Assembly (NCBI GenBank): GCA_022768865.1
Contig: JALELH010000027.1
Location: forward strand, 1-64,000
DNA length: 64,000 nucleotides
Reading direction: 5' to 3'
Source: Spirochaetia bacterium
GTDB lineage: Bacteria > Spirochaetota > Spirochaetia > Treponematales > Treponemataceae
Made by a program: the position numbers and the translations under genes. The notes under the pieces were generated by a model. It ran no database searches and was not told the origin of the DNA. It saw only the letters and a list, made by a program, of their open reading frames with translations. Shown here in pieces: positions 1 to 64,000 of this stretch (position 1 is the first letter of the stretch; the number at the start of each line of letters is the position of its first letter).

Positions 1-735
1 GCCTTTCCAAAATGTGAGACAGTGTCTCACAAATTGACCTGGAGCCATTATTTTGAACTCTTAAAATGCGATGACAAAATGGAATTACAGTTCTACTTTC
101 ATGAAGCAGAAAAAGAAGGCTGGAAAGTCAGAGAATTAAAACGTCAGATGAAAAGTTCGCTTTTTCAGCGACTGGCACTCAGTACAGATAAGAAAGGCAT
201 TCTTGCTCTGGCAAATGAAGGTCATCAGATTATTACAGCCCAGGATATAATCAGGGATCCTTATGTTCTTGAATTTACTGGACTTCCACAGAAGAAACGC
301 TATAAAGAAGGAGAGCTTGAAGCTGCACTAAAAGCAAATATGGAAAAATTCCTTTTGGAATTAGGAAGAGGTTTTGCTTTTATTGGTCGTCAATATGTGA
401 TTCCGATTGGTAGCCGCAGGTTCAAGGTTGATCTTGTCTTCTATCACTGTATCTTAAAGTGTTATGTTTTAATTGACTTAAAACGCGAAGAAATAAAGCA
501 TGATGATATTGGTCAGATGAATATGTATTTGAATTATTTTAAAACTGAAATCTGCCAACCAGATGATAATCCTCCAATCGGAATTGTTTTGGGTGCTAAG
601 AAAGATGAACTTTTGATGGAATATGCAACTCAGGGAATTACAAACCAGTTGTTTGCAGCACGTTATCAGCTGTATTTACCAAAGAAGGAAGAGCTACAGG
701 CTCAACTGGATTTGCTGCTTTCAGAGGAGAAATAA
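1..735 (+). CDS. YhcG/DUF1016-family PD-(D/E)XK nuclease-like protein, C-terminal part (5' end outside window)
   Basis: Frame is open to the window edge (AFPKCETVSHKLTWSHYFELL...); motifs FTGLPQ, GRGFAFIGRQY, FKVDLVFYH, YVLIDLKR, GQMNMYLNYF are typical of DUF1016. Confidence 0.85.
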   Translation, partial: AFPKCETVSHKLTWSHYFELLKCDDKMELQFYFHEAEKEGWKVRELKRQMKSSLFQRLALSTDKKGILALANEGHQIITAQDIIRDPYVLEFTGLPQKKRYKEGELEAALKANMEKFLLELGRGFAFIGRQYVIPIGSRRFKVDLVFYHCILKCYVLIDLKREEIKHDDIGQMNMYLNYFKTEICQPDDNPPIGIVLGAKKDELLMEYATQGITNQLFAARYQLYLPKKEELQAQLDLLLSEEK

Positions 736-784
736 TACTAGATGTCTTGAAATTGGGAGAATTGAAAAAGATCCAGAATATGAA

Positions 785-2032
785 ATGAGAAATGACAAAT
801 ATAATAATTTTGATAGTGCAACATTGCATCATTATCTAAATTATTTAAAAATGCTTGGAGAAAATCCAAATATTGATTTTTCTGAAATAGTAGAAGAATC
901 TGATGAAATAATGGAAGTTGATGAAAATCCCGTGAAAGTTATTGATTTTACTTTAGCATCCAGGTTTTTCAATTATAGAAACTATTGCTATTCCCTGCTG
1001 GCAAAACCATTTGTAATTCTTGCTGGTAATTCTGGAACTGGTAAAACTAAAATAGCTACAGATTTGGCAACGTGGTTGGGGAAATTAAATGCAGATGGAG
1101 AAATTTTTAATAAGTTAGTTGTTCCTGTAGGTGCAGATTGGACTGATAATACAAAAATTCTCGGTTTTTATAATCCTATCGAAAAAAAATATGAAAGTTC
1201 TAAGATTTTGGATTTTATTTTATTAGCTGAAGAACATCCTGATATACCGTTTTTTCTTATTTTAGACGAAATGAATCTTTCCCATGTTGAAAGGTATTTT
1301 TCTGATTTCTTGAGTGCTATGGAATCAAAAGAACCTATTATACTTTATGCTCAAAATAATAATTGTAACTGTAATATTCCAGAAACAATTATTCTTCCTG
1401 ACAATTTATTTGTAACTGGAACTGTAAATATTGATGAAACAACATACATGTTTAGCCCAAAGGTTTTGGATCGTGCAAATGTAATTGAGTTTAAGCCAAC
1501 AAAAGAATCAGTTTTAGAATTACTTGATAAACAAATTATTCCAGAACCTGTTATTCCAATTAATGACGGTTCTGCAGAGGCGTTTCAAGTGTTATTTAGT
1601 AAAATAAGAAGTGCAGATATAACTTCATACCCTGATATTAATTTTTCCGAAGTTAAACAAGTTCTAGGTAGTTTTTATGATGAACTTGAGAAATCTGGTT
1701 TCGAATTTGCCTACAGAACAGTGAAAGAAATTACTCATTATGTGATGGCATCCTTTAAATTAAGCGGGGAAGAAGGATTCTATTTAGAAAAAACGTTGGA
1801 TGAACAGATTACTCAGAAAATTCTTCCAAAACTTCATGGAAACAAGAAGCAGATAGGAAGTTTATTAATAGAACTTGAAAAACTTTATGTAAAAAAGGAT
1901 ACAAAAAAAATTAGAAAGGACACAGATATTGAAGTTTCAGGAACAGGTTTTCATACTCTTGAATTAAGCTTTAATAAAATTGGGGAAATGCAAACAAAGC
2001 TTAATAATGCTCAATACGCTAGCTTTATCTAG
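785..2032 (+). CDS. McrB-like AAA+ ATPase/GTPase (type IV restriction-type)
   Basis: Walker A GNSGTGKTK and LILDEMNLSHVERYFSDFLSAMES are McrB-like. ORF track begins at 623, but ATG at 785 is a more plausible start than the overlap with the upstream gene. Confidence 0.8.
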   Translation: MRNDKYNNFDSATLHHYLNYLKMLGENPNIDFSEIVEESDEIMEVDENPVKVIDFTLASRFFNYRNYCYSLLAKPFVILAGNSGTGKTKIATDLATWLGKLNADGEIFNKLVVPVGADWTDNTKILGFYNPIEKKYESSKILDFILLAEEHPDIPFFLILDEMNLSHVERYFSDFLSAMESKEPIILYAQNNNCNCNIPETIILPDNLFVTGTVNIDETTYMFSPKVLDRANVIEFKPTKESVLELLDKQIIPEPVIPINDGSAEAFQVLFSKIRSADITSYPDINFSEVKQVLGSFYDELEKSGFEFAYRTVKEITHYVMASFKLSGEEGFYLEKTLDEQITQKILPKLHGNKKQIGSLLIELEKLYVKKDTKKIRKDTDIEVSGTGFHTLELSFNKIGEMQTKLNNAQYASFI

Positions 2033-2043
2033 GTTCTTTATTC

Positions 2044-4490
2044 ATGCAGAATATAGCAGCTGTATCAATAAAAATAGATGATTCTCATAAGGCTATGCTT
2101 TACCCTTCTGGAACTAATCCTTCTATGTGTAAAAGACATGAAAGCATAGATGGATTTGATTTTTTTATTGATGATAATCTTTCTAATAAAATTTATTTTG
2201 AATATAAAGATTCAGAATTAAACATCAGTTCTTTACGCTTAAAAGAAACCATAAGGTATTGCTGTAAGGTTGAAAAACGCTCGGATGAACTGCTTCCGCA
2301 TATTTTTAACGAAGACAACAAACTTGTAAAAATTGAAAAAGAAGATGACAGAATTATTTTCCAGTTTATAAATTATCTTGGAAAATCCAGTATTTATTTT
2401 GGAACAGATAAGACTAAACGTATAGATTTTGAAGTAGTGCCGGATAAAATCAACTACGAAGAAGATTATGTCAAACTTACAGAATCAATAGCTGATGAAT
2501 GTTCTGCATTGCTTTTAGATTATACAAGCCAACTTCCTTAACCTTTCAGCAGGATTCTTCAAAAAATTCAAATATCCTTGAACAGTTTATATTTTTGCGT
2601 ACATTCTGTTTTGCTGATAATCTTGAAAATTTTTTTGCTTCAATAAAAAGAAATCCTGACCGTCTTCTTGTCAGGGAAGAAGAAATGAAACCTTTTGGCA
2701 CTGGTATTCCTTCAAATAAATTCTTTTCTAATCCTTTTGGGCATGGTCGCAGCTGGATGTATACTGACTCTGGTAATTTTTTGCCTGGTGAAATTTCAGT
2801 TGTTCATAAGTATGACAGTTTTGATACTGCTGCTAACAGATTCATAAAGTTTGCATTAAATTTATTTAGAGAAATATGCCAGCAAGTTTTGGATAAGGTT
2901 TCTATAGATAAAAATGGAAAGGAGTATGCATCCGAAACAAAAAGTGTAATACAACAAATAGATTATATTTTAAACGATTCTTTTTTTGATGATATTTATG
3001 AACTTGAAATGATGCCTGTTAATAATCAGGTGCTTGAAAAAAGAGAAGGTTATAGCCAGATATTCAATGCGTTTTCTATGGTTGATTTGGCACTGTCTCT
3101 AGACTGGAAGGGCAAAGATAACATCTATTCTGGAGAAGCAAAGAATACGGCACTTTTATATGAATATTGGCTGTTTTTTGAATTGCGGAAAATTCTTATT
3201 GAACTGGCCGGTAAAGATTGTGGGGAGATTGAAACTTATAACAGGTTTATTAATGATACCAATGGTTTAACAATTTCCTTACAGCAGGGAAATACATCTG
3301 TTCAAACTTATAAATTTGAAAAAGAAAATATTACTGTAAAACTTTACTATAACAGGACATTTTCTCCGTCACAATTCAGCAGCTCAATATATTGGGGGTC
3401 TTATTCACGTCCTTTCAGGCCTGATTATACTCTGGCTGTTTTTCCTTCAAAATATAAGAAAGAGATTGATGCTATAAAATCGGGCGATGTTTCTTATGTT
3501 CATTTTGATGCTAAATATAGAATTCAAGATCTAACTCAGTTTATAAATTCTAACAAGCATCTTGTTACTGATGAAACTATAGATAAACCAGATTTATCTA
3601 TTTCAAAAGAAGAATCCGAAGAATTGATTCAGGAAAAGAATGAAGAAAATGTAAATACATATAAGCGTGGCGACTTACTTAAAATGCATACTTATAATGA
3701 TGCAATTCGTAAAGCGGTTGGCAGCTATGTTCTTTATCCTGGTTCTGATAATAGCACGAAAAGTAATGAACAGTCTTCTGTGTATGATGAAATTTTACCA
3801 GGTGTTGGTGCTTTCGCGATTCGTCCAGGTAATGAAAATTCAGGGCATAAAGCAATAAGAGAATTTGTTCAAAAGATAATTGAATTCAAATCAAAAGAAT
3901 CAAGCCGTCAATACCGAAAAGAATATTTTGAAAATATGGTAATACAATCACCTTCGGAAAAAAGTGAAAATATCCAAATTGATAAGTCTGATGACTATCA
4001 GATGATTGGCTTTATTAGAACTGAATATCTGGATTTTTTGAAGGCTAATAATTTAATCCCAAATACAAAGGAAGATTTAAATAAAAAAAGTGATTGGTTT
4101 ATTTATTTTTACTTTTATGCAATAAAAGGTGGAAAAGTATATACCATTCATAAAGAAACCAGTAAAGCAAAATTTTTGCGTCTTACAGATACAGATATAA
4201 ATAATTGCAAGGATGAATATGGATATAAGTTTCAGCATTTGTTGCCTTGGGAGGCAGAAATAGATTCCTTTGAATTGGTTTCAAAAGAAACATTAAAAGA
4301 AAGGTTAGATTCTTTGTATAAAGAAAAGTCCTTTGAACCAAGGAATGGATTTCATGCAGATTATTATTATCTTGTTAAAGCAAATATAAAATCTTTCTCC
4401 GATCAGGGGTTAACTTCATTTATTGGTTCTGAAAATGATGATATCAGTATTTATTCCCCAAAGATATTTATAAGAATTTTAGATAAGTGA
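2044..4490 (+). pseudogene. DUF2357/COG1700-type PD-(D/E)XK nuclease protein, split by a single frameshift (ORFs 2044-2541 and 2499-4490)
   Basis: N-terminal ORF ends ...LLLDYTSQLP; the overlapping ORF continues ...PTSLTFQQ..ILEQFIFLR. C-terminal part has FRPDYTLAVFP...VHFDAKYR (D..DxK), KMHTYNDAIR..GSYVLYPG and LPGVGAFAIRPG. Confidence 0.75.
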
Positions 4491-4594
4491 ATTCTCGGCA
4501 AAAGTCTTTAATATTGAATAGATGCAAAAGAAAAGAAGCGTAAGATAAACGTAGTTTTAAAAACTTTTAACAACCATAAAGAGGGAATTTTAAA

Positions 4595-4966
4595 ATGAAC
4601 GGCTGGTTTGACGATTTTGATTCACTTTACGAAATGTATGACAATGATGAACCTACATTTACATTAGATAATTATATGTATTGTATTCAGCATTATTGGA
4701 CGGAAGAAAATCCGCGTAATCTTCATATAAGCATTACAGATTTAAACAAAGTTCCAGAAGGCGAAGATATATATGCAAAAGAATTTGAAATTGAAAATAT
4801 CGATTTTGATAACTGTTTTGAATTTATCAATAATTATAAGCTAAAAAACGGTAAAACCATGGCTCAGATGATGTGTGATGCAAATGGCTGGGATTATTCA
4901 ATTCTGCCAGTTTATCCAGACTGGTTGTCAACACTTGGGGAGCTGAAAGCAAAACATAATAATTGA
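4595..4966 (+). CDS. hypothetical protein (123 aa, acidic)
   Basis: Complete ORF with upstream GAGGG RBS; no recognised motif. Confidence 0.55.
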   Translation: MNGWFDDFDSLYEMYDNDEPTFTLDNYMYCIQHYWTEENPRNLHISITDLNKVPEGEDIYAKEFEIENIDFDNCFEFINNYKLKNGKTMAQMMCDANGWDYSILPVYPDWLSTLGELKAKHNN

Positions 4967-5033
4967 CCTATTTTAAGCTCAAAAATCAGGCAGACAAAAC
5001 TTTATTTATTTCTTAACTTTTGTATAATTTTAG

Positions 5034-5062
5034 TTGACAAAAATATTTGTTTGTCATATACT
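5034..5062 (+). promoter_or_regulatory. sigma70-type promoter TTGACA-N17-TATACT upstream of XRE/ImmA operon
   Basis: Exact consensus -35 with 17-bp spacer and near-consensus -10. Confidence 0.75.
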
Positions 5063-5156
5063 ATAGTTATGGTGGGAACGGGAGAGTTGGAACTAAATCT
5101 TAGCTGGTGAGCTAAGGTTTTGAAACTACAAAAATTTTGTAGGAGTAGTTATTACT

Positions 5157-5483
5157 ATGAGTGAAAAAACCGTAAAAGATTTTTCTAGGAGGGTAAGAGA
5201 GTTAATGGAAAAGAACCGCTATTCACAGAAACAGCTTTGTGACTTATGCGGCGTTACAGAAGCAGCCTTCAGCAAGTACATGACGACAGACAGGCTGCCA
5301 CAGTCGGAAACACTGGCTAATATGGCCAATGCTCTTCATACAACAAGTGATTATCTATTGGGAATAGAAGGCAATTACGATTTTGACAAGCTGAAGGTTG
5401 TCCTTGCTTCTAGCAAAGACGATTTGTCCAGAAATCAGAAGAACGAGCTGCTCAGAATCCTGATGGACGAATATAAAAATTAA
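5157..5483 (+). CDS. XRE-family helix-turn-helix transcriptional regulator
   Basis: MEKNRYSQKQLCDLCGVTEAAFSKYMTTDRLPQSETLANMANALHTTSDYLLG. Confidence 0.9.
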   Translation: MSEKTVKDFSRRVRELMEKNRYSQKQLCDLCGVTEAAFSKYMTTDRLPQSETLANMANALHTTSDYLLGIEGNYDFDKLKVVLASSKDDLSRNQKNELLRILMDEYKN

Positions 5484-5491
5484 GGAGAATT

Positions 5492-6032
5492 ATGGATAGA
5501 TCTGAGTTTGTTCTTGCACCATGGCGGTCGCAGGAAATCATTAAAAAGGCAGTGTTTGGCTTAATAGAAGCCGGTGCAATAGAAGAAGATTTTTCTGTTT
5601 CAAAAATGCTGGCAGATAAGGGAATCCGCTTAAAGGCATTTTCTGAATTCAAGAAGGAAAATCTGGAATCTTTACGGAAAATAAGCGTAAGTTTCAGAAA
5701 TGACGGCTTATGCCTGAATTGTCCGGATGATGATAATGACGGACGCTGCCGGATGGTTGCCTATGATGACAATGTCAGGGAAGAAACCCACTGCTTTGTA
5801 ATCCTTCATGAATACGGGCATATAGATTTAGGACATACTCAGCAAAGTGCTGTCGGGGAAGCAGAGGCAATCTGTTATGCAACGGCAGCAATAGTTTTTC
5901 TTATGCTAAGGAAGTTTTTTTGCGGCTTTAATGAGTACCAATGGCTTTGACATAGAAAAGGTTGAAGTTTTTTATAAAATGCTGGAAGACCAGATACAAG
6001 GGGGTGCAGATGAGTTAAAGAAATTATTATAA
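5492..6032 (+). pseudogene. ImmA/IrrE-family metallopeptidase, apparent C-terminal frameshift (ORF 5492-5950)
   Basis: FVILHEYGHIDLGH zinc motif. Removing one T from the T7 run at 5915-5921 continues the frame as RKFFAALMSTNGFDIEKVEVFYKMLEDQIQGGADELKKLL*. Confidence 0.7.
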
Positions 6033-6240
6033 AAAAAGCTCTTTATAAATGCTGGTAACATTTAGCAAGAGCTTCGGTCAGAACTACAATATAGTTCCTA
6101 AAAATTGCGATATAAGATAATAGCATATTGTAGTTCTCTTTGTCAAACGAAAAGTTTTGCGTCTTTTTCAGGCCTGGTCATCATAAAGGAAAATAAAAAA
6201 TGACAGAAAACGCAGTTAAGTTTATTGAAAGAGGTAAAAT

Positions 6241-6981
6241 ATGCTTCAAATTAAGACTATTAAAAACCCATTCGTCACAGACGAATCAAAAGACGGCTTC
6301 TATTTTAGATGTAATAATTCCAAGACTATAAGTATGGAAGAACTTGCTGCAGAAATGACAGAATATAATTCTTCTTTTACTGTGGCAGATAACTTTGGTA
6401 TCTTAAAGGTTTTGGAAACCGTCATCGTAAAAAATCTTGCAAAGGGCAACTGTGTAGAATTGCCTTTTGGAATCCTGAAGGTTAGTGCAAACGGAACCTG
6501 TGCAACCCTGGAAGAATCCTTTTCTTTGGGAAGCGGAAATCATACACTGACTTATATCTTCAATCCTAACTTAAGGACAAAGCAGGAAATCAATGCAAAG
6601 ATTGAATACAAGCAGCTGAATCCTGATTCCACAATGGAAGGCAAGATTTACCGCCTTAATTCAAAACTTGCAGATGCTAGCGAAAGCAGTATCCTTCAGT
6701 TTGCTCCAGGTTCTACTTTAAGAATCCACGGACGCTCGCTGTCCTTTGACTTTGCCGATGATAAACAGGGTGTATTCCTTGAAAGCGAAAGCGGCATTGT
6801 AAAAGTTACCAGCTACGAACGCCATGGAACAAATATTATAGAAGCCAAAATTCCGGAAGGAACACAGGCAGGTTTCTATGATGTTTATGTGGTTACAAAA
6901 CCAAACAATGTTACTTACTTTAATGTCATAACCCCGCTTCAGATTCAGGTTGTTTCTTCTTCTTCAGGTCAGTCTGACTAG
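6241..6981 (+). CDS. HU-like DNA-binding domain protein with C-terminal Ig-like/DUF4469-type domain
   Basis: ISMEELAAEMTEYNSSFTVADNFGILKVLETVIVKNLAKGNCVELPFGILKVSANGT resembles HU-HIG/DNA-binding domain; NPNLRTKQEI; C-terminal beta-rich domain. Confidence 0.65.
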   Translation: MLQIKTIKNPFVTDESKDGFYFRCNNSKTISMEELAAEMTEYNSSFTVADNFGILKVLETVIVKNLAKGNCVELPFGILKVSANGTCATLEESFSLGSGNHTLTYIFNPNLRTKQEINAKIEYKQLNPDSTMEGKIYRLNSKLADASESSILQFAPGSTLRIHGRSLSFDFADDKQGVFLESESGIVKVTSYERHGTNIIEAKIPEGTQAGFYDVYVVTKPNNVTYFNVITPLQIQVVSSSSGQSD

Positions 6982-7013
6982 GTTTATGGTTAAATAAGTT
7001 TAATTCTTGTTGT

Positions 7014-7048
7014 CGTCCCGGACTTTACAGGTTCGGGACGTTTTTTTT
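7014..7048 (+). terminator. rho-independent terminator
   Basis: CGTCCCGGAC-tttaca-GGTTCGGGACG followed by T8. Confidence 0.75.
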
Positions 7049-7136
7049 ACTGGCAGTAAGAAATTGCTTGCTTTCATCTCGCTGGTTTTCTACTGTCTGC
7101 CTGCGGCGGCTATAAATAATCCTGTTCAACTTCTTT

Positions 7137-7511
7137 TCAATTTGCTACGGCATCAACTTCTTCTTTTTCTGACTGGCCTTCGATGTAGATGATTATTCCG
7201 TTGGGAAGGCATGCGGCCCACTGGTTTGCTTCTGAAATTTTTCCTGCTTCTACGCAGACTTTGTTGCTGCATGGGGAATCTTCAAACCAGGCTTTGCCGT
7301 CAGAAACGGTTATATGGGATTTTCCGATTAAGCCTTCAAATTCAAGATGAAGTTCTTTTTCAAGAGAGTAGGCGTATTTTTTTTCTTTTATCTGAACTAT
7401 TAAAGTTTTTTTTGCTGTCCTGGAACCGAATACTTTTGCAAAGGAAAAGAAAACAATTGCGGCAAAAATAAAGAAAATCAAAAAGTCAAAAAGTCTGAGC
7501 CGGAACTTCAT
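7137..7511 (-). CDS. NusG domain II-containing protein
   Basis: N-terminal TM segment; AWFEDSPCSNKVCVEAGKISEANQWAACLPNGIIIYIEG. Confidence 0.8.
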   Translation of the reverse strand: MKFRLRLFDFLIFFIFAAIVFFSFAKVFGSRTAKKTLIVQIKEKKYAYSLEKELHLEFEGLIGKSHITVSDGKAWFEDSPCSNKVCVEAGKISEANQWAACLPNGIIIYIEGQSEKEEVDAVAN

Positions 7512-7557
7512 TTTGTAATTCTAGCAAACTTTGCAATTTTTCACTACAATAGGGCTC

Positions 7558-8364
7558 ATGAATGAAATTGAGTTTTTAGCTGAAGAAATTTTTAAACGCT
7601 ACGGAACAATAAAAAGAGCAAGGGGTCCCTTCCTTTATACAGAAAAAAGAAAAAGGCTTACAGACCTTTATCAGGAAGGCGGACGTGCAATTTTAGGCTG
7701 GGGCGGTTCAAGTGCCTTTACCATGCTGAAAAATGCCTTAGACCGTGGCGCAACAGGCAGCTACAGAACTGATTTTACATACAGGCTGGAAAAAGCCGTA
7801 AACGAACTTTTCATTGGATGCAGAAGAAAAGTTTTTGTCTTTGCTAAAAAAGAAGATGCACTTTTTGCAGGCCTTAAAGTCAATGCAGAAAGCACAAGTG
7901 TCTATCATCCCTGGTATCAGACGGAAGTTGACTGGACGTCCGTAGAAAGCATTGTAATTGAACCGCCACTTCCATGGACCCAGAATATTTTTCTGCTTGC
8001 CGTAAAGGAAACAGAAGAAAACCTTGGCAAAATTGCTGATTCATTAAAAAGGCAGATACGCCTTGCTTCTCCTATGGAAGCAGCCGTTACCCGTTCCATC
8101 TATAATCTGATTTCTGCCATTCAGACCAGGCAGGAAAAAGACTGGTTTATTTACGACAATATCATAAATAAATACTGGGAAAGAAAAGGCCCATATCTTT
8201 TCCCTAAAATTGCCATGGATAAATACAGGGACTTTTTGCTGCACTGCCTTGACCTGGGAATTGTAATAAGCCCGAGCTATGAAAACCCGAGCATTGTTCC
8301 CTTTGGTGCAGATAAGGGTGTTTTTTCTGTCCTTAAGAATAATCCTTTTCCTTCCGAAAATTAA
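7558..8364 (+). CDS. conserved hypothetical protein (aminotransferase-like N-terminal GWGGSSAF motif)
   Basis: Long ORF; ATG at 7558 preferred over 7531. Confidence 0.6.
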   Translation: MNEIEFLAEEIFKRYGTIKRARGPFLYTEKRKRLTDLYQEGGRAILGWGGSSAFTMLKNALDRGATGSYRTDFTYRLEKAVNELFIGCRRKVFVFAKKEDALFAGLKVNAESTSVYHPWYQTEVDWTSVESIVIEPPLPWTQNIFLLAVKETEENLGKIADSLKRQIRLASPMEAAVTRSIYNLISAIQTRQEKDWFIYDNIINKYWERKGPYLFPKIAMDKYRDFLLHCLDLGIVISPSYENPSIVPFGADKGVFSVLKNNPFPSEN

Positions 8365-8388
8365 GTAATACTTTTTCGGAGATTTTAA

Positions 8389-8691
8389 ATGCCGCAGAGC
8401 GAACTTATTTTATATGTAATTAAACTTGTCCTTGGGGGCCTTGCTGCCTTCAGTGCAATTCTTCTGTGGAACAGAACCGGTGAAGCTGCATGGATGTGCA
8501 TTATTGCTGCCATCATCATAAATTACGGCGGAACGGTTTATGATTTATTAGTGCAAATGGGAATCCTTTCTGTAGATAAACTTAAGCTTGGTTCCCTTCC
8601 TTTAACGTCTTTGATTTTTACAGTCCTTCCGCCATTGTTCTTTACACTTGGCTTTGGCATCATGATAGCAAGAATCAATTCCGGTAAATAA
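8389..8691 (+). CDS. hypothetical membrane protein
   Basis: Three hydrophobic segments. Confidence 0.6.
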   Translation: MPQSELILYVIKLVLGGLAAFSAILLWNRTGEAAWMCIIAAIIINYGGTVYDLLVQMGILSVDKLKLGSLPLTSLIFTVLPPLFFTLGFGIMIARINSGK

Positions 8692-8727
8692 GTTTTAATT
8701 TAGTTGCTGTATTTTGGAGGAAATAAA

Positions 8728-9126
8728 ATGGGAAAAAACGAAACTAAAAGTTTTATTGTATCTGTGATTCTTACGATTGCCGTAGGATGTATGCTTGCCG
8801 TAAGCGGCATTTACGCATTGCAGGGAAAATCGGCAGACATGGCAGTCAAGGGATTAAGGTCAATTTTTGACGGCAATGCAGAAAACATCGTGGTCATTGT
8901 CTTTGGCGTTATTGAACTTGTTGCAGGTGTTTTTGTTGTGCTTAAATGCTTTGTCGGCAATCTGCCTTTCAGCAAAGTTCTTTCTTTGATTGTTATAATT
9001 GTCTGGCTTGCTGTAATTATTCTTTCAGATATTTTAGGCGGAATCGGAAAACCAGATTTCCTGGCCTGGCTTCTTCATCTTTCAAAAGACCTGATTATTT
9101 TCTGTGCTATTTTAATAACAAATTAG
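8728..9126 (+). CDS. hypothetical membrane protein
   Basis: SD TGGAGGAAATAAA before ATG 8728; four hydrophobic segments. Confidence 0.6.
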   Translation: MGKNETKSFIVSVILTIAVGCMLAVSGIYALQGKSADMAVKGLRSIFDGNAENIVVIVFGVIELVAGVFVVLKCFVGNLPFSKVLSLIVIIVWLAVIILSDILGGIGKPDFLAWLLHLSKDLIIFCAILITN

Positions 9127-9132
9127 CCTATA

Positions 9133-9206
9133 CACCAATTGCAGACGCAATTGGTGAGACGAAAGTTACAAAATACATCGGCTTCTAAAGAGCATTTGCT
9201 TTCGTC
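9133..9206 (+). repeat. R2 element copy 1 (74 bp, two hairpins)
   Basis: CACCAATTGC-AGAC-GCAATTGGTG hairpin, then GACGAAAG...CTTTCGTC. Confidence 0.8.
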
Positions 9207-9227
9207 CTAATTACAAATTAGCGTATA

Positions 9228-9301
9228 CAAGAATTGCGAATGCAATTCTTGCGGCGAAAGTTACGAAATATATCGGCCTCTAAAGGACATTTACTTTCGC
9301 C
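9228..9301 (+). repeat. R2 element copy 2 (74 bp, two hairpins)
   Basis: CAAGAATTGC-GAAT-GCAATTCTTG hairpin, then GGCGAAAGT...ACTTTCGCC. Confidence 0.8.
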
Positions 9302-9354
9302 GTGGATCTGTTGCAGGTAACGAATAATTTGAATTATAAAAAATTTAACTGAAC

Positions 9355-9451
9355 ATAAACGCCGTAGGCAGGTTCAGGCATGAAAAAAAATCTGCACAAA
9401 CGAAGTGCGGAAGCCTTTTTTTCAGGACTGGTTCTGCCGAGAGGCGTTTAT
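9355..9451 (-). repeat. R1 element core (97-bp imperfect inverted repeat)
   Basis: ATAAACGCCGTAGGCAGGTTCAGGCATGAAAAAAAATCTGCACAAACG...CCTGAAAAA-type arm ending GGTTCTGCCGAGAGGCGTTTAT; reverse orientation of the copy at 11923. Confidence 0.85.
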
Positions 9452-9465
9452 GTTTTTTATAAAGA

Positions 9466-10326
9466 CTACAATTCAAATTTTCTGCCGCTTAGCTTTGGCT
9501 TAAGTTCTTCGTAGTAGTATTTGTCTTCTATTGTGCTTTTGCCTGCCGTGTGGCCGATTTTTCTGTCTGCACGGACTTTTTCTCCGTGAAAGTCACTTCC
9601 TGCCGTAACAATCATTCCAAGTTTATGTGCCAGTTCTTCCAGACGGTATGCCTCTGCAACGCGGATTCCAGGGTGCCATGCTTCCAGGCCTTCAACACCT
9701 GTGCCTTGTATTTCTATGATTTTGTCTTCAAGTTTTCCCCATGAAATATACATGGAAAGGGGATGTGCCTGAACAGGAATGCCGCCGGAAGATTTTATTG
9801 CCTTTACGGCAAGTTCCAGATCAAGGCCGGTGCGGTCCACATAACAGGGCCTGCCTTTTGCAAAATATCTGTCAAAGGCCTGCTGCCGTAATTTTATGAT
9901 TCCTTTTTCTATCATTAATGAAGCAAAGTGTGGCCTGCCTATGGTTTTTGTTCCTGCTTTTTCTACAACTTCTTCATAGGTAATGTTTATTCCCTGTTCC
10001 TGAAGTTTTTCTGCCATTTTGCGGTTGCGGTTGTCACGTTCCTGCCTTAAAAATTCTATGGTGCTTTTAAGTTCTTCAGAAGCAGTCTGCAGTCCAATGC
10101 CAAGCAGATGAAATTCCCCCGTAGGCCACTGAACAGAAAGTTCAATTCCAGGAATAAATTCAATTCCGCATTTTTCTGCCGTTTCCTGAGCTTCCAGAAT
10201 TCCGTCTACTGTATCGTGATCTGTAAGGGCGATTGCCTTTATTTTTTTTTCTGCAGCATAGGTTATCAGCTGTTCTGGTGTATAGCATCCGTCAGAAGCA
10301 GTTGAATGGGTGTGTAAATCTATCAT
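9466..10326 (-). CDS. PHP domain-containing metal-dependent phosphoesterase (TrpH/RNase AM-like)
   Basis: MIDLHTHSTASDG, ALTDHDTVDG, TAGSDFHGE. Confidence 0.9.
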   Translation of the reverse strand: MIDLHTHSTASDGCYTPEQLITYAAEKKIKAIALTDHDTVDGILEAQETAEKCGIEFIPGIELSVQWPTGEFHLLGIGLQTASEELKSTIEFLRQERDNRNRKMAEKLQEQGINITYEEVVEKAGTKTIGRPHFASLMIEKGIIKLRQQAFDRYFAKGRPCYVDRTGLDLELAVKAIKSSGGIPVQAHPLSMYISWGKLEDKIIEIQGTGVEGLEAWHPGIRVAEAYRLEELAHKLGMIVTAGSDFHGEKVRADRKIGHTAGKSTIEDKYYYEELKPKLSGRKFEL

Positions 10327-10459
10327 TTTTTAATTTGTAATTTTCCCGTAAATTTTCTTTAATTATAGCATATTTTTAATTCTTATGATAGAATATGTAA
10401 TCGGGTAATGCCATAATAATGGTATCGTTGGAAGAGGAATTATAGTTTTACAAGGGGAT

Positions 10460-11752
10460 TTGGAAAACATGCCAAAGACAATTCAATTTACACAGGGGTC
10501 TATCATTTTCTTTGAAGGTGCCAAGGACTCCAACATATATATTCTTCAGTCAGGTTCTGTTGCTTTAAAATCACGCGACCTTGAAACCGGCGTTATTGTT
10601 TCAGAACAGGTTAGAATCGGTGAATTTTTTGGCGTGAAATCTGCCCTTGCCCACATGCCTAGCCTTGTTACGGCTTCTGTTCTTGTTAATTCAGTTGTTG
10701 TAGCAATGTCTGTTTTAGAATTTGAAAAGCTGTTCAGCTCAAAGCAGGCTATTACGGAAAAGATGCTCCGCGTTTTTTCAAAGTCTCTTCGTGATATTCA
10801 TAGAAAAACAGAATCATTTTTAAAGAGCGGTTTTGTTGCAGTTTCTCCGGAAGTGGGAATGCTTAGCGTTGCACAGGCTTTTTACAACGATGAACACTAT
10901 AAAACCTGTATGGATGTACTTACAAGGATCTCCCAGATTAATCCGAATCCTTCAAACAAAGTAGATATTGAAAAGCTTTATAAAGAAGCAAAAATGATGG
11001 AAGGCAGCAGCAGGCCAAAAAGACCGTCATTTGCAGCAGAAAGCAGTGCAGGTGAATCTACGGGTCTTGCCGTAAATCAGTTTTCTTTGCCGGCTTTTGA
11101 CCGCTTTACAAAAAAGTATTCCCGCGGTGATGTTATTATTTCTGAATTTGAACCTGGCGAAACTTTCTATCTTATTAAATATGGTGAAGTTCAGATTTGT
11201 AAATGTATAAACAATCAGAACAAGAGCCTTGATATTTTGACAAGCGGCCACTTCTTCGGAGAAATGGCAATTCTTGACAACAGCCAGCGCAGTGCTTCCT
11301 GCATTGCCCGCACTGATGTTGCCTGCCTTGAATTCAACAAGGCAAACTTTAAGGCACTTGTTTTGAGCAATCCTCAGATTGTAATGAATCTTCTTAAGAT
11401 TTTTACAAAGCGCATTTACGACCAGTACAGGCAGTTTAAGATTATCCTTATTAAGGAACTTCCGGTGCGCGTGTGCGATGTTTTCCTTATGTATGATGAG
11501 CTTCAGGGCACTGCAACAAGTATAGATGACAGTGTTCAGAAACGTAAGTTTGACATTACGGTAAATGATATTGCTTCATGGGCTGCAATTTCCCAGCAGC
11601 AGGCTCAGACAGAACTTTCTGATCTTGTTGAAAGGGGAAAGATTGAAGTTTTTGACAGTTATATTAACATCAAAAATATTCATGATATGCGCCGTATTGT
11701 AGATAATTACTACATGAAGATTGAGGCATTTGCAAAAGCTCAGCAAGGATGA
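10460..11752 (+). CDS. Crp/Fnr-type regulator with two cyclic-nucleotide-binding domains
   Basis: Two cNMP-type segments (GSIIFFEGAKDSNIYILQSG; GDVIISEFEPGETFYLIKYGEVQICK..FFGEMAILDNSQRSASCIA). TTG start at 10460, alternative ATG at 10469. Confidence 0.85.
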   Translation: MENMPKTIQFTQGSIIFFEGAKDSNIYILQSGSVALKSRDLETGVIVSEQVRIGEFFGVKSALAHMPSLVTASVLVNSVVVAMSVLEFEKLFSSKQAITEKMLRVFSKSLRDIHRKTESFLKSGFVAVSPEVGMLSVAQAFYNDEHYKTCMDVLTRISQINPNPSNKVDIEKLYKEAKMMEGSSRPKRPSFAAESSAGESTGLAVNQFSLPAFDRFTKKYSRGDVIISEFEPGETFYLIKYGEVQICKCINNQNKSLDILTSGHFFGEMAILDNSQRSASCIARTDVACLEFNKANFKALVLSNPQIVMNLLKIFTKRIYDQYRQFKIILIKELPVRVCDVFLMYDELQGTATSIDDSVQKRKFDITVNDIASWAAISQQQAQTELSDLVERGKIEVFDSYINIKNIHDMRRIVDNYYMKIEAFAKAQQG

Positions 11753-11768
11753 TATAGTATAACAACTT

Positions 11769-11841
11769 GCCAACTTAGCTCACCTGGTAGAGCAGTTCCC
11801 TCGTAAAGAACAGGTAGACAGTTCGAGTCTGTCAGTTGGCT
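11769..11841 (+). tRNA. tRNA-Thr (anticodon CGT)
   Basis: Cloverleaf by eye: acceptor GCCAACT/AGTTGGC, D-arm GCTC..GAGC, anticodon loop CTCGTAA, T-arm GACAG TTCGAGT CTGTC. Confidence 0.9.
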
Positions 11842-11880
11842 TTGTGATTTCAGCTTCCATGTAAAAGTGGAAGCTTTTTT

Positions 11881-12074
11881 TTAGTCCGAATGTCGGATAA
11901 AAAAATTATGGTTTTTATTCTAATAAACGCCTCTCGGCAGAACCAGGCCTGAAAAAAAGGCTTCCGCACTACGTTTGTGCAGATTTTTTTTCATTCCTGA
12001 ACCTGCCTACGGCGTTTATCTGCATTAAAAATCATTCTGTTTTGAAATATACTGTAACCCGACATTCGGCCTAA
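11881..12074 (+). repeat. R1 full-length element with outer inverted repeats (core 11923-12019)
   Basis: Outer IR TTAGTCCGAATGTCGGATAA / TAACCCGACATTCGGCCTAA; inner IR ATAAACGCC...GGCGTTTAT. Confidence 0.85.
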
Positions 12075-12108
12075 AGATGTATCACATAAATACATGGAAG
12101 CTAAAAAT

Positions 12109-12645
12109 TTACATAGGAGGGTTTTGCTTTGCCCTTGCAAATTTAAAGAATTCCGGGGCCTTGGCGCTTATAATCCAGCCGCCGTTGTAAAAGCCGTTGT
12201 CGTTGGCTGTAGGGTAAACAAAAATTACTTTTGCAGGATTTTCCGTGTTGTAATAGAATTCATTGGATTTCCATTCATGGCTGAATTCTGTAAATGGGTA
12301 TTGCTTTTCTTTGGGCGTGTAAAAAGTAAACTTGTATCTGCCGGGTTTTAAATTGTGCAGGTGCATTGCCATGCCGCCTGTAAGATACCAGGTTTTTTCA
12401 TAGTAATTAATTTTGTCCGGAATAGAAGCCCATTCGTAAGTTGCCCTTGCGCAGGTGTAGGTTACGTCCTTGCCGTCAGCGTCTTCTATTTTAATCCAGC
12501 ATGGAACTTCATTAATTTTTGAAGAATTTTCCGGCCGGTAAATAATCAGTTCCCATGGATTGTGTTTAACTTCAGCGGATTTATTTTGAGCATACAGGCT
12601 TATTGAAAAAAATATGGCTGCAAAAAAAACAAGGGTTTTCTTCAT
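12109..12645 (-). CDS. hypothetical secreted protein (signal peptide)
   Basis: MKKTLVFFAAIFFSISLYAQ signal sequence; internal ATG at 12645 preferred over 12696. Confidence 0.65.
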   Translation of the reverse strand: MKKTLVFFAAIFFSISLYAQNKSAEVKHNPWELIIYRPENSSKINEVPCWIKIEDADGKDVTYTCARATYEWASIPDKINYYEKTWYLTGGMAMHLHNLKPGRYKFTFYTPKEKQYPFTEFSHEWKSNEFYYNTENPAKVIFVYPTANDNGFYNGGWIISAKAPEFFKFARAKQNPPM

Positions 12646-12696
12646 AAATACATTATAATTGCTGAAGCCGGTCTGAACAATACAGAAAATTTGCAA

Positions 12697-13614
12697 TCAT
12701 ATATTTTTATACATCTTTATAATTTCATTTTTAATTTCTTTGCGTAGGTTTTCCGGCTCAAGGATTTTTATGGAAGAACCGAAACTTAAAATCCAGCTTT
12801 TAATCCAGTACATGTCTGGCACTGTTAATGTTAAGGTTTTATATTCTTCGTCAAAGTCTTCAATTGAATCAACTTTGTATTCATCAAGTATTCTGTGTAT
12901 TTCTGAATTTTTTATCATGACTTTCAGCTGAATAAAGCTGCTGATTTTATCGCCCTTGTAGTTTGAATTTTCCTGCTGTTCATTTTCCGGATAATCTGAT
13001 TCTTCTTTTGTAATTTCAGTTTTTAAAAGTTTCAGATTTTGAATCCTGCTTAGTTTAAAATATCTTGGTGCTTTCTTGTTTTTGCAAAAACCGTAAAGAT
13101 ACCAGGCCTGACCTTTAAAAACTATTTTCCATGGCTCAACTTTTCTTTTGATTATTTTTCCTTCTGCTGAATAATATTCAATGGAAATTTCTTTTCTGTT
13201 CAGAATGGCAGTTTTTAAAATACTGAATGTGTCCTTTATTTTGTTTTGTTCAGGATTCCATGGTGCAAAGTCAACCTTTATCCAGTCTGCATTGGCTTTT
13301 GTAATGGCCTTTAATTTGCTTACTGCAGAATTTGTTCCGCCGCTTAAAACCTGCAGTGCCAGCACGCTGGAAAGAATTTCCTGCTTTTCATTTTCCGTAA
13401 GAACTGCCTTATCTAATGTAAATTCAGGTGACAATTGTATGCCGCCGCCTTTTCCTTTAGTTGCAACAACAGGAACACCTGCCAGATTAAGTGCATCAAG
13501 CCAGCGGTATATTGTCCTTGCAGATACGCCAAAGTGTTCTGCCATTTGAGATGCCGTTACCTGTTTTTTTTCAAGAATGATGTATGTTAATTCAAATAGA
13601 TGTTCCGTCTGCAT
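12697..13614 (-). CDS. HTH/WYL-domain transcriptional regulator (YafY family)
   Basis: KKQVTASQMAEHFGVSARTIYRWLDAL; WYL region GQAWYLYGFCKNKKAPRYFKLSRI. Confidence 0.9.
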   Translation of the reverse strand: MQTEHLFELTYIILEKKQVTASQMAEHFGVSARTIYRWLDALNLAGVPVVATKGKGGGIQLSPEFTLDKAVLTENEKQEILSSVLALQVLSGGTNSAVSKLKAITKANADWIKVDFAPWNPEQNKIKDTFSILKTAILNRKEISIEYYSAEGKIIKRKVEPWKIVFKGQAWYLYGFCKNKKAPRYFKLSRIQNLKLLKTEITKEESDYPENEQQENSNYKGDKISSFIQLKVMIKNSEIHRILDEYKVDSIEDFDEEYKTLTLTVPDMYWIKSWILSFGSSIKILEPENLRKEIKNEIIKMYKNI

Positions 13615-13617
13615 TTT

Positions 13618-14076
13618 TTATTTTACTGCAATGTATATTATAATTGTGCCGGTGCCGTTTACAGTGTCTTCCTGATATTCTTCATAGTCACCTGTAAAAG
13701 TCCTTTCCAGCGGGATCTGCCATATTTTGCTCCATGCTTCTGCCACTGCTTTCTGAACGTCTCCATGGAATGTAAACTTTGCATAGTTTCCTGCAGGAAC
13801 TGTTCTTGTTTCAAAGCCTGCTTTTATTGCTTCTTCAGTTTTTGCTGAATCTATCTGGCATCCTGTAAGAACCGTGTAGTCTCCGTTTGCCTTGTAGTCG
13901 CAGTATAAGCCGACAGATTTTCCGTTTGTTCTGTTTTCTATTCTTTCTGCCATGCCGTTGTAAAGCTTTGTCCACAATGCGCCGATTTTTGCGCCCATGT
14001 CTTTTGCCGTGTTGTTTGTTACATCCGTAAGTCCTGCAAAAGTTCTTGATTCCATTTTTACAATTTCGTATTCCAT
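13618..14076 (-). CDS. GyrI-like/AraC effector-binding domain protein
   Basis: MESRTFAGLTDVTNN...IGALWTKL..YTVLTGCQ..TVPAGNYAKFTFHGDVQKAVAEAWSKIW. Confidence 0.8.
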   Translation of the reverse strand: MEYEIVKMESRTFAGLTDVTNNTAKDMGAKIGALWTKLYNGMAERIENRTNGKSVGLYCDYKANGDYTVLTGCQIDSAKTEEAIKAGFETRTVPAGNYAKFTFHGDVQKAVAEAWSKIWQIPLERTFTGDYEEYQEDTVNGTGTIIIYIAVK

Positions 14077-14191
14077 AATTTACTTCTTGGAAATTCCTTT
14101 GAATTATGATTCAATTATAAAACACTTAATATGACAGCAGTATGGCATATTTAAAATAAAATGCAAAAATATTTGGAATATGAGATATTCC

Positions 14192-14707
14192 TCAGTCTTC
14201 TCCGTTTACTTCGCTGATAAGTGCCTGATAAAGAACCATGGCATCTTTGTTGGAACGGCGTAAACTTGATGCAATCTTTTTAGAAATCCTGAACATGGCA
14301 TGGTATCCGAGCAAAGGATTTTTGTCGCAAATTTCCTTAAAGCCTTCTGCATCCAGGCAAAGGGTTTTGCAGTCCGTAAGGGCATAAACAGATGCTGATC
14401 TTGTGTCCTTGTCTATAAGGGCAACTTCACCGAAAAATACATTCTGTTCGGAACATAAATTTACAACGGCAAACTGGTCTGCACTTAAAGTGTTCTTTTT
14501 TATCTGAACAGTTCCTTCGTATAAAATGTGCAGGCAGTCTCCAACATCGCCTTCTTTTATGATTACACTTCCTTTAGGAAAGGACATTGTTTCAAGCTTG
14601 CTGCATACCTGTTCCAGTATAGAAACGTGTTCAGGATTTTCTGGCGAAAAGTCAGAAAAAATTTCCAGGCTGCATAGTTTTTCAATTAATTCTTTATTGC
14701 ATTCCAT
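14192..14707 (-). CDS. stand-alone cyclic-nucleotide-binding domain protein
   Basis: FPKGSVIIKEGDVGDCLHILYEGTVQIKK..FFGEVALIDKDTRSASVYALTD. Confidence 0.9.
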   Translation of the reverse strand: MECNKELIEKLCSLEIFSDFSPENPEHVSILEQVCSKLETMSFPKGSVIIKEGDVGDCLHILYEGTVQIKKNTLSADQFAVVNLCSEQNVFFGEVALIDKDTRSASVYALTDCKTLCLDAEGFKEICDKNPLLGYHAMFRISKKIASSLRRSNKDAMVLYQALISEVNGED

Positions 14708-14710
14708 AGT

Positions 14711-15901
14711 TTACTTTGAACTTTCTCCATAAATAAAAATTGCTTTAGCTCCTCTTGGAATTATATAATCATCAAAAGGAATAAAATGGGGTAAATTGCT
14801 TTTTAAAGTCTTTACTTTTTTCAGGTTTGTAACGATTTGTTCCATGTTTGGATTTTTCTGGGCTTCGGCAAGTGCTTCGTTTCTGCGGTGATAAAAGTTT
14901 CCCGTGTTTTCCAGAAGTCCTACAAGGATGTTTTTTGTAGAAAGTGATTTTCTGTAGTCGCCGTAAGTTTTTCCTATAAAGTCTTCTTCTATATTTTGAA
15001 TTAAAATTCCAGAGTCAGAATCTTCTTCTATTAGTTTACGAAGAATATGGCTCATGCCTTTGCCACTGGAAGCCTGGAAAAGAATATTCATTTCATAATC
15101 TGTAGACAAAATAATTTCATCGCAATGGGCAAGGGAAAGGTGCTTTTCAAATTTTGAATTCAGTATTTCTGCAACACAGTAAATCTTCGGGTTCAGGTTT
15201 TTAATGGTAATGGCTGCAAGAACAGTTCTTGAATCAATTTCCAGTGTAGAAAAGTTTTCTGAATAGTCTGCAAGAACCAGTGCACGTTCTGTTGTTTTAA
15301 TCTGTGCTTTAAGCAAGGTGGAATCGTCCGTAAAGTCGCCCTTAACCCAGTTCAGGTTTTTAAACTTTTCTACGTTCTTTATTTTTTCAATTTCTGTCTG
15401 GGGTGCGTTGTTTACAAGAACGATTTTATCTATGGAAATTTCAGTATTGGCAGAAATTATTCCTTCAAGAATTCTGTCAAAATCCGGTTTCCAGCCAAGG
15501 ATGATGAAGTGGTTTTTCATGTTCTGCATTTTTAATAATCCTTTATCTTTTTTCTGTTGTCTGTCAAATAAGAATGAAGCAAATTTTCCTGATAGGGCAC
15601 CAAAGATTGCAACGCCTGCAAGAAGCAAAACCATGGCGGCAACGCGTCCTGTAACGGATGCCGGTGCAATGTCTCCGTAGCCTACTGTTGTAATTGTTAC
15701 CAGGGTATACCAGAATGCGTCAAAAAAAGTATTTATCTGAGAATTGGTTGACTGTTCTGCAAGAAAAATAATCAGCATTAAAATAAATAATGCCGTAACC
15801 GTTATAAGGGTTAAAAAAGAAAATGGAGATGAAATCCATTCTTTGAGTCTTTTTTTAATTTTTGATTCTGGTTTTTTATCCGTGTTTTTTTTGTTTTTCA
15901 T
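14711..15901 (-). CDS. potassium channel with ion-channel pore and TrkA-N/RCK domain
   Basis: FWYTLVTITTVGYGDIAP selectivity filter; RCK-like NHFIILGWKPDFDRI. Confidence 0.92.
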   Translation of the reverse strand: MKNKKNTDKKPESKIKKRLKEWISSPFSFLTLITVTALFILMLIIFLAEQSTNSQINTFFDAFWYTLVTITTVGYGDIAPASVTGRVAAMVLLLAGVAIFGALSGKFASFLFDRQQKKDKGLLKMQNMKNHFIILGWKPDFDRILEGIISANTEISIDKIVLVNNAPQTEIEKIKNVEKFKNLNWVKGDFTDDSTLLKAQIKTTERALVLADYSENFSTLEIDSRTVLAAITIKNLNPKIYCVAEILNSKFEKHLSLAHCDEIILSTDYEMNILFQASSGKGMSHILRKLIEEDSDSGILIQNIEEDFIGKTYGDYRKSLSTKNILVGLLENTGNFYHRRNEALAEAQKNPNMEQIVTNLKKVKTLKSNLPHFIPFDDYIIPRGAKAIFIYGESSK

Positions 15902-16061
15902 AAAATAATTTTTCCATAGTTTATTATAATAGAATAAAACAAAAATTTAAATTTTTACAGTGAAAAATATCAAAATTCACCCAGAGAATATTAGAATTCA
16001 TACTATGATTTTTTTCATGAGGAATTTATCTTTTGCTTAATAATTCACCAAGGAGATTTTT

Positions 16062-16802
16062 ATGAAAAAGATTAATTTATTTTTAATGCTTTCTGTCTGT
16101 TTTTGTTTTGGTTTATTTTCCTGCAAAAAGAATACAATTGTTTTAGAAAGCGGCGCTAAGTATGAAATGATTGCTGTTCCTGAAAAAAACTTTCTGATTG
16201 GCAAAACTGAAATTACACAGGAAGTGTATGAAGCCGTAATGAAAGAAAACCCTTCATTTAACAAAAAGAAAAATTACCCTGCTGAAAACTTAAGCTTTTA
16301 TGATGCAATAGTTTTTTGCAATAAACTAAGTGAATTGACAGGCAAAAACCCATGCTACAGTATTGACGGTTTAACTGATGTTTCAAAATGGAATTATGTT
16401 CCTCATCAGCATGCCGTAATAAAAGAAGAAATTGTTTTTGATGAAACTGCAGGCGGCTATCATATTCCAACAATGGAAGAATGGGATTTTGCAATTAAAG
16501 GCGGTCAAAACTTTACATACAGCGGAAGCAATGATCTGGATTCTGTTGCATGGACAGATTGCAACGCAGGCGGTTCTTCCCATCAGGTTGCAACACTAAA
16601 GCCAAACGGCTATGGCATTTATGATATGTCCGGAAACGTTCTGGAATGGGTATGGTTTATAAGGGATGATTCTAGCAGATACTGCAGGGGCGGAAGTTTT
16701 TTTGACAGGGGCAGTGCAGGCAAGTGCACTAATAAGGAATTAAAATACGGTTCAACACAGTCTAAAACTGTCGGCATGCGCATTGCGTGTAAAAAAAACT
16801 GA
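16062..16802 (+). CDS. SUMF1/formylglycine-generating-enzyme-like lipoprotein
   Basis: Lipobox LFSCKK; FLIGKTEITQEVYEAVMKENPS, NGYGIYDMSGNVLEWVW, RGGSF. Confidence 0.88.
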   Translation: MKKINLFLMLSVCFCFGLFSCKKNTIVLESGAKYEMIAVPEKNFLIGKTEITQEVYEAVMKENPSFNKKKNYPAENLSFYDAIVFCNKLSELTGKNPCYSIDGLTDVSKWNYVPHQHAVIKEEIVFDETAGGYHIPTMEEWDFAIKGGQNFTYSGSNDLDSVAWTDCNAGGSSHQVATLKPNGYGIYDMSGNVLEWVWFIRDDSSRYCRGGSFFDRGSAGKCTNKELKYGSTQSKTVGMRIACKKN

Positions 16803-16810
16803 ATAGAAAT

Positions 16811-17647
16811 TTATTGCTGGCTTTGTCTTATTTGCTGCGGTGTCTGGTTAAAGGTTTTTTTGAAATCCCTCATAAAGCCTTTGTAGTCCCGGACACCGTT
16901 TTCTTCCAGAATTACGGAAATTTTTTTATCTGTGTTTCTAAGTTCGCCATAAACGGATGCAATCCTTAAGCTCATTAAATATTTATTTATGGTCATATTT
17001 GTATACTGCTTGAAAATGCGGCACAGATGTTCCTCGCAGACGTTGATGCCGGATGCCACTTCTGCAAGCTGAATGTTCCTGCGGTAATTTTTTTCAAGAT
17101 AGGAAATGACAGGTGAAATTCTTTTTATGCCGTTTTTGTTGTAGTCAAAATTTACGGAAACTTTATTTTCTGTTCTGTATTTTGAAATCAGCATGTAAAA
17201 TAGATTATACATTAATGAAATGAATTTTATACGGCAGCCGGGTTCTTCCTTGCCTAAGACTTTTTTCATTTTTAAAAGTTCCTTGCCAACTGCTTCAGCT
17301 TCTTTGTCTTTAAAAATTGTATTGAATAAATAATTGGGCATGGAAGAATCAATTCCTGTAAATGCACTTAGCGGCACTTGCAGTAAAAGATATTTTACGT
17401 TTCCCTGCAGGCGGGTTGAATGAATTTCTTCTGAATTGATTATGGCAAGCTGACCGCCGGACAAGATATAGCTTTTGCCTTCAACAAATAAATCCATTTT
17501 TCCGTCTATTACGTAAATAAGTTCAATGTGGTTGTGCCAGTGGAAAGGAGAATAAAAGTTAAAGTCTTCTATAAAATCAAAGCGGATGATGAACTGCATT
17601 TCAAACTGCTTTTTATGCAGGATGTCTTCGCACTTGTATTCTTTCAT
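16811..17647 (-). CDS. AraC-family transcriptional regulator
   Basis: Cupin N-term (FHWHNHIELIYVIDGKMDLFV) and C-term double HTH. Confidence 0.9.
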   Translation of the reverse strand: MKEYKCEDILHKKQFEMQFIIRFDFIEDFNFYSPFHWHNHIELIYVIDGKMDLFVEGKSYILSGGQLAIINSEEIHSTRLQGNVKYLLLQVPLSAFTGIDSSMPNYLFNTIFKDKEAEAVGKELLKMKKVLGKEEPGCRIKFISLMYNLFYMLISKYRTENKVSVNFDYNKNGIKRISPVISYLEKNYRRNIQLAEVASGINVCEEHLCRIFKQYTNMTINKYLMSLRIASVYGELRNTDKKISVILEENGVRDYKGFMRDFKKTFNQTPQQIRQSQQ

Positions 17648-17724
17648 ATTACCCCTTTATAAAAAGTAATTTAGTTGTAATAGATATTATTGTGTTATAA
17701 TTTGATATGAAATGAATAGCCAGC

Positions 17725-18186
17725 CTAATAAATCTTGTGTTCCATATTGGCGTAGTCGTTGAACAGTTTAAGGCATTCATTCCGTTCAAGTTCCTGGCCG
17801 TAGTTGTCTCCTTCCTGGTTCCATTTATTATAGAAGACTTCGTCGCGGAAACCGATTTTGTCCGTGTCCTTTATGCTGCAGCCGTAGTAAACTTTAGAAA
17901 TGTTTGCCCAGAGAATTGCACCCTTGCACATTGGGCATGGAGCGGCAGTTGTGTAAAGTTCTGCACCGGATAAATCATGTGTGTGCGAATTTTTTGATGC
18001 ATCACGGATTGCTTCCATTTCTCCGTGGCAGGTGGCGTCGTGGTTTAGCAAAACCCTGTTGTGTCCGCGGCCGATTATTTTTCCGTCTTTAACGATTACA
18101 CAGCCAAAAGGTCCGCCTTCGTGATTTTTAATTCCGCTGTAAGCTTCAGCAATTGCTTCTTTCATAAAATCTTTATTTTCGTTCAT
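17725..18186 (-). CDS. nucleoside (guanine-type) deaminase
   Basis: HGEMEAIRDA and TTAAPCPMCKGAILWA cytidine-deaminase-like zinc motifs. Confidence 0.9.
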   Translation of the reverse strand: MNENKDFMKEAIAEAYSGIKNHEGGPFGCVIVKDGKIIGRGHNRVLLNHDATCHGEMEAIRDASKNSHTHDLSGAELYTTAAPCPMCKGAILWANISKVYYGCSIKDTDKIGFRDEVFYNKWNQEGDNYGQELERNECLKLFNDYANMEHKIY

Positions 18187-18221
18187 ATTTATAATAATAC
18201 AATAATTTTTTATAAATTAAT

Positions 18222-18239
18222 ATAAACGCCTCTCGGCAA
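18222..18239 (+). repeat. solitary R1 left-end (half element)
   Basis: ATAAACGCCTCTCGGCAA, then unrelated sequence. Confidence 0.65.
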
Positions 18240-18358
18240 GTGTAAATTATTCAAGAAATTAAAGTTCAACTTTAATGACAAAATCAAAATAAAATGCTAG
18301 AGTTAGTTTATATTTGCTGGTTTTCAATGGCGAAAATTTTTTAACGGAGGATACACCT

Positions 18359-18460
18359 ATGACTAAACATACCGTCAAACAGGTCAAACGTATTAAACGT
18401 CAGCACCTAGTGCATCTTACGCTAAAAAATTTTAATGGAGCCGGCAAAGGTTTAATTTAA
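18359..18460 (+). CDS. putative 33-aa leader peptide MTKHTVKQVKRIKRQHLVHLTLKNFNGAGKGLI
   Basis: Strong SD ACGGAGGATACACCT-ATG; too short for the ORF track. Confidence 0.4.
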   Translation: MTKHTVKQVKRIKRQHLVHLTLKNFNGAGKGLI

Positions 18461-18529
18461 TTCCTTTCTATTTATTCAGGTTGGCTCCGGAAGAACCATA
18501 AAAGGTTTAATGACCATAAGGAGAACAAC

Positions 18530-18862
18530 ATGAATAATTCAATTTTAATTTCTGGCTGCAATTCAAATTACATTCCTGACAATGCAAGAACTTTTATGAA
18601 GCCTGTTGTAAATCTTGGCGCAACGGGAACAAATATAAAGAACCTTATGAAGACTTCCGGTTTTTCTGCCAGGGATCTGCAGCTGCTTATGGATTTTCCT
18701 TATATCCAGACAATCTATAACTGGACACGGGGAATCAACCTGCCCACAATAGACAATCTGGTTGTCCTTTCTAAGATTTTTAACTGTTCCATAAATGAAA
18801 TCGTCGTTACCGATATGGTAGAAATTACGCTGAACGGTGCTGCCAGCATAAAGAGTGCATGA
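18530..18862 (+). CDS. XRE-type helix-turn-helix protein
   Basis: NLMKTSGFSARDLQLLMDFPYIQTIYNWTRGINLPTIDNLVVLSKIFNCSINEIV. Confidence 0.8.
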   Translation: MNNSILISGCNSNYIPDNARTFMKPVVNLGATGTNIKNLMKTSGFSARDLQLLMDFPYIQTIYNWTRGINLPTIDNLVVLSKIFNCSINEIVVTDMVEITLNGAASIKSA

Positions 18863-18955
18863 AAACCAGGATGATGTTCCGAGGTTTTTATTTTTTTGCA
18901 AATTGACATGGAAAGAATCTGAATTTATAATTTTAGAAACAAGAGGGGGCATTTT

Positions 18956-19204
18956 ATGACAAGTACTTTTCAATTAAAGCCGGGTGAATTCAACATTGAT
19001 TTTTTCAATAAGTTAAAGACCCTGTTTGCCGGTCAGTCTCTTGAAATAACCATAAAGAATCAGGATCAGGATTCAGAAGAATATAATGATGATTTTGCAA
19101 ATGAACTTTTATCAGAAAATGCACAGCTCGCTGCAGGCCTGAAGAATGGCACAGTCAGAACTTATAAAAACATGACAGAGTATGAGGCTGTTAATGGTTT
19201 ATAA
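18956..19204 (+). CDS. type II antitoxin-like protein paired with YafQ-like toxin remnant
   Basis: 82-aa acidic ORF immediately upstream of and overlapping the YafQ-like reading frame. Confidence 0.6.
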   Translation: MTSTFQLKPGEFNIDFFNKLKTLFAGQSLEITIKNQDQDSEEYNDDFANELLSENAQLAAGLKNGTVRTYKNMTEYEAVNGL

Positions 19205-19461
19205 GCTTGTAACTTCTAAAAGATTCGATAAGGAATATAAGAAGCTGCCGCCTGAATTGAGAACTGAAACAAAATGTTATAGATAAACTTTTAGCAGGGC
19301 AGAAGCTTGAAGCAAAATATAAAGACCATCAGCTAAAAGGAAAACTTAAAGATTTCAGGGACTGCCACGTCCGCCCGGATTTAGTTTTAATTTACAGTAT
19401 AAATAACGAAAACCTTATTTTAAATGCATTCAGAATCAATAGTCATTCTGAAATATTTTAA
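19194..19461 (+). pseudogene. YafQ/RelE-family toxin, frameshifted
   Basis: MVYKLVTSKRFDKEYKKLPPELRTET | NVIDKLLAGQKLEAKYKDHQLKGKLKDFRDCHVRPDLVLIYSINNENLILNAFRINSHSEIF; removing one A from AAAA near 19272 restores one frame. Confidence 0.75.
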
Positions 19462-19573
19462 TAATCATACTTTTATTTTCATCGGTATTTGCATAGTAAT
19501 TTTTTTGTTTTTCATGAAAAAATTCGAGGGTCTCGAAATTTTATTAAATGCTTCTTACTTTTGGAACCTGATT

Positions 19574-19777
19574 TTATTCCTGCCCTTCGGAAGTATCATC
19601 ATTTCTTTCCATAAACATTTCGGCATCTTCGTGGCCGTATTTCTTTTCCCAGCTGCTGAAGGTGCCTGGTGTTTTTAAACCTGAAGTATTTTCCGTCTGC
19701 TTATTTTTTGATTTTGGAATTTTAATTGGGTTTGAATATTGTTTTCTCATTTTTGCATAATATTCGCTGTCGTCCAT
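19574..19777 (-). CDS. hypothetical protein (67 aa)
   Basis: Small ORF with plausible RBS (GAGGTAAAAAT). Confidence 0.45.
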   Translation of the reverse strand: MDDSEYYAKMRKQYSNPIKIPKSKNKQTENTSGLKTPGTFSSWEKKYGHEDAEMFMERNDDTSEGQE

Positions 19778-19835
19778 ATTTTTACCTCAGATTCTAATTT
19801 TACCACAAAAATGATATTATCGTAACAAGATAAAC

Positions 19836-20035
19836 TATTAGGAAAATGTCGGGTAATGAAAAGTATTATCGGTTTTGTAAAAAACAAAATGCCTCTCGGC
19901 AGAACCAGCCCTGAAAAAAAGGCTTCCGCACTACGTTTGTGCAGATTTTTTTTCAGTTCTGAACCTGCCTACGGCGTTTGTCTTTAATAAAAAATTATTT
20001 TACTAATTGTTTTAAAACTCGACATTTACCTCATA
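19836..20035 (+). repeat. R1 full-length element with outer inverted repeats (core ~19884-19980)
   Basis: Outer IR TATTAGGAAAATGTCGGGT / ACTCGACATTTACCTCATA; core matches 11923-12019 over nearly its full length. Confidence 0.85.
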
Positions 20036-20062
20036 TTTAAATACGCTAGATAGGAAACAAAT

Positions 20063-20422
20063 ATGGCAATACAGATTTTTGGAACAGCTAAATCTTTTGA
20101 TGTAAAAAAGGCAGAAAGATATTTTGCAGAACGCAGGATTCCGGTTCAGAAAATTGACCTGAAAGAAAAAGGCATTTCTAAAGGTGAACTTGAAAGCGTA
20201 ATTTCCTGCATTGCAAAAAAGACAGGCAGCAGGGCAGACGCCATTGAACTTCTTGCAGACAAGAAAAACAAGGACTATGCAAGTTTTGCCTATCTTGATG
20301 ACAGTGAAAAAGAAAACAAGCTTTTAGAAAATCCATTGCTCCTGGTTCAGCCTGTAGTCCGCAACGGAAAAGATGCAGCAACTGTCGGCTACGAACCTGA
20401 CACCTGGAAAACCTGGAATTAA
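20063..20422 (+). CDS. ArsC/Spx-family thioredoxin-fold protein lacking the catalytic cysteine
   Basis: IQIFGTAKSFDVKKAERYFAERRIPVQKIDLKEKGISKGEL...NPLLLVQPVVRNGKDAATVGYEPDTWKTW. Confidence 0.75.
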   Translation: MAIQIFGTAKSFDVKKAERYFAERRIPVQKIDLKEKGISKGELESVISCIAKKTGSRADAIELLADKKNKDYASFAYLDDSEKENKLLENPLLLVQPVVRNGKDAATVGYEPDTWKTWN

Positions 20423-20423
20423 T

Positions 20424-21884
20424 TTATTTTTTCCAGAAAGAAGGAGCAAGAAAAATAATAAGGGTAAACAATTCCAGACGGCCTGCAATCATGGTAAAGC
20501 AGTAAAGCCATTTTACAGGGGATGCAATCCAGCCATAGTTGCAAGCAGGTCCAAGTAAATTAAATCCAGGCCCAATGTTTCCAATCATTGATGCAGAACC
20601 TGTAAAGGAAGTTAAAATGTCCATTCCAAAAATAGAGCCGAAGAAAGTCGTAAATATTAAAAGAAAAAAATAAAGGCAGAAAAAAGCCGTTACAGACGGA
20701 ATGATTTCTTTTCTTGCTGCCTGCTGATTTAAGCGTAAGGAAAAAATTCCATGGGGATGAATAAGCTTCTGAACTTCTATTTTTAAAATCTTGTAGAAAA
20801 TTATCCAGCGCACAACTTTAATTCCGCCTGCAGTAGAACCTGAAGAACCGCCGATAAAAAACAGCGCAAAAATAACTGCCTGGCTTGCCGGCGACCATAA
20901 AGTAAAATCGCAGGTGGCAAAACCCGTTGTGCTTAAAATCGTCGCAACCTGAAAAGAAGTGTATCTTAAGGTTTTAAATAAACTTCCATACTGTCCGTAT
21001 TCAAAAATTGTAAGCAGCAGAATTGCTACCGCATTAATTCCAAAATAGCCCTTTAATTCAGAATTGTTTTTTAATTCAGAAAACTGGCGTGCAAATACAT
21101 AAAAGTAAAGTGAAAAATTTATTCCTGAAAGAAACATAAATGTAAAGCAGATTACATCTATGGCTGCGCTGTTGTAGGCTGCAATGCTTGCGTTTCTTGT
21201 TGAAAATCCCCCTGTGCCTAAAGTAGAAAAAGCGTGGCTTAAGGCATCTATAAAATCCATGCCGGCAATGCGTAAAAGCAAGGTTTCTGCCAGAGTCATT
21301 CCAAGATACATGAACCAGAGGATTTTTGCAGTAGTCGTAATGCGCGGTGTAAACTTTCCTTTTTCTGGTCCTGTAGTTTCTGCCTTTATTAGCTGGAATC
21401 CGCCGATGCCAAGAATCGGTAAAAGGGCAACGGTCAATGCAACGATTCCCATTCCGCCAAGCCAGTGAGTTAGGCAGCGCCACATGTTTATGCTGCGCGG
21501 AAGATTTTCTATTTCAGAAAGAATTGTTGCTCCTGTTGTTGTAAAGCCTGAAACGCTTTCAAAAACTGCATCTGTTATGGAAGGAATTGCTCCGCTTGCG
21601 TAAAAGGGAATTGCTCCAAAAAGGCAGGCACCAATCCATGCAACGGCAACTACTACAAAACTTGCGCGCACTGAAAGTTTTGCTTTTTGTTTGTGCTTAA
21701 TTCCTAAAAATAAAAGTCCTATAAAAAAGCTTATTCCCATTGGAATTAAAAAAGAGGGCAATACGGAATATTCGTGGCAATACAAAGCCGTTAAAACCGG
21801 AATAAAAAAAGAAAGTCCCACTATGGCAATAATTAAAAACAGGACTTTGAAAACTGTAATTGTTACTGTTGATTTATATTTCAT
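20424..21884 (-). CDS. trkH: TrkH-family potassium uptake protein
   Basis: SVSGFTTTGATIL, FSTLGTGGFSTRN, ILSTTGFATCD, FIGGSSGSTAGGIKVVR. Confidence 0.93.
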   Translation of the reverse strand: MKYKSTVTITVFKVLFLIIAIVGLSFFIPVLTALYCHEYSVLPSFLIPMGISFFIGLLFLGIKHKQKAKLSVRASFVVVAVAWIGACLFGAIPFYASGAIPSITDAVFESVSGFTTTGATILSEIENLPRSINMWRCLTHWLGGMGIVALTVALLPILGIGGFQLIKAETTGPEKGKFTPRITTTAKILWFMYLGMTLAETLLLRIAGMDFIDALSHAFSTLGTGGFSTRNASIAAYNSAAIDVICFTFMFLSGINFSLYFYVFARQFSELKNNSELKGYFGINAVAILLLTIFEYGQYGSLFKTLRYTSFQVATILSTTGFATCDFTLWSPASQAVIFALFFIGGSSGSTAGGIKVVRWIIFYKILKIEVQKLIHPHGIFSLRLNQQAARKEIIPSVTAFFCLYFFLLIFTTFFGSIFGMDILTSFTGSASMIGNIGPGFNLLGPACNYGWIASPVKWLYCFTMIAGRLELFTLIIFLAPSFWKK

Positions 21885-23332
21885 TTGCTGAATTTTTCCA
21901 AGACTTTTTTGTCACCGGTTTTTTCTATAATTACTAAATGATCACCGGCAGATAAAATTGAATTTCCCTGCGGAAGTTCAAAACTTTTGCTTCCCGGTTT
22001 TTTAATTAAAAGAACTAAATACTGGCCAGGATTTGCAATGTCCTTTAGTGCCTTGCCTGCAAATTTGCTGTTAGGCGAAAGATCACATTCAATTATTTCA
22101 AATTCTCCGTTGGAAACTGTATGGATTCCCGTAACGCTTTTACCATGAAGATGACTGATGATTGAATCAACAAGGGTGTCTCGCATTGGAATGGCAACTT
22201 CAATGCCAAGCTTGCGTGCAATGTTTCCGTATTGTGCCTGATTTACAAGAACGATGGACCTTTCAACGCCAAGGGATTCAAGATATGCAGAAATTACCAT
22301 GTTAAGTTCGTGGTTGTGGGTTGCACAGATTAAAAGGTTGCACTTGTCCAGGCGTTCTTCTTCTATAATTGCTCCGTCCGTTATGTCTGCATGAATTACA
22401 TTTGCCGTTGGAAATTTATTTTTTGCGGCTTCGCAAAGTTCATAATCCGTATCAATGATTGTAAAGGACTGAGTTGATTTTTTTGTGCCGCCTAAGATTT
22501 TTGTAAGAAGGGATTTTTTTTCTTTTTCCATAATGCGTTCGGCAACAATTGTTCCGACTCTTCCGATTCCGCAAAGGCAGATTTTCTTGATTACGTCAAT
22601 TTGAATTCCGCACAAATCCACCATGTCCGAAATATTTTCTTTTGCCGTAATTATTCCGATTCTGTCTCCTGCATGAAGAATAGTTTCTCCGCTTGGAAGT
22701 GCGCTGATCATGTTGTCTGATTCAGGATCTTTTGTTTCCTGATATACGACAAGGAATTTTTTGTCCGTAAGGTTGCGTATGTTTTTTAATGCCGTTCCGT
22801 CCAGCTTGCTGTCTTTTTCTACCTGCAGTGCCGTAACTTCGTATTCTCCGTTTTCCCCGAAATCAACAATGTCACTTATGGCACCGTGCTCAACGGCTTT
22901 TACAATTGCTTCTGCTGCTTCAACGTCAGGGTGAACCATGTAGTCAATTCCATAAAGAGGACGGTGGTTTCCTTTAAAAGTATCGGCGTGATGTTTTGCA
23001 ACGTCATTTGTATTTACATAATATGCGTAATTCCTTACGCGGGCAATTTTTAAAATATTGGGATAGACTGTATCAACAAGGGAACATGTAATCATGTTGA
23101 TTTCATCATTGTTTGTAACCGTAACAAGAGCGTCCTGTTTTTCAATTCCGTGCTCTTCAAGATTTTCAAGATTATTTCCGTCAATGGCAAAAGCGTCACA
23201 ATCAAGCTGACTTTTTACGTTTTCAATGGTTTCTTCATTATTGTCGATTATTGTGACTGTATTTTTTTCATTGAGCAGTCTTTTGGCCAGCTGAATGCCC
23301 GTAAAGCCTGCACCGATAATCATAATGTTCAT
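21881..23332 (-). CDS. trkA: Trk system potassium transporter TrkA (two TrkA-N/TrkA-C units)
   Basis: MNIMIIGAGFTGIQLAKRLLNEKNTVTIID; overlaps trkH by 4 nt. Confidence 0.93.
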   Translation of the reverse strand: MNIMIIGAGFTGIQLAKRLLNEKNTVTIIDNNEETIENVKSQLDCDAFAIDGNNLENLEEHGIEKQDALVTVTNNDEINMITCSLVDTVYPNILKIARVRNYAYYVNTNDVAKHHADTFKGNHRPLYGIDYMVHPDVEAAEAIVKAVEHGAISDIVDFGENGEYEVTALQVEKDSKLDGTALKNIRNLTDKKFLVVYQETKDPESDNMISALPSGETILHAGDRIGIITAKENISDMVDLCGIQIDVIKKICLCGIGRVGTIVAERIMEKEKKSLLTKILGGTKKSTQSFTIIDTDYELCEAAKNKFPTANVIHADITDGAIIEEERLDKCNLLICATHNHELNMVISAYLESLGVERSIVLVNQAQYGNIARKLGIEVAIPMRDTLVDSIISHLHGKSVTGIHTVSNGEFEIIECDLSPNSKFAGKALKDIANPGQYLVLLIKKPGSKSFELPQGNSILSAGDHLVIIEKTGDKKVLEKFSK

Positions 23333-23391
23333 TCTGAAATTATATCATTTTTATTTGCGAAAATCATCAAATATTCCTATATTAAAGTATT

Positions 23392-24588
23392 ATGAGATTT
23401 TTACATACTAGCGACTGGCATTTAGGAAAATTATTTTTTAATCATTCCTTAATTGAAGACCAGAAGTTTTTTTTAGACCAGATTATTGCAGAATTAAAAA
23501 AGGCAGCCGATGAAGACTGTCCTTATGATGCACTTATTGTTGCAGGTGACGTTTACGACAAGGCAATTCCGGCACCGGAAGCAGTTCCCTTGTTCAGTGA
23601 TTTTTTGAACAGGCTGCATGAAAATTTTCCGGCACTTCACATGTTTTTTACTTCGGGAAATCATGACAGTGCATCACGTTTAAGTTTTGCTTCCGATTTG
23701 CTTCACAGCCAGAATATTCACATAGTGACTGATGCCAATGATTGTGACAAAGGCGTTTTAATCGGCAATGAAAAAAATGACGATGCAGCAATTGTCTATC
23801 AGATTCCTTTTTTGCAGATTGGTTCTTTAACAGATGAAGACGGCAATGTTTTGCGCCATCAGGAAGAACTTGTAAAGGAAGCCTGCTGCAGGATTAAAAA
23901 AGCACACGACAAGTTTAAAACAAAAGTTCCTTCCATTATTAGTGCTCATATTTTTGCAACAAATTGCAGCCTTTCTGGTTCTGAAAGGAATTTTGTTGGA
24001 ACAGCAGAACAGGTTGATGCAGGTAATTTTGCTGATTTTGATTACACGGCTCTCGGGCATATTCATGGAAAGCAGAAAGTTGGTGCGGAAAAAATCTGCT
24101 ATTCAGGTTCACCCCTTGCCTATAATTTTGGCGAAAAGTCAGACAAGGTAATGCTGAGCGTAACTTTGACAAAAGACGGCATTGAAAAAAAAGAAATTCC
24201 TTTTAAGCCGCTCCATTCCGTTACAAGACTGGAAGGTTCCTTTGAAGATTTTCTTGGAGATAAATTTATTGACCATAAAGATGATTACCTTGAATTGATC
24301 TGCACCGATTCTACAGTTCATGAAAATCCCATTGAAACGCTTCGTGGCAAATATCCTTATCTTCTTTCTTTCCGTGTTGCAAGAAATGAAACTGCCGGTC
24401 AAAACATGGCTGTGGCAGAAAGGAAAAAAGCCCTTGAAAATATTGCATCCGGTGATTACGGAAAACTTTTTGATTTGTTTATAACTGACGTTTACAAAAA
24501 TAATTCTGGAAATCAGGAACAAGAAACTTACGGCAAAGAAAAAAAATTATTTTCAGAAATTGCAAAAGAAGCAGAGCAGGGAGAATAA
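23392..24588 (+). CDS. sbcD: exonuclease subunit SbcD
   Basis: MRFLHTSDWHLGK, VAGDVYDKA, TSGNHDSASRL, ALGHIHGKQ. Confidence 0.95.
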   Translation: MRFLHTSDWHLGKLFFNHSLIEDQKFFLDQIIAELKKAADEDCPYDALIVAGDVYDKAIPAPEAVPLFSDFLNRLHENFPALHMFFTSGNHDSASRLSFASDLLHSQNIHIVTDANDCDKGVLIGNEKNDDAAIVYQIPFLQIGSLTDEDGNVLRHQEELVKEACCRIKKAHDKFKTKVPSIISAHIFATNCSLSGSERNFVGTAEQVDAGNFADFDYTALGHIHGKQKVGAEKICYSGSPLAYNFGEKSDKVMLSVTLTKDGIEKKEIPFKPLHSVTRLEGSFEDFLGDKFIDHKDDYLELICTDSTVHENPIETLRGKYPYLLSFRVARNETAGQNMAVAERKKALENIASGDYGKLFDLFITDVYKNNSGNQEQETYGKEKKLFSEIAKEAEQGE

Positions 24589-24591
24589 GTT

Positions 24592-27500
24592 ATGAAACCG
24601 CTTTTTATACACATGAAAAACATTGGTCCCTTTGTGGATGAAAAACTTGATTTTACTCAGCTGGAAGAAGTATTTCTTCTTTGCGGCGATACAGGTGCCG
24701 GCAAGACTACAATTTTTGATGCCATGACTTTTGCTTTATATGGAGAATTTCTTGGAGCCAGAAAAGGAAAGGCAAAAGATTTCCGATCTCAGTTTGCTAA
24801 AAGTGATGATGATTCTTTTGTAGAACTTGAATTTTCTTCTGACGGTGAAAAATACCGTGTAGTCAGGACATTGCCGCGCCCTTATATAAACAGAAATAAA
24901 AAGGCAGATGTAAAAGCCTCTGAACTTAGCGTTGAAAAGTTTAACAGGGAATCTGAAAAATATGAATTCATTAATGCAGGCAAAAAGGAACTGGATTCCA
25001 TGCTTGCCCAGATTGTTGGTCTTAATGCGCCTGAATTTTCTAAAATCGTAGTTCTTCCTCAGGGTGAATTTTCTGAATTTCTTCGTGCCAATTCCAATGA
25101 TAAGCAGGAAATTTTAAAGAAACTTTTTCCTGTTGATTTTTATCAGTCCATTGTTGAACTTGTAAAAGAAAAAAATGACGCTTTGCAGCTTAAGATTAAT
25201 TCTGCTCAGGCAGGACTGGATGAACTTCTTAAGGAAAATGATTTTACGGGTGCAGAAGAAAAACTTGATTCTTATAAAAATAAAATCGATGAAAATAAGA
25301 AGAAACAAAATGAACTGAATAAAGAAAAAGATGAACTTAATGCAGGTTTAGCAAAAGTTACGGCTGCAATGGACGATGCACAGGAACTTGAAAATTCCCA
25401 GGCAGAACTTAAGAAGCTTGCAGAAAATAAAAAGTCTATTGAAGAACTTGAAGAAAAACTTAATCTTTCAGATGATGCTGAACTTATTAAACCTTTTATA
25501 GATGTAAGAAATCAGCGTCAGAAAGAATTTGATGCTGATGAAGCCAGATTTAATGAATACACGGAGAAAGCAAAGGAAGCAGAATTAAAATTAAACGAAC
25601 TGAAAGATAAGGAAAATGAAAATACAGAACTTGGCAAGAATATTGAAGAAAATAAAAAGCAGCTGCAAAGTTTAAATGACAAGCTTGATGCTGCAGGAAA
25701 ATATGAAGCACAGGTTAAAGCCCATGCAGGTTTTGAGAAAAAACTTGATGAAGCAAAAGCCGGCCTTGAAAAGCAAAACGAAGAACTTAAAAACCTTCAG
25801 AAAAAAATCCGTCATAATGCTGAAGAAGCTGGACTTTCTGCAGAACTTGAGTCATCAGAAATTCCTGCTCAAATAATTGAAAAGTTTAACAAGGCAATTG
25901 AAGAAAGCCGTGCTGCCGATGAACTTTACAACAAGGTTAACAAGTTTAATGGACTTAAAAAAAATATTTCAGAAGCAGAAGAAAATGTAAAAAACTTTTC
26001 GGCAGAAAAAGCAGAATGCGAAAAGCAGATTGAAAACAATGAAAAACTTCTTGCTGAGTATAAGGCTCAGAAAGAAGAGCAGGCTGCAAAAAATACTGCC
26101 GTAACCTTAGTTCATTTGCTAAAGGATGGATGTCCTTGTCCTGTCTGCGGTTCCATTGAACATCCGAAGCCCGTAAAGGCCGCTAAAGGTTTTCTTGATT
26201 TAGATGAAAAAATTTCTACTGCAGAACGTGCCGTAAAAACAGAAACGGAATTAAAATCCTCCAAGGCAGAAAAAATTGCAGCAGAAAACAAACTTCTGGA
26301 AAAACTGAATGAAGAATTTTCTGAACTTGAAAAAATATGTGCAGGTCTTTCACTTGAAGAGGTCACAAAAAAATCAGATCTGCTTAAAGATGAAATGTAC
26401 AGGATGCAGGATTTAAAGGAAAAGTGCCTGAATCTTGCAAAGAAAATTGAAACGGCAAAAGTAAAGGTTGAAAATCTTAAAGAAGAAAAGGCAAATGCAG
26501 AAAGTAATTTTAATTCTTCTTTAGCAACCTTAAAAGGCTTTGAAGAGCAGATTAAGAAAAATGGCAGCCAAATAAAATCTTCAAAAGAACTTGAAACGGA
26601 AATTGAAAACCTTAATAAAATTCTTGCTGAACAGGAAAAGGCTTTTAGTAAATTTACTAAGGATTTGAACAATGCAATCACTGACTCAGAAGCTTCCAAT
26701 GCCAGGAAGATTGAATCTGAAAATGCACGGTCTGCGGCAAATGAAAAACTAAAGGAATCTGAATCTGTTCTTGCAGAAAAACTTGCTTCTTCAAAATTCA
26801 AGACAGAAAAGGAAGTTCTTGATTCATTTATAGAAAAGGAACAGAAGGCAGAATTTAAAGAAGAAGTTTTAAATTTCCATAATGAAGTTTCACGCCTTGA
26901 AACTGGCATTGAAGTTTTATCAAAAAAAGTTTCAGAAAAATATTCAGTTTTAAAAGAAAAGGCAGAAAATATTCAGAATGAAATAAATTCCGCAGAAGAA
27001 AAAATTTCAGATTCAGCAAAAAATCTGGAAGAACTTCTTGCTGAAAAAAACGGTTTTGAAAAAGACTATTTCAGGTATAAAGAAAAAACTGATGAACTTG
27101 CGAAGTTAGAAAATTCCGGAAAACCTCTTGCCATGCTTTATAAAGACCTTTCCGGTGATAATCCTTCTAAAGTTAAATTTGAAACCTGGTTCCTTGGACT
27201 TTTCTTTGATGACGTTGTTGTTTCTGCAAACAGGCATCTTTTAAGAATTTCCGGTGAACGCTACGAGTTTAAAATGGACACGGAAAAAACCGGCGGAAAT
27301 TCTTATCATGGCCTTGATCTTGTTGTTCATGACTATCAGGTAAACCAGGATCGTGACACGGCAACTTTAAGCGGCGGTGAAACTTTTATGGCATCAATCA
27401 GTCTTGCTCTTGGACTTACGGAAGTTGTTCAGAAAACCAGCAGCCTTGATTCTCTTTTTATTGATGAAGGTTTTGGCTCACTGGATAAGGAAAGCCTAGA

Positions 27501-27642
27501 AATGGCCGTTGGAGTTTTGCAGGACATCGGAACGACAAGAACCGTCGGCGTAATTTCTCACGTAGAAGAAATGCTGGATGCCATTGCCTGCCACGTAAAT
27601 GTCCGGAAAACAAGGCATGGTTCTTATATTGAATATCAATGA
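24592..27642 (+). CDS. sbcC: AAA/SMC-like exonuclease subunit SbcC
   Basis: LLCGDTGAGKTTIFDAM, zinc hook CPCPVCG, ATLSGGETFMASISLALGL, LFIDEGFGSLD. Confidence 0.95.
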   Translation: MKPLFIHMKNIGPFVDEKLDFTQLEEVFLLCGDTGAGKTTIFDAMTFALYGEFLGARKGKAKDFRSQFAKSDDDSFVELEFSSDGEKYRVVRTLPRPYINRNKKADVKASELSVEKFNRESEKYEFINAGKKELDSMLAQIVGLNAPEFSKIVVLPQGEFSEFLRANSNDKQEILKKLFPVDFYQSIVELVKEKNDALQLKINSAQAGLDELLKENDFTGAEEKLDSYKNKIDENKKKQNELNKEKDELNAGLAKVTAAMDDAQELENSQAELKKLAENKKSIEELEEKLNLSDDAELIKPFIDVRNQRQKEFDADEARFNEYTEKAKEAELKLNELKDKENENTELGKNIEENKKQLQSLNDKLDAAGKYEAQVKAHAGFEKKLDEAKAGLEKQNEELKNLQKKIRHNAEEAGLSAELESSEIPAQIIEKFNKAIEESRAADELYNKVNKFNGLKKNISEAEENVKNFSAEKAECEKQIENNEKLLAEYKAQKEEQAAKNTAVTLVHLLKDGCPCPVCGSIEHPKPVKAAKGFLDLDEKISTAERAVKTETELKSSKAEKIAAENKLLEKLNEEFSELEKICAGLSLEEVTKKSDLLKDEMYRMQDLKEKCLNLAKKIETAKVKVENLKEEKANAESNFNSSLATLKGFEEQIKKNGSQIKSSKELETEIENLNKILAEQEKAFSKFTKDLNNAITDSEASNARKIESENARSAANEKLKESESVLAEKLASSKFKTEKEVLDSFIEKEQKAEFKEEVLNFHNEVSRLETGIEVLSKKVSEKYSVLKEKAENIQNEINSAEEKISDSAKNLEELLAEKNGFEKDYFRYKEKTDELAKLENSGKPLAMLYKDLSGDNPSKVKFETWFLGLFFDDVVVSANRHLLRISGERYEFKMDTEKTGGNSYHGLDLVVHDYQVNQDRDTATLSGGETFMASISLALGLTEVVQKTSSLDSLFIDEGFGSLDKESLEMAVGVLQDIGTTRTVGVISHVEEMLDAIACHVNVRKTRHGSYIEYQ

Positions 27643-27652
27643 TGAAAATCCT

Positions 27653-27669
27653 GGCGAGAGGCGTTTATT
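27653..27669 (-). repeat. solitary R1 end (half element)
   Basis: GGCGAGAGGCGTTTATT, immediately after sbcC. Confidence 0.6.
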
Positions 27670-27820
27670 TGAAACTTTAATCATCATTTATTTTTAATTG
27701 TAAAATTCGGAACTGAAAAGAAAATCGGCCCTGTTTTGCTTTTCAAAATATTTAAAAAAGTTTAGTATTGCTAAAGTAAAGTCGCAGTCTGCGGCGCAAA
27801 TAATTTTAAGGGGTTATAAT

Positions 27821-29176
27821 ATGGAATACAAAATTACTAACGCTTATTGTAAACGTGTTTGGGATGACATTTCTGCTCGCTATGCAGATCAGGGTCACTT
27901 CCTTCAGGCCGCAGGTCTCGTTCTTCAGACAATTTCACCTGTAGTAGACAAAATGCCGGAACTTGAAAAGACAGCAGTTCTTGAACGCCTTGTTGAACCA
28001 GAAAGAATCATTATGTTCCGCGTTCCTTGGACAGACGACAAGGGTGTGCCACATGTAAACCGTGGTTTCCGTGTTCAGTTTAACAGCGCAATCGGACCTT
28101 ACAAAGGAGGACTCCGTTTCTCTCCAGAAGTTGGTCTTGATGTCCTTAAGTTCCTTGGTTTTGAACAGGTTCTTAAAAATTCACTTACAACACTTCCTAT
28201 GGGCGGTGGAAAAGGTGGTTCAGACTTTGATGCACACGGAAAGTCAGAAGGTGAAGTTATGCGTTTCTGCCAGTCTTTCATGACAGAACTTTACCGCCAT
28301 ATCGGTGCAGATACAGATGTTCCAGCAGGAGACAAGGGTGTTGGCGGACGCGAAGTTGCATGGATGTTTGGTCAGTACAAGAGAATTGCCAACGTATGGA
28401 CTGGTGTTCTTACTGGTAAGGGCCTTGACTTCGGTGGTTCTTTGATTCGTCCTGAAGCTACAGGTTACGGACTTATTTACTTTGCAGAATGTATGCTTGC
28501 AAAGATGGGAACAGATTTCAAGGGAAAGACTTGTCTTGTTTCAGGTAAGGGTAACGTTGCTCAGTATGCCTGTGAAAAGATTAACCAGCTCGGTGGTAAG
28601 GTTATCACAATGTCTGACTCTTCTGGATACATTATTGATGAAGACGGAATTGATGCAGAAAAGCTTGCTTACATTGCAGGTCTTGCAGCTACAAAGGCAC
28701 GCATCAGCGAATATGTTAAAAAATATTCAAAGGCTAAATTCTTTGCCGGTGAAAAGCCATGGGGAGTTAAGGCAGACTATGCATTCCCTTGTGCAACACA
28801 GGATGAAATTTACGAAGAGGATGCAAAGAAACTTGTTGCAAACGGAATCAAGCTTGTAGCAGAAGGTGCAAACATGCCAACTCGTGCAGAAGCTATTGCT
28901 TACCTTCAGGCTAACGGTGTTCGCTTTGCTCCTGGCAAGGCTTCTAATGCCGGTGGTGTTGCAGTTTCTGGTCTTGAAATGTCTCAGAACAGCGAACGCC
29001 TTTCATGGACACGCGAAGAAGTTGATGCAAAACTTAAGAACATCATGACACAGATTCACGACAACGCATGGAATACAGCAAAGGAATATGCAACAGAAGG
29101 CGATTACGTTTCTGGTGCTAACATTTACGGATTCCTTAAAGTTGCACGTGCAATGATGGCACAGGGACTTTGCTAA
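27821..29176 (+). CDS. gdhA: NADP-specific glutamate dehydrogenase
   Basis: GYKGGLRF-type FNSAIGPYKGGLRFSPEV, LTTLPMGGGKGGSDFD, DVPAGDKGVGGREVAWMFGQYKR. Confidence 0.97.
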   Translation: MEYKITNAYCKRVWDDISARYADQGHFLQAAGLVLQTISPVVDKMPELEKTAVLERLVEPERIIMFRVPWTDDKGVPHVNRGFRVQFNSAIGPYKGGLRFSPEVGLDVLKFLGFEQVLKNSLTTLPMGGGKGGSDFDAHGKSEGEVMRFCQSFMTELYRHIGADTDVPAGDKGVGGREVAWMFGQYKRIANVWTGVLTGKGLDFGGSLIRPEATGYGLIYFAECMLAKMGTDFKGKTCLVSGKGNVAQYACEKINQLGGKVITMSDSSGYIIDEDGIDAEKLAYIAGLAATKARISEYVKKYSKAKFFAGEKPWGVKADYAFPCATQDEIYEEDAKKLVANGIKLVAEGANMPTRAEAIAYLQANGVRFAPGKASNAGGVAVSGLEMSQNSERLSWTREEVDAKLKNIMTQIHDNAWNTAKEYATEGDYVSGANIYGFLKVARAMMAQGLC

Positions 29177-29231
29177 TAAAAATCCCGGCACCATAAAATT
29201 TAAAAATAATTTATAAAATCAGGATAAAATG

Positions 29232-29269
29232 AACGGCAGTTAAGCAAAAACTTAGCTGCCGTTTTTTTT
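29232..29269 (+). terminator. bidirectional intrinsic terminator between gdhA and eda
   Basis: AACGGCAGTTAAG-caaaa-ACTTAGCTGCCGTT followed by T-run. Confidence 0.8.
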
Positions 29270-29846
29270 ATTTCAGCATCCAGCTGCCGCCAACGCAGAA
29301 AACATTTTCAAGTTCCAGATAGTTTTTGTAATTGCTTTCAGAAATTCCGCCTGTTGGCATGAACTTAACCTGAGGGAAAGGCCCCGAAAGTGCCTTGAGC
29401 ATTTTTATTCCGCCTAAGGCTTCTGCAGGGAAGAATTTAAGAAAATTAAGTCCATAGGAAAGGGCAAGTTCAATATCGGATGGGGTTGCAACTCCGGGAA
29501 AAACAGGAATTTCATTTTTAAGGCACCATTCAACTGTAGAAGGATTAAATCCCGGGGAAACAATAAAGGCAACACCGGAATCCTTTGCCATGGATGCAAG
29601 TTCCGGGTTTATGACGGTTCCCGCTCCAATTAAAAGTTCAGAAAACTTTATCCTTAGTTCCTTTATTGCATCTGCAATCATTTTATAGCCGGTTTTGCCT
29701 TCTGTGGTGCGGAATGTAACTTCCAGTGCACCCATTCCTTTTTTCTGGGCAAGTTCCGCTGTAGAAAGGGCGGATTCAATATTTTTAACCGTTAAAACCG
29801 GAATTATTCCCGCTGCTGAAAATTTTTCTGCAATTTCTTCAAACAT
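29268..29846 (-). CDS. eda: KDPG/KHG aldolase
   Basis: IIPVLTVKNIESALSTAELAQKKGMGALEVTFRT, GAGTVINPE, SPGFNPSTVEWCLKNEIPVFPGVATPSDIE, KFFPAEALGGI. Confidence 0.93.
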   Translation of the reverse strand: MFEEIAEKFSAAGIIPVLTVKNIESALSTAELAQKKGMGALEVTFRTTEGKTGYKMIADAIKELRIKFSELLIGAGTVINPELASMAKDSGVAFIVSPGFNPSTVEWCLKNEIPVFPGVATPSDIELALSYGLNFLKFFPAEALGGIKMLKALSGPFPQVKFMPTGGISESNYKNYLELENVFCVGGSWMLK

Positions 29847-29949
29847 ATATGTATTTTAGTTTAGAATTTATTTTTTTACTACTGAAAATGTTAAATTGGA
29901 AACGTTATGAAAATTGTATTAAATATTTAAAAAATATAAAAAAAAAGTT

Positions 29950-29990
29950 TGACAGACAGAATCAACACGTGTATACTTTATCGTGTTGAG
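29950..29990 (+). promoter_or_regulatory. promoter TTGACA-N17-TATACT overlapped by inverted repeat TCAACACG-N12-CGTGTTGA
   Basis: Consensus promoter with perfect 8-bp IR spanning the -10 upstream of a LacI-family gene. Confidence 0.7.
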
Positions 29991-30055
29991 CAAACGATTT
30001 TCCTTGTTTTTGTTCTACAGTTGAATTAAACTTTATAGCAGTTGGGAAGTTAGGA

Positions 30056-31060
30056 ATGGAAAAAATGACGTCGGCAGTTACAATTGCAGATATAGCAGAA
30101 AAACTTGGGGTTTCCAAGTCTACTGTTTCCCGTGCAATTAATTGCAAAGGACGCATTGGTGCAGAGACACGCCGTAAAATTCTGGAAATGGCCGAATCCT
30201 GCAACTATATTCCAAATCCAATGGCAAAAGGCCTTGTTTTACGGCGGACTTTTAACATTGGCGTTGTAATTCCCCGTGACGCAGACAAAGGCGATATTCC
30301 TTTTTTTCAGAATTGCCTTGTAGGTATTTCTGAAGCGGTTTACAGGCTTGATTATGATGTTGTTCTTGTTGTTCAGGGGGCTGATGACATAACGCCTTTA
30401 AGACGGCTTGTTACAAACAGAAAAGTTGACGGTGTAATTCTTACCCGCCTTGAAGAAGATGATCAGGCTGTAAAGTTCCTTAAGAAGGAAGGAATTCCCT
30501 TTCTGGTTTTTGGAACTTCTGACGATGAAGAACTTTACCAGATTGACAGTGACCAGGTTTCCGGCTGCTTTGAAATGACAAAGTTCATGATAAGCAAAGG
30601 TTGCAGCAGGGTTGCTGTTTTAGGGGGAAATAAAAACTACCGTGTAAACGGTTTCAGGCTTAAGGGATTTAATGACGCCTGTGCTGCAAGCGGCATTTCC
30701 CTTAATGGTTGTCCGGTTTACTGGGGAATGGATGACCAGAAAAACATAGACGAAACGTTGCCGGAAATCATGAAGGATAATCCGCAATGCCTTGTCTGCA
30801 TGGATGATGCAATATGCGTTTATGTCCTTAAATGGCTTAAGCAGAATGAGTATGAAATTCCTGCTGACATTCAGGTTATTTCATTCTATGACAACCCGGT
30901 GCTGGAGAATAATACTCCGCCTGTTACTGCACTGAATGTAAACGTTTCCAGTTTTACTGGTGTTGCAGGTAAAGTATTGACGGGACTTATAGAAGGCAAG
31001 GCGGTTTCTAAAAAAACTTCTGTCGGCTATGAGCTTAAAATAAGGGAATCATTCCGTTAA
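30056..31060 (+). CDS. LacI-family transcriptional regulator
   Basis: VTIADIAEKLGVSKSTVSRAINCKGRIGAETRRKILEMAESCNYIPN. Confidence 0.95.
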   Translation: MEKMTSAVTIADIAEKLGVSKSTVSRAINCKGRIGAETRRKILEMAESCNYIPNPMAKGLVLRRTFNIGVVIPRDADKGDIPFFQNCLVGISEAVYRLDYDVVLVVQGADDITPLRRLVTNRKVDGVILTRLEEDDQAVKFLKKEGIPFLVFGTSDDEELYQIDSDQVSGCFEMTKFMISKGCSRVAVLGGNKNYRVNGFRLKGFNDACAASGISLNGCPVYWGMDDQKNIDETLPEIMKDNPQCLVCMDDAICVYVLKWLKQNEYEIPADIQVISFYDNPVLENNTPPVTALNVNVSSFTGVAGKVLTGLIEGKAVSKKTSVGYELKIRESFR

Positions 31061-31146
31061 TTCGGTTTGAATATATCAGTAAAATTTTCAGAACTTAAAA
31101 TTAAAAGTTTTTTGATTCTGATTCTTCATTATCTAGGAGGATTTAT

Positions 31147-32358
31147 ATGAAGAAAATTGTATTTGCAGCTACTGCATTTGCTGCTGCTGCACTTGCTTTG
31201 ACAGGTTGTTCAAAGAAAGAAGGTGCTTCTGCTAAAAAGTCAGAAGAAAAGGTTGTTCTCACAGTTTGGGAATCTCTTCAGGGACCAGATGAATTCATCA
31301 AGCAGGCTGGAGAAGCTTACACAAAGGCTAATCCAAATGTAGAAATCAAGTTCGTAAACGTAGAACTTGGTGATGCAGCAGGACAGATTGCCCTTGACGG
31401 ACCAGCAGGAGTAGGACCTGATATTTTTGCAGCACCACATGACAAGCTCGGTGAACTTGTAAACGGCGGTCATATTCTTCCAACTGTAGATGCTGATGCA
31501 GTTAAGTCTTCAGTTCTTGGTGCTTGTTCACAGGCCCTTACTTATGAAGGAAAAATGTATGGATACCCTGTTTCTGCAGAAACATACGCTCTTTTCTACA
31601 ACAAGGATCTTATTTCAGAATCTGATGTTCCAAAAACATGGGAAGACCTTATTGCATGGACAAAGACATTCAATGCTAACAACAGCGGAAAACGCGGATT
31701 TGTAATGGATGTTGGTAACGGATACTACACAATTCTCTTTACAACAGCTGGTGGAAACCGCCTTTTTGGACCAACTGGAACAGATTCAACATCTTCTTAC
31801 CTCAATACACCAAATTCTGTTAAGGGTATGCAGCTTTTCCAGTCACTTAAGGAAGCACTTAATGTTCCTGCTTCTGACCTTGATACAGGTAACTGTGATG
31901 CAGCATTCCAGGGTGGAAATGCAGCTATGCACATTACTGGACCATGGAACATCAAGAACTTCAAGGATGCAGGTCTTAACTTTGGTGTAGCACCACTTCC
32001 TGCTCTTCCTGGAGATTCAGTTCCATCTTCTTCATTCTCTGGAACACGTGCTATGTTCGTTTCTGCATATTCAAATCATCCTGCAGAAGCAGCTGACTTT
32101 GCTAAGTTCCTTATTTCTACTTCAATGCAGCAGCTCCGCTTTGACCTGACAGGTGCTATGCCTTCAATTGATACACCAGTTTCAAGCCCATACATCAGCG
32201 GCTTCCTCAAGCAGCTTGACTACGCATTCCCAATGCCATCAATTCCTGAAATGGCAAAGTTCTGGGAAACAATGGGTAACACATCAAAGAACATCTGGGA
32301 CGGTGCAGACGCTAAGGCTGAACTTGATGCTTGTGATGCAGCAATCATCGGAAAATAA
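31147..32358 (+). CDS. sugar ABC transporter substrate-binding lipoprotein (maltose/oligosaccharide type)
   Basis: Lipobox LTGCSKK; extracellular solute-binding family 1 motifs (FQGGNAAMHITGPWNI). Confidence 0.92.
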   Translation: MKKIVFAATAFAAAALALTGCSKKEGASAKKSEEKVVLTVWESLQGPDEFIKQAGEAYTKANPNVEIKFVNVELGDAAGQIALDGPAGVGPDIFAAPHDKLGELVNGGHILPTVDADAVKSSVLGACSQALTYEGKMYGYPVSAETYALFYNKDLISESDVPKTWEDLIAWTKTFNANNSGKRGFVMDVGNGYYTILFTTAGGNRLFGPTGTDSTSSYLNTPNSVKGMQLFQSLKEALNVPASDLDTGNCDAAFQGGNAAMHITGPWNIKNFKDAGLNFGVAPLPALPGDSVPSSSFSGTRAMFVSAYSNHPAEAADFAKFLISTSMQQLRFDLTGAMPSIDTPVSSPYISGFLKQLDYAFPMPSIPEMAKFWETMGNTSKNIWDGADAKAELDACDAAIIGK

Positions 32359-32387
32359 GTTTTCCAAAATAAACTGAAATAGTTTGT

Positions 32388-32460
32388 GCAGGTAAGCAAT
32401 TGCTTGCCTGCATTTTCGGAAATTTAAGGTTTACAAAATGCCTTAAGTTTCCGAAAATGC
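32388..32460 (+). other. tandem strong hairpins between SBP and permease genes
   Basis: GCAGGTAAGCAATTGCTTGCCTGC and GCATTTTCGGAAATTTAAGG-N11-CCTTAAGTTTCCGAAAATGC. Confidence 0.75.
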
Positions 32461-32541
32461 ATAGTAGACTATTGTGCATCTGGAGTAATTTTATCAGATT
32501 ATAAAAATCCCATTGTTAATAAACTTTTTGCGAGGTGTCTT

Positions 32542-33864
32542 ATGCGGATAGAATCCGACGGAAGTTCAGCAAAGAAGGTAAAGTTGACAGCCTGTGGTTT
32601 TATGGGCCTGTCTCACATTCTTTACCTCAAGCAGTATTTGAAAGGTGGACTTTTTGCAGCAGTAGAAGTTCTTTTCCTTTGTTATTTGCCAACAGTATGT
32701 AAAAAGGTTTACGACCTTATTACCCTTGGTGATCCACAGCCGGATGTTCCCCTTAAGTTACGCAGCAATTCCATGTTTATGCTTATTGACGGAATCCTTA
32801 TGCTTTCAATAGTTGCTGTTTTTGCAATCCTTTACTGGATTTCCGTAAAAAGTGCTGAACGCGGCTACAGGGAATATACAAGAACAAAGAGATTTGTTAC
32901 CCAGAAAACTTCAATGACAGAAATCGGAAGCAATGCATTCCCTATTTCAGGACTTGCACCTTGTGTCCTAATGCTTCTTGTTTTTGTTGTTGTTCCTTTG
33001 CTTTTCAGCGTTTGTGTTGCATTTACAAACTATTCTGCACCAGAACATATTACACCAAAAAATACTGTAGACTGGGTTGGTTTTGATAACTTTAAGGATT
33101 TGCTTTTAGGCGGAACTACATGGTCAAAGGGTTTTGCACGCATTGCAGTGTGGACTTTAGTATGGGCAGTTGCTTCAACATTTACATGCTACTTCTGCGG
33201 ACTTCTTGTTGCAGTTCACCTTACAGAAAGCGGCGTTCGTTTTTCTTCTGTTTTCAGGTTCATCTTTATTTTGCCTTATGCCGTTCCTTCTGTTATTACA
33301 ATGATTTTGTGGAAGCACATGCTTAACGGAACATTCGGTATCGTAAACAGAACACTTCAGGCTTTGGGAATTTTAAGGCTTGACCAGACAATTCCATGGC
33401 TTGGTAACGCTAACCTTGCACAGCTTATGTGTGTCGTAATCAATCTGTGGGCCGGTTTCGGTTACTTTATGATGCTTTCTATGGGAACAATGACGGCAAT
33501 TTCAAAAGACATGTATGAAGCTGCAAAAATTGACGGTGCTTCAAGCTTCCAGACTTTAAAGAGCATTACACTTCCTCTTGTTCTTTACCAGACAATGCCT
33601 TTAATCATCATGAGCTTTACACACAACATTAACAACTTCGGAATCATCTTCTTCCTTACAGGCGGAAACCCTGTTGTAAAGGACAGCACGACAACAATGG
33701 CCGGTGGAACAGATATTCTTGTTACATGGATTTACAAGCTTACAATCACTTTGCAGAAATACAATTATGCTTCAGTTATTGCTGTTTTAATCTTTGTTGT
33801 TCTTGCTCCGTTTGCAATCTATCAGTTCAGAAATACAAAAGCTTTCAAGGAAGGTGAAGTATGA
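32542..33864 (+). CDS. sugar ABC transporter permease (MalF-like)
   Basis: Multiple TMs; EAAKIDGASSFQTLKSITLPL EAA loop. Confidence 0.92.
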   Translation: MRIESDGSSAKKVKLTACGFMGLSHILYLKQYLKGGLFAAVEVLFLCYLPTVCKKVYDLITLGDPQPDVPLKLRSNSMFMLIDGILMLSIVAVFAILYWISVKSAERGYREYTRTKRFVTQKTSMTEIGSNAFPISGLAPCVLMLLVFVVVPLLFSVCVAFTNYSAPEHITPKNTVDWVGFDNFKDLLLGGTTWSKGFARIAVWTLVWAVASTFTCYFCGLLVAVHLTESGVRFSSVFRFIFILPYAVPSVITMILWKHMLNGTFGIVNRTLQALGILRLDQTIPWLGNANLAQLMCVVINLWAGFGYFMMLSMGTMTAISKDMYEAAKIDGASSFQTLKSITLPLVLYQTMPLIIMSFTHNINNFGIIFFLTGGNPVVKDSTTTMAGGTDILVTWIYKLTITLQKYNYASVIAVLIFVVLAPFAIYQFRNTKAFKEGEV

Positions 33865-34760
33865 GTTCTACTAAATTAAATAATTCATTCCGCACAATTA
33901 ATTTAACATTTTCTTACATTTTATTTATTGTAATTTCCCTTATTGTTTTTTATCCTCTTGTCTATGTTGTTTCAGCTGCTTTTGCTCCCGGAAACAGCAT
34001 TGCAAACCTGAGTATCATTCCTTTTGGAGACGGTCATGAAGTCCGCCTTTCAAGTGAACTGACGGTAAAAGCCGGAAACGGATTTACACTGGACCACTTT
34101 AAGTATCTTTTTACAAAAACAGATTACTGGATGTGGTTTAAAAATACATTTTTTGTTGCATTGTGGACTACAGCTTTTACTGTTGTCATTTCTGCATTAA
34201 GTGCCTACGTTTTTTCACGCTTTAAGTTTGCATTCAAGCAGTCACTTTTAATGAGCCTTCTTATCCTTCAGATTTTCCCTTCATTTGTCGGAATGATTGC
34301 CATTTACGTAATCCTTATGCGTATCGGCGGACTTGATACACTCTGGGGTCTTGTCCTTATTTATGTTTCAGGAAACATTCCGTATAACACATGGATGGTA
34401 AAAAGCTACATGGATACAGTCAGCAAGAATCTTGATGAAGCTGCACGCATAGACGGAGCAAGCCATTTAAGGACTTTCGGAACAATCATCCTTCCTGTAA
34501 CAAGGCCTATCATTACGTTCCTTGCTGTTTCAAGCTTTACAGGCCCGTGGATGGACTTCATCTTCCCTAAGATGATTTTAAGAAGCCCTAACAAGCAGAC
34601 ACTTGCTCTTGGATTATTCTCTTTTGTTACTGACAAAAAGAATGAATTTACAAACTTTGCGGCAGGTGCTTTAGTTGTTGCCATTCCGTTTGTTATCTTC
34701 TTCCTCTTCAGCCAGAAAGCCATGATGATGAGCATGAGCACGGCTGCAGTTAAGGAATAA
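33861..34760 (+). CDS. sugar ABC transporter permease (MalG-like)
   Basis: LDEAARIDGASHLRTFGTIILPVTRP EAA loop. Confidence 0.93.
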   Translation: MSSTKLNNSFRTINLTFSYILFIVISLIVFYPLVYVVSAAFAPGNSIANLSIIPFGDGHEVRLSSELTVKAGNGFTLDHFKYLFTKTDYWMWFKNTFFVALWTTAFTVVISALSAYVFSRFKFAFKQSLLMSLLILQIFPSFVGMIAIYVILMRIGGLDTLWGLVLIYVSGNIPYNTWMVKSYMDTVSKNLDEAARIDGASHLRTFGTIILPVTRPIITFLAVSSFTGPWMDFIFPKMILRSPNKQTLALGLFSFVTDKKNEFTNFAAGALVVAIPFVIFFLFSQKAMMMSMSTAAVKE

Positions 34761-34776
34761 AATTACTGATAATGAT

Positions 34777-34805
34777 AAAGTGTGCAAACAGTTGCGCACT
34801 TTGTT
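34777..34805 (+). terminator. intrinsic terminator after malG-like gene
   Basis: AAAGTGTGCAA-acag-TTGCGCACTTTGTTTTT. Confidence 0.65.
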
Positions 34806-34815
34806 TTTATCCAAG

Positions 34816-34831
34816 GTCAACGCGTGTTGAC
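34816..34831 (+). promoter_or_regulatory. putative LacI-family operator GTCAACGCGTGTTGAC upstream of GH35 gene
   Basis: IR GTCAAC-GCGT-GTTGAC; shares TCAAC/GTTGA half-sites with 29963-29990. Confidence 0.6.
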
Positions 34832-34994
34832 TTCTGCTAATTATCAGTTAGAATTGATGGCAGAAGAAGAGGCTTGCTGAAAGTTATTTATCGGTAATTT
34901 TCAGCACTTGCAGTTTAACAGGCGTTGCACTTATAAACTGTAATACCGCCACCTTGGCTTGCCGTTTATACAGTGTTTTTTTACAGGAGTTCCT

Positions 34995-37163
34995 ATGACA
35001 GTTTATTCATACGACAACAAAAGCTTATTTAAAGACGGAAAAAGATGGTTCCCTATAATGGGAGAAATTCACTATTCCCGCTATCCTGACTGCGACTGGA
35101 AAGAAGCACTTCTAAAAATGAAGGAAGGCGGAGTAGACATTGTTTCTTCTTACGTTATCTGGATTCACCATGAAGAAATAGAAAATCAGTTTGACTGGAC
35201 GGGCTGGAGAAATTTACGCAAGTTTGTAGAAACAATAAAGGAATGCGGCCTAACAATGATTCTGCGTATCGGACCATGGGTTCATGCAGAAGTTCGTCAT
35301 GGCGGATTCCCTGACTGGCTTCTGGCTAAATGCCCTGATGCACGCAGCACAAACGGTGACAAATATTTTGCAGAAGTTGAAAAATGGTATAAGGCTGTTT
35401 ACGAACAGGTTAAGGGGCTTTTTGTAAAGGATGGCGGACCGATTATCGGTGTTCAGATTGAAAATGAATATGGACATTGCGGTGGTCTTTCCGGTGCAGA
35501 AGGTGAACTTCACATGAAAAAGCTTGAAGCAATGGCAAGGGCAATGGGCTTTGATGCTCCTTTATATACAGCTACAGGCTGGGGTGGAGCAGTTACGGCC
35601 GGAATGCTTCCTGTAATGGGCGGCTATTGTGAAGCTCCATGGGACCCGCGCATAACAGAAATTGAACCTAGCGGAAATTACGTTTTTACACACGAAAGAA
35701 ACGATCATGCCATTGGATGTGACTTTGGTATAGGAGAAACAATTACCTTTGACATGACAAAATATCCTTATCTTACTGCTGAACTTGGCGGTGGTCTTCA
35801 GGTTACACTTAAGCGCAGGCCTGTTGCTCAGCCAAAGGATATAGGCGGAATGAGTGTTGCCAAGATGGGCAGCGGATGTAATCTTCTTGGTTACTACATG
35901 TATCATGGCGGTCAGAATCCTGAAGGCAAGCTTACGACACTTGAAGAAAACATTGCCACAGGTTCCCTTAACGACATGAGCATTAAAAACTACGACTTCC
36001 GTGCACCTTTAGGTCAGTATGGAATGCCAAACGGCACATACAACGAAATTAAACTTTATGCCATGTTTGTTCATGACTTTGGCGAAAAATTTGCTTCAAC
36101 AGAAACTTATCTTCCTGAAAGCAATCCTCTGACTGCATCAAATTTAAAAGACCTTAGGACAAGCTGGAGAAGCTATGACTGCAAGTGCGGAAAAAAACGC
36201 GGCTGGGTATTTGTAAGCGACTTCCAGCGCCGCAACAAAATGGCAGACCACAAAAATGTAGTCGTAGAAAACAAAGAATACAATGTTAAGTTCCCGGCAC
36301 TTGATGTTTTAGACGGAGATTTCTTTTTTGTTCCATTCAACATGAAGTGCGGTCAGAATGAACTTGAAACTTCTTTGTGCACGCCTCTTTGCCGTCTGGA
36401 CAATGAACGTCCTGCCTATGTTTTCTACAGCAATGCAAGGCCTGCAGGAAAAACTTTTGTTTCAGAAAGCAATGTTTGTTCTGCAGAGAAGGCAGACAAA
36501 GCATATTACCAGTTTGCCGGAAACGCAGCTGATACTGAAGACATTGTAACTTTGACAAGGGAAGATGCAGAAAAGGCACATAAGGTTTGTGCCGGCGGAA
36601 AGCAGTATGTCCTTATTACAGACAATGTTATGTACCAGGAAAATGAAGGCGGCAAAACTGTTCTTAACTTCCAGACAGACGGGGAAGCAGAATTTAAGGT
36701 TTTCCCTGCTTTGGGAAAAGTTCCTGAGGGCTTTGAAAGAAAGGAAGATAGCAACGGTTTTGCTCACTATGTAAAAGCCGGAATCAAAAAAGATGCACCT
36801 GCAGTTTCATTTGAAAAAATCAGTGACAACGAAAAGACTGCAGCTTACAAAATCAGGGTTGCTTCTTTTGAAAACCTTGAAGATGCCTTCATTGACATTG
36901 CATACACGGCAAACTGTGCACGCCTTTACGAAAACGGAAAATTAATCGACGATGCAATCTACGCAGGAGACGATTATCCGTGGTCCATCGGCTTAAAACG
37001 CTATGGCAAGGGCGCACACGAATTTATTCTTGAACTAGATTCACTTGAAAAGGGCGCAAAAGTCTTTATTGAAAAATGGCCTGACTTTGGCAGCAGTTCC
37101 TCCCTTAAGGCTGTCAGGGAAATTAAGGCAAAAGCTTTTGTAAACAGCAAAGTGATTTTGTAG
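34995..37163 (+). CDS. GH35-family beta-galactosidase
   Basis: GEIHYSRYP, IIGVQIENEYGHCGG, LTAELGGG; ATG 34995 after AGGAG preferred over 34959. Confidence 0.88.
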   Translation: MTVYSYDNKSLFKDGKRWFPIMGEIHYSRYPDCDWKEALLKMKEGGVDIVSSYVIWIHHEEIENQFDWTGWRNLRKFVETIKECGLTMILRIGPWVHAEVRHGGFPDWLLAKCPDARSTNGDKYFAEVEKWYKAVYEQVKGLFVKDGGPIIGVQIENEYGHCGGLSGAEGELHMKKLEAMARAMGFDAPLYTATGWGGAVTAGMLPVMGGYCEAPWDPRITEIEPSGNYVFTHERNDHAIGCDFGIGETITFDMTKYPYLTAELGGGLQVTLKRRPVAQPKDIGGMSVAKMGSGCNLLGYYMYHGGQNPEGKLTTLEENIATGSLNDMSIKNYDFRAPLGQYGMPNGTYNEIKLYAMFVHDFGEKFASTETYLPESNPLTASNLKDLRTSWRSYDCKCGKKRGWVFVSDFQRRNKMADHKNVVVENKEYNVKFPALDVLDGDFFFVPFNMKCGQNELETSLCTPLCRLDNERPAYVFYSNARPAGKTFVSESNVCSAEKADKAYYQFAGNAADTEDIVTLTREDAEKAHKVCAGGKQYVLITDNVMYQENEGGKTVLNFQTDGEAEFKVFPALGKVPEGFERKEDSNGFAHYVKAGIKKDAPAVSFEKISDNEKTAAYKIRVASFENLEDAFIDIAYTANCARLYENGKLIDDAIYAGDDYPWSIGLKRYGKGAHEFILELDSLEKGAKVFIEKWPDFGSSSSLKAVREIKAKAFVNSKVIL

Positions 37164-37196
37164 CATAGGGGAATTTAGAATTCTCTTTCTAACCTT

Positions 37197-37227
37197 GGGC
37201 TGTCTGAAAAATCAGGCAGCCCTTTTT
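37197..37227 (+). terminator. intrinsic terminator
   Basis: GGGCTGTCTGA-aaaa-TCAGGCAGCCC followed by T5. Confidence 0.8.
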
Positions 37228-37262
37228 ATTTGCTTTTTAACTTTATATTTAGTATATTGGAA

Positions 37263-37281
37263 TTAGGTTAATCTAAACTAA
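37263..37281 (+). promoter_or_regulatory. candidate operator TTAGGTTA-ATC-TAAACTAA upstream of copA
   Basis: Inverted repeat 18 bp before the start codon. Confidence 0.4.
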
Positions 37282-37298
37282 CATATATTGAGGTCTCT

Positions 37299-39809
37299 AT
37301 GCAAAAGTTTAACGTTACCGGTATGTCATGTGCTGCATGTTCTGCAAGGGTAGAAAAGGCAGTTTCAAAAGTTGAAGGCGTGCAAAAATGTTCCGTAAAC
37401 CTCCTTGCTGAAACCATGTCAGTAGAAGGAACGGCAGCAGATGATAAAATAATTTCTGCCGTAGTCAATGCAGGCTATGGCGCTTCCGTTCAGAATGAAG
37501 AAGAACTTTATTCCGCCAAAAACAAGGACACGGAAAAACAGGAAATAAACAGAATCGGCAGGCGCCTTGTTTCATCTGCCGTAATTTTAATCCTGCTCAT
37601 GTATATCACCATGGGCTACGGAATGTTTGGTTTTCCAATGCCTTCATTCTTAGCAAATAATTCTTTTGTGCTTTACCTTTTGCAGCCTGTTCTTGCAGGA
37701 GCAGTTTTAATAATCAACAGAAAGTTTTTTATAAACGGAACTAAAGCAATAGTTTCCCTTGCACCTAATATGGATTCCCTTGTGGCACTTGGTTCAGGCG
37801 TTTCATATATATATTCAATGTATGTTTTGGTTTCCATGTTCATTCATAAAGCAGGCGGAAGCTCTGTTCATGGTGAACATCTTTATTTTGAAAGTGCAGC
37901 CATGGTTGTAACCCTTATAACCTTAGGCAAATATCTGGAAGCAATTTCTAAAGGCAAGACAACGAGTGCCGTAAAGTCACTTATGAAGCTTGTGCCTGAC
38001 TTTGCAAATGTTATTCGTGATGGCAATGAAGTAAAGGTAAAGACTTCTGACCTTGTAAAAGGCGATGTAATTGTTTTGCGTTCCGGCAATCAGATTCCTG
38101 CAGACGGAATACTGATAGAAGGAAACATTTCTGCTGATGAATCTTCACTAACCGGTGAAAGCATGCCTGTAGAAAAAGGAACAGGCAGCAAAGTTTTTGC
38201 ATCAACCCTATGCGTAAACGGCTTTGCTAAAATCCGTGCAGAAAAAACAGGCCAGGACACAGGCTTTGCAAAAATAATCCGCCTTGTAACGGAAGCTTCT
38301 TCCTTAAAGGCACCTGTTCAGCGCATTGCAGACAAGGTTGCAGGCGTATTTGTTCCTGCCGTAATTTTAATTGCCCTTTTGACTTTTGCCGTCTGGTTTG
38401 CATTAGGCCGCGATTTGTTTTTTGCACTGAACAGGGCAGTAAGCGTTTTAGTCATAAGCTGCCCTTGTGCTTTAGGGCTTGCAACTCCTGTGGCCATAAT
38501 GGCAGGCTGCGGTGTAGGTGCTAAAAGCGGAATACTGTTTAAAACATCAGCTGCCCTTGAAAATGCAGGCCGCATAAAATTAATTGCTTTCGACAAAACT
38601 GGAACATTGACAAAGGGCGTTCCGGAAGTTACGGATGTTCTTGCTTCAGAAAATATTTCAGAAGATGAACTTTTAATCCTTGCTGCTTCCGTAGAAAGTT
38701 TAAGCAGCCATCCTCTGGCAAAGGCAATTGCAGGAAAGGCAAAAGATAAAAAACTTTATGCTGCAGAAGACTTTAAGAATGTCCAGGGCGGGGGAGTCAG
38801 TGCAATTGTAAAAGGTCAGAAAATATTTGGAGGCAATGCCGCTTTCATAGGTTCCTGCTGCAAAGAAAAAATTGATGAAGAAAAACTTAAAGCCCTTGCC
38901 CGGCAGGGAAAAACTCCCGTTATCTTTGCAACGGAAGAAAAGGTTCTCGGCATTTTGGCACTGGCGGATTCCTTAAAGGAAGATGCTGTTTATGCAATAA
39001 AGGAATTTGCAAAACTTGGAATAGACTCTGCCATGATAACGGGAGACAACCAGGTTACAGCCGGGGCCATAGCTTCAAGGCTTGGCATAAAAAAAATATT
39101 TGCAGAAGCAAAGCCTGATGAAAAGTCAGCAATAATTGCCAGGTTAAAGAAAGAATACGGCAGGGTTGCCATGACCGGAGACGGAGTAAACGATGCAGTA
39201 GCTCTTTCAGGTGCAGACATAGGAATAGCCATTGGTGCAGGAACAGACGTTGCCATAGATTCTGCAGATTTAGTCCTTGTAAACAGCCGGGTAATGGATG
39301 CCTATAATGCCGTTGCATTGAGCAGAAAAACACTGGCAATAATTCATCAGAACCTTTTCTGGGCATTTATTTACAACATACTGCTTATTCCCCTTGCTGC
39401 AGGCTGCCTGTATCCTGTTTTAGGCTGGACCCTTAACCCAATGATTGCCGCAGCCTGCATGAGCATTTCAAGTTTCAGCGTCGTAACCAATGCCTTAAGG
39501 CTTAATTTTTTTAAGGTGAAGAAAATCAATAAAGCGGAAGGAATGGCCGATAAAAATACCGTTAAAATCAGTGTAAAAACTGAAACCACCATGCAGGAGG
39601 AAAACACCATGGAAAAGACATTTAACGTAGAAGGAATGATGTGCACTCATTGTGAAGCACACGTAAAGGAAGCTCTGGAAAAAGTTCCGGGCGTAACGGA
39701 AGCAGTGGCAGACCATAATGCAAAAAAAGCAACGGTTAAGCTTTCTGCACCTGTAGATGATTCTCTGCTTAAGGCTGCCATTGAAGGTGCCGGCTACAAA
39801 GTTGTATAA
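37299..39809 (+). CDS. copA: copper-translocating P-type ATPase with N- and C-terminal HMA domains
   Basis: GMSCAACSARVEKAV, SCPCALGLATP, FDKTGTLTKG, MTGDGVNDAVAL; C-terminal GMMCTHCEAHVKEAL. Confidence 0.95.
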   Translation: MQKFNVTGMSCAACSARVEKAVSKVEGVQKCSVNLLAETMSVEGTAADDKIISAVVNAGYGASVQNEEELYSAKNKDTEKQEINRIGRRLVSSAVILILLMYITMGYGMFGFPMPSFLANNSFVLYLLQPVLAGAVLIINRKFFINGTKAIVSLAPNMDSLVALGSGVSYIYSMYVLVSMFIHKAGGSSVHGEHLYFESAAMVVTLITLGKYLEAISKGKTTSAVKSLMKLVPDFANVIRDGNEVKVKTSDLVKGDVIVLRSGNQIPADGILIEGNISADESSLTGESMPVEKGTGSKVFASTLCVNGFAKIRAEKTGQDTGFAKIIRLVTEASSLKAPVQRIADKVAGVFVPAVILIALLTFAVWFALGRDLFFALNRAVSVLVISCPCALGLATPVAIMAGCGVGAKSGILFKTSAALENAGRIKLIAFDKTGTLTKGVPEVTDVLASENISEDELLILAASVESLSSHPLAKAIAGKAKDKKLYAAEDFKNVQGGGVSAIVKGQKIFGGNAAFIGSCCKEKIDEEKLKALARQGKTPVIFATEEKVLGILALADSLKEDAVYAIKEFAKLGIDSAMITGDNQVTAGAIASRLGIKKIFAEAKPDEKSAIIARLKKEYGRVAMTGDGVNDAVALSGADIGIAIGAGTDVAIDSADLVLVNSRVMDAYNAVALSRKTLAIIHQNLFWAFIYNILLIPLAAGCLYPVLGWTLNPMIAAACMSISSFSVVTNALRLNFFKVKKINKAEGMADKNTVKISVKTETTMQEENTMEKTFNVEGMMCTHCEAHVKEALEKVPGVTEAVADHNAKKATVKLSAPVDDSLLKAAIEGAGYKVV
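39609..39809 (+). CDS. possible internal-start CopZ-like copper chaperone (66 aa)
   Basis: AGGAGG (39595-39600), 8-nt spacer, ATG in frame; encodes a complete HMA domain. Confidence 0.5.
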   Translation: MEKTFNVEGMMCTHCEAHVKEALEKVPGVTEAVADHNAKKATVKLSAPVDDSLLKAAIEGAGYKVV

Positions 39810-39838
39810 AACTTCACTGGCATGGTGCATGAAGCATT

Positions 39839-40020
39839 CTCGTGAGAGTGTATCATTCAACCTCACGAGGGTGTAAAGTATACCCTTACGAGAGTGTATC
39901 ATGCACCCTCACGAGGGTGTAAGGTACACCCTTACAGGAGTGTAATATACACCCTATTAGGGTGTAACATTCACCCTTATAAGAGTGTATCGTTCATTCT
40001 GCTAGGCTGAATCATTCATT
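39839..40020 (+). repeat. degenerate 23-bp tandem repeat array (about 8 units)
   Basis: Units such as CTCACGAGGGTGTAAAGTATACC / CTTACGAGAGTGTATCATGCACC / CTCACGAGGGTGTAAGGTACACC. Confidence 0.85.
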
Positions 40021-40208
40021 ATAATTCATTTATATCAAAGTTCACCTTTGTGCCGAATTACCGCGCTTTTTCTGTAATCATCTTTATATCTTCTTTGCTT
40101 ACTTCTGTTTCTTTTTCTTAAAACTAAGAATTTATTTATAGGTTTACATTCGATCTAATATAAAAATCTATCATTTTGTTTGTAAATTCATAATAACAGG
40201 ATATTTTC

Positions 40209-40258
40209 TTGACAATTGGACATAGTGGTATTATATTCAATATGGCAACCGGTTGCCA
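40209..40258 (+). promoter_or_regulatory. promoter TTGACA-N17-TATATT plus 16-bp perfect palindrome TGGCAACCGGTTGCCA
   Basis: Consensus promoter with palindrome at about +1 to +20. Confidence 0.75.
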
Positions 40259-40330
40259 AAAATTAATCGGAATTCTTAGGATCTGTTCAGGGGAACAGAA
40301 AAACATATCCACTTAAGGAGCAAACACACT

Positions 40331-41836
40331 ATGGCAAAGTTTGAAAACATTCCTGACGTAAAACTCGGTATCATCGCAGTAAGCCGCGACTGTTTCGTAA
40401 TTTCTCTTTCAGAAAAAAGAAGGGCAGCAATCGTTAAGGCTTTTGCAGGCAAAGGTGAACTCTACGAAGCAAAAACTACAGTAGAGAATGAAAAAGACAT
40501 GCTCAAGGCTGTTGATGAAGTAAAGAACGCTGGCTGTAACGCTCTTGTTGTATTCCTTGGAAACTTCGGACCAGAAACACCTGAAACACAGATTGCACAG
40601 AAGTTTGACGGACCTTGCATGTTCGTTGCTGCTGCAGAAGAAACTCAGAACGACCTAATTAACGGACGCGGTGATGCATATTGCGGCATGCTCAACTGCT
40701 CTTATAACCTTAACCTTCGCCACATTCCTGGAATTATTCCTGAATATCCTGTAGGCACAGCTGATGACATCGTAAAGATGATTGAAGAGTTCATTCCTGT
40801 TGCACGCGCAATCATCGGTCTTGCTAGCCTTAAAATCATTACATTCGGACCACGCCCTCAGGACTTCTTTGCCTGTAACGCACCTATTAAGGGACTTTAC
40901 GACATCGGCGTTGAAATTCAGGAAAACTCTGAACTTGACCTTCTTGTTGCTTACCGCGCACACAAAGACGACCCTCGCATTCCAAATGTTGTTAAGGAAA
41001 TGGAAGAAGAACTTGGCAAGGGCGGAAACAACTTCCCTGATTTGCTTCCACGCATGGCACAGTTTGAAATCACACTCCTTGACTGGATTGAAGCAAACAA
41101 GGGCTGCAAAAAGTATGCTGTTCTTGCAGACAAGTGCTGGCCTGCATTCCCTAAGGAATTCGGCTTTGAACCTTGCTATGTAAACAGCCGCCTTGCTTCC
41201 CGCGGTATTCCTGTTGCATGTGAAGTTGATATTTTCGGTGCACTTTCTGAATATATCGGAACATGTATTTCCGGTGCTCCTGTTACACTTCTTGACATCA
41301 ACAACTCTGTTCCACAGGATATGTATAACGAAAGCATTAAGGGCAAGTTCTCTTATCCTTATGTCCTCAACGACACATTCATGGCATTCCACTGCGGAAA
41401 CACACCGTTCTGCTGCATGAACAAGTCCTGCAACCCTGGCGTTAAGTTCCAGCTTATCCAGAACCGTCTTCTTGAAAACGGCGGAACACCTGACTTTACA
41501 CGCGGAACCCTCGAAGGAGACATTATGCCGGGTCCAATCACATTCTTCAGATTGCAGACAACTCCTGATACAAAGCTTCAGGCATACATTGCTCAGGGAG
41601 AAATCCTTCCTGTTGCAACACGCTCTTTCGGCGGTATCGGTGTATTTGCAATTCCTGAAATGGGAAGATTCTACCGCCACGTTCTTATCCAGAAGAACTA
41701 CCCGCACCACGGTGCCGTTGCTTTCGGACACTTCGGAAAGGCATTGTTTACACTTTTCAAGTATCTTAAGATTGCAGATGTTGCATACAACCAGCCAAAG
41801 GGTGTATTATATCCATCAGAAAATCCGTTTAATTAA
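40331..41836 (+). CDS. L-fucose/L-arabinose isomerase family protein
   Basis: ~500-aa sugar isomerase fold; GPITFFRLQTTPDTKLQAYIAQGEILP and neighbouring kinase/epimerase genes. Confidence 0.8.
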   Translation: MAKFENIPDVKLGIIAVSRDCFVISLSEKRRAAIVKAFAGKGELYEAKTTVENEKDMLKAVDEVKNAGCNALVVFLGNFGPETPETQIAQKFDGPCMFVAAAEETQNDLINGRGDAYCGMLNCSYNLNLRHIPGIIPEYPVGTADDIVKMIEEFIPVARAIIGLASLKIITFGPRPQDFFACNAPIKGLYDIGVEIQENSELDLLVAYRAHKDDPRIPNVVKEMEEELGKGGNNFPDLLPRMAQFEITLLDWIEANKGCKKYAVLADKCWPAFPKEFGFEPCYVNSRLASRGIPVACEVDIFGALSEYIGTCISGAPVTLLDINNSVPQDMYNESIKGKFSYPYVLNDTFMAFHCGNTPFCCMNKSCNPGVKFQLIQNRLLENGGTPDFTRGTLEGDIMPGPITFFRLQTTPDTKLQAYIAQGEILPVATRSFGGIGVFAIPEMGRFYRHVLIQKNYPHHGAVAFGHFGKALFTLFKYLKIADVAYNQPKGVLYPSENPFN

Positions 41837-41900
41837 TATAAGGTGTTTTTAACGCTTTACGTTATTTAAATTGATTTATTCTTAATTTTTTCAACCTTTT

Positions 41901-41937
41901 AACCCCGTCTGTTTGCATAAGCAGTCGGGGTTTCCTT
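41901..41937 (+). terminator. intrinsic terminator
   Basis: AACCCCGTCTG-tttgcataag-CAGTCGGGGTT followed by T-rich tract. Confidence 0.7.
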
Positions 41938-41947
41938 TTCTTCTGAT

Positions 41948-41963
41948 GCCGAGAGGCGTCTAT
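41948..41963 (-). repeat. solitary R1 end (half element)
   Basis: GCCGAGAGGCGTCTAT. Confidence 0.6.
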
Positions 41964-41999
41964 TTTGGAATAATTAATTTTTGTGCTATAATTTAATTC

Positions 42000-42755
42000 A
42001 TGAAAATAATAACCTGGAACGTAAACGGCATACGTGCCGTAGAAAAAAAAGATTTCTGTAAATGGCTTTCTGAATGCGGTGCAGACGTTGTTTGCATTCA
42101 GGAAACAAAGGCAAAGCCTGAACAGCTGAGTGAAAATTTAATTTCTCCTGAAGGATATAAATCCTATTGGGCAAGTGCAGTAAAACCCGGATATTCCGGC
42201 ACAGCAATATATTCCAGAACGGAACCTGATAAAGTAGAAGTTTTAGGCGACGAACGTTTTGACAGCGAAGGACGTGTCCTAATTGCTTATTTTGGAAAGC
42301 TTGCCGTAATCAGTGCATACTTTCCCAACAGCCAGGACAAGGGTGCAAGGCTTGACTATAAACTTGCTTTCTGTGATGTCATGCTTAAAAAACTTGACGT
42401 ACTTGTGGCAGACGGTTTTGATATTGTGCTGTGCGGAGACTACAATATTGCACATAAAGCCATAGACCTGGCAAACCCGAAGACCAACGAAGGCAATGCT
42501 GGATTCCTCCCGGAAGAAAGAGCCTGGATGGATAAGTTTACAACAAGCGGCTATGTGGACACCTTCCGCCATTTCCACCAGGAACCTGCCATGTATTCCT
42601 GGTGGAGTTACCGCTTCCATGCCAGGGAAAAGAACGTAGGGTGGCGCATTGACTATGCCAATGTAAATGAACGCCTGCTGCCTAAAGTTAAATCCTGCAT
42701 AATCAACAGTGACGTTTTTGGCAGCGACCACTGCCCTGTCACAATTGAACTATAA
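42000..42755 (+). CDS. xth: exodeoxyribonuclease III
   Basis: MKIITWNVNGIRA, CIQETKA, CGDYNIAHKAIDL, GWRIDYANVN, SDHCPVTIEL. Confidence 0.95.
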   Translation: MKIITWNVNGIRAVEKKDFCKWLSECGADVVCIQETKAKPEQLSENLISPEGYKSYWASAVKPGYSGTAIYSRTEPDKVEVLGDERFDSEGRVLIAYFGKLAVISAYFPNSQDKGARLDYKLAFCDVMLKKLDVLVADGFDIVLCGDYNIAHKAIDLANPKTNEGNAGFLPEERAWMDKFTTSGYVDTFRHFHQEPAMYSWWSYRFHAREKNVGWRIDYANVNERLLPKVKSCIINSDVFGSDHCPVTIEL

Positions 42756-42770
42756 TTTGCTTTATAAAAA

Positions 42771-43006
42771 ATAGACGCCTCTCGGCAGAACCTCGGCGAA
42801 AGTAAATGCTCTTTAGAAGCCGAAACCTGCAGTTACTTTCGCCTCAAGAATTGCATCCGCAATTCTTGTAAAAGGTGTTTAGCAATCAAAAGGACTTTAA
42901 CGCACGACCTTTGTGCAGATTTTTTTTCATGCCTGAACCTGCCTACGGCATCTAGTTGCAATAAAAATTATATTTCAATTATTCTGAAGCCCGGCATTTT
43001 GCCTAT
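42771..43006 (+). repeat. composite element: R1 arms interrupted by an R2 copy (R2 at 42795-42868, minus orientation); right outer end at ~42986-43006
   Basis: ATAGACGCCTCTCGGCAGAACC | R2 | ...TTTGTGCAGATTTTTTTTCATGCCTGAACCTGCCTACGGC...GCCCGGCATTTTGCCTA. Confidence 0.8.
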
Positions 43007-43722
43007 TATTTCTGACCATAGTAGGCATTAGGGCCGTGCTTGCGCATGTAGTGCTTTTCTATAATGTAATCCGGCAACGTCTTCTGTGCAGGGTTTATCT
43101 GAAGCGTATTCATTGCCATGTGGCTTACTTCTTCTAAGACTGCTGCATTGTAAACGGACTTGTCTGCCGTAGCACCCCATGCAAAAGGTCCGTGGCCTCC
43201 CACTAAAACCATGTTTACTTCGTTAGGGTTAAGCTTTAAAGAACGGAAGTGGCTTACAATAAGGTTTCCTGTTTCCTTTTCGTAATCATTCTGAACGGCT
43301 TCCTTGCTTAAGTATGGCGTGCAAGGAACTTCTGTCTGGATGTGGTCTGCGTGTGTTGTTCCGAATAGAGGAACCGGTTTTACAGCCTGAGCCCAGCTTA
43401 CGGCATAGGTTGAATGTGTATGGATTATTCCGCCTATTTTTGCACCGTCCTTTACTGCAAATTCCTTGTATAAAACTGCGTGGGTAGGGGTGTCGCTGGA
43501 CGGCCTTAACTTTCCTTCTACTACATTTCCTTCAATGTCTACGATGACCATGCTTTCAGGCGTAAGGTCCGGGTAAGGAACTCCAGACGGTTTAATTGCA
43601 AAAACTCCTGCGTCTTTGTCAAAGGCACTTACGTTCCCCCATGTATAAAGTGCAAGGTGCTGTGCCGGTATCTGCATGTTTGCTTCGTAAGCTTCTCTCT
43701 GTAATTCTGTGTATTTAGACAT
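43006..43722 (-). CDS. araD: L-ribulose-5-phosphate 4-epimerase
   Basis: LALYTWGNVSAFDKDAGVFAIKPSGVPY, SSDTPTHAVLYKEF, GIIHTHSTYAVSWAQA, GHGPFAWG. Confidence 0.95.
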   Translation of the reverse strand: MSKYTELQREAYEANMQIPAQHLALYTWGNVSAFDKDAGVFAIKPSGVPYPDLTPESMVIVDIEGNVVEGKLRPSSDTPTHAVLYKEFAVKDGAKIGGIIHTHSTYAVSWAQAVKPVPLFGTTHADHIQTEVPCTPYLSKEAVQNDYEKETGNLIVSHFRSLKLNPNEVNMVLVGGHGPFAWGATADKSVYNAAVLEEVSHMAMNTLQINPAQKTLPDYIIEKHYMRKHGPNAYYGQK

Positions 43723-43735
43723 TTTTTTACCCCTG

Positions 43736-45334
43736 TTACTTAATGTTTTCTACTGCCGTGCGTTCTGCCTTTAAAGAAACCTTGTAGCCTTCAAGCCATT
43801 TGTCAAAGCCTGCCGTATCTTCTGCATCCGGCTTTATGGTTTTCTTCTGTGCACTTGCAAAGACTTCTGTTTCAAGCCAGTCTCCAAGGTTCTTGCCTTT
43901 TGTGTCTGCTGCATAGGAAGCAAGAAGTGCCATTCCCCATGGACCGCCTTCGCCTGCCGTTGCCATGGCACTTATAGGCGTGTGCATTGCAGCTGCCATG
44001 GTTTCTAGTCCTACTCCTTCTGTTTTAAAGAAGCCGCCGTGGCCCGTCATGGAATCTATCTTTACGTTTTCTGCAAAAAGCACATCCATGCCAAGCCTTA
44101 AAGTTGCTACGGCAGAATAAATCTGGCTTTTCATAAAGTTTGCCAGGTTAAACTTTGCATCCTGACTTCTTATAACCATAGGGCGTCCTTCACTGAAGTC
44201 CGTTACTCCTTCTCCGGAAATATAGTTTACCGTGTAAACGCCGCCGCAGTCCTTGTCTCCTTTGGCAGCAGAGCCAAGAATAGTGTCGTAAAGTTTGCCA
44301 GTGTTAAAGTCAGCACCAAGAAGTTTTGCTGCTTCTGCAAAAAGTTCAACCCATTTGTTGTATTCTGCAGTACAGGTGTTTACGTGAACCATTGCCGTAG
44401 GCTTTCCGTCTGGTGTTGTAACAATGTCTATTACGCCAGGGTAAGCCTTTGAAAGTGCCTTTTCCAGAACGACCATGGCAAACACTGAAGTGCCTGCAGA
44501 AATGTTTCCTGTTCTTGGAGCTACGGCATTTGTGGCAACCATGCCTGTGCCTGCATCACCTTCCGGCGGTGCACAAAGGATTCCGTCTTTAAGGTCTCCT
44601 GCCGGGTCAAGCCATAATGCACCTTCCTTTGTAAGGCGGCCTGCGTCTGTGCCTGCAGGAATTGCCTGTGGCAAAAGGCTTAAAATGTCTTTTGCAATGC
44701 CTTTTTCTGCTGAAAGCTTATTGAACTTTTCTACCATGGCCTTGTCGTAGTTTCCGGTTTCAGCGTCAATAGGGAACATGCCGCTTGCATCCCCTGTGCC
44801 CAAAACCTTTTTGCCCGTAAGCATAAAATGTGCGTAGCCTGCAAGGGTTGTTAAGAATGCAACCTGCGGTACATGTGGTTCTTTATTTAAAATTGCCTGA
44901 TAGTAGTGGGAAATGCTCCATCGTTCCGGGCATGGATAGTTGAAAAGTTCCGTAAGTTCTTTAGAAGCCTTTCCTGTAATTGTATTTCTCCATGTCCTGA
45001 AAGGAACTAAAAGTTTATTGTCTTTGTCAAAGGCAAGGTAGCCGTGCATCATGGCACTTATGCCAAGGGCTTTCAGCTTGCAAAGCTTTACGCCGTATTT
45101 TTCCTGCACGTCTTTTTTAAGTTCAGCAAAGGCAGTAACAATTCCGTTGTGAACTTCTTCCAGGCTGTAAGTCCATATTCCGTCTGCAAGGGAATTTTCC
45201 CAGGTGAATCCGCCCTGAGCAACGGGATTATTCTGTGAATCTATAAGGACTGCCTTTATTCTTGTAGAACCGAATTCAATTCCAAGGGCAGCCATACCAT
45301 TTTCAATTTCTCCGGCAACTGTTTCTTTAGTCAT
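43736..45334 (-). CDS. FGGY-family carbohydrate kinase (ribulokinase-type by context)
   Basis: LGIEFGSTRIKAVLID, FRTWRNTIT, GNISAGTSVFAMVV, MTGHGGFFKTEGV. Confidence 0.9.
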   Translation of the reverse strand: MTKETVAGEIENGMAALGIEFGSTRIKAVLIDSQNNPVAQGGFTWENSLADGIWTYSLEEVHNGIVTAFAELKKDVQEKYGVKLCKLKALGISAMMHGYLAFDKDNKLLVPFRTWRNTITGKASKELTELFNYPCPERWSISHYYQAILNKEPHVPQVAFLTTLAGYAHFMLTGKKVLGTGDASGMFPIDAETGNYDKAMVEKFNKLSAEKGIAKDILSLLPQAIPAGTDAGRLTKEGALWLDPAGDLKDGILCAPPEGDAGTGMVATNAVAPRTGNISAGTSVFAMVVLEKALSKAYPGVIDIVTTPDGKPTAMVHVNTCTAEYNKWVELFAEAAKLLGADFNTGKLYDTILGSAAKGDKDCGGVYTVNYISGEGVTDFSEGRPMVIRSQDAKFNLANFMKSQIYSAVATLRLGMDVLFAENVKIDSMTGHGGFFKTEGVGLETMAAAMHTPISAMATAGEGGPWGMALLASYAADTKGKNLGDWLETEVFASAQKKTIKPDAEDTAGFDKWLEGYKVSLKAERTAVENIK

Positions 45335-45563
45335 AATTTTACCTCTGATTTTATAGTAATCGACATTGCAAAAAAAACAAGTGTTGATTTTGCATGAAAA
45401 GGGTCTAAAACTATCATTAAATATGAATTTTCTAACATAATGATAGGATTAGGCTGAAATCGGGAACAAAAAAACTATTCCTTTATGAAAAAATCCGGAT
45501 GATAATAAAATCACAAAGGATGCAGAGGACGTCCTTAATTCAAAGTTTTTTAGAGGTGAACTT

Positions 45564-46493
45564 ATGAAAAAGATTTTAGTTTTTGCTGCTGCAATGGCTA
45601 TGGCAGTTCTTCCAACTTTTGCTGCTAAGTTGATTAAAGTTGGTATCATCAACAACGACCCGAACGAATCAGGATATCGTACAGCCAATGTAAACGATAT
45701 GAAAAACACATTTACAAAAAAGAAGGGCTACAAGGCAACTTTCTTCTACAGCCTTAAAAACGACGAGCAGATTGCTGCTGCACGCAAGATGGTTCAGGAC
45801 GAAGTAGACTATCTTCTTATTTCTGCCGCAGGAACATCTGGATGGACATCAGTTCTTAAAGATGCACAGGACAACGGCGTTAAGGTTATTCTTTTTGACC
45901 GCACCATCGATGCAGACGAAAGCCTTTACGAAGCTTCAATTATTTCCGACATGGCTCAGGAAGGAAAGACAGCAGTAGACTGGCTTGCAAAGCAGAACCT
46001 TAAGGAATACAACATCATCCACATTCAGGGTGTAATGGGTTCTTCTGCTCAGATCGGACGCTCTGGTGCCCTTGATGCAAAGGCAAAGGCAGAATCAAAC
46101 TGGAACATTGTTGCACAGCAGACAGCAGAATGGAATGCAGAAAATGCACAGCAGATTGTTCAGTCTGTAATTGACTCTGGCAAAAAGTTCAACGTAATCT
46201 ATGCAGAAAACGACGATATGGCAAAGGGTGCTGCAGCTGCTCTTGATAAGGCAGGCATCTCTCACGGTGTAGGCAAAGACGTAATCATCATGGGCTTTGA
46301 CTGCAACAAGTGGGCTCTTGAAGAACTTCTTGCCAAGAGATGGAACTACGACGGCCAGTGCAACCCATTCCAGGCTTCTTACATCGACGACATCATTAAA
46401 AACGGTGCAAAGCAGAAGACAGTAATCATGTCAGAAAAAGGATTTGATGCTGCAACAATCACAAAGGCAGACGTTGCTAAATACGGTATCTGA
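45564..46493 (+). CDS. sugar ABC transporter substrate-binding protein (YtfQ-like periplasmic binding protein)
   Basis: Signal peptide; GIINNDPNESGYRTANV; DNGVKVILFDRTID; IIMGFDCNKWALEEL. Confidence 0.92.
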   Translation: MKKILVFAAAMAMAVLPTFAAKLIKVGIINNDPNESGYRTANVNDMKNTFTKKKGYKATFFYSLKNDEQIAAARKMVQDEVDYLLISAAGTSGWTSVLKDAQDNGVKVILFDRTIDADESLYEASIISDMAQEGKTAVDWLAKQNLKEYNIIHIQGVMGSSAQIGRSGALDAKAKAESNWNIVAQQTAEWNAENAQQIVQSVIDSGKKFNVIYAENDDMAKGAAAALDKAGISHGVGKDVIIMGFDCNKWALEELLAKRWNYDGQCNPFQASYIDDIIKNGAKQKTVIMSEKGFDAATITKADVAKYGI

Positions 46494-46565
46494 TAAAAAT
46501 CATAAAAGGATTCTTCCGTAAAAATTACTTAATGCTTTATTGGAGAATCCAATACCTTAAACACA

Positions 46566-46599
46566 GGGAGCGGATATCTTAAAATCTGCTCCCTTTTTT
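46566..46599 (+). terminator. intrinsic terminator/attenuator between SBP and ATPase genes
   Basis: GGGAGCGGAT-atcttaaa-ATCTGCTCCC followed by T8. Confidence 0.75.
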
Positions 46600-46639
46600 T
46601 TGCTGAAAAGTCAGATGCTATTTTGTTTGGAGGAATACC

Positions 46640-48151
46640 ATGCAGGATAAATCAGTTCTTGAAATGCGTGGAATACACAAAAGATTTCCAGGTGTTTATG
46701 CATTACAAAATATTGATTTTACTTTACGTGAAGGCGAAATCCATGCCCTTATGGGAGAAAACGGCGCCGGTAAATCAACATTGATAAAAGTTTTGACTGG
46801 CGTTTATCAGAAAGATGAAGGCCAGGTATTTGTAAAAGGAATAGGAGCCGTAAACATACGCTCCCCGCAGGATGCCCAGAACGCAGGCATTTCTACAGTT
46901 TATCAGGAAATTACCCTTTGCAATAACCTTACTGTTGCAGAGAATATGTATATAGGAAGAACAAAAGGCCCTTTCACCAGCTGGAAGAAGATGAATGAAG
47001 GTGCCGCAAAAATCTTAAAGGAACTTGACATTCCGTGCGAAGCAGAACAGCAGCTTTCCAGCTGTTCCATTGCAGTGCAGCAGATGGTTGCCATTGCCCG
47101 TGCCGTTGATATGGATTGTAAGATCCTTATCCTTGACGAACCGACATCTTCCCTTGACGATCAGGAAGTTCAGAAACTGTTCCGCCTGATGCGCGACCTT
47201 AGGGCCAAGGGCGTAGGCATAATTTTCGTTACCCACTTCCTTGAACAGGTTTACGAAATATGCGACAGGATTACGGTTCTGCGAGACGGCCAGCTTGTAG
47301 GCGAATATGAAATCCGCGAACTTCCGCGCCTTGAACTTGTTTCTAAAATGCTCGGCAAGTCTATTGAAAACCTTGATCATTCATCAAAGTCTGCAGACGC
47401 TCCCGTATTTTCTTCTGATGATGTGCCGGTTTACGAAGCAGAAAACCTTTCAAGCACTGGCGGCGTAAAGCCTTTTGACTTTAAGATTCATAAAGGAGAA
47501 GTTAACGGCTTTACGGGACTTCTTGGTTCAGGACGTTCAGAAAGCGTGCGTGCCATATTTGGTGCAGATAAAGTTCTTGGCGGCAAGGTTAAGGTTAATG
47601 GAAAGGAAGTAAACATTACAAAACCTATTCATGCCATGAAGAACGGAATCAGCTATCTGCCGGAAGACAGAAAGCGGGACGGCATCATCGGAGACCTGTC
47701 TGTGCGCGAAAACCTTATTCTTGCGCTCCAGGTTATGAAGGGATTCTTTAAGCCTTTCAGCCGTGCAGAACAGAAAAAGTTTGCAGATGAATACATCAAG
47801 CTTCTTGAAATTAAAACGGCATCTGCAGAAACTCCTATTAAATCTTTGTCCGGCGGAAACCAGCAGAAAGTTCTTCTTGCACGTGCATTGCTTTCTAACC
47901 CGCAGTATCTGATTCTTGACGAACCGACACGCGGAATAGACATCGGCACAAAAACAGAAATACAGGAACTTGTATTAAAGCTTGCAAAGGGAGGCAAGAG
48001 CGTAACATTCATTTCTTCTGAAATAGATGAAATGATAAGAACATGTTCCCGCCTTGTGGTAATGCGAGACCTTAAGCAGGTTGGCGAACTTTCAGGCAAG
48101 GACCTTAATCAGACAAAGATTATGGAAACAATTGCAGGAGGAGATAAATAA
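46640..48151 (+). CDS. sugar ABC transporter ATP-binding protein (YtfR/AraG-like, two ATPase domains)
   Basis: GENGAGKSTLIKVLTGVY, LDEPTSSLD, LSGGNQQKVLLARALLSNPQYLILDEPTRGIDIG. Confidence 0.95.
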   Translation: MQDKSVLEMRGIHKRFPGVYALQNIDFTLREGEIHALMGENGAGKSTLIKVLTGVYQKDEGQVFVKGIGAVNIRSPQDAQNAGISTVYQEITLCNNLTVAENMYIGRTKGPFTSWKKMNEGAAKILKELDIPCEAEQQLSSCSIAVQQMVAIARAVDMDCKILILDEPTSSLDDQEVQKLFRLMRDLRAKGVGIIFVTHFLEQVYEICDRITVLRDGQLVGEYEIRELPRLELVSKMLGKSIENLDHSSKSADAPVFSSDDVPVYEAENLSSTGGVKPFDFKIHKGEVNGFTGLLGSGRSESVRAIFGADKVLGGKVKVNGKEVNITKPIHAMKNGISYLPEDRKRDGIIGDLSVRENLILALQVMKGFFKPFSRAEQKKFADEYIKLLEIKTASAETPIKSLSGGNQQKVLLARALLSNPQYLILDEPTRGIDIGTKTEIQELVLKLAKGGKSVTFISSEIDEMIRTCSRLVVMRDLKQVGELSGKDLNQTKIMETIAGGDK

Positions 48152-49245
48152 TGACATTGAAGAAAATAACTGACCTCCTACTGGGTCTTGTAAAGAAACA
48201 GATTTTCATTCCATTTGCAGCACTGCTGATTTTAATTATATTTAACCTTGCTGCAGATCCGTCATTCTTTAAAATTACGCTGGGTCAGAACAGTGAAGGC
48301 TTTCCTGTCCTTTCAGGATACCTGATTACCATTCTTGACAACGCATCGGAACTTGCCATTCTAGCCATAGGTATGACCCTTGTTACTGCTGCTTCAGGCG
48401 GTCAGGATATTTCCGTTGGCGCAGGCATTGCCATTGCAGGTTCAGTTATCCTGCGCGTGCTTTGCGGAACAGAAGCAAGGCCGGAAGAACTTCAGGCTCC
48501 GATCTATGTTGCTTTCTTAGTGGGCTGTATTGTAAGCATGGCTTTCGGCGGCTTTAACGGAATGCTTGTTTCTTATTTTAAGATTCAGCCTATGGTTGCC
48601 ACACTGATTCTGTTTACTGCAGGCCGTTCCATTGCTGCATGGATAAACGACAATGCACTTCCTATTGTTACGGAACCTGTGTTCGGTTACTTTGGAAACT
48701 TTATTCCGGGCATTCCTGTTCCGACACCTGTGTTTATTGCCATAATATGTATTGCAATAATCATGGTTGTACTTAAGTTTACAAACCTTGGCCTTTATAC
48801 ACAGGCAGTTGGAATCAACAGCAGTTCTTCAAGGCTAAACGGACTTGACCCTCAGTTTATAAAATTCATTACCTATGTAATCATGGGCCTTTGTGTTGCC
48901 GTTGCAGGCTTTATAAAGGTATGCCGCATTTCTTCCATTAACTATTCCGTTATTGCAAAGGATATAGAAATGGATGCTATCCTTGCTGTTGCCCTTGGCG
49001 GCAATGCTTTAAGCGGCGGCAAGTTTAACATGTGGGCTTCTATCCTTGGTGCCTATGTAATTCAGTTCCTTACAACTACGCTCTTTAAGTTTAACGTTGC
49101 ATCAACTGCACTCCCTGCTTACAAGGCTGTTGTAGTTATTATTCTTGTCATCATCAGTGCTCCTGTTTTCCGTGAAAAGATGTCCCGCCTTGCAAAACAG
49201 GTTTCAGGCTTTAAGAAACAGGCAGCAGTGAAGGGAGGCCGGTAA
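48151..49245 (+). CDS. sugar ABC transporter permease (YtfT-like)
   Basis: AIGMTLVTAASGGQDISVGAGIAIAG; ILAVALGGNALSGGKFN. Confidence 0.92.
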   Translation: MTLKKITDLLLGLVKKQIFIPFAALLILIIFNLAADPSFFKITLGQNSEGFPVLSGYLITILDNASELAILAIGMTLVTAASGGQDISVGAGIAIAGSVILRVLCGTEARPEELQAPIYVAFLVGCIVSMAFGGFNGMLVSYFKIQPMVATLILFTAGRSIAAWINDNALPIVTEPVFGYFGNFIPGIPVPTPVFIAIICIAIIMVVLKFTNLGLYTQAVGINSSSSRLNGLDPQFIKFITYVIMGLCVAVAGFIKVCRISSINYSVIAKDIEMDAILAVALGGNALSGGKFNMWASILGAYVIQFLTTTLFKFNVASTALPAYKAVVVIILVIISAPVFREKMSRLAKQVSGFKKQAAVKGGR

Positions 49246-50295
49246 ATGAATTTCCTAAACAAAAAAAATCGCCCTGAAACTGTCCTTGCAAAGAAAAGGC
49301 CCCTTTCAGATACAAACCTTCTTCTTGTAATTACAATTGCAGTTTTTGCTGCCATGTATCTTCTTGCAGTTATTTTCCTTGGTTCCGGTTTCAGAAAACC
49401 CCAGACTTTCTTTAACCTGCTTAACGAAAATGCATCGCTTATTGTCCTTTCCTGTGCCTTAAGCCTTGTAATGATAACAGGCGGAATTGATATTTCCGTT
49501 GGAACGGTTACTGCTTTAGTCTGTATGTGCTGTGCCGTTCACCTGGACATGAAAGGCGGAAGCATAACCGGTGCCGTAATCTATGCACTTATGATTGGCG
49601 TGGGCTTTGGACTTGTTCAGGGATTTTTAGTTGCCTTCCTTGACATTCAGCCTTTTATAGTTTCCCTGGCAGGAATGTTCTTTGCAAAGGGAATGACCAC
49701 AATAGTAAACGCTACGCAGTTTAACGTTGAACATGAAGGCTTTGTAAAGCTTATTGAAACAAGGATTTATGTTCCGGGCTGCGGTTCCGTAAACAAGGTG
49801 GGCAAATATATTCCTGCCTATGTTGAACCGGGCGTTCTTGTTGCAATCTTAGTTGTAATTGTCCTTTTCCTTGTCTTAAGGTGGACTAAGCTTGGACGCA
49901 ACTTCTATGCAGTAGGCGGCAACCAGCAGAGTGCAAACATGCTTGGAATCAATGTGCCTTTAACGAAATTCCTTGCACACTTTATATGTTCTGTCCTTGC
50001 AGCAATCGGAGGTTTTGTTTACTTTATGCACGTTGGTTCCGCTTCCCCAAGCCATGCCAGCGGCTACGAAATGAATGCCATTGCTTCTTCCATCATCGGC
50101 GGAACCATGCTTACGGGTGGTGTAGGCAACATTGCAGGAACTTTCTTTGGTGTCCTTTCACTTGCCACAATTAAAAACATTGTTGCATCCCTTGGCCTTG
50201 ATGACGCATGGTGGACAAACATTACGGTAGCCTTCATGATTTGTCTTTTCCTCCTTATTCAGAGTATTGTTCTTTCCAGAAAGAATTCCAAATAG
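49246..50295 (+). CDS. sugar ABC transporter permease (YjfF-like)
   Basis: LVMITGGIDISVGTVTALVC; AIASSIIGGTMLTGGVGNIAGT. Confidence 0.92.
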   Translation: MNFLNKKNRPETVLAKKRPLSDTNLLLVITIAVFAAMYLLAVIFLGSGFRKPQTFFNLLNENASLIVLSCALSLVMITGGIDISVGTVTALVCMCCAVHLDMKGGSITGAVIYALMIGVGFGLVQGFLVAFLDIQPFIVSLAGMFFAKGMTTIVNATQFNVEHEGFVKLIETRIYVPGCGSVNKVGKYIPAYVEPGVLVAILVVIVLFLVLRWTKLGRNFYAVGGNQQSANMLGINVPLTKFLAHFICSVLAAIGGFVYFMHVGSASPSHASGYEMNAIASSIIGGTMLTGGVGNIAGTFFGVLSLATIKNIVASLGLDDAWWTNITVAFMICLFLLIQSIVLSRKNSK

Positions 50296-50339
50296 CTGAA
50301 TAAAGATAAAATCATTGAGATAAATAAAAAAATGTTGAT

Positions 50340-50369
50340 ATGGTTGCGCTGATTTTTCAGTGCAGCCAT
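50340..50369 (+). terminator. probable intrinsic terminator
   Basis: ATGGTTGCGCTGA-tttt-TCAGTGCAGCCAT then T-rich. Confidence 0.55.
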
Positions 50370-50413
50370 TTGTTTTGTTTTGAAAAACATCAGGTTTAGT
50401 TTATAATAATAGA

Positions 50414-51199
50414 ATGAAAATTCACTTTGCCGGTGCATTTTATAAAAGAGCAGAAGAATCCTCGTTTAAGATAAAGTTTGTTGACGGAACAAAAGAGTGC
50501 GTCCTTCTGCATTTCTATAATCCCATGGTTATTACCTTAAACGGCGAACAGATTGAAACACAGGCAAATGCATGCATACTTTACAGTCCAGAGACACCGC
50601 AGATTTACTGGTGCAAGAATAATGAATTTGAAAACGACTATATAAAGTTTCTTCCGGAAGATATGTCTTTCTTTAATGACTTTCAGATTCCCTTTAATGA
50701 AATCTTCTATGTAACGGACGCAGACATCATAAAGCGTGAAATGATAGACATTACCTATTTCCTTACTGAACGCTTTGAAAACCACGACCACGAACTTTTA
50801 GACCGCCTGTGCAAGGTAATGTCTAACCTTCAGGTAAACAGGCTTTTCCCGTCTACCAAGAATAAGAGGGAAAGCGACACAAGGTTCCGCCTGACGCAGC
50901 TTAGAAAGGAAGTTTCCCATAACCCTGAAAAGTGGACGGTGGACTTAATGGCAGACAGCTTTTTCCTTACGCGCTCTCATTTTTCCGTGCTGTATAAAAA
51001 GACCTTCGGCGTAACGCCGCAGTCAGACATTCACTTCTTTATAAACGAAAAGGCTTTAAAGCTTTTGACTACAACAGAACTTACTGTGCAGGATATTTCC
51101 CGCCAGTGCGGCTACAACGAATGTGAAAACTTTATCCGTGCATTCAAGAAGATGAACGGCACGTCTCCGCACCAGTTCCGTAAGCAAAAAAGCGAATAG
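50414..51199 (+). CDS. AraC-family transcriptional regulator
   Basis: C-terminal HTH: MADSFFLTRSHFSVLYKKTFGVTP...ISRQCGYNECENFIRAFKKMNGTSPHQFRKQ. Confidence 0.9.
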   Translation: MKIHFAGAFYKRAEESSFKIKFVDGTKECVLLHFYNPMVITLNGEQIETQANACILYSPETPQIYWCKNNEFENDYIKFLPEDMSFFNDFQIPFNEIFYVTDADIIKREMIDITYFLTERFENHDHELLDRLCKVMSNLQVNRLFPSTKNKRESDTRFRLTQLRKEVSHNPEKWTVDLMADSFFLTRSHFSVLYKKTFGVTPQSDIHFFINEKALKLLTTTELTVQDISRQCGYNECENFIRAFKKMNGTSPHQFRKQKSE

Positions 51200-51236
51200 T
51201 TTAATTCCTTTACTTTTTAATTACTTGTTTAAAACA

Positions 51237-51267
51237 AAAAAAGACTGTCACAAGGACAGCCTTTTTT
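51237..51267 (-). terminator. terminator downstream of flagellin and AraC gene (bidirectional)
   Basis: AAAAAAGACTGTC-acaa-GGACAGCCTTTTTT. Confidence 0.7.
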
Positions 51268-51301
51268 ATTATGGCAGGGAATGTTCCCCGCCGACTTAAG
51301 C

Positions 51302-52162
51302 CTACTGGAGGAGTGAAAGAACGCTCTGTGAAGACTGATTTGCCTGTGCGAGCATTGCTGTTCCAGCCTGTGTAAGAACCTGGTTCTTTGTGAAGTCAAC
51401 CATTTCCTTAGCCATGTCTGTATCGCGGATGCGTGATTCAGAAGCCTGGAGGTTTTCTGCACCGATGTCAAGACCTGTAACTGTCTTTTCAAGGCGGTTC
51501 TGGTAAGCACCGAGGTCTGCACGCTGCTTGTTGATTCTCTTAAGAGCTTCATCAAGAGTTCCGATTGCGCGGTTTGCTTCATCAGGGCTTTCAAGAGACA
51601 TGATTTCTTCTGTACCAACACTGCGGAGTCCGAGAGCTGAAGCAGACATTGTTCCGATGAATACCTGTGTTCTCTGATCCATGTTTGCACCAACGTGGAG
51701 CCACATAGAAGCTGTTACGTTGTTTTCACCTGTTGGGCGTGCAAAGCGGCCTGTGAGCATGTTCATACCGTTGAACTGTGCGCAAGATGCAATGCGGTCA
51801 ACTTCTGCGATGAGGGAAGAAACTTCAACCTGAATCTGCATGCGGTCTTCGTCTGTGTAGATACCGTTAGAAGACTGAACTGCAAGTTCGCGGATGCGCT
51901 GAACGATATCTGTTGTTTCCTGGAGGTAACCTTCTGTTGTCTGAATGAAAGAAATACCGTTCTTTGCATTTGTAGAAGCCTGATTCAATCCGCGGATCTG
52001 TGAACGCATTTTTTCAGATACTGCAAGACCTGAAGCGTCATCACCAGCACGGTTGATCTTCATGCCAGAAGAAAGCTTTTCCATGTTCTTCTGATTGTTA
52101 AGTTCAGTGATTCCTTCTGAACGCTGTGCAAACATTGCACTCATGTTGTGATTGATAACCAT
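51302..52162 (-). CDS. flaB: flagellin, class B (FlaB-type core filament protein)
   Basis: [54 protein letters not shown]-terminal flagellin domain. Confidence 0.95.
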
Positions 52163-52251
52163 AATTTATCTCCTATGATCAAGGTACTATAGTTGCAAGC
52201 AAATGTTGATGTTTGCTTCCCCTACTTTGGGTCTACCACCCTATACAATAA

Positions 52252-52278
52252 TTCTCGGAGATTGGGGTTTTAACTTTA
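52252..52278 (-). promoter_or_regulatory. sigma28 (FliA)-type promoter TAAAGTTA-N11-TCCGAGAA
   Basis: Close to TAAAGTTT-N11-GCCGATAA, upstream of flaB. Confidence 0.7.
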
Positions 52279-52313
52279 GTAAAAACCACAGGAAAATTGA
52301 ATTTTTTTATGGC

Positions 52314-52541
52314 TTATTGATTATGTTTTGCAAAGGCTACTTCCATGTGTTTTTTTTCTTTTACACATTCAAGAAGATAGTAATTTATTATGTTCTGATA
52401 AGGCATGCCAGTTTCTTCAGACATTTTCTTAAAATAATCGATTACCTGCTCGTCAAGGCGGATTGTAATCTGCTGTTTAAGTTTTCCGGCATAAGGATTT
52501 TTTACTGCATTAGAAAAATCGTATTCTTCCCGCATTTTCAT
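52314..52541 (-). CDS. BrnA/CopG-like antitoxin
   Basis: YDFSNAVKNPYAGKLKQQITIRLDEQVIDYFKKMSEETGMPYQNIINYYLLE; ATG 52541 preferred over 52607. Confidence 0.75.
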   Translation of the reverse strand: MKMREEYDFSNAVKNPYAGKLKQQITIRLDEQVIDYFKKMSEETGMPYQNIINYYLLECVKEKKHMEVAFAKHNQ

Positions 52542-52655
52542 AATTATATAATAATTATTGTTTGCCTGGTTTGTCAAATAATACGATATGGGTAAGGAAT
52601 GTAACAAAATCAGTTGCAGCCTGTTTTCCCTGGCAGCGTCAGCCTTGTGGAGTTC

Positions 52656-52840
52656 ACCGGTATATTACAACATACCAGACCGGTATATTACAATATACCA
52701 GACCGGTATATTATAATATACCGATTCGGTATGTTACAGTATACCAAACCGGTATACTACCATATACCACATCGGTATACGACCGTATTCCATATCGGTA
52801 TACGACCATATACCAAATCGGTATACGACCATATACCGAT
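52656..52840 (+). repeat. 23-bp tandem repeat array of inverted-repeat units (about 8 units)
   Basis: GACCGGTATATTACAATATACCA / GACCGGTATATTATAATATACCG / ATTCGGTATGTTACAGTATACCA / ... / AATCGGTATACGACCATATACCG. Confidence 0.92.
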
Positions 52841-52953
52841 TGTGTCATAATGCAGTGCAATGCGACGGCAGGCCTAAGGTTTGTGTGGGGAATACTAGGT
52901 AATTTTGGAGGATTCTGGCTGTGTTGTTGAATGGAGGAATAAAATAGTACCAG

Positions 52954-53058
52954 GACAGTAGTTTTCCCTTATTTACTTAACGCCCCTGGAGCATTCCGTG
53001 CAGCCGGTGACTATTACGTGCTTTTTGCCGTCTGTTTTGTTGAAAAGGCGTGCTATAA
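52954..53058 (+). repeat. 105-bp direct repeat, left copy
   Basis: GACAGTAGTTTTCCCTTATTTACTTAACGCC...AAGGCGTGCTATAA; two mismatches by eye vs 54051-54155. Confidence 0.92.
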
Positions 53059-53063
53059 AGTTT

Positions 53064-53573
53064 TCACAATGGAAGAATAATATTATTTTCTTTGCATACC
53101 TGGTTTAGTGTTTTTATTTGTTTTGCAGATAAAGTTTTATAAACTTCATTCAGCCTGGTTTTATGTTCTGCTGATTTTTCAATATGATAAAGAAGTTCTT
53201 TTACTGCTTCTATGTCTTTAGCTTTTTTCTCAGGCGGTTCACGAACGGGATTTGTCAGAATCTTTTGAATTACATAAACGGCAGGTTCTGGTATGGTAAT
53301 TGCATATGATTCGCCATCTGTTCCGGTAACGATTACTTCACGGACAAAGTTGGAAAAAATATTTATAACCCTTAATCCTTCTGATGTTATTCCTAACGGC
53401 TTTATTTTCATTCTTCCTTCCGTTCCAGAACCTAAAACTCTTGTCAGGAATTCAAGTTCAAGAAGGTCTTCTTTGTAAAAGCGTGAAATGCCATCCACTT
53501 CATCGTATACATAGCCTATGTCTTTGAAAGCCCTGATAGTCTGCCAGAATGCTTCTTCCTGTTCTTTTCTCAT
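53064..53573 (-). CDS. nucleotidyltransferase-like (GSU2403/AbiEii-type C-terminal region) protein
   Basis: DLLELEFLTRVLG, YAITIPEPAVYVIQKILTNPVREPPEKKAKDIEAVKELLYHIE; no catalytic GG..R.T.D motif visible. Confidence 0.55.
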   Translation of the reverse strand: MRKEQEEAFWQTIRAFKDIGYVYDEVDGISRFYKEDLLELEFLTRVLGSGTEGRMKIKPLGITSEGLRVINIFSNFVREVIVTGTDGESYAITIPEPAVYVIQKILTNPVREPPEKKAKDIEAVKELLYHIEKSAEHKTRLNEVYKTLSAKQIKTLNQVCKENNIILPL

Positions 53574-53878
53574 TTCAGTGCCTTTAGTAATTCTTTTTGT
53601 TCCTGCAGGAGTTTTTTCAGAAGCTGTTTATATTCCTTTTGCCTGTTCAGCTGAGACTGTAATTCATCTGTATTGAATTCTTCTGCTTTTCCTAAGAATT
53701 TAGAGATAACTTTCTTGCCTTCACGATAATTTAAATACAAATATTCCTGACTTCCTATTTTACGCTTAAAAATAGAGCCTTTGGGCAGAGTTTCAAGTTC
53801 CGTTTTGTAGCGGGATATCAGGCGGCCGTTTCTTTCCAGTTCATCCTGAAATACTGCTTTTACTACGTCAGATTTCAT
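53570..53878 (-). CDS. hypothetical protein, coiled-coil C-terminus (102 aa), overlapping the downstream gene (ATGA)
   Basis: Translationally coupled small ORF. Confidence 0.6.
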   Translation of the reverse strand: MKSDVVKAVFQDELERNGRLISRYKTELETLPKGSIFKRKIGSQEYLYLNYREGKKVISKFLGKAEEFNTDELQSQLNRQKEYKQLLKKLLQEQKELLKALK

Positions 53879-53886
53879 AAATTCTT

Positions 53887-53929
53887 CTTACACTACATAT
53901 TGACAGAATATTAATATTTGTAGTGTAAG
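53887..53929 (-). promoter_or_regulatory. 11-bp inverted repeat CTTACACTACA...TGTAGTGTAAG flanking the cassette promoter region
   Basis: Perfect IR just upstream of the 53878 start codon. Confidence 0.65.
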
Positions 53930-54050
53930 ATATTTTATATCACATTATTTGTTAATTCAAGGTTTTTCTGTAATTGCAATGCATGCTTAGGTGCCGGAAA
54001 GATTCTTATGCAAGCCGGAACATTACATAGGGGCTTATCAGTCCTATATA

Positions 54051-54155
54051 GACAGTAGTTTTCCCTTATTTACTTAACGCCTCTGGAGCATTCCGTGCAG
54101 CCGGTGACTATTACGTGCTTTTTGCCGTCTGTTTTGTTAAAAAGGCGTGCTATAA
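54051..54155 (+). repeat. 105-bp direct repeat, right copy (overlaps 3' end of CDS 54070-54492)
   Basis: See 52954-53058. Confidence 0.92.
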
Positions 54156-54492
54156 GGTGTCCGTCTTTAAGGGGAACATTTTTATGGCATACAGGGCATA
54201 TTCTTTTTAGGCCCGGTTCCGGCTTAGGGTAGCAGTGGGGGCAGCCGTTTATGGTGCAGAGCTGGTCCGGCACATTCATGGGCCTGTAAACACGGCTTAT
54301 CAGGTCTTCCCCCGGCAAAAGCATGGTGTTGCATAAAGGGCAGGAAACTAAGAGACCTTTTTTTGCGGCATCCTTTCTTTTCTGTTCCATCTTTCTGCGT
54401 TCTGCCTGGGTTTTGTTAGCCTGAAAGTTTATATAGAAGTTGAGCAGCCAGATTATAAAAAGCAGCACGATTGCGGCAATAATGTAAAACAT
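54070..54492 (-). CDS. hypothetical membrane-anchored protein with two CxxC zinc-ribbon-like pairs
   Basis: N-terminal TM; VSCPLCNTM, INGCPHCYP, RICPVCHKN, TGCTECSRG. Confidence 0.7.
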   Translation of the reverse strand: MFYIIAAIVLLFIIWLLNFYINFQANKTQAERRKMEQKRKDAAKKGLLVSCPLCNTMLLPGEDLISRVYRPMNVPDQLCTINGCPHCYPKPEPGLKRICPVCHKNVPLKDGHLIARLFNKTDGKKHVIVTGCTECSRGVK

Positions 54493-54594
54493 GGGTAGAT
54501 TATAAAATGCAGAAGATTTTTATGCAAACCGCATCCTAAAATTGCAATTTTTTCATAGAGGTAATATAATATTCTTTAATCGGAGTACTGAAAT

Positions 54595-55563
54595 ATGACA
54601 AAAGTATCTGAAATAAAAAAACAGAAATCTCCTGTTAAAGAATCACAGCAGCGCGGAACTGTCCTTTTCCCGCTTCAGTATAACTACTGCAATACGGCAA
54701 ATCCTTTCTATGACTTGTGGCTTCACTGGCATACTGAATTTGAACTTATTCATATAGTTTCAGGCAGTTACTGCATGTTCATAAATGATCACGAAGTTAC
54801 TTTAAACGAAGGCGATCTTTGCATAGTGCCTGGCAAGGTTGTGCACGGGGATGCTCCTGAAAAAGGACAGGCAAAATATGAATCTGCTGTTTTTGATATT
54901 GAACTTATGCGCCTGCACGGGTTCAGTCCGGATTCCTTTATTTCAGAAATCGTAAACGGAACCATTTCCATAGACAACGTTTACAGGCAGAATGAACATA
55001 AAGAGCTTTCTAGAGCAGCCCTTGCTTTTTTTGAAACCATCCGGGATCAGAAGGAAGGCTGGGAAAGCATTTCTACGGGATACCTGATTATCCTTTTTGG
55101 GCTGATAAAAAGATACGCTCTTTATTCAGAGAAGAAAATTCTTCCTGCAAAAAAACATATCCGCAACGAAAAGCTTCAGTTTGTTTTTGAATTGATAAAG
55201 AACAACTACATGAAGAACATTACCCTTGAAGAACTTGCAGATGCTGCAGGGTTCAGCCCTAAGTATTTTTGCAGGGTGTTCAGGGAAATGACAAACAGGG
55301 CTCCCGTTGAATACCTTAACTGGTTCCGCATAAACCGTTCCTGCGCCATGATACGCGAAACTGACGAAAAGCTTCAGACCATAGCGTCTAAGTGCGGCTT
55401 TAATGACTTCAGTTATTTTATAAAGATATTCCACCGCTATAAGAATATGACTCCTTTAAAATACAGGAACTGTAAGGATTCCAATAATGCAGATGTGAAT
55501 ATTGATTCTGACAGCGAATACGAAGCCCTCTTTAAAAATGAAGGCGGAAAGGAAAATGAATAA
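54595..55563 (+). CDS. AraC-family transcriptional regulator
   Basis: Cupin WLHWHTEFELIHIVSGSY and HTH ITLEELADAAGFSPKYFCRVFREMTNRAPVEYLN. Confidence 0.92.
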   Translation: MTKVSEIKKQKSPVKESQQRGTVLFPLQYNYCNTANPFYDLWLHWHTEFELIHIVSGSYCMFINDHEVTLNEGDLCIVPGKVVHGDAPEKGQAKYESAVFDIELMRLHGFSPDSFISEIVNGTISIDNVYRQNEHKELSRAALAFFETIRDQKEGWESISTGYLIILFGLIKRYALYSEKKILPAKKHIRNEKLQFVFELIKNNYMKNITLEELADAAGFSPKYFCRVFREMTNRAPVEYLNWFRINRSCAMIRETDEKLQTIASKCGFNDFSYFIKIFHRYKNMTPLKYRNCKDSNNADVNIDSDSEYEALFKNEGGKENE

Positions 55564-56764
55564 AGTACTTGAAAATAAAACTGTTCTTGTCGGTGTTTCA
55601 GGAAGCATTGCGGCATATAAAAGTGCGTCTTTAGTAAGCATGCTTGTTAAGTCCGGTGCAGATGTTCATGTGCTCATGACGGAAAATGCATGTAATTTTA
55701 TAAATGAAATTACCTTTGAAACCCTTACGGGCAATAAATGCTTAACAGACACTTTTGACCGCAACTTTCAGTTTAAGGCAACTCATGTTTCCCTGGCGCA
55801 GAAGGCGGATATTTTTATGGTGGCTCCTGCTACTGCCAATGTAATTGCTAAGATTGCCGGTGGCATTGCAGACGACATGCTTACAACGACTTTTCTTGCG
55901 GCAAGGTGCAAAAAGATTATTTCCCCTGCCATGAATACGGCCATGTATGAAAACCCCGTTACCCGGGATAACATTAAAAAATGCCGCAGCTACGGAATTG
56001 ATGTTGTTGAACCTGCCAGCGGTTATCTTGCCTGCGGAGACACAGGTAAAGGCAAAATGCCGGAGCCGGAAGTTCTTTATGAATGCATATTAAATGAAAT
56101 ACAGTTTGAAAAAGACCTTGCAGGCAAAAAGGTTCTTGTAACGGCAGGCCCTACAATGGAATCCATTGACCCTGTGCGTTTTATTACAAACCATTCCAGC
56201 GGAAAGATGGGCTATGCCATTGCCAGAGTTGCACGCCGCCGCGGTGCAGAAGTTACTCTTGTTTCAGGGCCTGTAAACCTTGCTGCTCCACTTGGGGTAA
56301 AGGTTATTAATGTTAAGTCTGCGGCGGAAATGTTTAATGCCGTAAAGGAAAACTTTACCGGTGCAGATATTGTAATTAAAGCCGCTGCCGTTGCTGACTA
56401 TAAGCCTAAGGACTTCAGCAATGAAAAAATAAAAAAGCACGACGATGAACTTTCCATTGAACTTGAACGCACTCAGGACATTCTTGCCTGGCTTGGTGCA
56501 AACAAAAGGCCAGGGCAGATCTTATGCGGCTTTTCCATGGAAACACAGAACATGAAGGAAAACAGCCGTGCCAAACTTGTAAAGAAAAACCTTGACCTTA
56601 TCTGTGCAAACAATCTTAAGACAGAAGGTGCAGGCTTTGGCATTGATACCAACGTGGTTACAATAATTTCAAGGGATAAGGAAATTGAACTGCCTCTTCT
56701 TTCTAAAGAAGAAGTTGCCTCACGCATTCTGGATTTCATACTTAAAATAAGAAATAATATTTAA
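55556..56764 (+). CDS. coaBC: bifunctional phosphopantothenoylcysteine decarboxylase/phosphopantothenate-cysteine ligase
   Basis: VLVGVSGSIAAYKSASLV, SPAMNTAMYENPVT, VTAGPTMESIDPVRFITNHSSGKMGYAIA. ATG 55556 overlaps the upstream stop. Confidence 0.95.
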   Translation: MNKVLENKTVLVGVSGSIAAYKSASLVSMLVKSGADVHVLMTENACNFINEITFETLTGNKCLTDTFDRNFQFKATHVSLAQKADIFMVAPATANVIAKIAGGIADDMLTTTFLAARCKKIISPAMNTAMYENPVTRDNIKKCRSYGIDVVEPASGYLACGDTGKGKMPEPEVLYECILNEIQFEKDLAGKKVLVTAGPTMESIDPVRFITNHSSGKMGYAIARVARRRGAEVTLVSGPVNLAAPLGVKVINVKSAAEMFNAVKENFTGADIVIKAAAVADYKPKDFSNEKIKKHDDELSIELERTQDILAWLGANKRPGQILCGFSMETQNMKENSRAKLVKKNLDLICANNLKTEGAGFGIDTNVVTIISRDKEIELPLLSKEEVASRILDFILKIRNNI

Positions 56765-56776
56765 ACGGAGGAAGAT

Positions 56777-57631
56777 ATGGAAGAAAAAGTTATTGATTCT
56801 GTTTCGGATGTTGCAGAACAGACAAAATCATTGCTTCATATTGATGAATTAAAAGCCTATTTAACTTGGGGTAATCTGATTAAGGTTGCCGTAGCAGTTT
56901 TTTCTATCCTTATATTTTATATTATTTACAGAATCATAAAGAATATTGTAAAAAAGCAGACTGAGCATAAACTGCAGAAGCATACATTCATGCTTGTAAA
57001 TAAACTGATAAGCTATGTTTTTTACATCCTTATAGGAATGTATGTTTTAAGCCTGATGGGAATCAATTTAAGTGCAATATGGGGAGCTGCAGGCGTTGCA
57101 GGTCTTGCCATTGGTTTTGCAGCCCAGACAAGCGTAAGCAATTTAATAAGCGGCGTTTTTGTTTTAAGCGAAAAGTCCATGAAGGTAGGGGACTTTATTC
57201 AGGTTGGCGACATTTGCGGTATTGTAGACAGCGTAGGGCTTTTAAGCGTGCGTGTTCATACTCCGGACAATCAGATGGTGCGCATTCCAAACAGTTCCGT
57301 AATTAACAGCAACCTTATTAATTACAATTATTTTAATATGCGCCGTTTTGTTTTTGACATGCCCATCAGTTACGATTCTGATGTGGAAAAAGCCCTTGAA
57401 GTTGCAAAAACAATTCCTTCAAAGTGCCCAAGTGTAGTTTCAAATCCTGAACCTGCAGTTTTTTATGACGGCTTTGGCGATGCCATTAATTTAAAGATTG
57501 CCGTATGGTTTAATTCTGCCGATTTTATAAAAGTCAAGAATGAAATGTATGCTGCCATTGTCAATACCTGCCGTGAACAGAATATTGAAATTCCTTACAC
57601 CCATTATGATATTAATATTTTAAATAAATAA
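56777..57631 (+). CDS. mechanosensitive ion channel (MscS family)
   Basis: AIWGAAGVAGLAIGFAAQTSVSNLISGVFVLSEKSMKVGDFIQVGD. Confidence 0.94.
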   Translation: MEEKVIDSVSDVAEQTKSLLHIDELKAYLTWGNLIKVAVAVFSILIFYIIYRIIKNIVKKQTEHKLQKHTFMLVNKLISYVFYILIGMYVLSLMGINLSAIWGAAGVAGLAIGFAAQTSVSNLISGVFVLSEKSMKVGDFIQVGDICGIVDSVGLLSVRVHTPDNQMVRIPNSSVINSNLINYNYFNMRRFVFDMPISYDSDVEKALEVAKTIPSKCPSVVSNPEPAVFYDGFGDAINLKIAVWFNSADFIKVKNEMYAAIVNTCREQNIEIPYTHYDINILNK

Positions 57632-57696
57632 AGAAATTTATCAGAAAAACTGCAGAAAAGTGCACTTTTTTGTTTTTTTACGGTTATAAGATAAGT

Positions 57697-58218
57697 ATGA
57701 AGAATTTATTTTATAACCGTTTTTTTATTTTAAGCCTTGTATGCCTGCTGGGGACATTCTGCCTTTTTTGCAATACGGCATGCAGTTTGTTTGAGGATTC
57801 TGAAGAAGTTGAATTTACCCTGCCTGAAAATGCAGAATGGAAGGTTTGTACTTCCTGTGGCAGCGAATTTGTTACGGAAGGCAGGTCTTTTTCTGTCAGG
57901 TTTACAAAAAATGAGCCTGCTGCCCTTGTTGCTTACCGTATGAATTCCTTTGAAACAGCCGGAGCTATTTATCCCTTTAACGCTAGACTTACGGTGCAAA
58001 ATGCTTTTGCTGCACAGGTTTTGTATTCCCTTGCCATGTCTCCTTCTAAGACTTCATGCAAGGAAAAAAGGTATTATCTTTCAACCTTTAACTGGAAGCA
58101 CTTTGAAAAAGAATGTGCATTGCTTGGTGAAGATGTATGGAAAGTAAATAAGGAAGATGTTATGAAAAAGATTGCAGACGGAACGTTCAAAAAAACAGAC
58201 CTTAAGATAGAAAAATAA
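57697..58218 (+). CDS. hypothetical lipoprotein
   Basis: Signal/lipobox-like LFCNTACSLF; ATG 57697 preferred. Confidence 0.6.
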   Translation: MKNLFYNRFFILSLVCLLGTFCLFCNTACSLFEDSEEVEFTLPENAEWKVCTSCGSEFVTEGRSFSVRFTKNEPAALVAYRMNSFETAGAIYPFNARLTVQNAFAAQVLYSLAMSPSKTSCKEKRYYLSTFNWKHFEKECALLGEDVWKVNKEDVMKKIADGTFKKTDLKIEK

Positions 58219-58242
58219 AAGATAAAACAGTAAACTTAAGGA

Positions 58243-59394
58243 ATGAAAAAATTACTTCTTGTTTCTGCTGTCTTTTGTTCTTTTTTTATTTCATGCAATA
58301 AAAACAAAGTTTCAGAGACTGATGCTTCCATAGAATTTAAAACAGTAAAAAGCCATACATGGTATGTTTTTACGGAAACGGGCTTTGAAAAAACAGACCT
58401 TCCGCAAAATGCTAAAAATGTTATGGAAAAGCCATGGACAGAAGCCGTCCGCATTTCCAGTGCAGGAAGCCTTGTCTCTTCTGACGAAGGTTCCGCTAAA
58501 GCACCATACGATGCCTATGCCATTGTAAATAAAAGGGGGCTGCTTGCCTTTAATGATGCAAAAATTGATTTTTATAAGGATGAATCTATTTTTGCAAAGG
58601 ATACGGCAGACGGCCTTGTTTATTCCGGCGGCATGCCTGTTTTTTACCTTTTCAGAAGCACGTTTTTTAATGAAGACCTGGAAGCAAAAAATGCACTGCA
58701 CGAAGCACGCCCTTTTTTAGTAGAATTTAATCCTGCTGCTAAAGTTTTTTATCCTCTTGTTTCCTATCAGAACCTTAAGCTTGATAATAATCATCAGATT
58801 TCAGGCTTTTTCTGGAACGGTGACACGTGGGCCTGTGCTACGAAAAAAATGAACGGGTCAGGGGTGGAATTTTCTTTCTTTGACTGGCAGCCTCTTGTTC
58901 CCCTTGCAGACCTGAACCCTGCCATGGGTGAAGAAACTTTTGTCTTTAATTCCATTACAGAAGACGACTATAAGAAAAAGAATATGCCTAAGCTTATGGA
59001 CAGTGCACCGGAAGAATTAAAAAAACTTATTTCTTCTATTCCGCAGGAATATTCCTTTTATGTTTCCTGGCGTGATTTTTCCGGAACTTCACCCGTAAGC
59101 TACTGCCAGATGGGTACGTCGGATTTTATGCTTAATGCACGTGGCAGTGTAAGTGCTGAAAGTTCCCTAAGCGTCCTTGTGTTTTCTGATGGAACAACTT
59201 ACATAAAGAAGCTTAACGAAGACAATGTAAGCACTGCCTTCAGGCTTCCGCTGCTTCCTTCCGGTTTTTCTTACGGAGAAGAAACAGTTTCTGGAAACAC
59301 CCTTTATGTGGCATGGGAAGAAAATTCATTCTTTAAGACGCTGCGTTCCGGCTTTATTGCCGTAGATTTGAATTCTATTCTGCAGGCTAATTAG
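58243..59394 (+). CDS. hypothetical lipoprotein
   Basis: MKKLLLVSAVFCSFFISCNKNK lipobox. Confidence 0.7.
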   Translation: MKKLLLVSAVFCSFFISCNKNKVSETDASIEFKTVKSHTWYVFTETGFEKTDLPQNAKNVMEKPWTEAVRISSAGSLVSSDEGSAKAPYDAYAIVNKRGLLAFNDAKIDFYKDESIFAKDTADGLVYSGGMPVFYLFRSTFFNEDLEAKNALHEARPFLVEFNPAAKVFYPLVSYQNLKLDNNHQISGFFWNGDTWACATKKMNGSGVEFSFFDWQPLVPLADLNPAMGEETFVFNSITEDDYKKKNMPKLMDSAPEELKKLISSIPQEYSFYVSWRDFSGTSPVSYCQMGTSDFMLNARGSVSAESSLSVLVFSDGTTYIKKLNEDNVSTAFRLPLLPSGFSYGEETVSGNTLYVAWEENSFFKTLRSGFIAVDLNSILQAN

Positions 59395-60947
59395 TTTAGT
59401 TTTACAAGGTTTGGAATTCTTTTTACGGGTGCTTCCTGTAAATATAAATATTTAAGCGGGTGAATATCAAGGGCATTTCCTTTCCAGCCGCCGATTACAG
59501 AAAGGTCTATTATATGTGCGCACACAGGGTGAGATACAGGTATTACCATGGCGTCATCAAGCAGTATCTGTTCTGCCTGTGCCATAAGCTTATACTGCTC
59601 TTCAATGGTGTCCTGCCTTAAGGCATCAAGCAAAAGCTGGTCGTATTTTTCATTTTTCCACAGGGAATTATTTAAAGATGAGCCTCCGCGGAAAAGTTCA
59701 AGGAAAGCAAGGGGGTCTGCAAAATCCCCGATCCATGAATAGTAAAAAAGGTCTGCGTTCCATTCCGGAATAGATGTGTTGTACAGTTCTGCTGTTGTGC
59801 TTTCAGTTGTCAGTTCAACGCCTAAAGGTTCCCATGCTTTTGATAAGATGTCTGTCCATTCCTTTAAATACTGATCCCCGGAAATAACGGCAAATACTAT
59901 TTTAAGTTTCTCATCTTCTTTTATGCCATATTTCTTTCTGGCGTCTTTCATCATTTCTACGGCATCCAGATTGTCCCAGTCTGCAAGGCCCGTAACTTTA
60001 GGGTAGCCTGGCAATGGATTTACAAGTGTTTCTGCCTGAATGCTGAACTTTTTTCTAAGTTCGTCATAGGGAATGGCTTCCAGCAGTGCATTGCGGAATT
60101 CACTTTTTTTCCATACTTCATTCTGCATTTTAAAGAACATGTATACAGTGCCGAATTCTGCATTCATCTGAAGGTTTGCTTTATTTATGATTTTTGAAAA
60201 GTCTGCATTGCCGCAAATCCAGTCAAGTTCACCATTGTTATACTTAAAGGAATTTTCCTGATAGTCATCGCCGATTAAAAATTTTATGCCGGGAATTTTT
60301 ACATTCTGTGCATCCCAGTATTCAGTATTTTTCTTAAGTTCAATTTCTGATGGTGACTGGTTTTCAAGAAAGAAGGGACCGCTGTAAACGTTTTTTTCTT
60401 CCGGCACAATACTGAAAGAATGATGGCATAGAATCTTTGCAAGATGGCTCATTGGTTCCTTTAAGCGTATGACTAAAGTGTAATCATCCCTGACGTCAAT
60501 CCTTACATCTTCTGCCTTTCCTTTGCCGAGCCGGAATTCCTGTGCACCTGAAATATTGTCGATTAGGGAAGCAAAGGGTGCGCCTTTAGTTCCTAAAAGC
60601 CGTATAAAAGAATTCCTGACATCCTGTGCCTTGATTTCTTTTCCGTTGCTGAACTTTGCACCATTGCGGAGCGTAAGTGTCCAGCGTTTTTTATCCCTTG
60701 ATATTTTGTAGGATTTACACAGTGCAGGAAGCGGTGCAAGGGTTACAGGTTCATAAGAAAATAGTCCTTCATATAAGCCCGTAAAAAGCTGTGCTTCTGA
60801 TGTGTAGCTTGCTGTAAATGGATTCATGTTATAAACATGATTTGAAACTGAAATGTTTATTGTTCTTTGCTCTGCAGGTTCCTGAGCAAAAAAAATAGTG
60901 GCATTTAATAAACCAAGTGCCACTATAAAAAATATTTTTTTCTTCAA
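59391..60947 (-). CDS. peptide/oligopeptide ABC transporter substrate-binding protein (family 5)
   Basis: MNPFTASYTSEAQLFTGLYEGLFSYEPVT..KRWTLTLRNGAKFSNGKEIKAQDVRNSFIRLLG. Confidence 0.92.
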   Translation of the reverse strand: MKKKIFFIVALGLLNATIFFAQEPAEQRTINISVSNHVYNMNPFTASYTSEAQLFTGLYEGLFSYEPVTLAPLPALCKSYKISRDKKRWTLTLRNGAKFSNGKEIKAQDVRNSFIRLLGTKGAPFASLIDNISGAQEFRLGKGKAEDVRIDVRDDYTLVIRLKEPMSHLAKILCHHSFSIVPEEKNVYSGPFFLENQSPSEIELKKNTEYWDAQNVKIPGIKFLIGDDYQENSFKYNNGELDWICGNADFSKIINKANLQMNAEFGTVYMFFKMQNEVWKKSEFRNALLEAIPYDELRKKFSIQAETLVNPLPGYPKVTGLADWDNLDAVEMMKDARKKYGIKEDEKLKIVFAVISGDQYLKEWTDILSKAWEPLGVELTTESTTAELYNTSIPEWNADLFYYSWIGDFADPLAFLELFRGGSSLNNSLWKNEKYDQLLLDALRQDTIEEQYKLMAQAEQILLDDAMVIPVSHPVCAHIIDLSVIGGWKGNALDIHPLKYLYLQEAPVKRIPNLVKLN

Positions 60948-60970
60948 TTCTATTCTCCGTCCGGAACTTT

Positions 60971-62377
60971 TTATATTCCAAGCTTTTTCATCTGTTCTGC
61001 TTCTTCTGTGTATGCAACGTAGTCTGTTCTCTGCTGGTTTGCCTTAACAAGAATATTTTTTATCGTTGTAAGTTCCATGCTGCAGCCCTTTATTTTTGAA
61101 CGGTTGAGCGGTGCAACGTTGTTTTTAAAATAGTCATCAAGGCCGATTATAAGGGCAAACAGATGGTTGTTTTCCGTCATCTGCTTATTAAGGTATTCAA
61201 GAATAGATTCGTCCTTCTGCTGGTTGATTTTATTGTATCCCGGCGTATCCTTTGTTGCAAAGGCAGAATATATTTTTATTCTTTTAAGCAGGCCGGAAGA
61301 AAAATCATTGTAGAAGATTAATTCTTTTCTTTTTGTGTCTGACTTTTTGTCTGTTAAAGTAACTTCATATTCTACAGGCGGTTCATCAAGACCGAATATT
61401 GCCCTTATAAGTTTCAGGAATTTCTGCTTGAATGACTTTTTGCCGCTCTGCATTATTGCATGGTTTGCCATGATTTTTTCGTAAATTACTTTATAGGAAT
61501 CATAAGTTGTTCCTACAAGGCGCAGTGCTTCCATTAAAATTGTGTGGGTATCAATTTTCTGAACTTTTGCTTCTGCTGATTCTTCCTTAACCTGAAGTTT
61601 GGCAAGTAATGCCTGCTGAAGTTCTTCTTTGTTTGGAGCCGTTTCTTCTGCAGCAACTTCCATAATAAGTTCATTGATTAATGGACGCTTCTGCATGCAG
61701 CTTGTAAAAAGCCTTCTTATTTCAGTTACCATTCCCTGAGTAGAAGCGTATGCCTTTCCTTTATCAAAGGAAGAATTTTCCAGGATATTTTTTCTTATTT
61801 CAAGCTTGTAGCGTTCTTTCTGGAATTCTGCAAGACCTTTTAACACATCCGTAATTTCTGTTATGGCATTTTGTGTCTTAACAGTATTGTCTTTAATCAT
61901 GCTAAGGGTAAGCTGATCTGCATTGTTTTTTAATTCATTGATTACAGTTGCAAGCGCCCTTGTGTTTGATCTTGTCGAATTAAGTGAAAGATTATTCCAT
62001 GAAAATGCGTTATTAAGTTCCAGCATTTTTTTGATTACATCAATGGAAAGCATTTCAACGGAAAAACGCATGTAGTTGCAGACGTAGTCTATTACACTTT
62101 CATAGTCACTTAAACGCAGTCCAAGTACCTGCGGGCGTTCGTTGTCGTTGAAAGGAGTTGTATCCGGAGTCTGAATTGATGTAACTTTATTTTCTTTTTT
62201 ATATGGATCCGGTTCAATCAGTCCGCGCCTTACAAGAGCTTCAAAAATATTCCGGACGCAAGAAAGGTGGAGCCTGTAGTCATCCTGAATTTTAGGCAGT
62301 CTGGTGCAGTTATACCATTGCTCACGGTCAGCCCCGGCCATTATGATTTTTGTATTGAATGATTCGTTTTCTGCCAT
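60971..62377 (-). CDS. conserved hypothetical protein (468 aa)
   Basis: Long uninterrupted ORF; no recognised domain. Confidence 0.7.
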   Translation of the reverse strand: MAENESFNTKIIMAGADREQWYNCTRLPKIQDDYRLHLSCVRNIFEALVRRGLIEPDPYKKENKVTSIQTPDTTPFNDNERPQVLGLRLSDYESVIDYVCNYMRFSVEMLSIDVIKKMLELNNAFSWNNLSLNSTRSNTRALATVINELKNNADQLTLSMIKDNTVKTQNAITEITDVLKGLAEFQKERYKLEIRKNILENSSFDKGKAYASTQGMVTEIRRLFTSCMQKRPLINELIMEVAAEETAPNKEELQQALLAKLQVKEESAEAKVQKIDTHTILMEALRLVGTTYDSYKVIYEKIMANHAIMQSGKKSFKQKFLKLIRAIFGLDEPPVEYEVTLTDKKSDTKRKELIFYNDFSSGLLKRIKIYSAFATKDTPGYNKINQQKDESILEYLNKQMTENNHLFALIIGLDDYFKNNVAPLNRSKIKGCSMELTTIKNILVKANQQRTDYVAYTEEAEQMKKLGI

Positions 62378-62515
62378 AATCTACCTGTAAAAAAATAAAG
62401 TAATCTTGCAGAAACCATCTGAAATCCTTGGTTTCTGCAAGGTCAAATCTACTATTACCATTCAAATATCGGCAATAATTATAACAGAACTTAGAAATTT
62501 CTTTTAAGTATGTTT

Positions 62516-64000
<1,485 letters not shown>

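Follow-up and report, generated by a model that had tools for sequence, protein, structure and literature searches.

A ~91-bp double-hairpin repeat of Treponema that probably behaves as a non-autonomous mobile DNA element

The DNA analysed here, called the window throughout, is a 64-kb stretch of the 2.75-Mb draft genome of a Treponema strain (G000). In the window, an ORF at 8704-9126 is followed by two tandem copies of a short repeat and then by a member of a different repeat family, R1, while a third copy of the short repeat lies farther along on the minus strand. The ORF terminates inside the leader of copy 1, with the TAG at 9124-9126 as its stop codon. Orthologs of this upstream gene in nine relatives have a similar end point and no element downstream. 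A preliminary description of the locus had reported three exact 74-bp cores at 9133-9206, 9228-9301 and 42795-42868, each with a perfect 10-bp hairpin (hairpin 1) and a second pairing, and we found all of these features again in all three copies, the second pairing being a hairpin with a perfect stem (hairpin 2). It had also placed the tandem pair beside an R1 repeat, which holds for the R1 at 9355-9451; copy 3, however, lies inside an R1 rather than beside one.

In the core, a 10-bp hairpin whose loop has 4 bases is separated by a single base from an 8-9 bp hairpin that closes a loop of ~31-33 bases (Table 1); the element codes for nothing. Copy 1 has the stem CACCAATTGC/GCAATTGGTG in hairpin 1 and GACGAAAG/CTTTCGTC in hairpin 2; copies 2 and 3 both have CAAGAATTGC/GCAATTCTTG and GGCGAAAG/CTTTCGCC, respectively. 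Every hairpin 2 stem in the window is lengthened by one T-A or T-G pair. Fold z-scores of the window copies ranged from -5.5 to -7.0 with DNA parameters and were ~-4.3 with RNA parameters. When the 64-kb window was scanned mechanically for the two-hairpin architecture, only these three copies were returned, and three shuffles yielded none. The reported length of 74 bp describes the core but not the element, to which a leader of ~17 bases also belongs. Upstream conservation starts ~10 bases before AGCC (a block at positions -10 to -1, then AGCCTATA), and the leader consensus is TTTCTAAAC followed by AGCCTATA (~9 + 8 nt). With this leader the element measures ~91 bp, which accounts for the 95-bp spacing of the window pair. 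A fixed unpaired TTA opens the hairpin-2 loop, each of its bases being 93-99% conserved in this genome. The loop was 31-35 bases long in 71 copies from the same genome, a range that is partly restricted by the length filter with which they were chosen (78-84 nt), and CTA occurred in 64 of these 71 loops, compared to ~32 in shuffled loops.

Table 1. Coordinates of the double-hairpin element and the R1 repeats discussed with it, in window positions.
Feature	Position	Strand	Remarks
Copy 1, leader	9116-9132	+	conserved upstream block + AGCCTATA; ~9 + 8 nt
Copy 1, hairpin 1, CACCAATTGC-AGAC-GCAATTGGTG	9133-9156	+	from sequence and folding
Copy 1, hairpin 2, GACGAAAGT ... GCTTTCGTC	9158-9206	+	loop (~31-33 nt) contains conserved TTA and CTA; element ends here on the right
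Copy 2, leader	9211-9227	+	conserved upstream block
Copy 2, hairpin 1, CAAGAATTGC-GAAT-GCAATTCTTG	9228-9251	+	from sequence and folding
Copy 2, hairpin 2, GGCGAAAGT ... ACTTTCGCC	9253-9301	+	copy 2 is offset from copy 1 by 95 bp, as is usual for tandem copies of the family
Copy 3, core	42795-42868	-	hairpin 2 42795-42843, hairpin 1 42845-42868, leader ~42869-42885
R1 repeat enclosing copy 3 (filled site)	42770-42955	-	ends approximate; sequence on either side of copy 3 matches intact R1 repeats across the junction
R1 repeat without element (empty site)	9355-9451	+	terminator-like inner hairpin 9391-9411

A BLAST search with copy 2 gave 41 matches in G000. Searching with a covariance model trained on 23 full copies gave 125 matches at E<=1, the weaker of which include the opposite-strand shadow of the palindrome, and ~95 at E<=1e-3; re-scoring on the stretches around the copies gave 95 at E<=1e-4, some of them partial. 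The genome search proposed in the preliminary description thus brought further copies to light, and the element is present in ~90-95 places in G000. Among 59 related genomes searched with the same model, G027 had 16 copies, G031 had 17, G024 had one weak match and the rest had none. Judging from identical loci, G027 appears to be Candidatus Treponema equi E4_MB2_46 and G031 Spirochaetales bacterium S22M_St_39. When the model was rebuilt from all 95 copies, one or two sibling elements were found in each of at least seven further genomes of the same genus; these share the two-hairpin plan, mostly have other stem sequences (e.g., CAAGTTTTGC/GCAAAACTTG), and in one genome form a tandem pair. One locus, between genes that we read from their translations as rluA-like and ribD-like, carries the element at the same position and in the same orientation in three species (L169, L170, and L108), which indicates that some copies are old and have been retained. 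Given that this is the only locus of the 95 copies common with the other two species, turnover must otherwise be high. The element was not matched in phage and plasmid collections, and its exact pattern was not found in viral contigs.

Comparisons of filled and empty sites, all made within this one draft genome from one strain of the species, revealed that the element has moved. On contig C48, an Rpn-family nuclease gene is interrupted by a copy at a point where its paralogs on C4, C37, C100, and C116 are uninterrupted; the paralog matches TIGR01784. The junctions read TACAAAAA(A)/TTTCTAGGG on the left and CTTTTGCC/GTTGCC on the right, and ~9 target bases (GAAAGCGAY) are missing. On C33 (L096), a segment of ~180 bp is duplicated, with one copy on each side of another Rpn-like gene, and in one of the segment copies 89 nt of a second element replace the 9 nt TGAAGATAT, so that the second element interrupts hairpin 2 of the first within its loop. 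In addition, ~8-13 bases are replaced in L123 relative to its intact paralog L131. Eight R1 repeats, including the one that holds window copy 3, contain the element and can be aligned across the junction with dozens that do not, with ~5-9 bases missing; these eight copies may represent one insertion that spread with R1 rather than eight independent events. The Rpn copies on C100 and C116 have one insertion in common, with a loss of ~110 bases, and were therefore left out of the independent events. These sites fix both ends of the element: on the left it begins with the 9-base leader and on the right it stops at the foot of hairpin 2, and independent insertions agree in where it ends. In the clearest cases ~9 target bases were lost and none were duplicated, a figure that rests on the two clean cases, while the others gave ~5-13. 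Although small hairpin repeats are common in bacteria, their movement has usually been inferred; here a single genome offers both filled and empty sites, which also reveal what becomes of the target.

Copies are arrayed in tandem every 92-98 bp, and they are nested in R1 repeats, in a further palindromic shell on C120 and in one another (L096). The C120 gene between two inverted copies raised the possibility that the element serves as the end of a composite transposon; a larger palindromic shell surrounds this gene, and the arrangement looks coincidental. It should be noted that a different hairpin, GCCGAAAG...CTTTCGGC, takes the place of the hairpin-2 loop in L108, L132, L137, L138, L140, L101, L143, and L144, sometimes to a depth of three levels. 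Elements lie in or near Rpn genes in 11 of 67 cases, compared to none of 30 R1 control loci. The Rpn-family nuclease was considered as a mobiliser and rejected, since Rpn copy number across the genus is out of step with that of the element (G027 has the element and two Rpn matches, whereas G005 has 26 Rpn matches and the element was not found in it), and we therefore read the Rpn genes as dispensable multi-copy targets. A subfamily with the hairpin 1 CTAGTTTTGC was observed only inside Rpn-family or associated multi-copy genes (L099, L123, L128, L129, L130, and L133), and three of its copies have a further upstream hairpin block in common.

The two hairpins have kept their shape while most of their letters changed. 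In the 95 copies, 97.8% of the stem cells are standard pairs, compared to 84.1% in column shuffles; two-sided changes occur at 16 of the 19 stem pairs, and two-sided cells number 191, compared to 40 in shuffles. On all five covariation measures the copies scored above each of 500 shuffles and all slid controls (the latter 32-52% paired), an excess that is not a probability, as kin sequences can beat shuffles without any structure. The alignment of the 95 copies was fitted to the covariance model and so leans towards structure; a MAFFT alignment of 23 copies that was not fitted to the model still gave 5 two-sided pairs, compared to 0.8, and RNAalifold by itself picked the same 19 pairs. The copies of the two other species (G027 and G031) independently gave the same picture. 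The compensatory change noticed among the three window copies is therefore borne out, and far more strongly than three copies could show; the stem changes in the further copies, checked with a covariance model as had been proposed, are compensatory as well. Because both hairpins survive the change of most letters, shape is what is kept, and across ~130 copies in three species it has outlasted sequence.

We consider the repeat to be a non-autonomous mobile DNA element of ~91 bp, with a probability of roughly 0.7. The preliminary description had attributed the compensatory changes to selection on a folded RNA or single-stranded DNA; the filled and empty sites favour the DNA half of that proposal, subject to the caveat on template switching given below, and the RNA half was not supported. 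In this interpretation, the unit that moves would comprise the leader TTTCTAAAC-AGCCTATA, the 10-bp hairpin, one base, and the 8-9 bp hairpin with its 31-35-base loop, fixed TTA and, usually, CTA. An enzyme acting in trans would recognise it as folded single-stranded DNA, for instance at a replication fork, and would make sequence-specific contacts with the conserved TTA and with AAAG/CTTT at the base of stem 2. Insertion would swap out ~9 target bases without duplicating any, and tandem copies would then come from local duplication. The mobilising enzyme in this genome is probably not a Y1 transposase. More tentatively, and with appreciable doubt, the element might represent a separate class of bacterial mobile DNA, in which a double DNA hairpin with species-specific stems on a common plan replaces ~9 target bases and is moved in trans by an enzyme other than a Y1/HUH enzyme. 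With the filled and empty sites and the copies in three species, two questions become testable, namely which enzyme moves gene-less hairpins where there is no RAYT, and whether the perfection of the hairpins is selected or made by replication errors.

The second question bears on an explanation that we regard as unlikely, in which unselected repeats spread by recombination and template switching, quasi-palindrome correction makes their palindromes perfect, and no protein recognises the fold. As template switching can make perfect palindromes, selection on folding does not follow from covariation alone. The large excess of two-sided over one-sided changes, the replacement rather than duplication of target sequence by insertions and the many nested and mosaic forms would all be expected of such repeats, as would the more perfect state of the short-loop hairpin 1 (99.4%) relative to hairpin 2 (96.0%). 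Hairpin 2, however, covaries over a loop of more than 30 bases that carries a conserved unpaired TTA, the element ends are constant at independent junctions, and other species have the two-hairpin plan with stem sequences of their own.

Movement of the element as a REP/BIME-type palindrome by a RAYT, i.e., a Y1 tyrosine transposase whose gene has been lost or is missing from the draft, appears to be still less likely. Y1 transposases move REPs, the element is likewise a small palindromic module found in tandem and nested, and the carrier G031 has four Y1 genes and five elements that lie between two GGGGTCTGTCCCC palindromes. Y1_Tnp (PF01797; IS200/IS605/RAYT) was, however, not found in G000 or G027, which for a draft that is 89.9% complete (G000) is no proof of absence, and the G031 Y1 genes examined have GGGGTCTGTCCCC, not the element, at their flanks. 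The element ends also lack a GTAG or CGTC tag, and the loss of ~9 target bases differs from IS200/IS605-type insertion, which is precise. The RAYT-like genes with GGGGTCTGTCCCC flanks are found on contigs C15, C17, C86, and C112 of G031 (L154-L156). Given that several G031 elements lie between two of these palindromes, they may travel with them in that genome.

Less likely again is a structured RNA (a small RNA, an mRNA 3' stabiliser, an RNase site or a terminator) that is selected in the transcript and has been copied round the genome. Strong covariation is what such an RNA would display, and the asymmetry of hairpin 2 allows a model strand to be defined. Among ~2,300 stem cells, which leave out the innermost pair of hairpin 2, G-T pairs outnumber A-C mismatches by 32 to 12, a modest excess that leans towards one strand folding as RNA and could reflect some such folding. 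Counts are, however, nearly equal for all arrangements of the nearest genes, divergent intergenic regions included (21 convergent, 19 ++, 19 -- and 19 divergent, with ORFs called by a simple script), so that orientation preference is absent; 11 copies overlap ORFs that are mostly short and probably spurious. Several copies sit between a terminator and the next promoter, others are inserted within Rpn-family genes, and neither stem is followed by a T-run. The sole intrinsic terminator called is in the neighbouring R1 (9391-9411), with none in the element. The earlier statement that the element matches no family holds for Rfam, where no match fell on it at the gathering score or even at E<=1. 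The lack of orientation preference, the rarity of G-T pairs, the lack of an Rfam match or T-run and the terminator-promoter positions thus leave the RNA reading unsupported.

Derivation from integron attC sites scattered from cassette arrays, which are likewise folded single-strand hairpin sites in tandem arrangement and for which the carrier G031 has an integrase, is close to refuted, as G000, G027, and G024 contain only Xer-like matches and no integron integrase above the cut-off, the stem foot has no RYYYAAC/GTTRRRY box pair and the copies are dispersed between ordinary genes. The occurrence of an integron integrase in a Treponema genome is an observation in its own right (G031:C130:279-1214, L238; 404.8 bits, above the NCBIfam cut-off).

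We found no published description of the element in Treponema in the literature covered, which was incomplete. The closest functional parallels are mitochondrial. The double-hairpin elements of Allomyces, as far as they are characterised in a later account (Paquin et al., 2000, cited in PMC7218506), are short, gene-less and optional, and merge and shuffle, as do the GC clusters of yeast mitochondria, for which an AG/ACT target duplication is putative (PMC4478555). The Treponema element resembles both in being short, gene-less, built of hairpins or palindromes and subject to merger, nesting, and shuffling of hairpin units; like a double-hairpin mobile element in the functional sense, it has two consecutive hairpins with compensatory changes and is optionally present at homologous sites. 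It differs in residing on a bacterial chromosome rather than in mitochondria and, relative to the GC clusters, in losing ~9 target bases, and the likeness is one of function, common descent not being expected.

With REP/BIME repeats the element shares high copy number, extragenic palindromes, complementary stem changes, grouping, and nesting. REPs are single hairpins of 20-40 bp that bear a GTAG or CGTC tag and are often accompanied by a RAYT (PMC3733652), whereas the element is ~91 bp with two independent hairpins and has no conserved GTAG or CGTC at either end (CGTC occurs only as a variant of the GACGAAAG stem); no cognate RAYT was found in the incomplete draft of G000 or in G027, those of G031 being flanked by another palindrome. 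BOX, RUP, and SPRITE of Streptococcus pneumoniae (PMC3049150) and the small mobile repeats of enterobacteria (PMC2229807) are likewise small, modular, intergenic and presumed to be non-autonomous mobile elements, but they differ in sequence and module plan, and those of the MITE type have terminal inverted repeats. No inverted repeat joins the two ends of the Treponema element, and its junctions record loss rather than duplication. It also resembles PATEs and the end hairpins of IS200/IS605 in having single-strand hairpins near its ends. For those elements a clean insertion next to a fixed tetranucleotide is expected; the Treponema element, in contrast, has differing flanks and lost target bases, and no Y1_Tnp was found in the genome.

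Other repeats were also observed in the window. R1 is found at 9355-9451, 11923-12019, 19887-19979 and 42770-42955; this genome contains 40 or more matches to it with 93-100% identity, and a first look yielded 110 candidates. R1 has an imperfect terminal inverted repeat (ATAAACGCC/GGCGTTTAT) and a terminator-like inner hairpin, and other Treponema genomes have its inner ~38 bp without the rest. Tandem arrays whose 23-bp unit is itself a short palindrome (e.g., GGTATATTACAATATACC and GAGGAAGCCTTCCTC) are located at 52656-52839 and 39844-40003 of the window and at 2247-2399 of L095; the unit differs from locus to locus while the period is constant. Finally, a 108-nt direct repeat, 97% identical, is found at 52954-53061 and 54051-54158, 1.1 kb apart.
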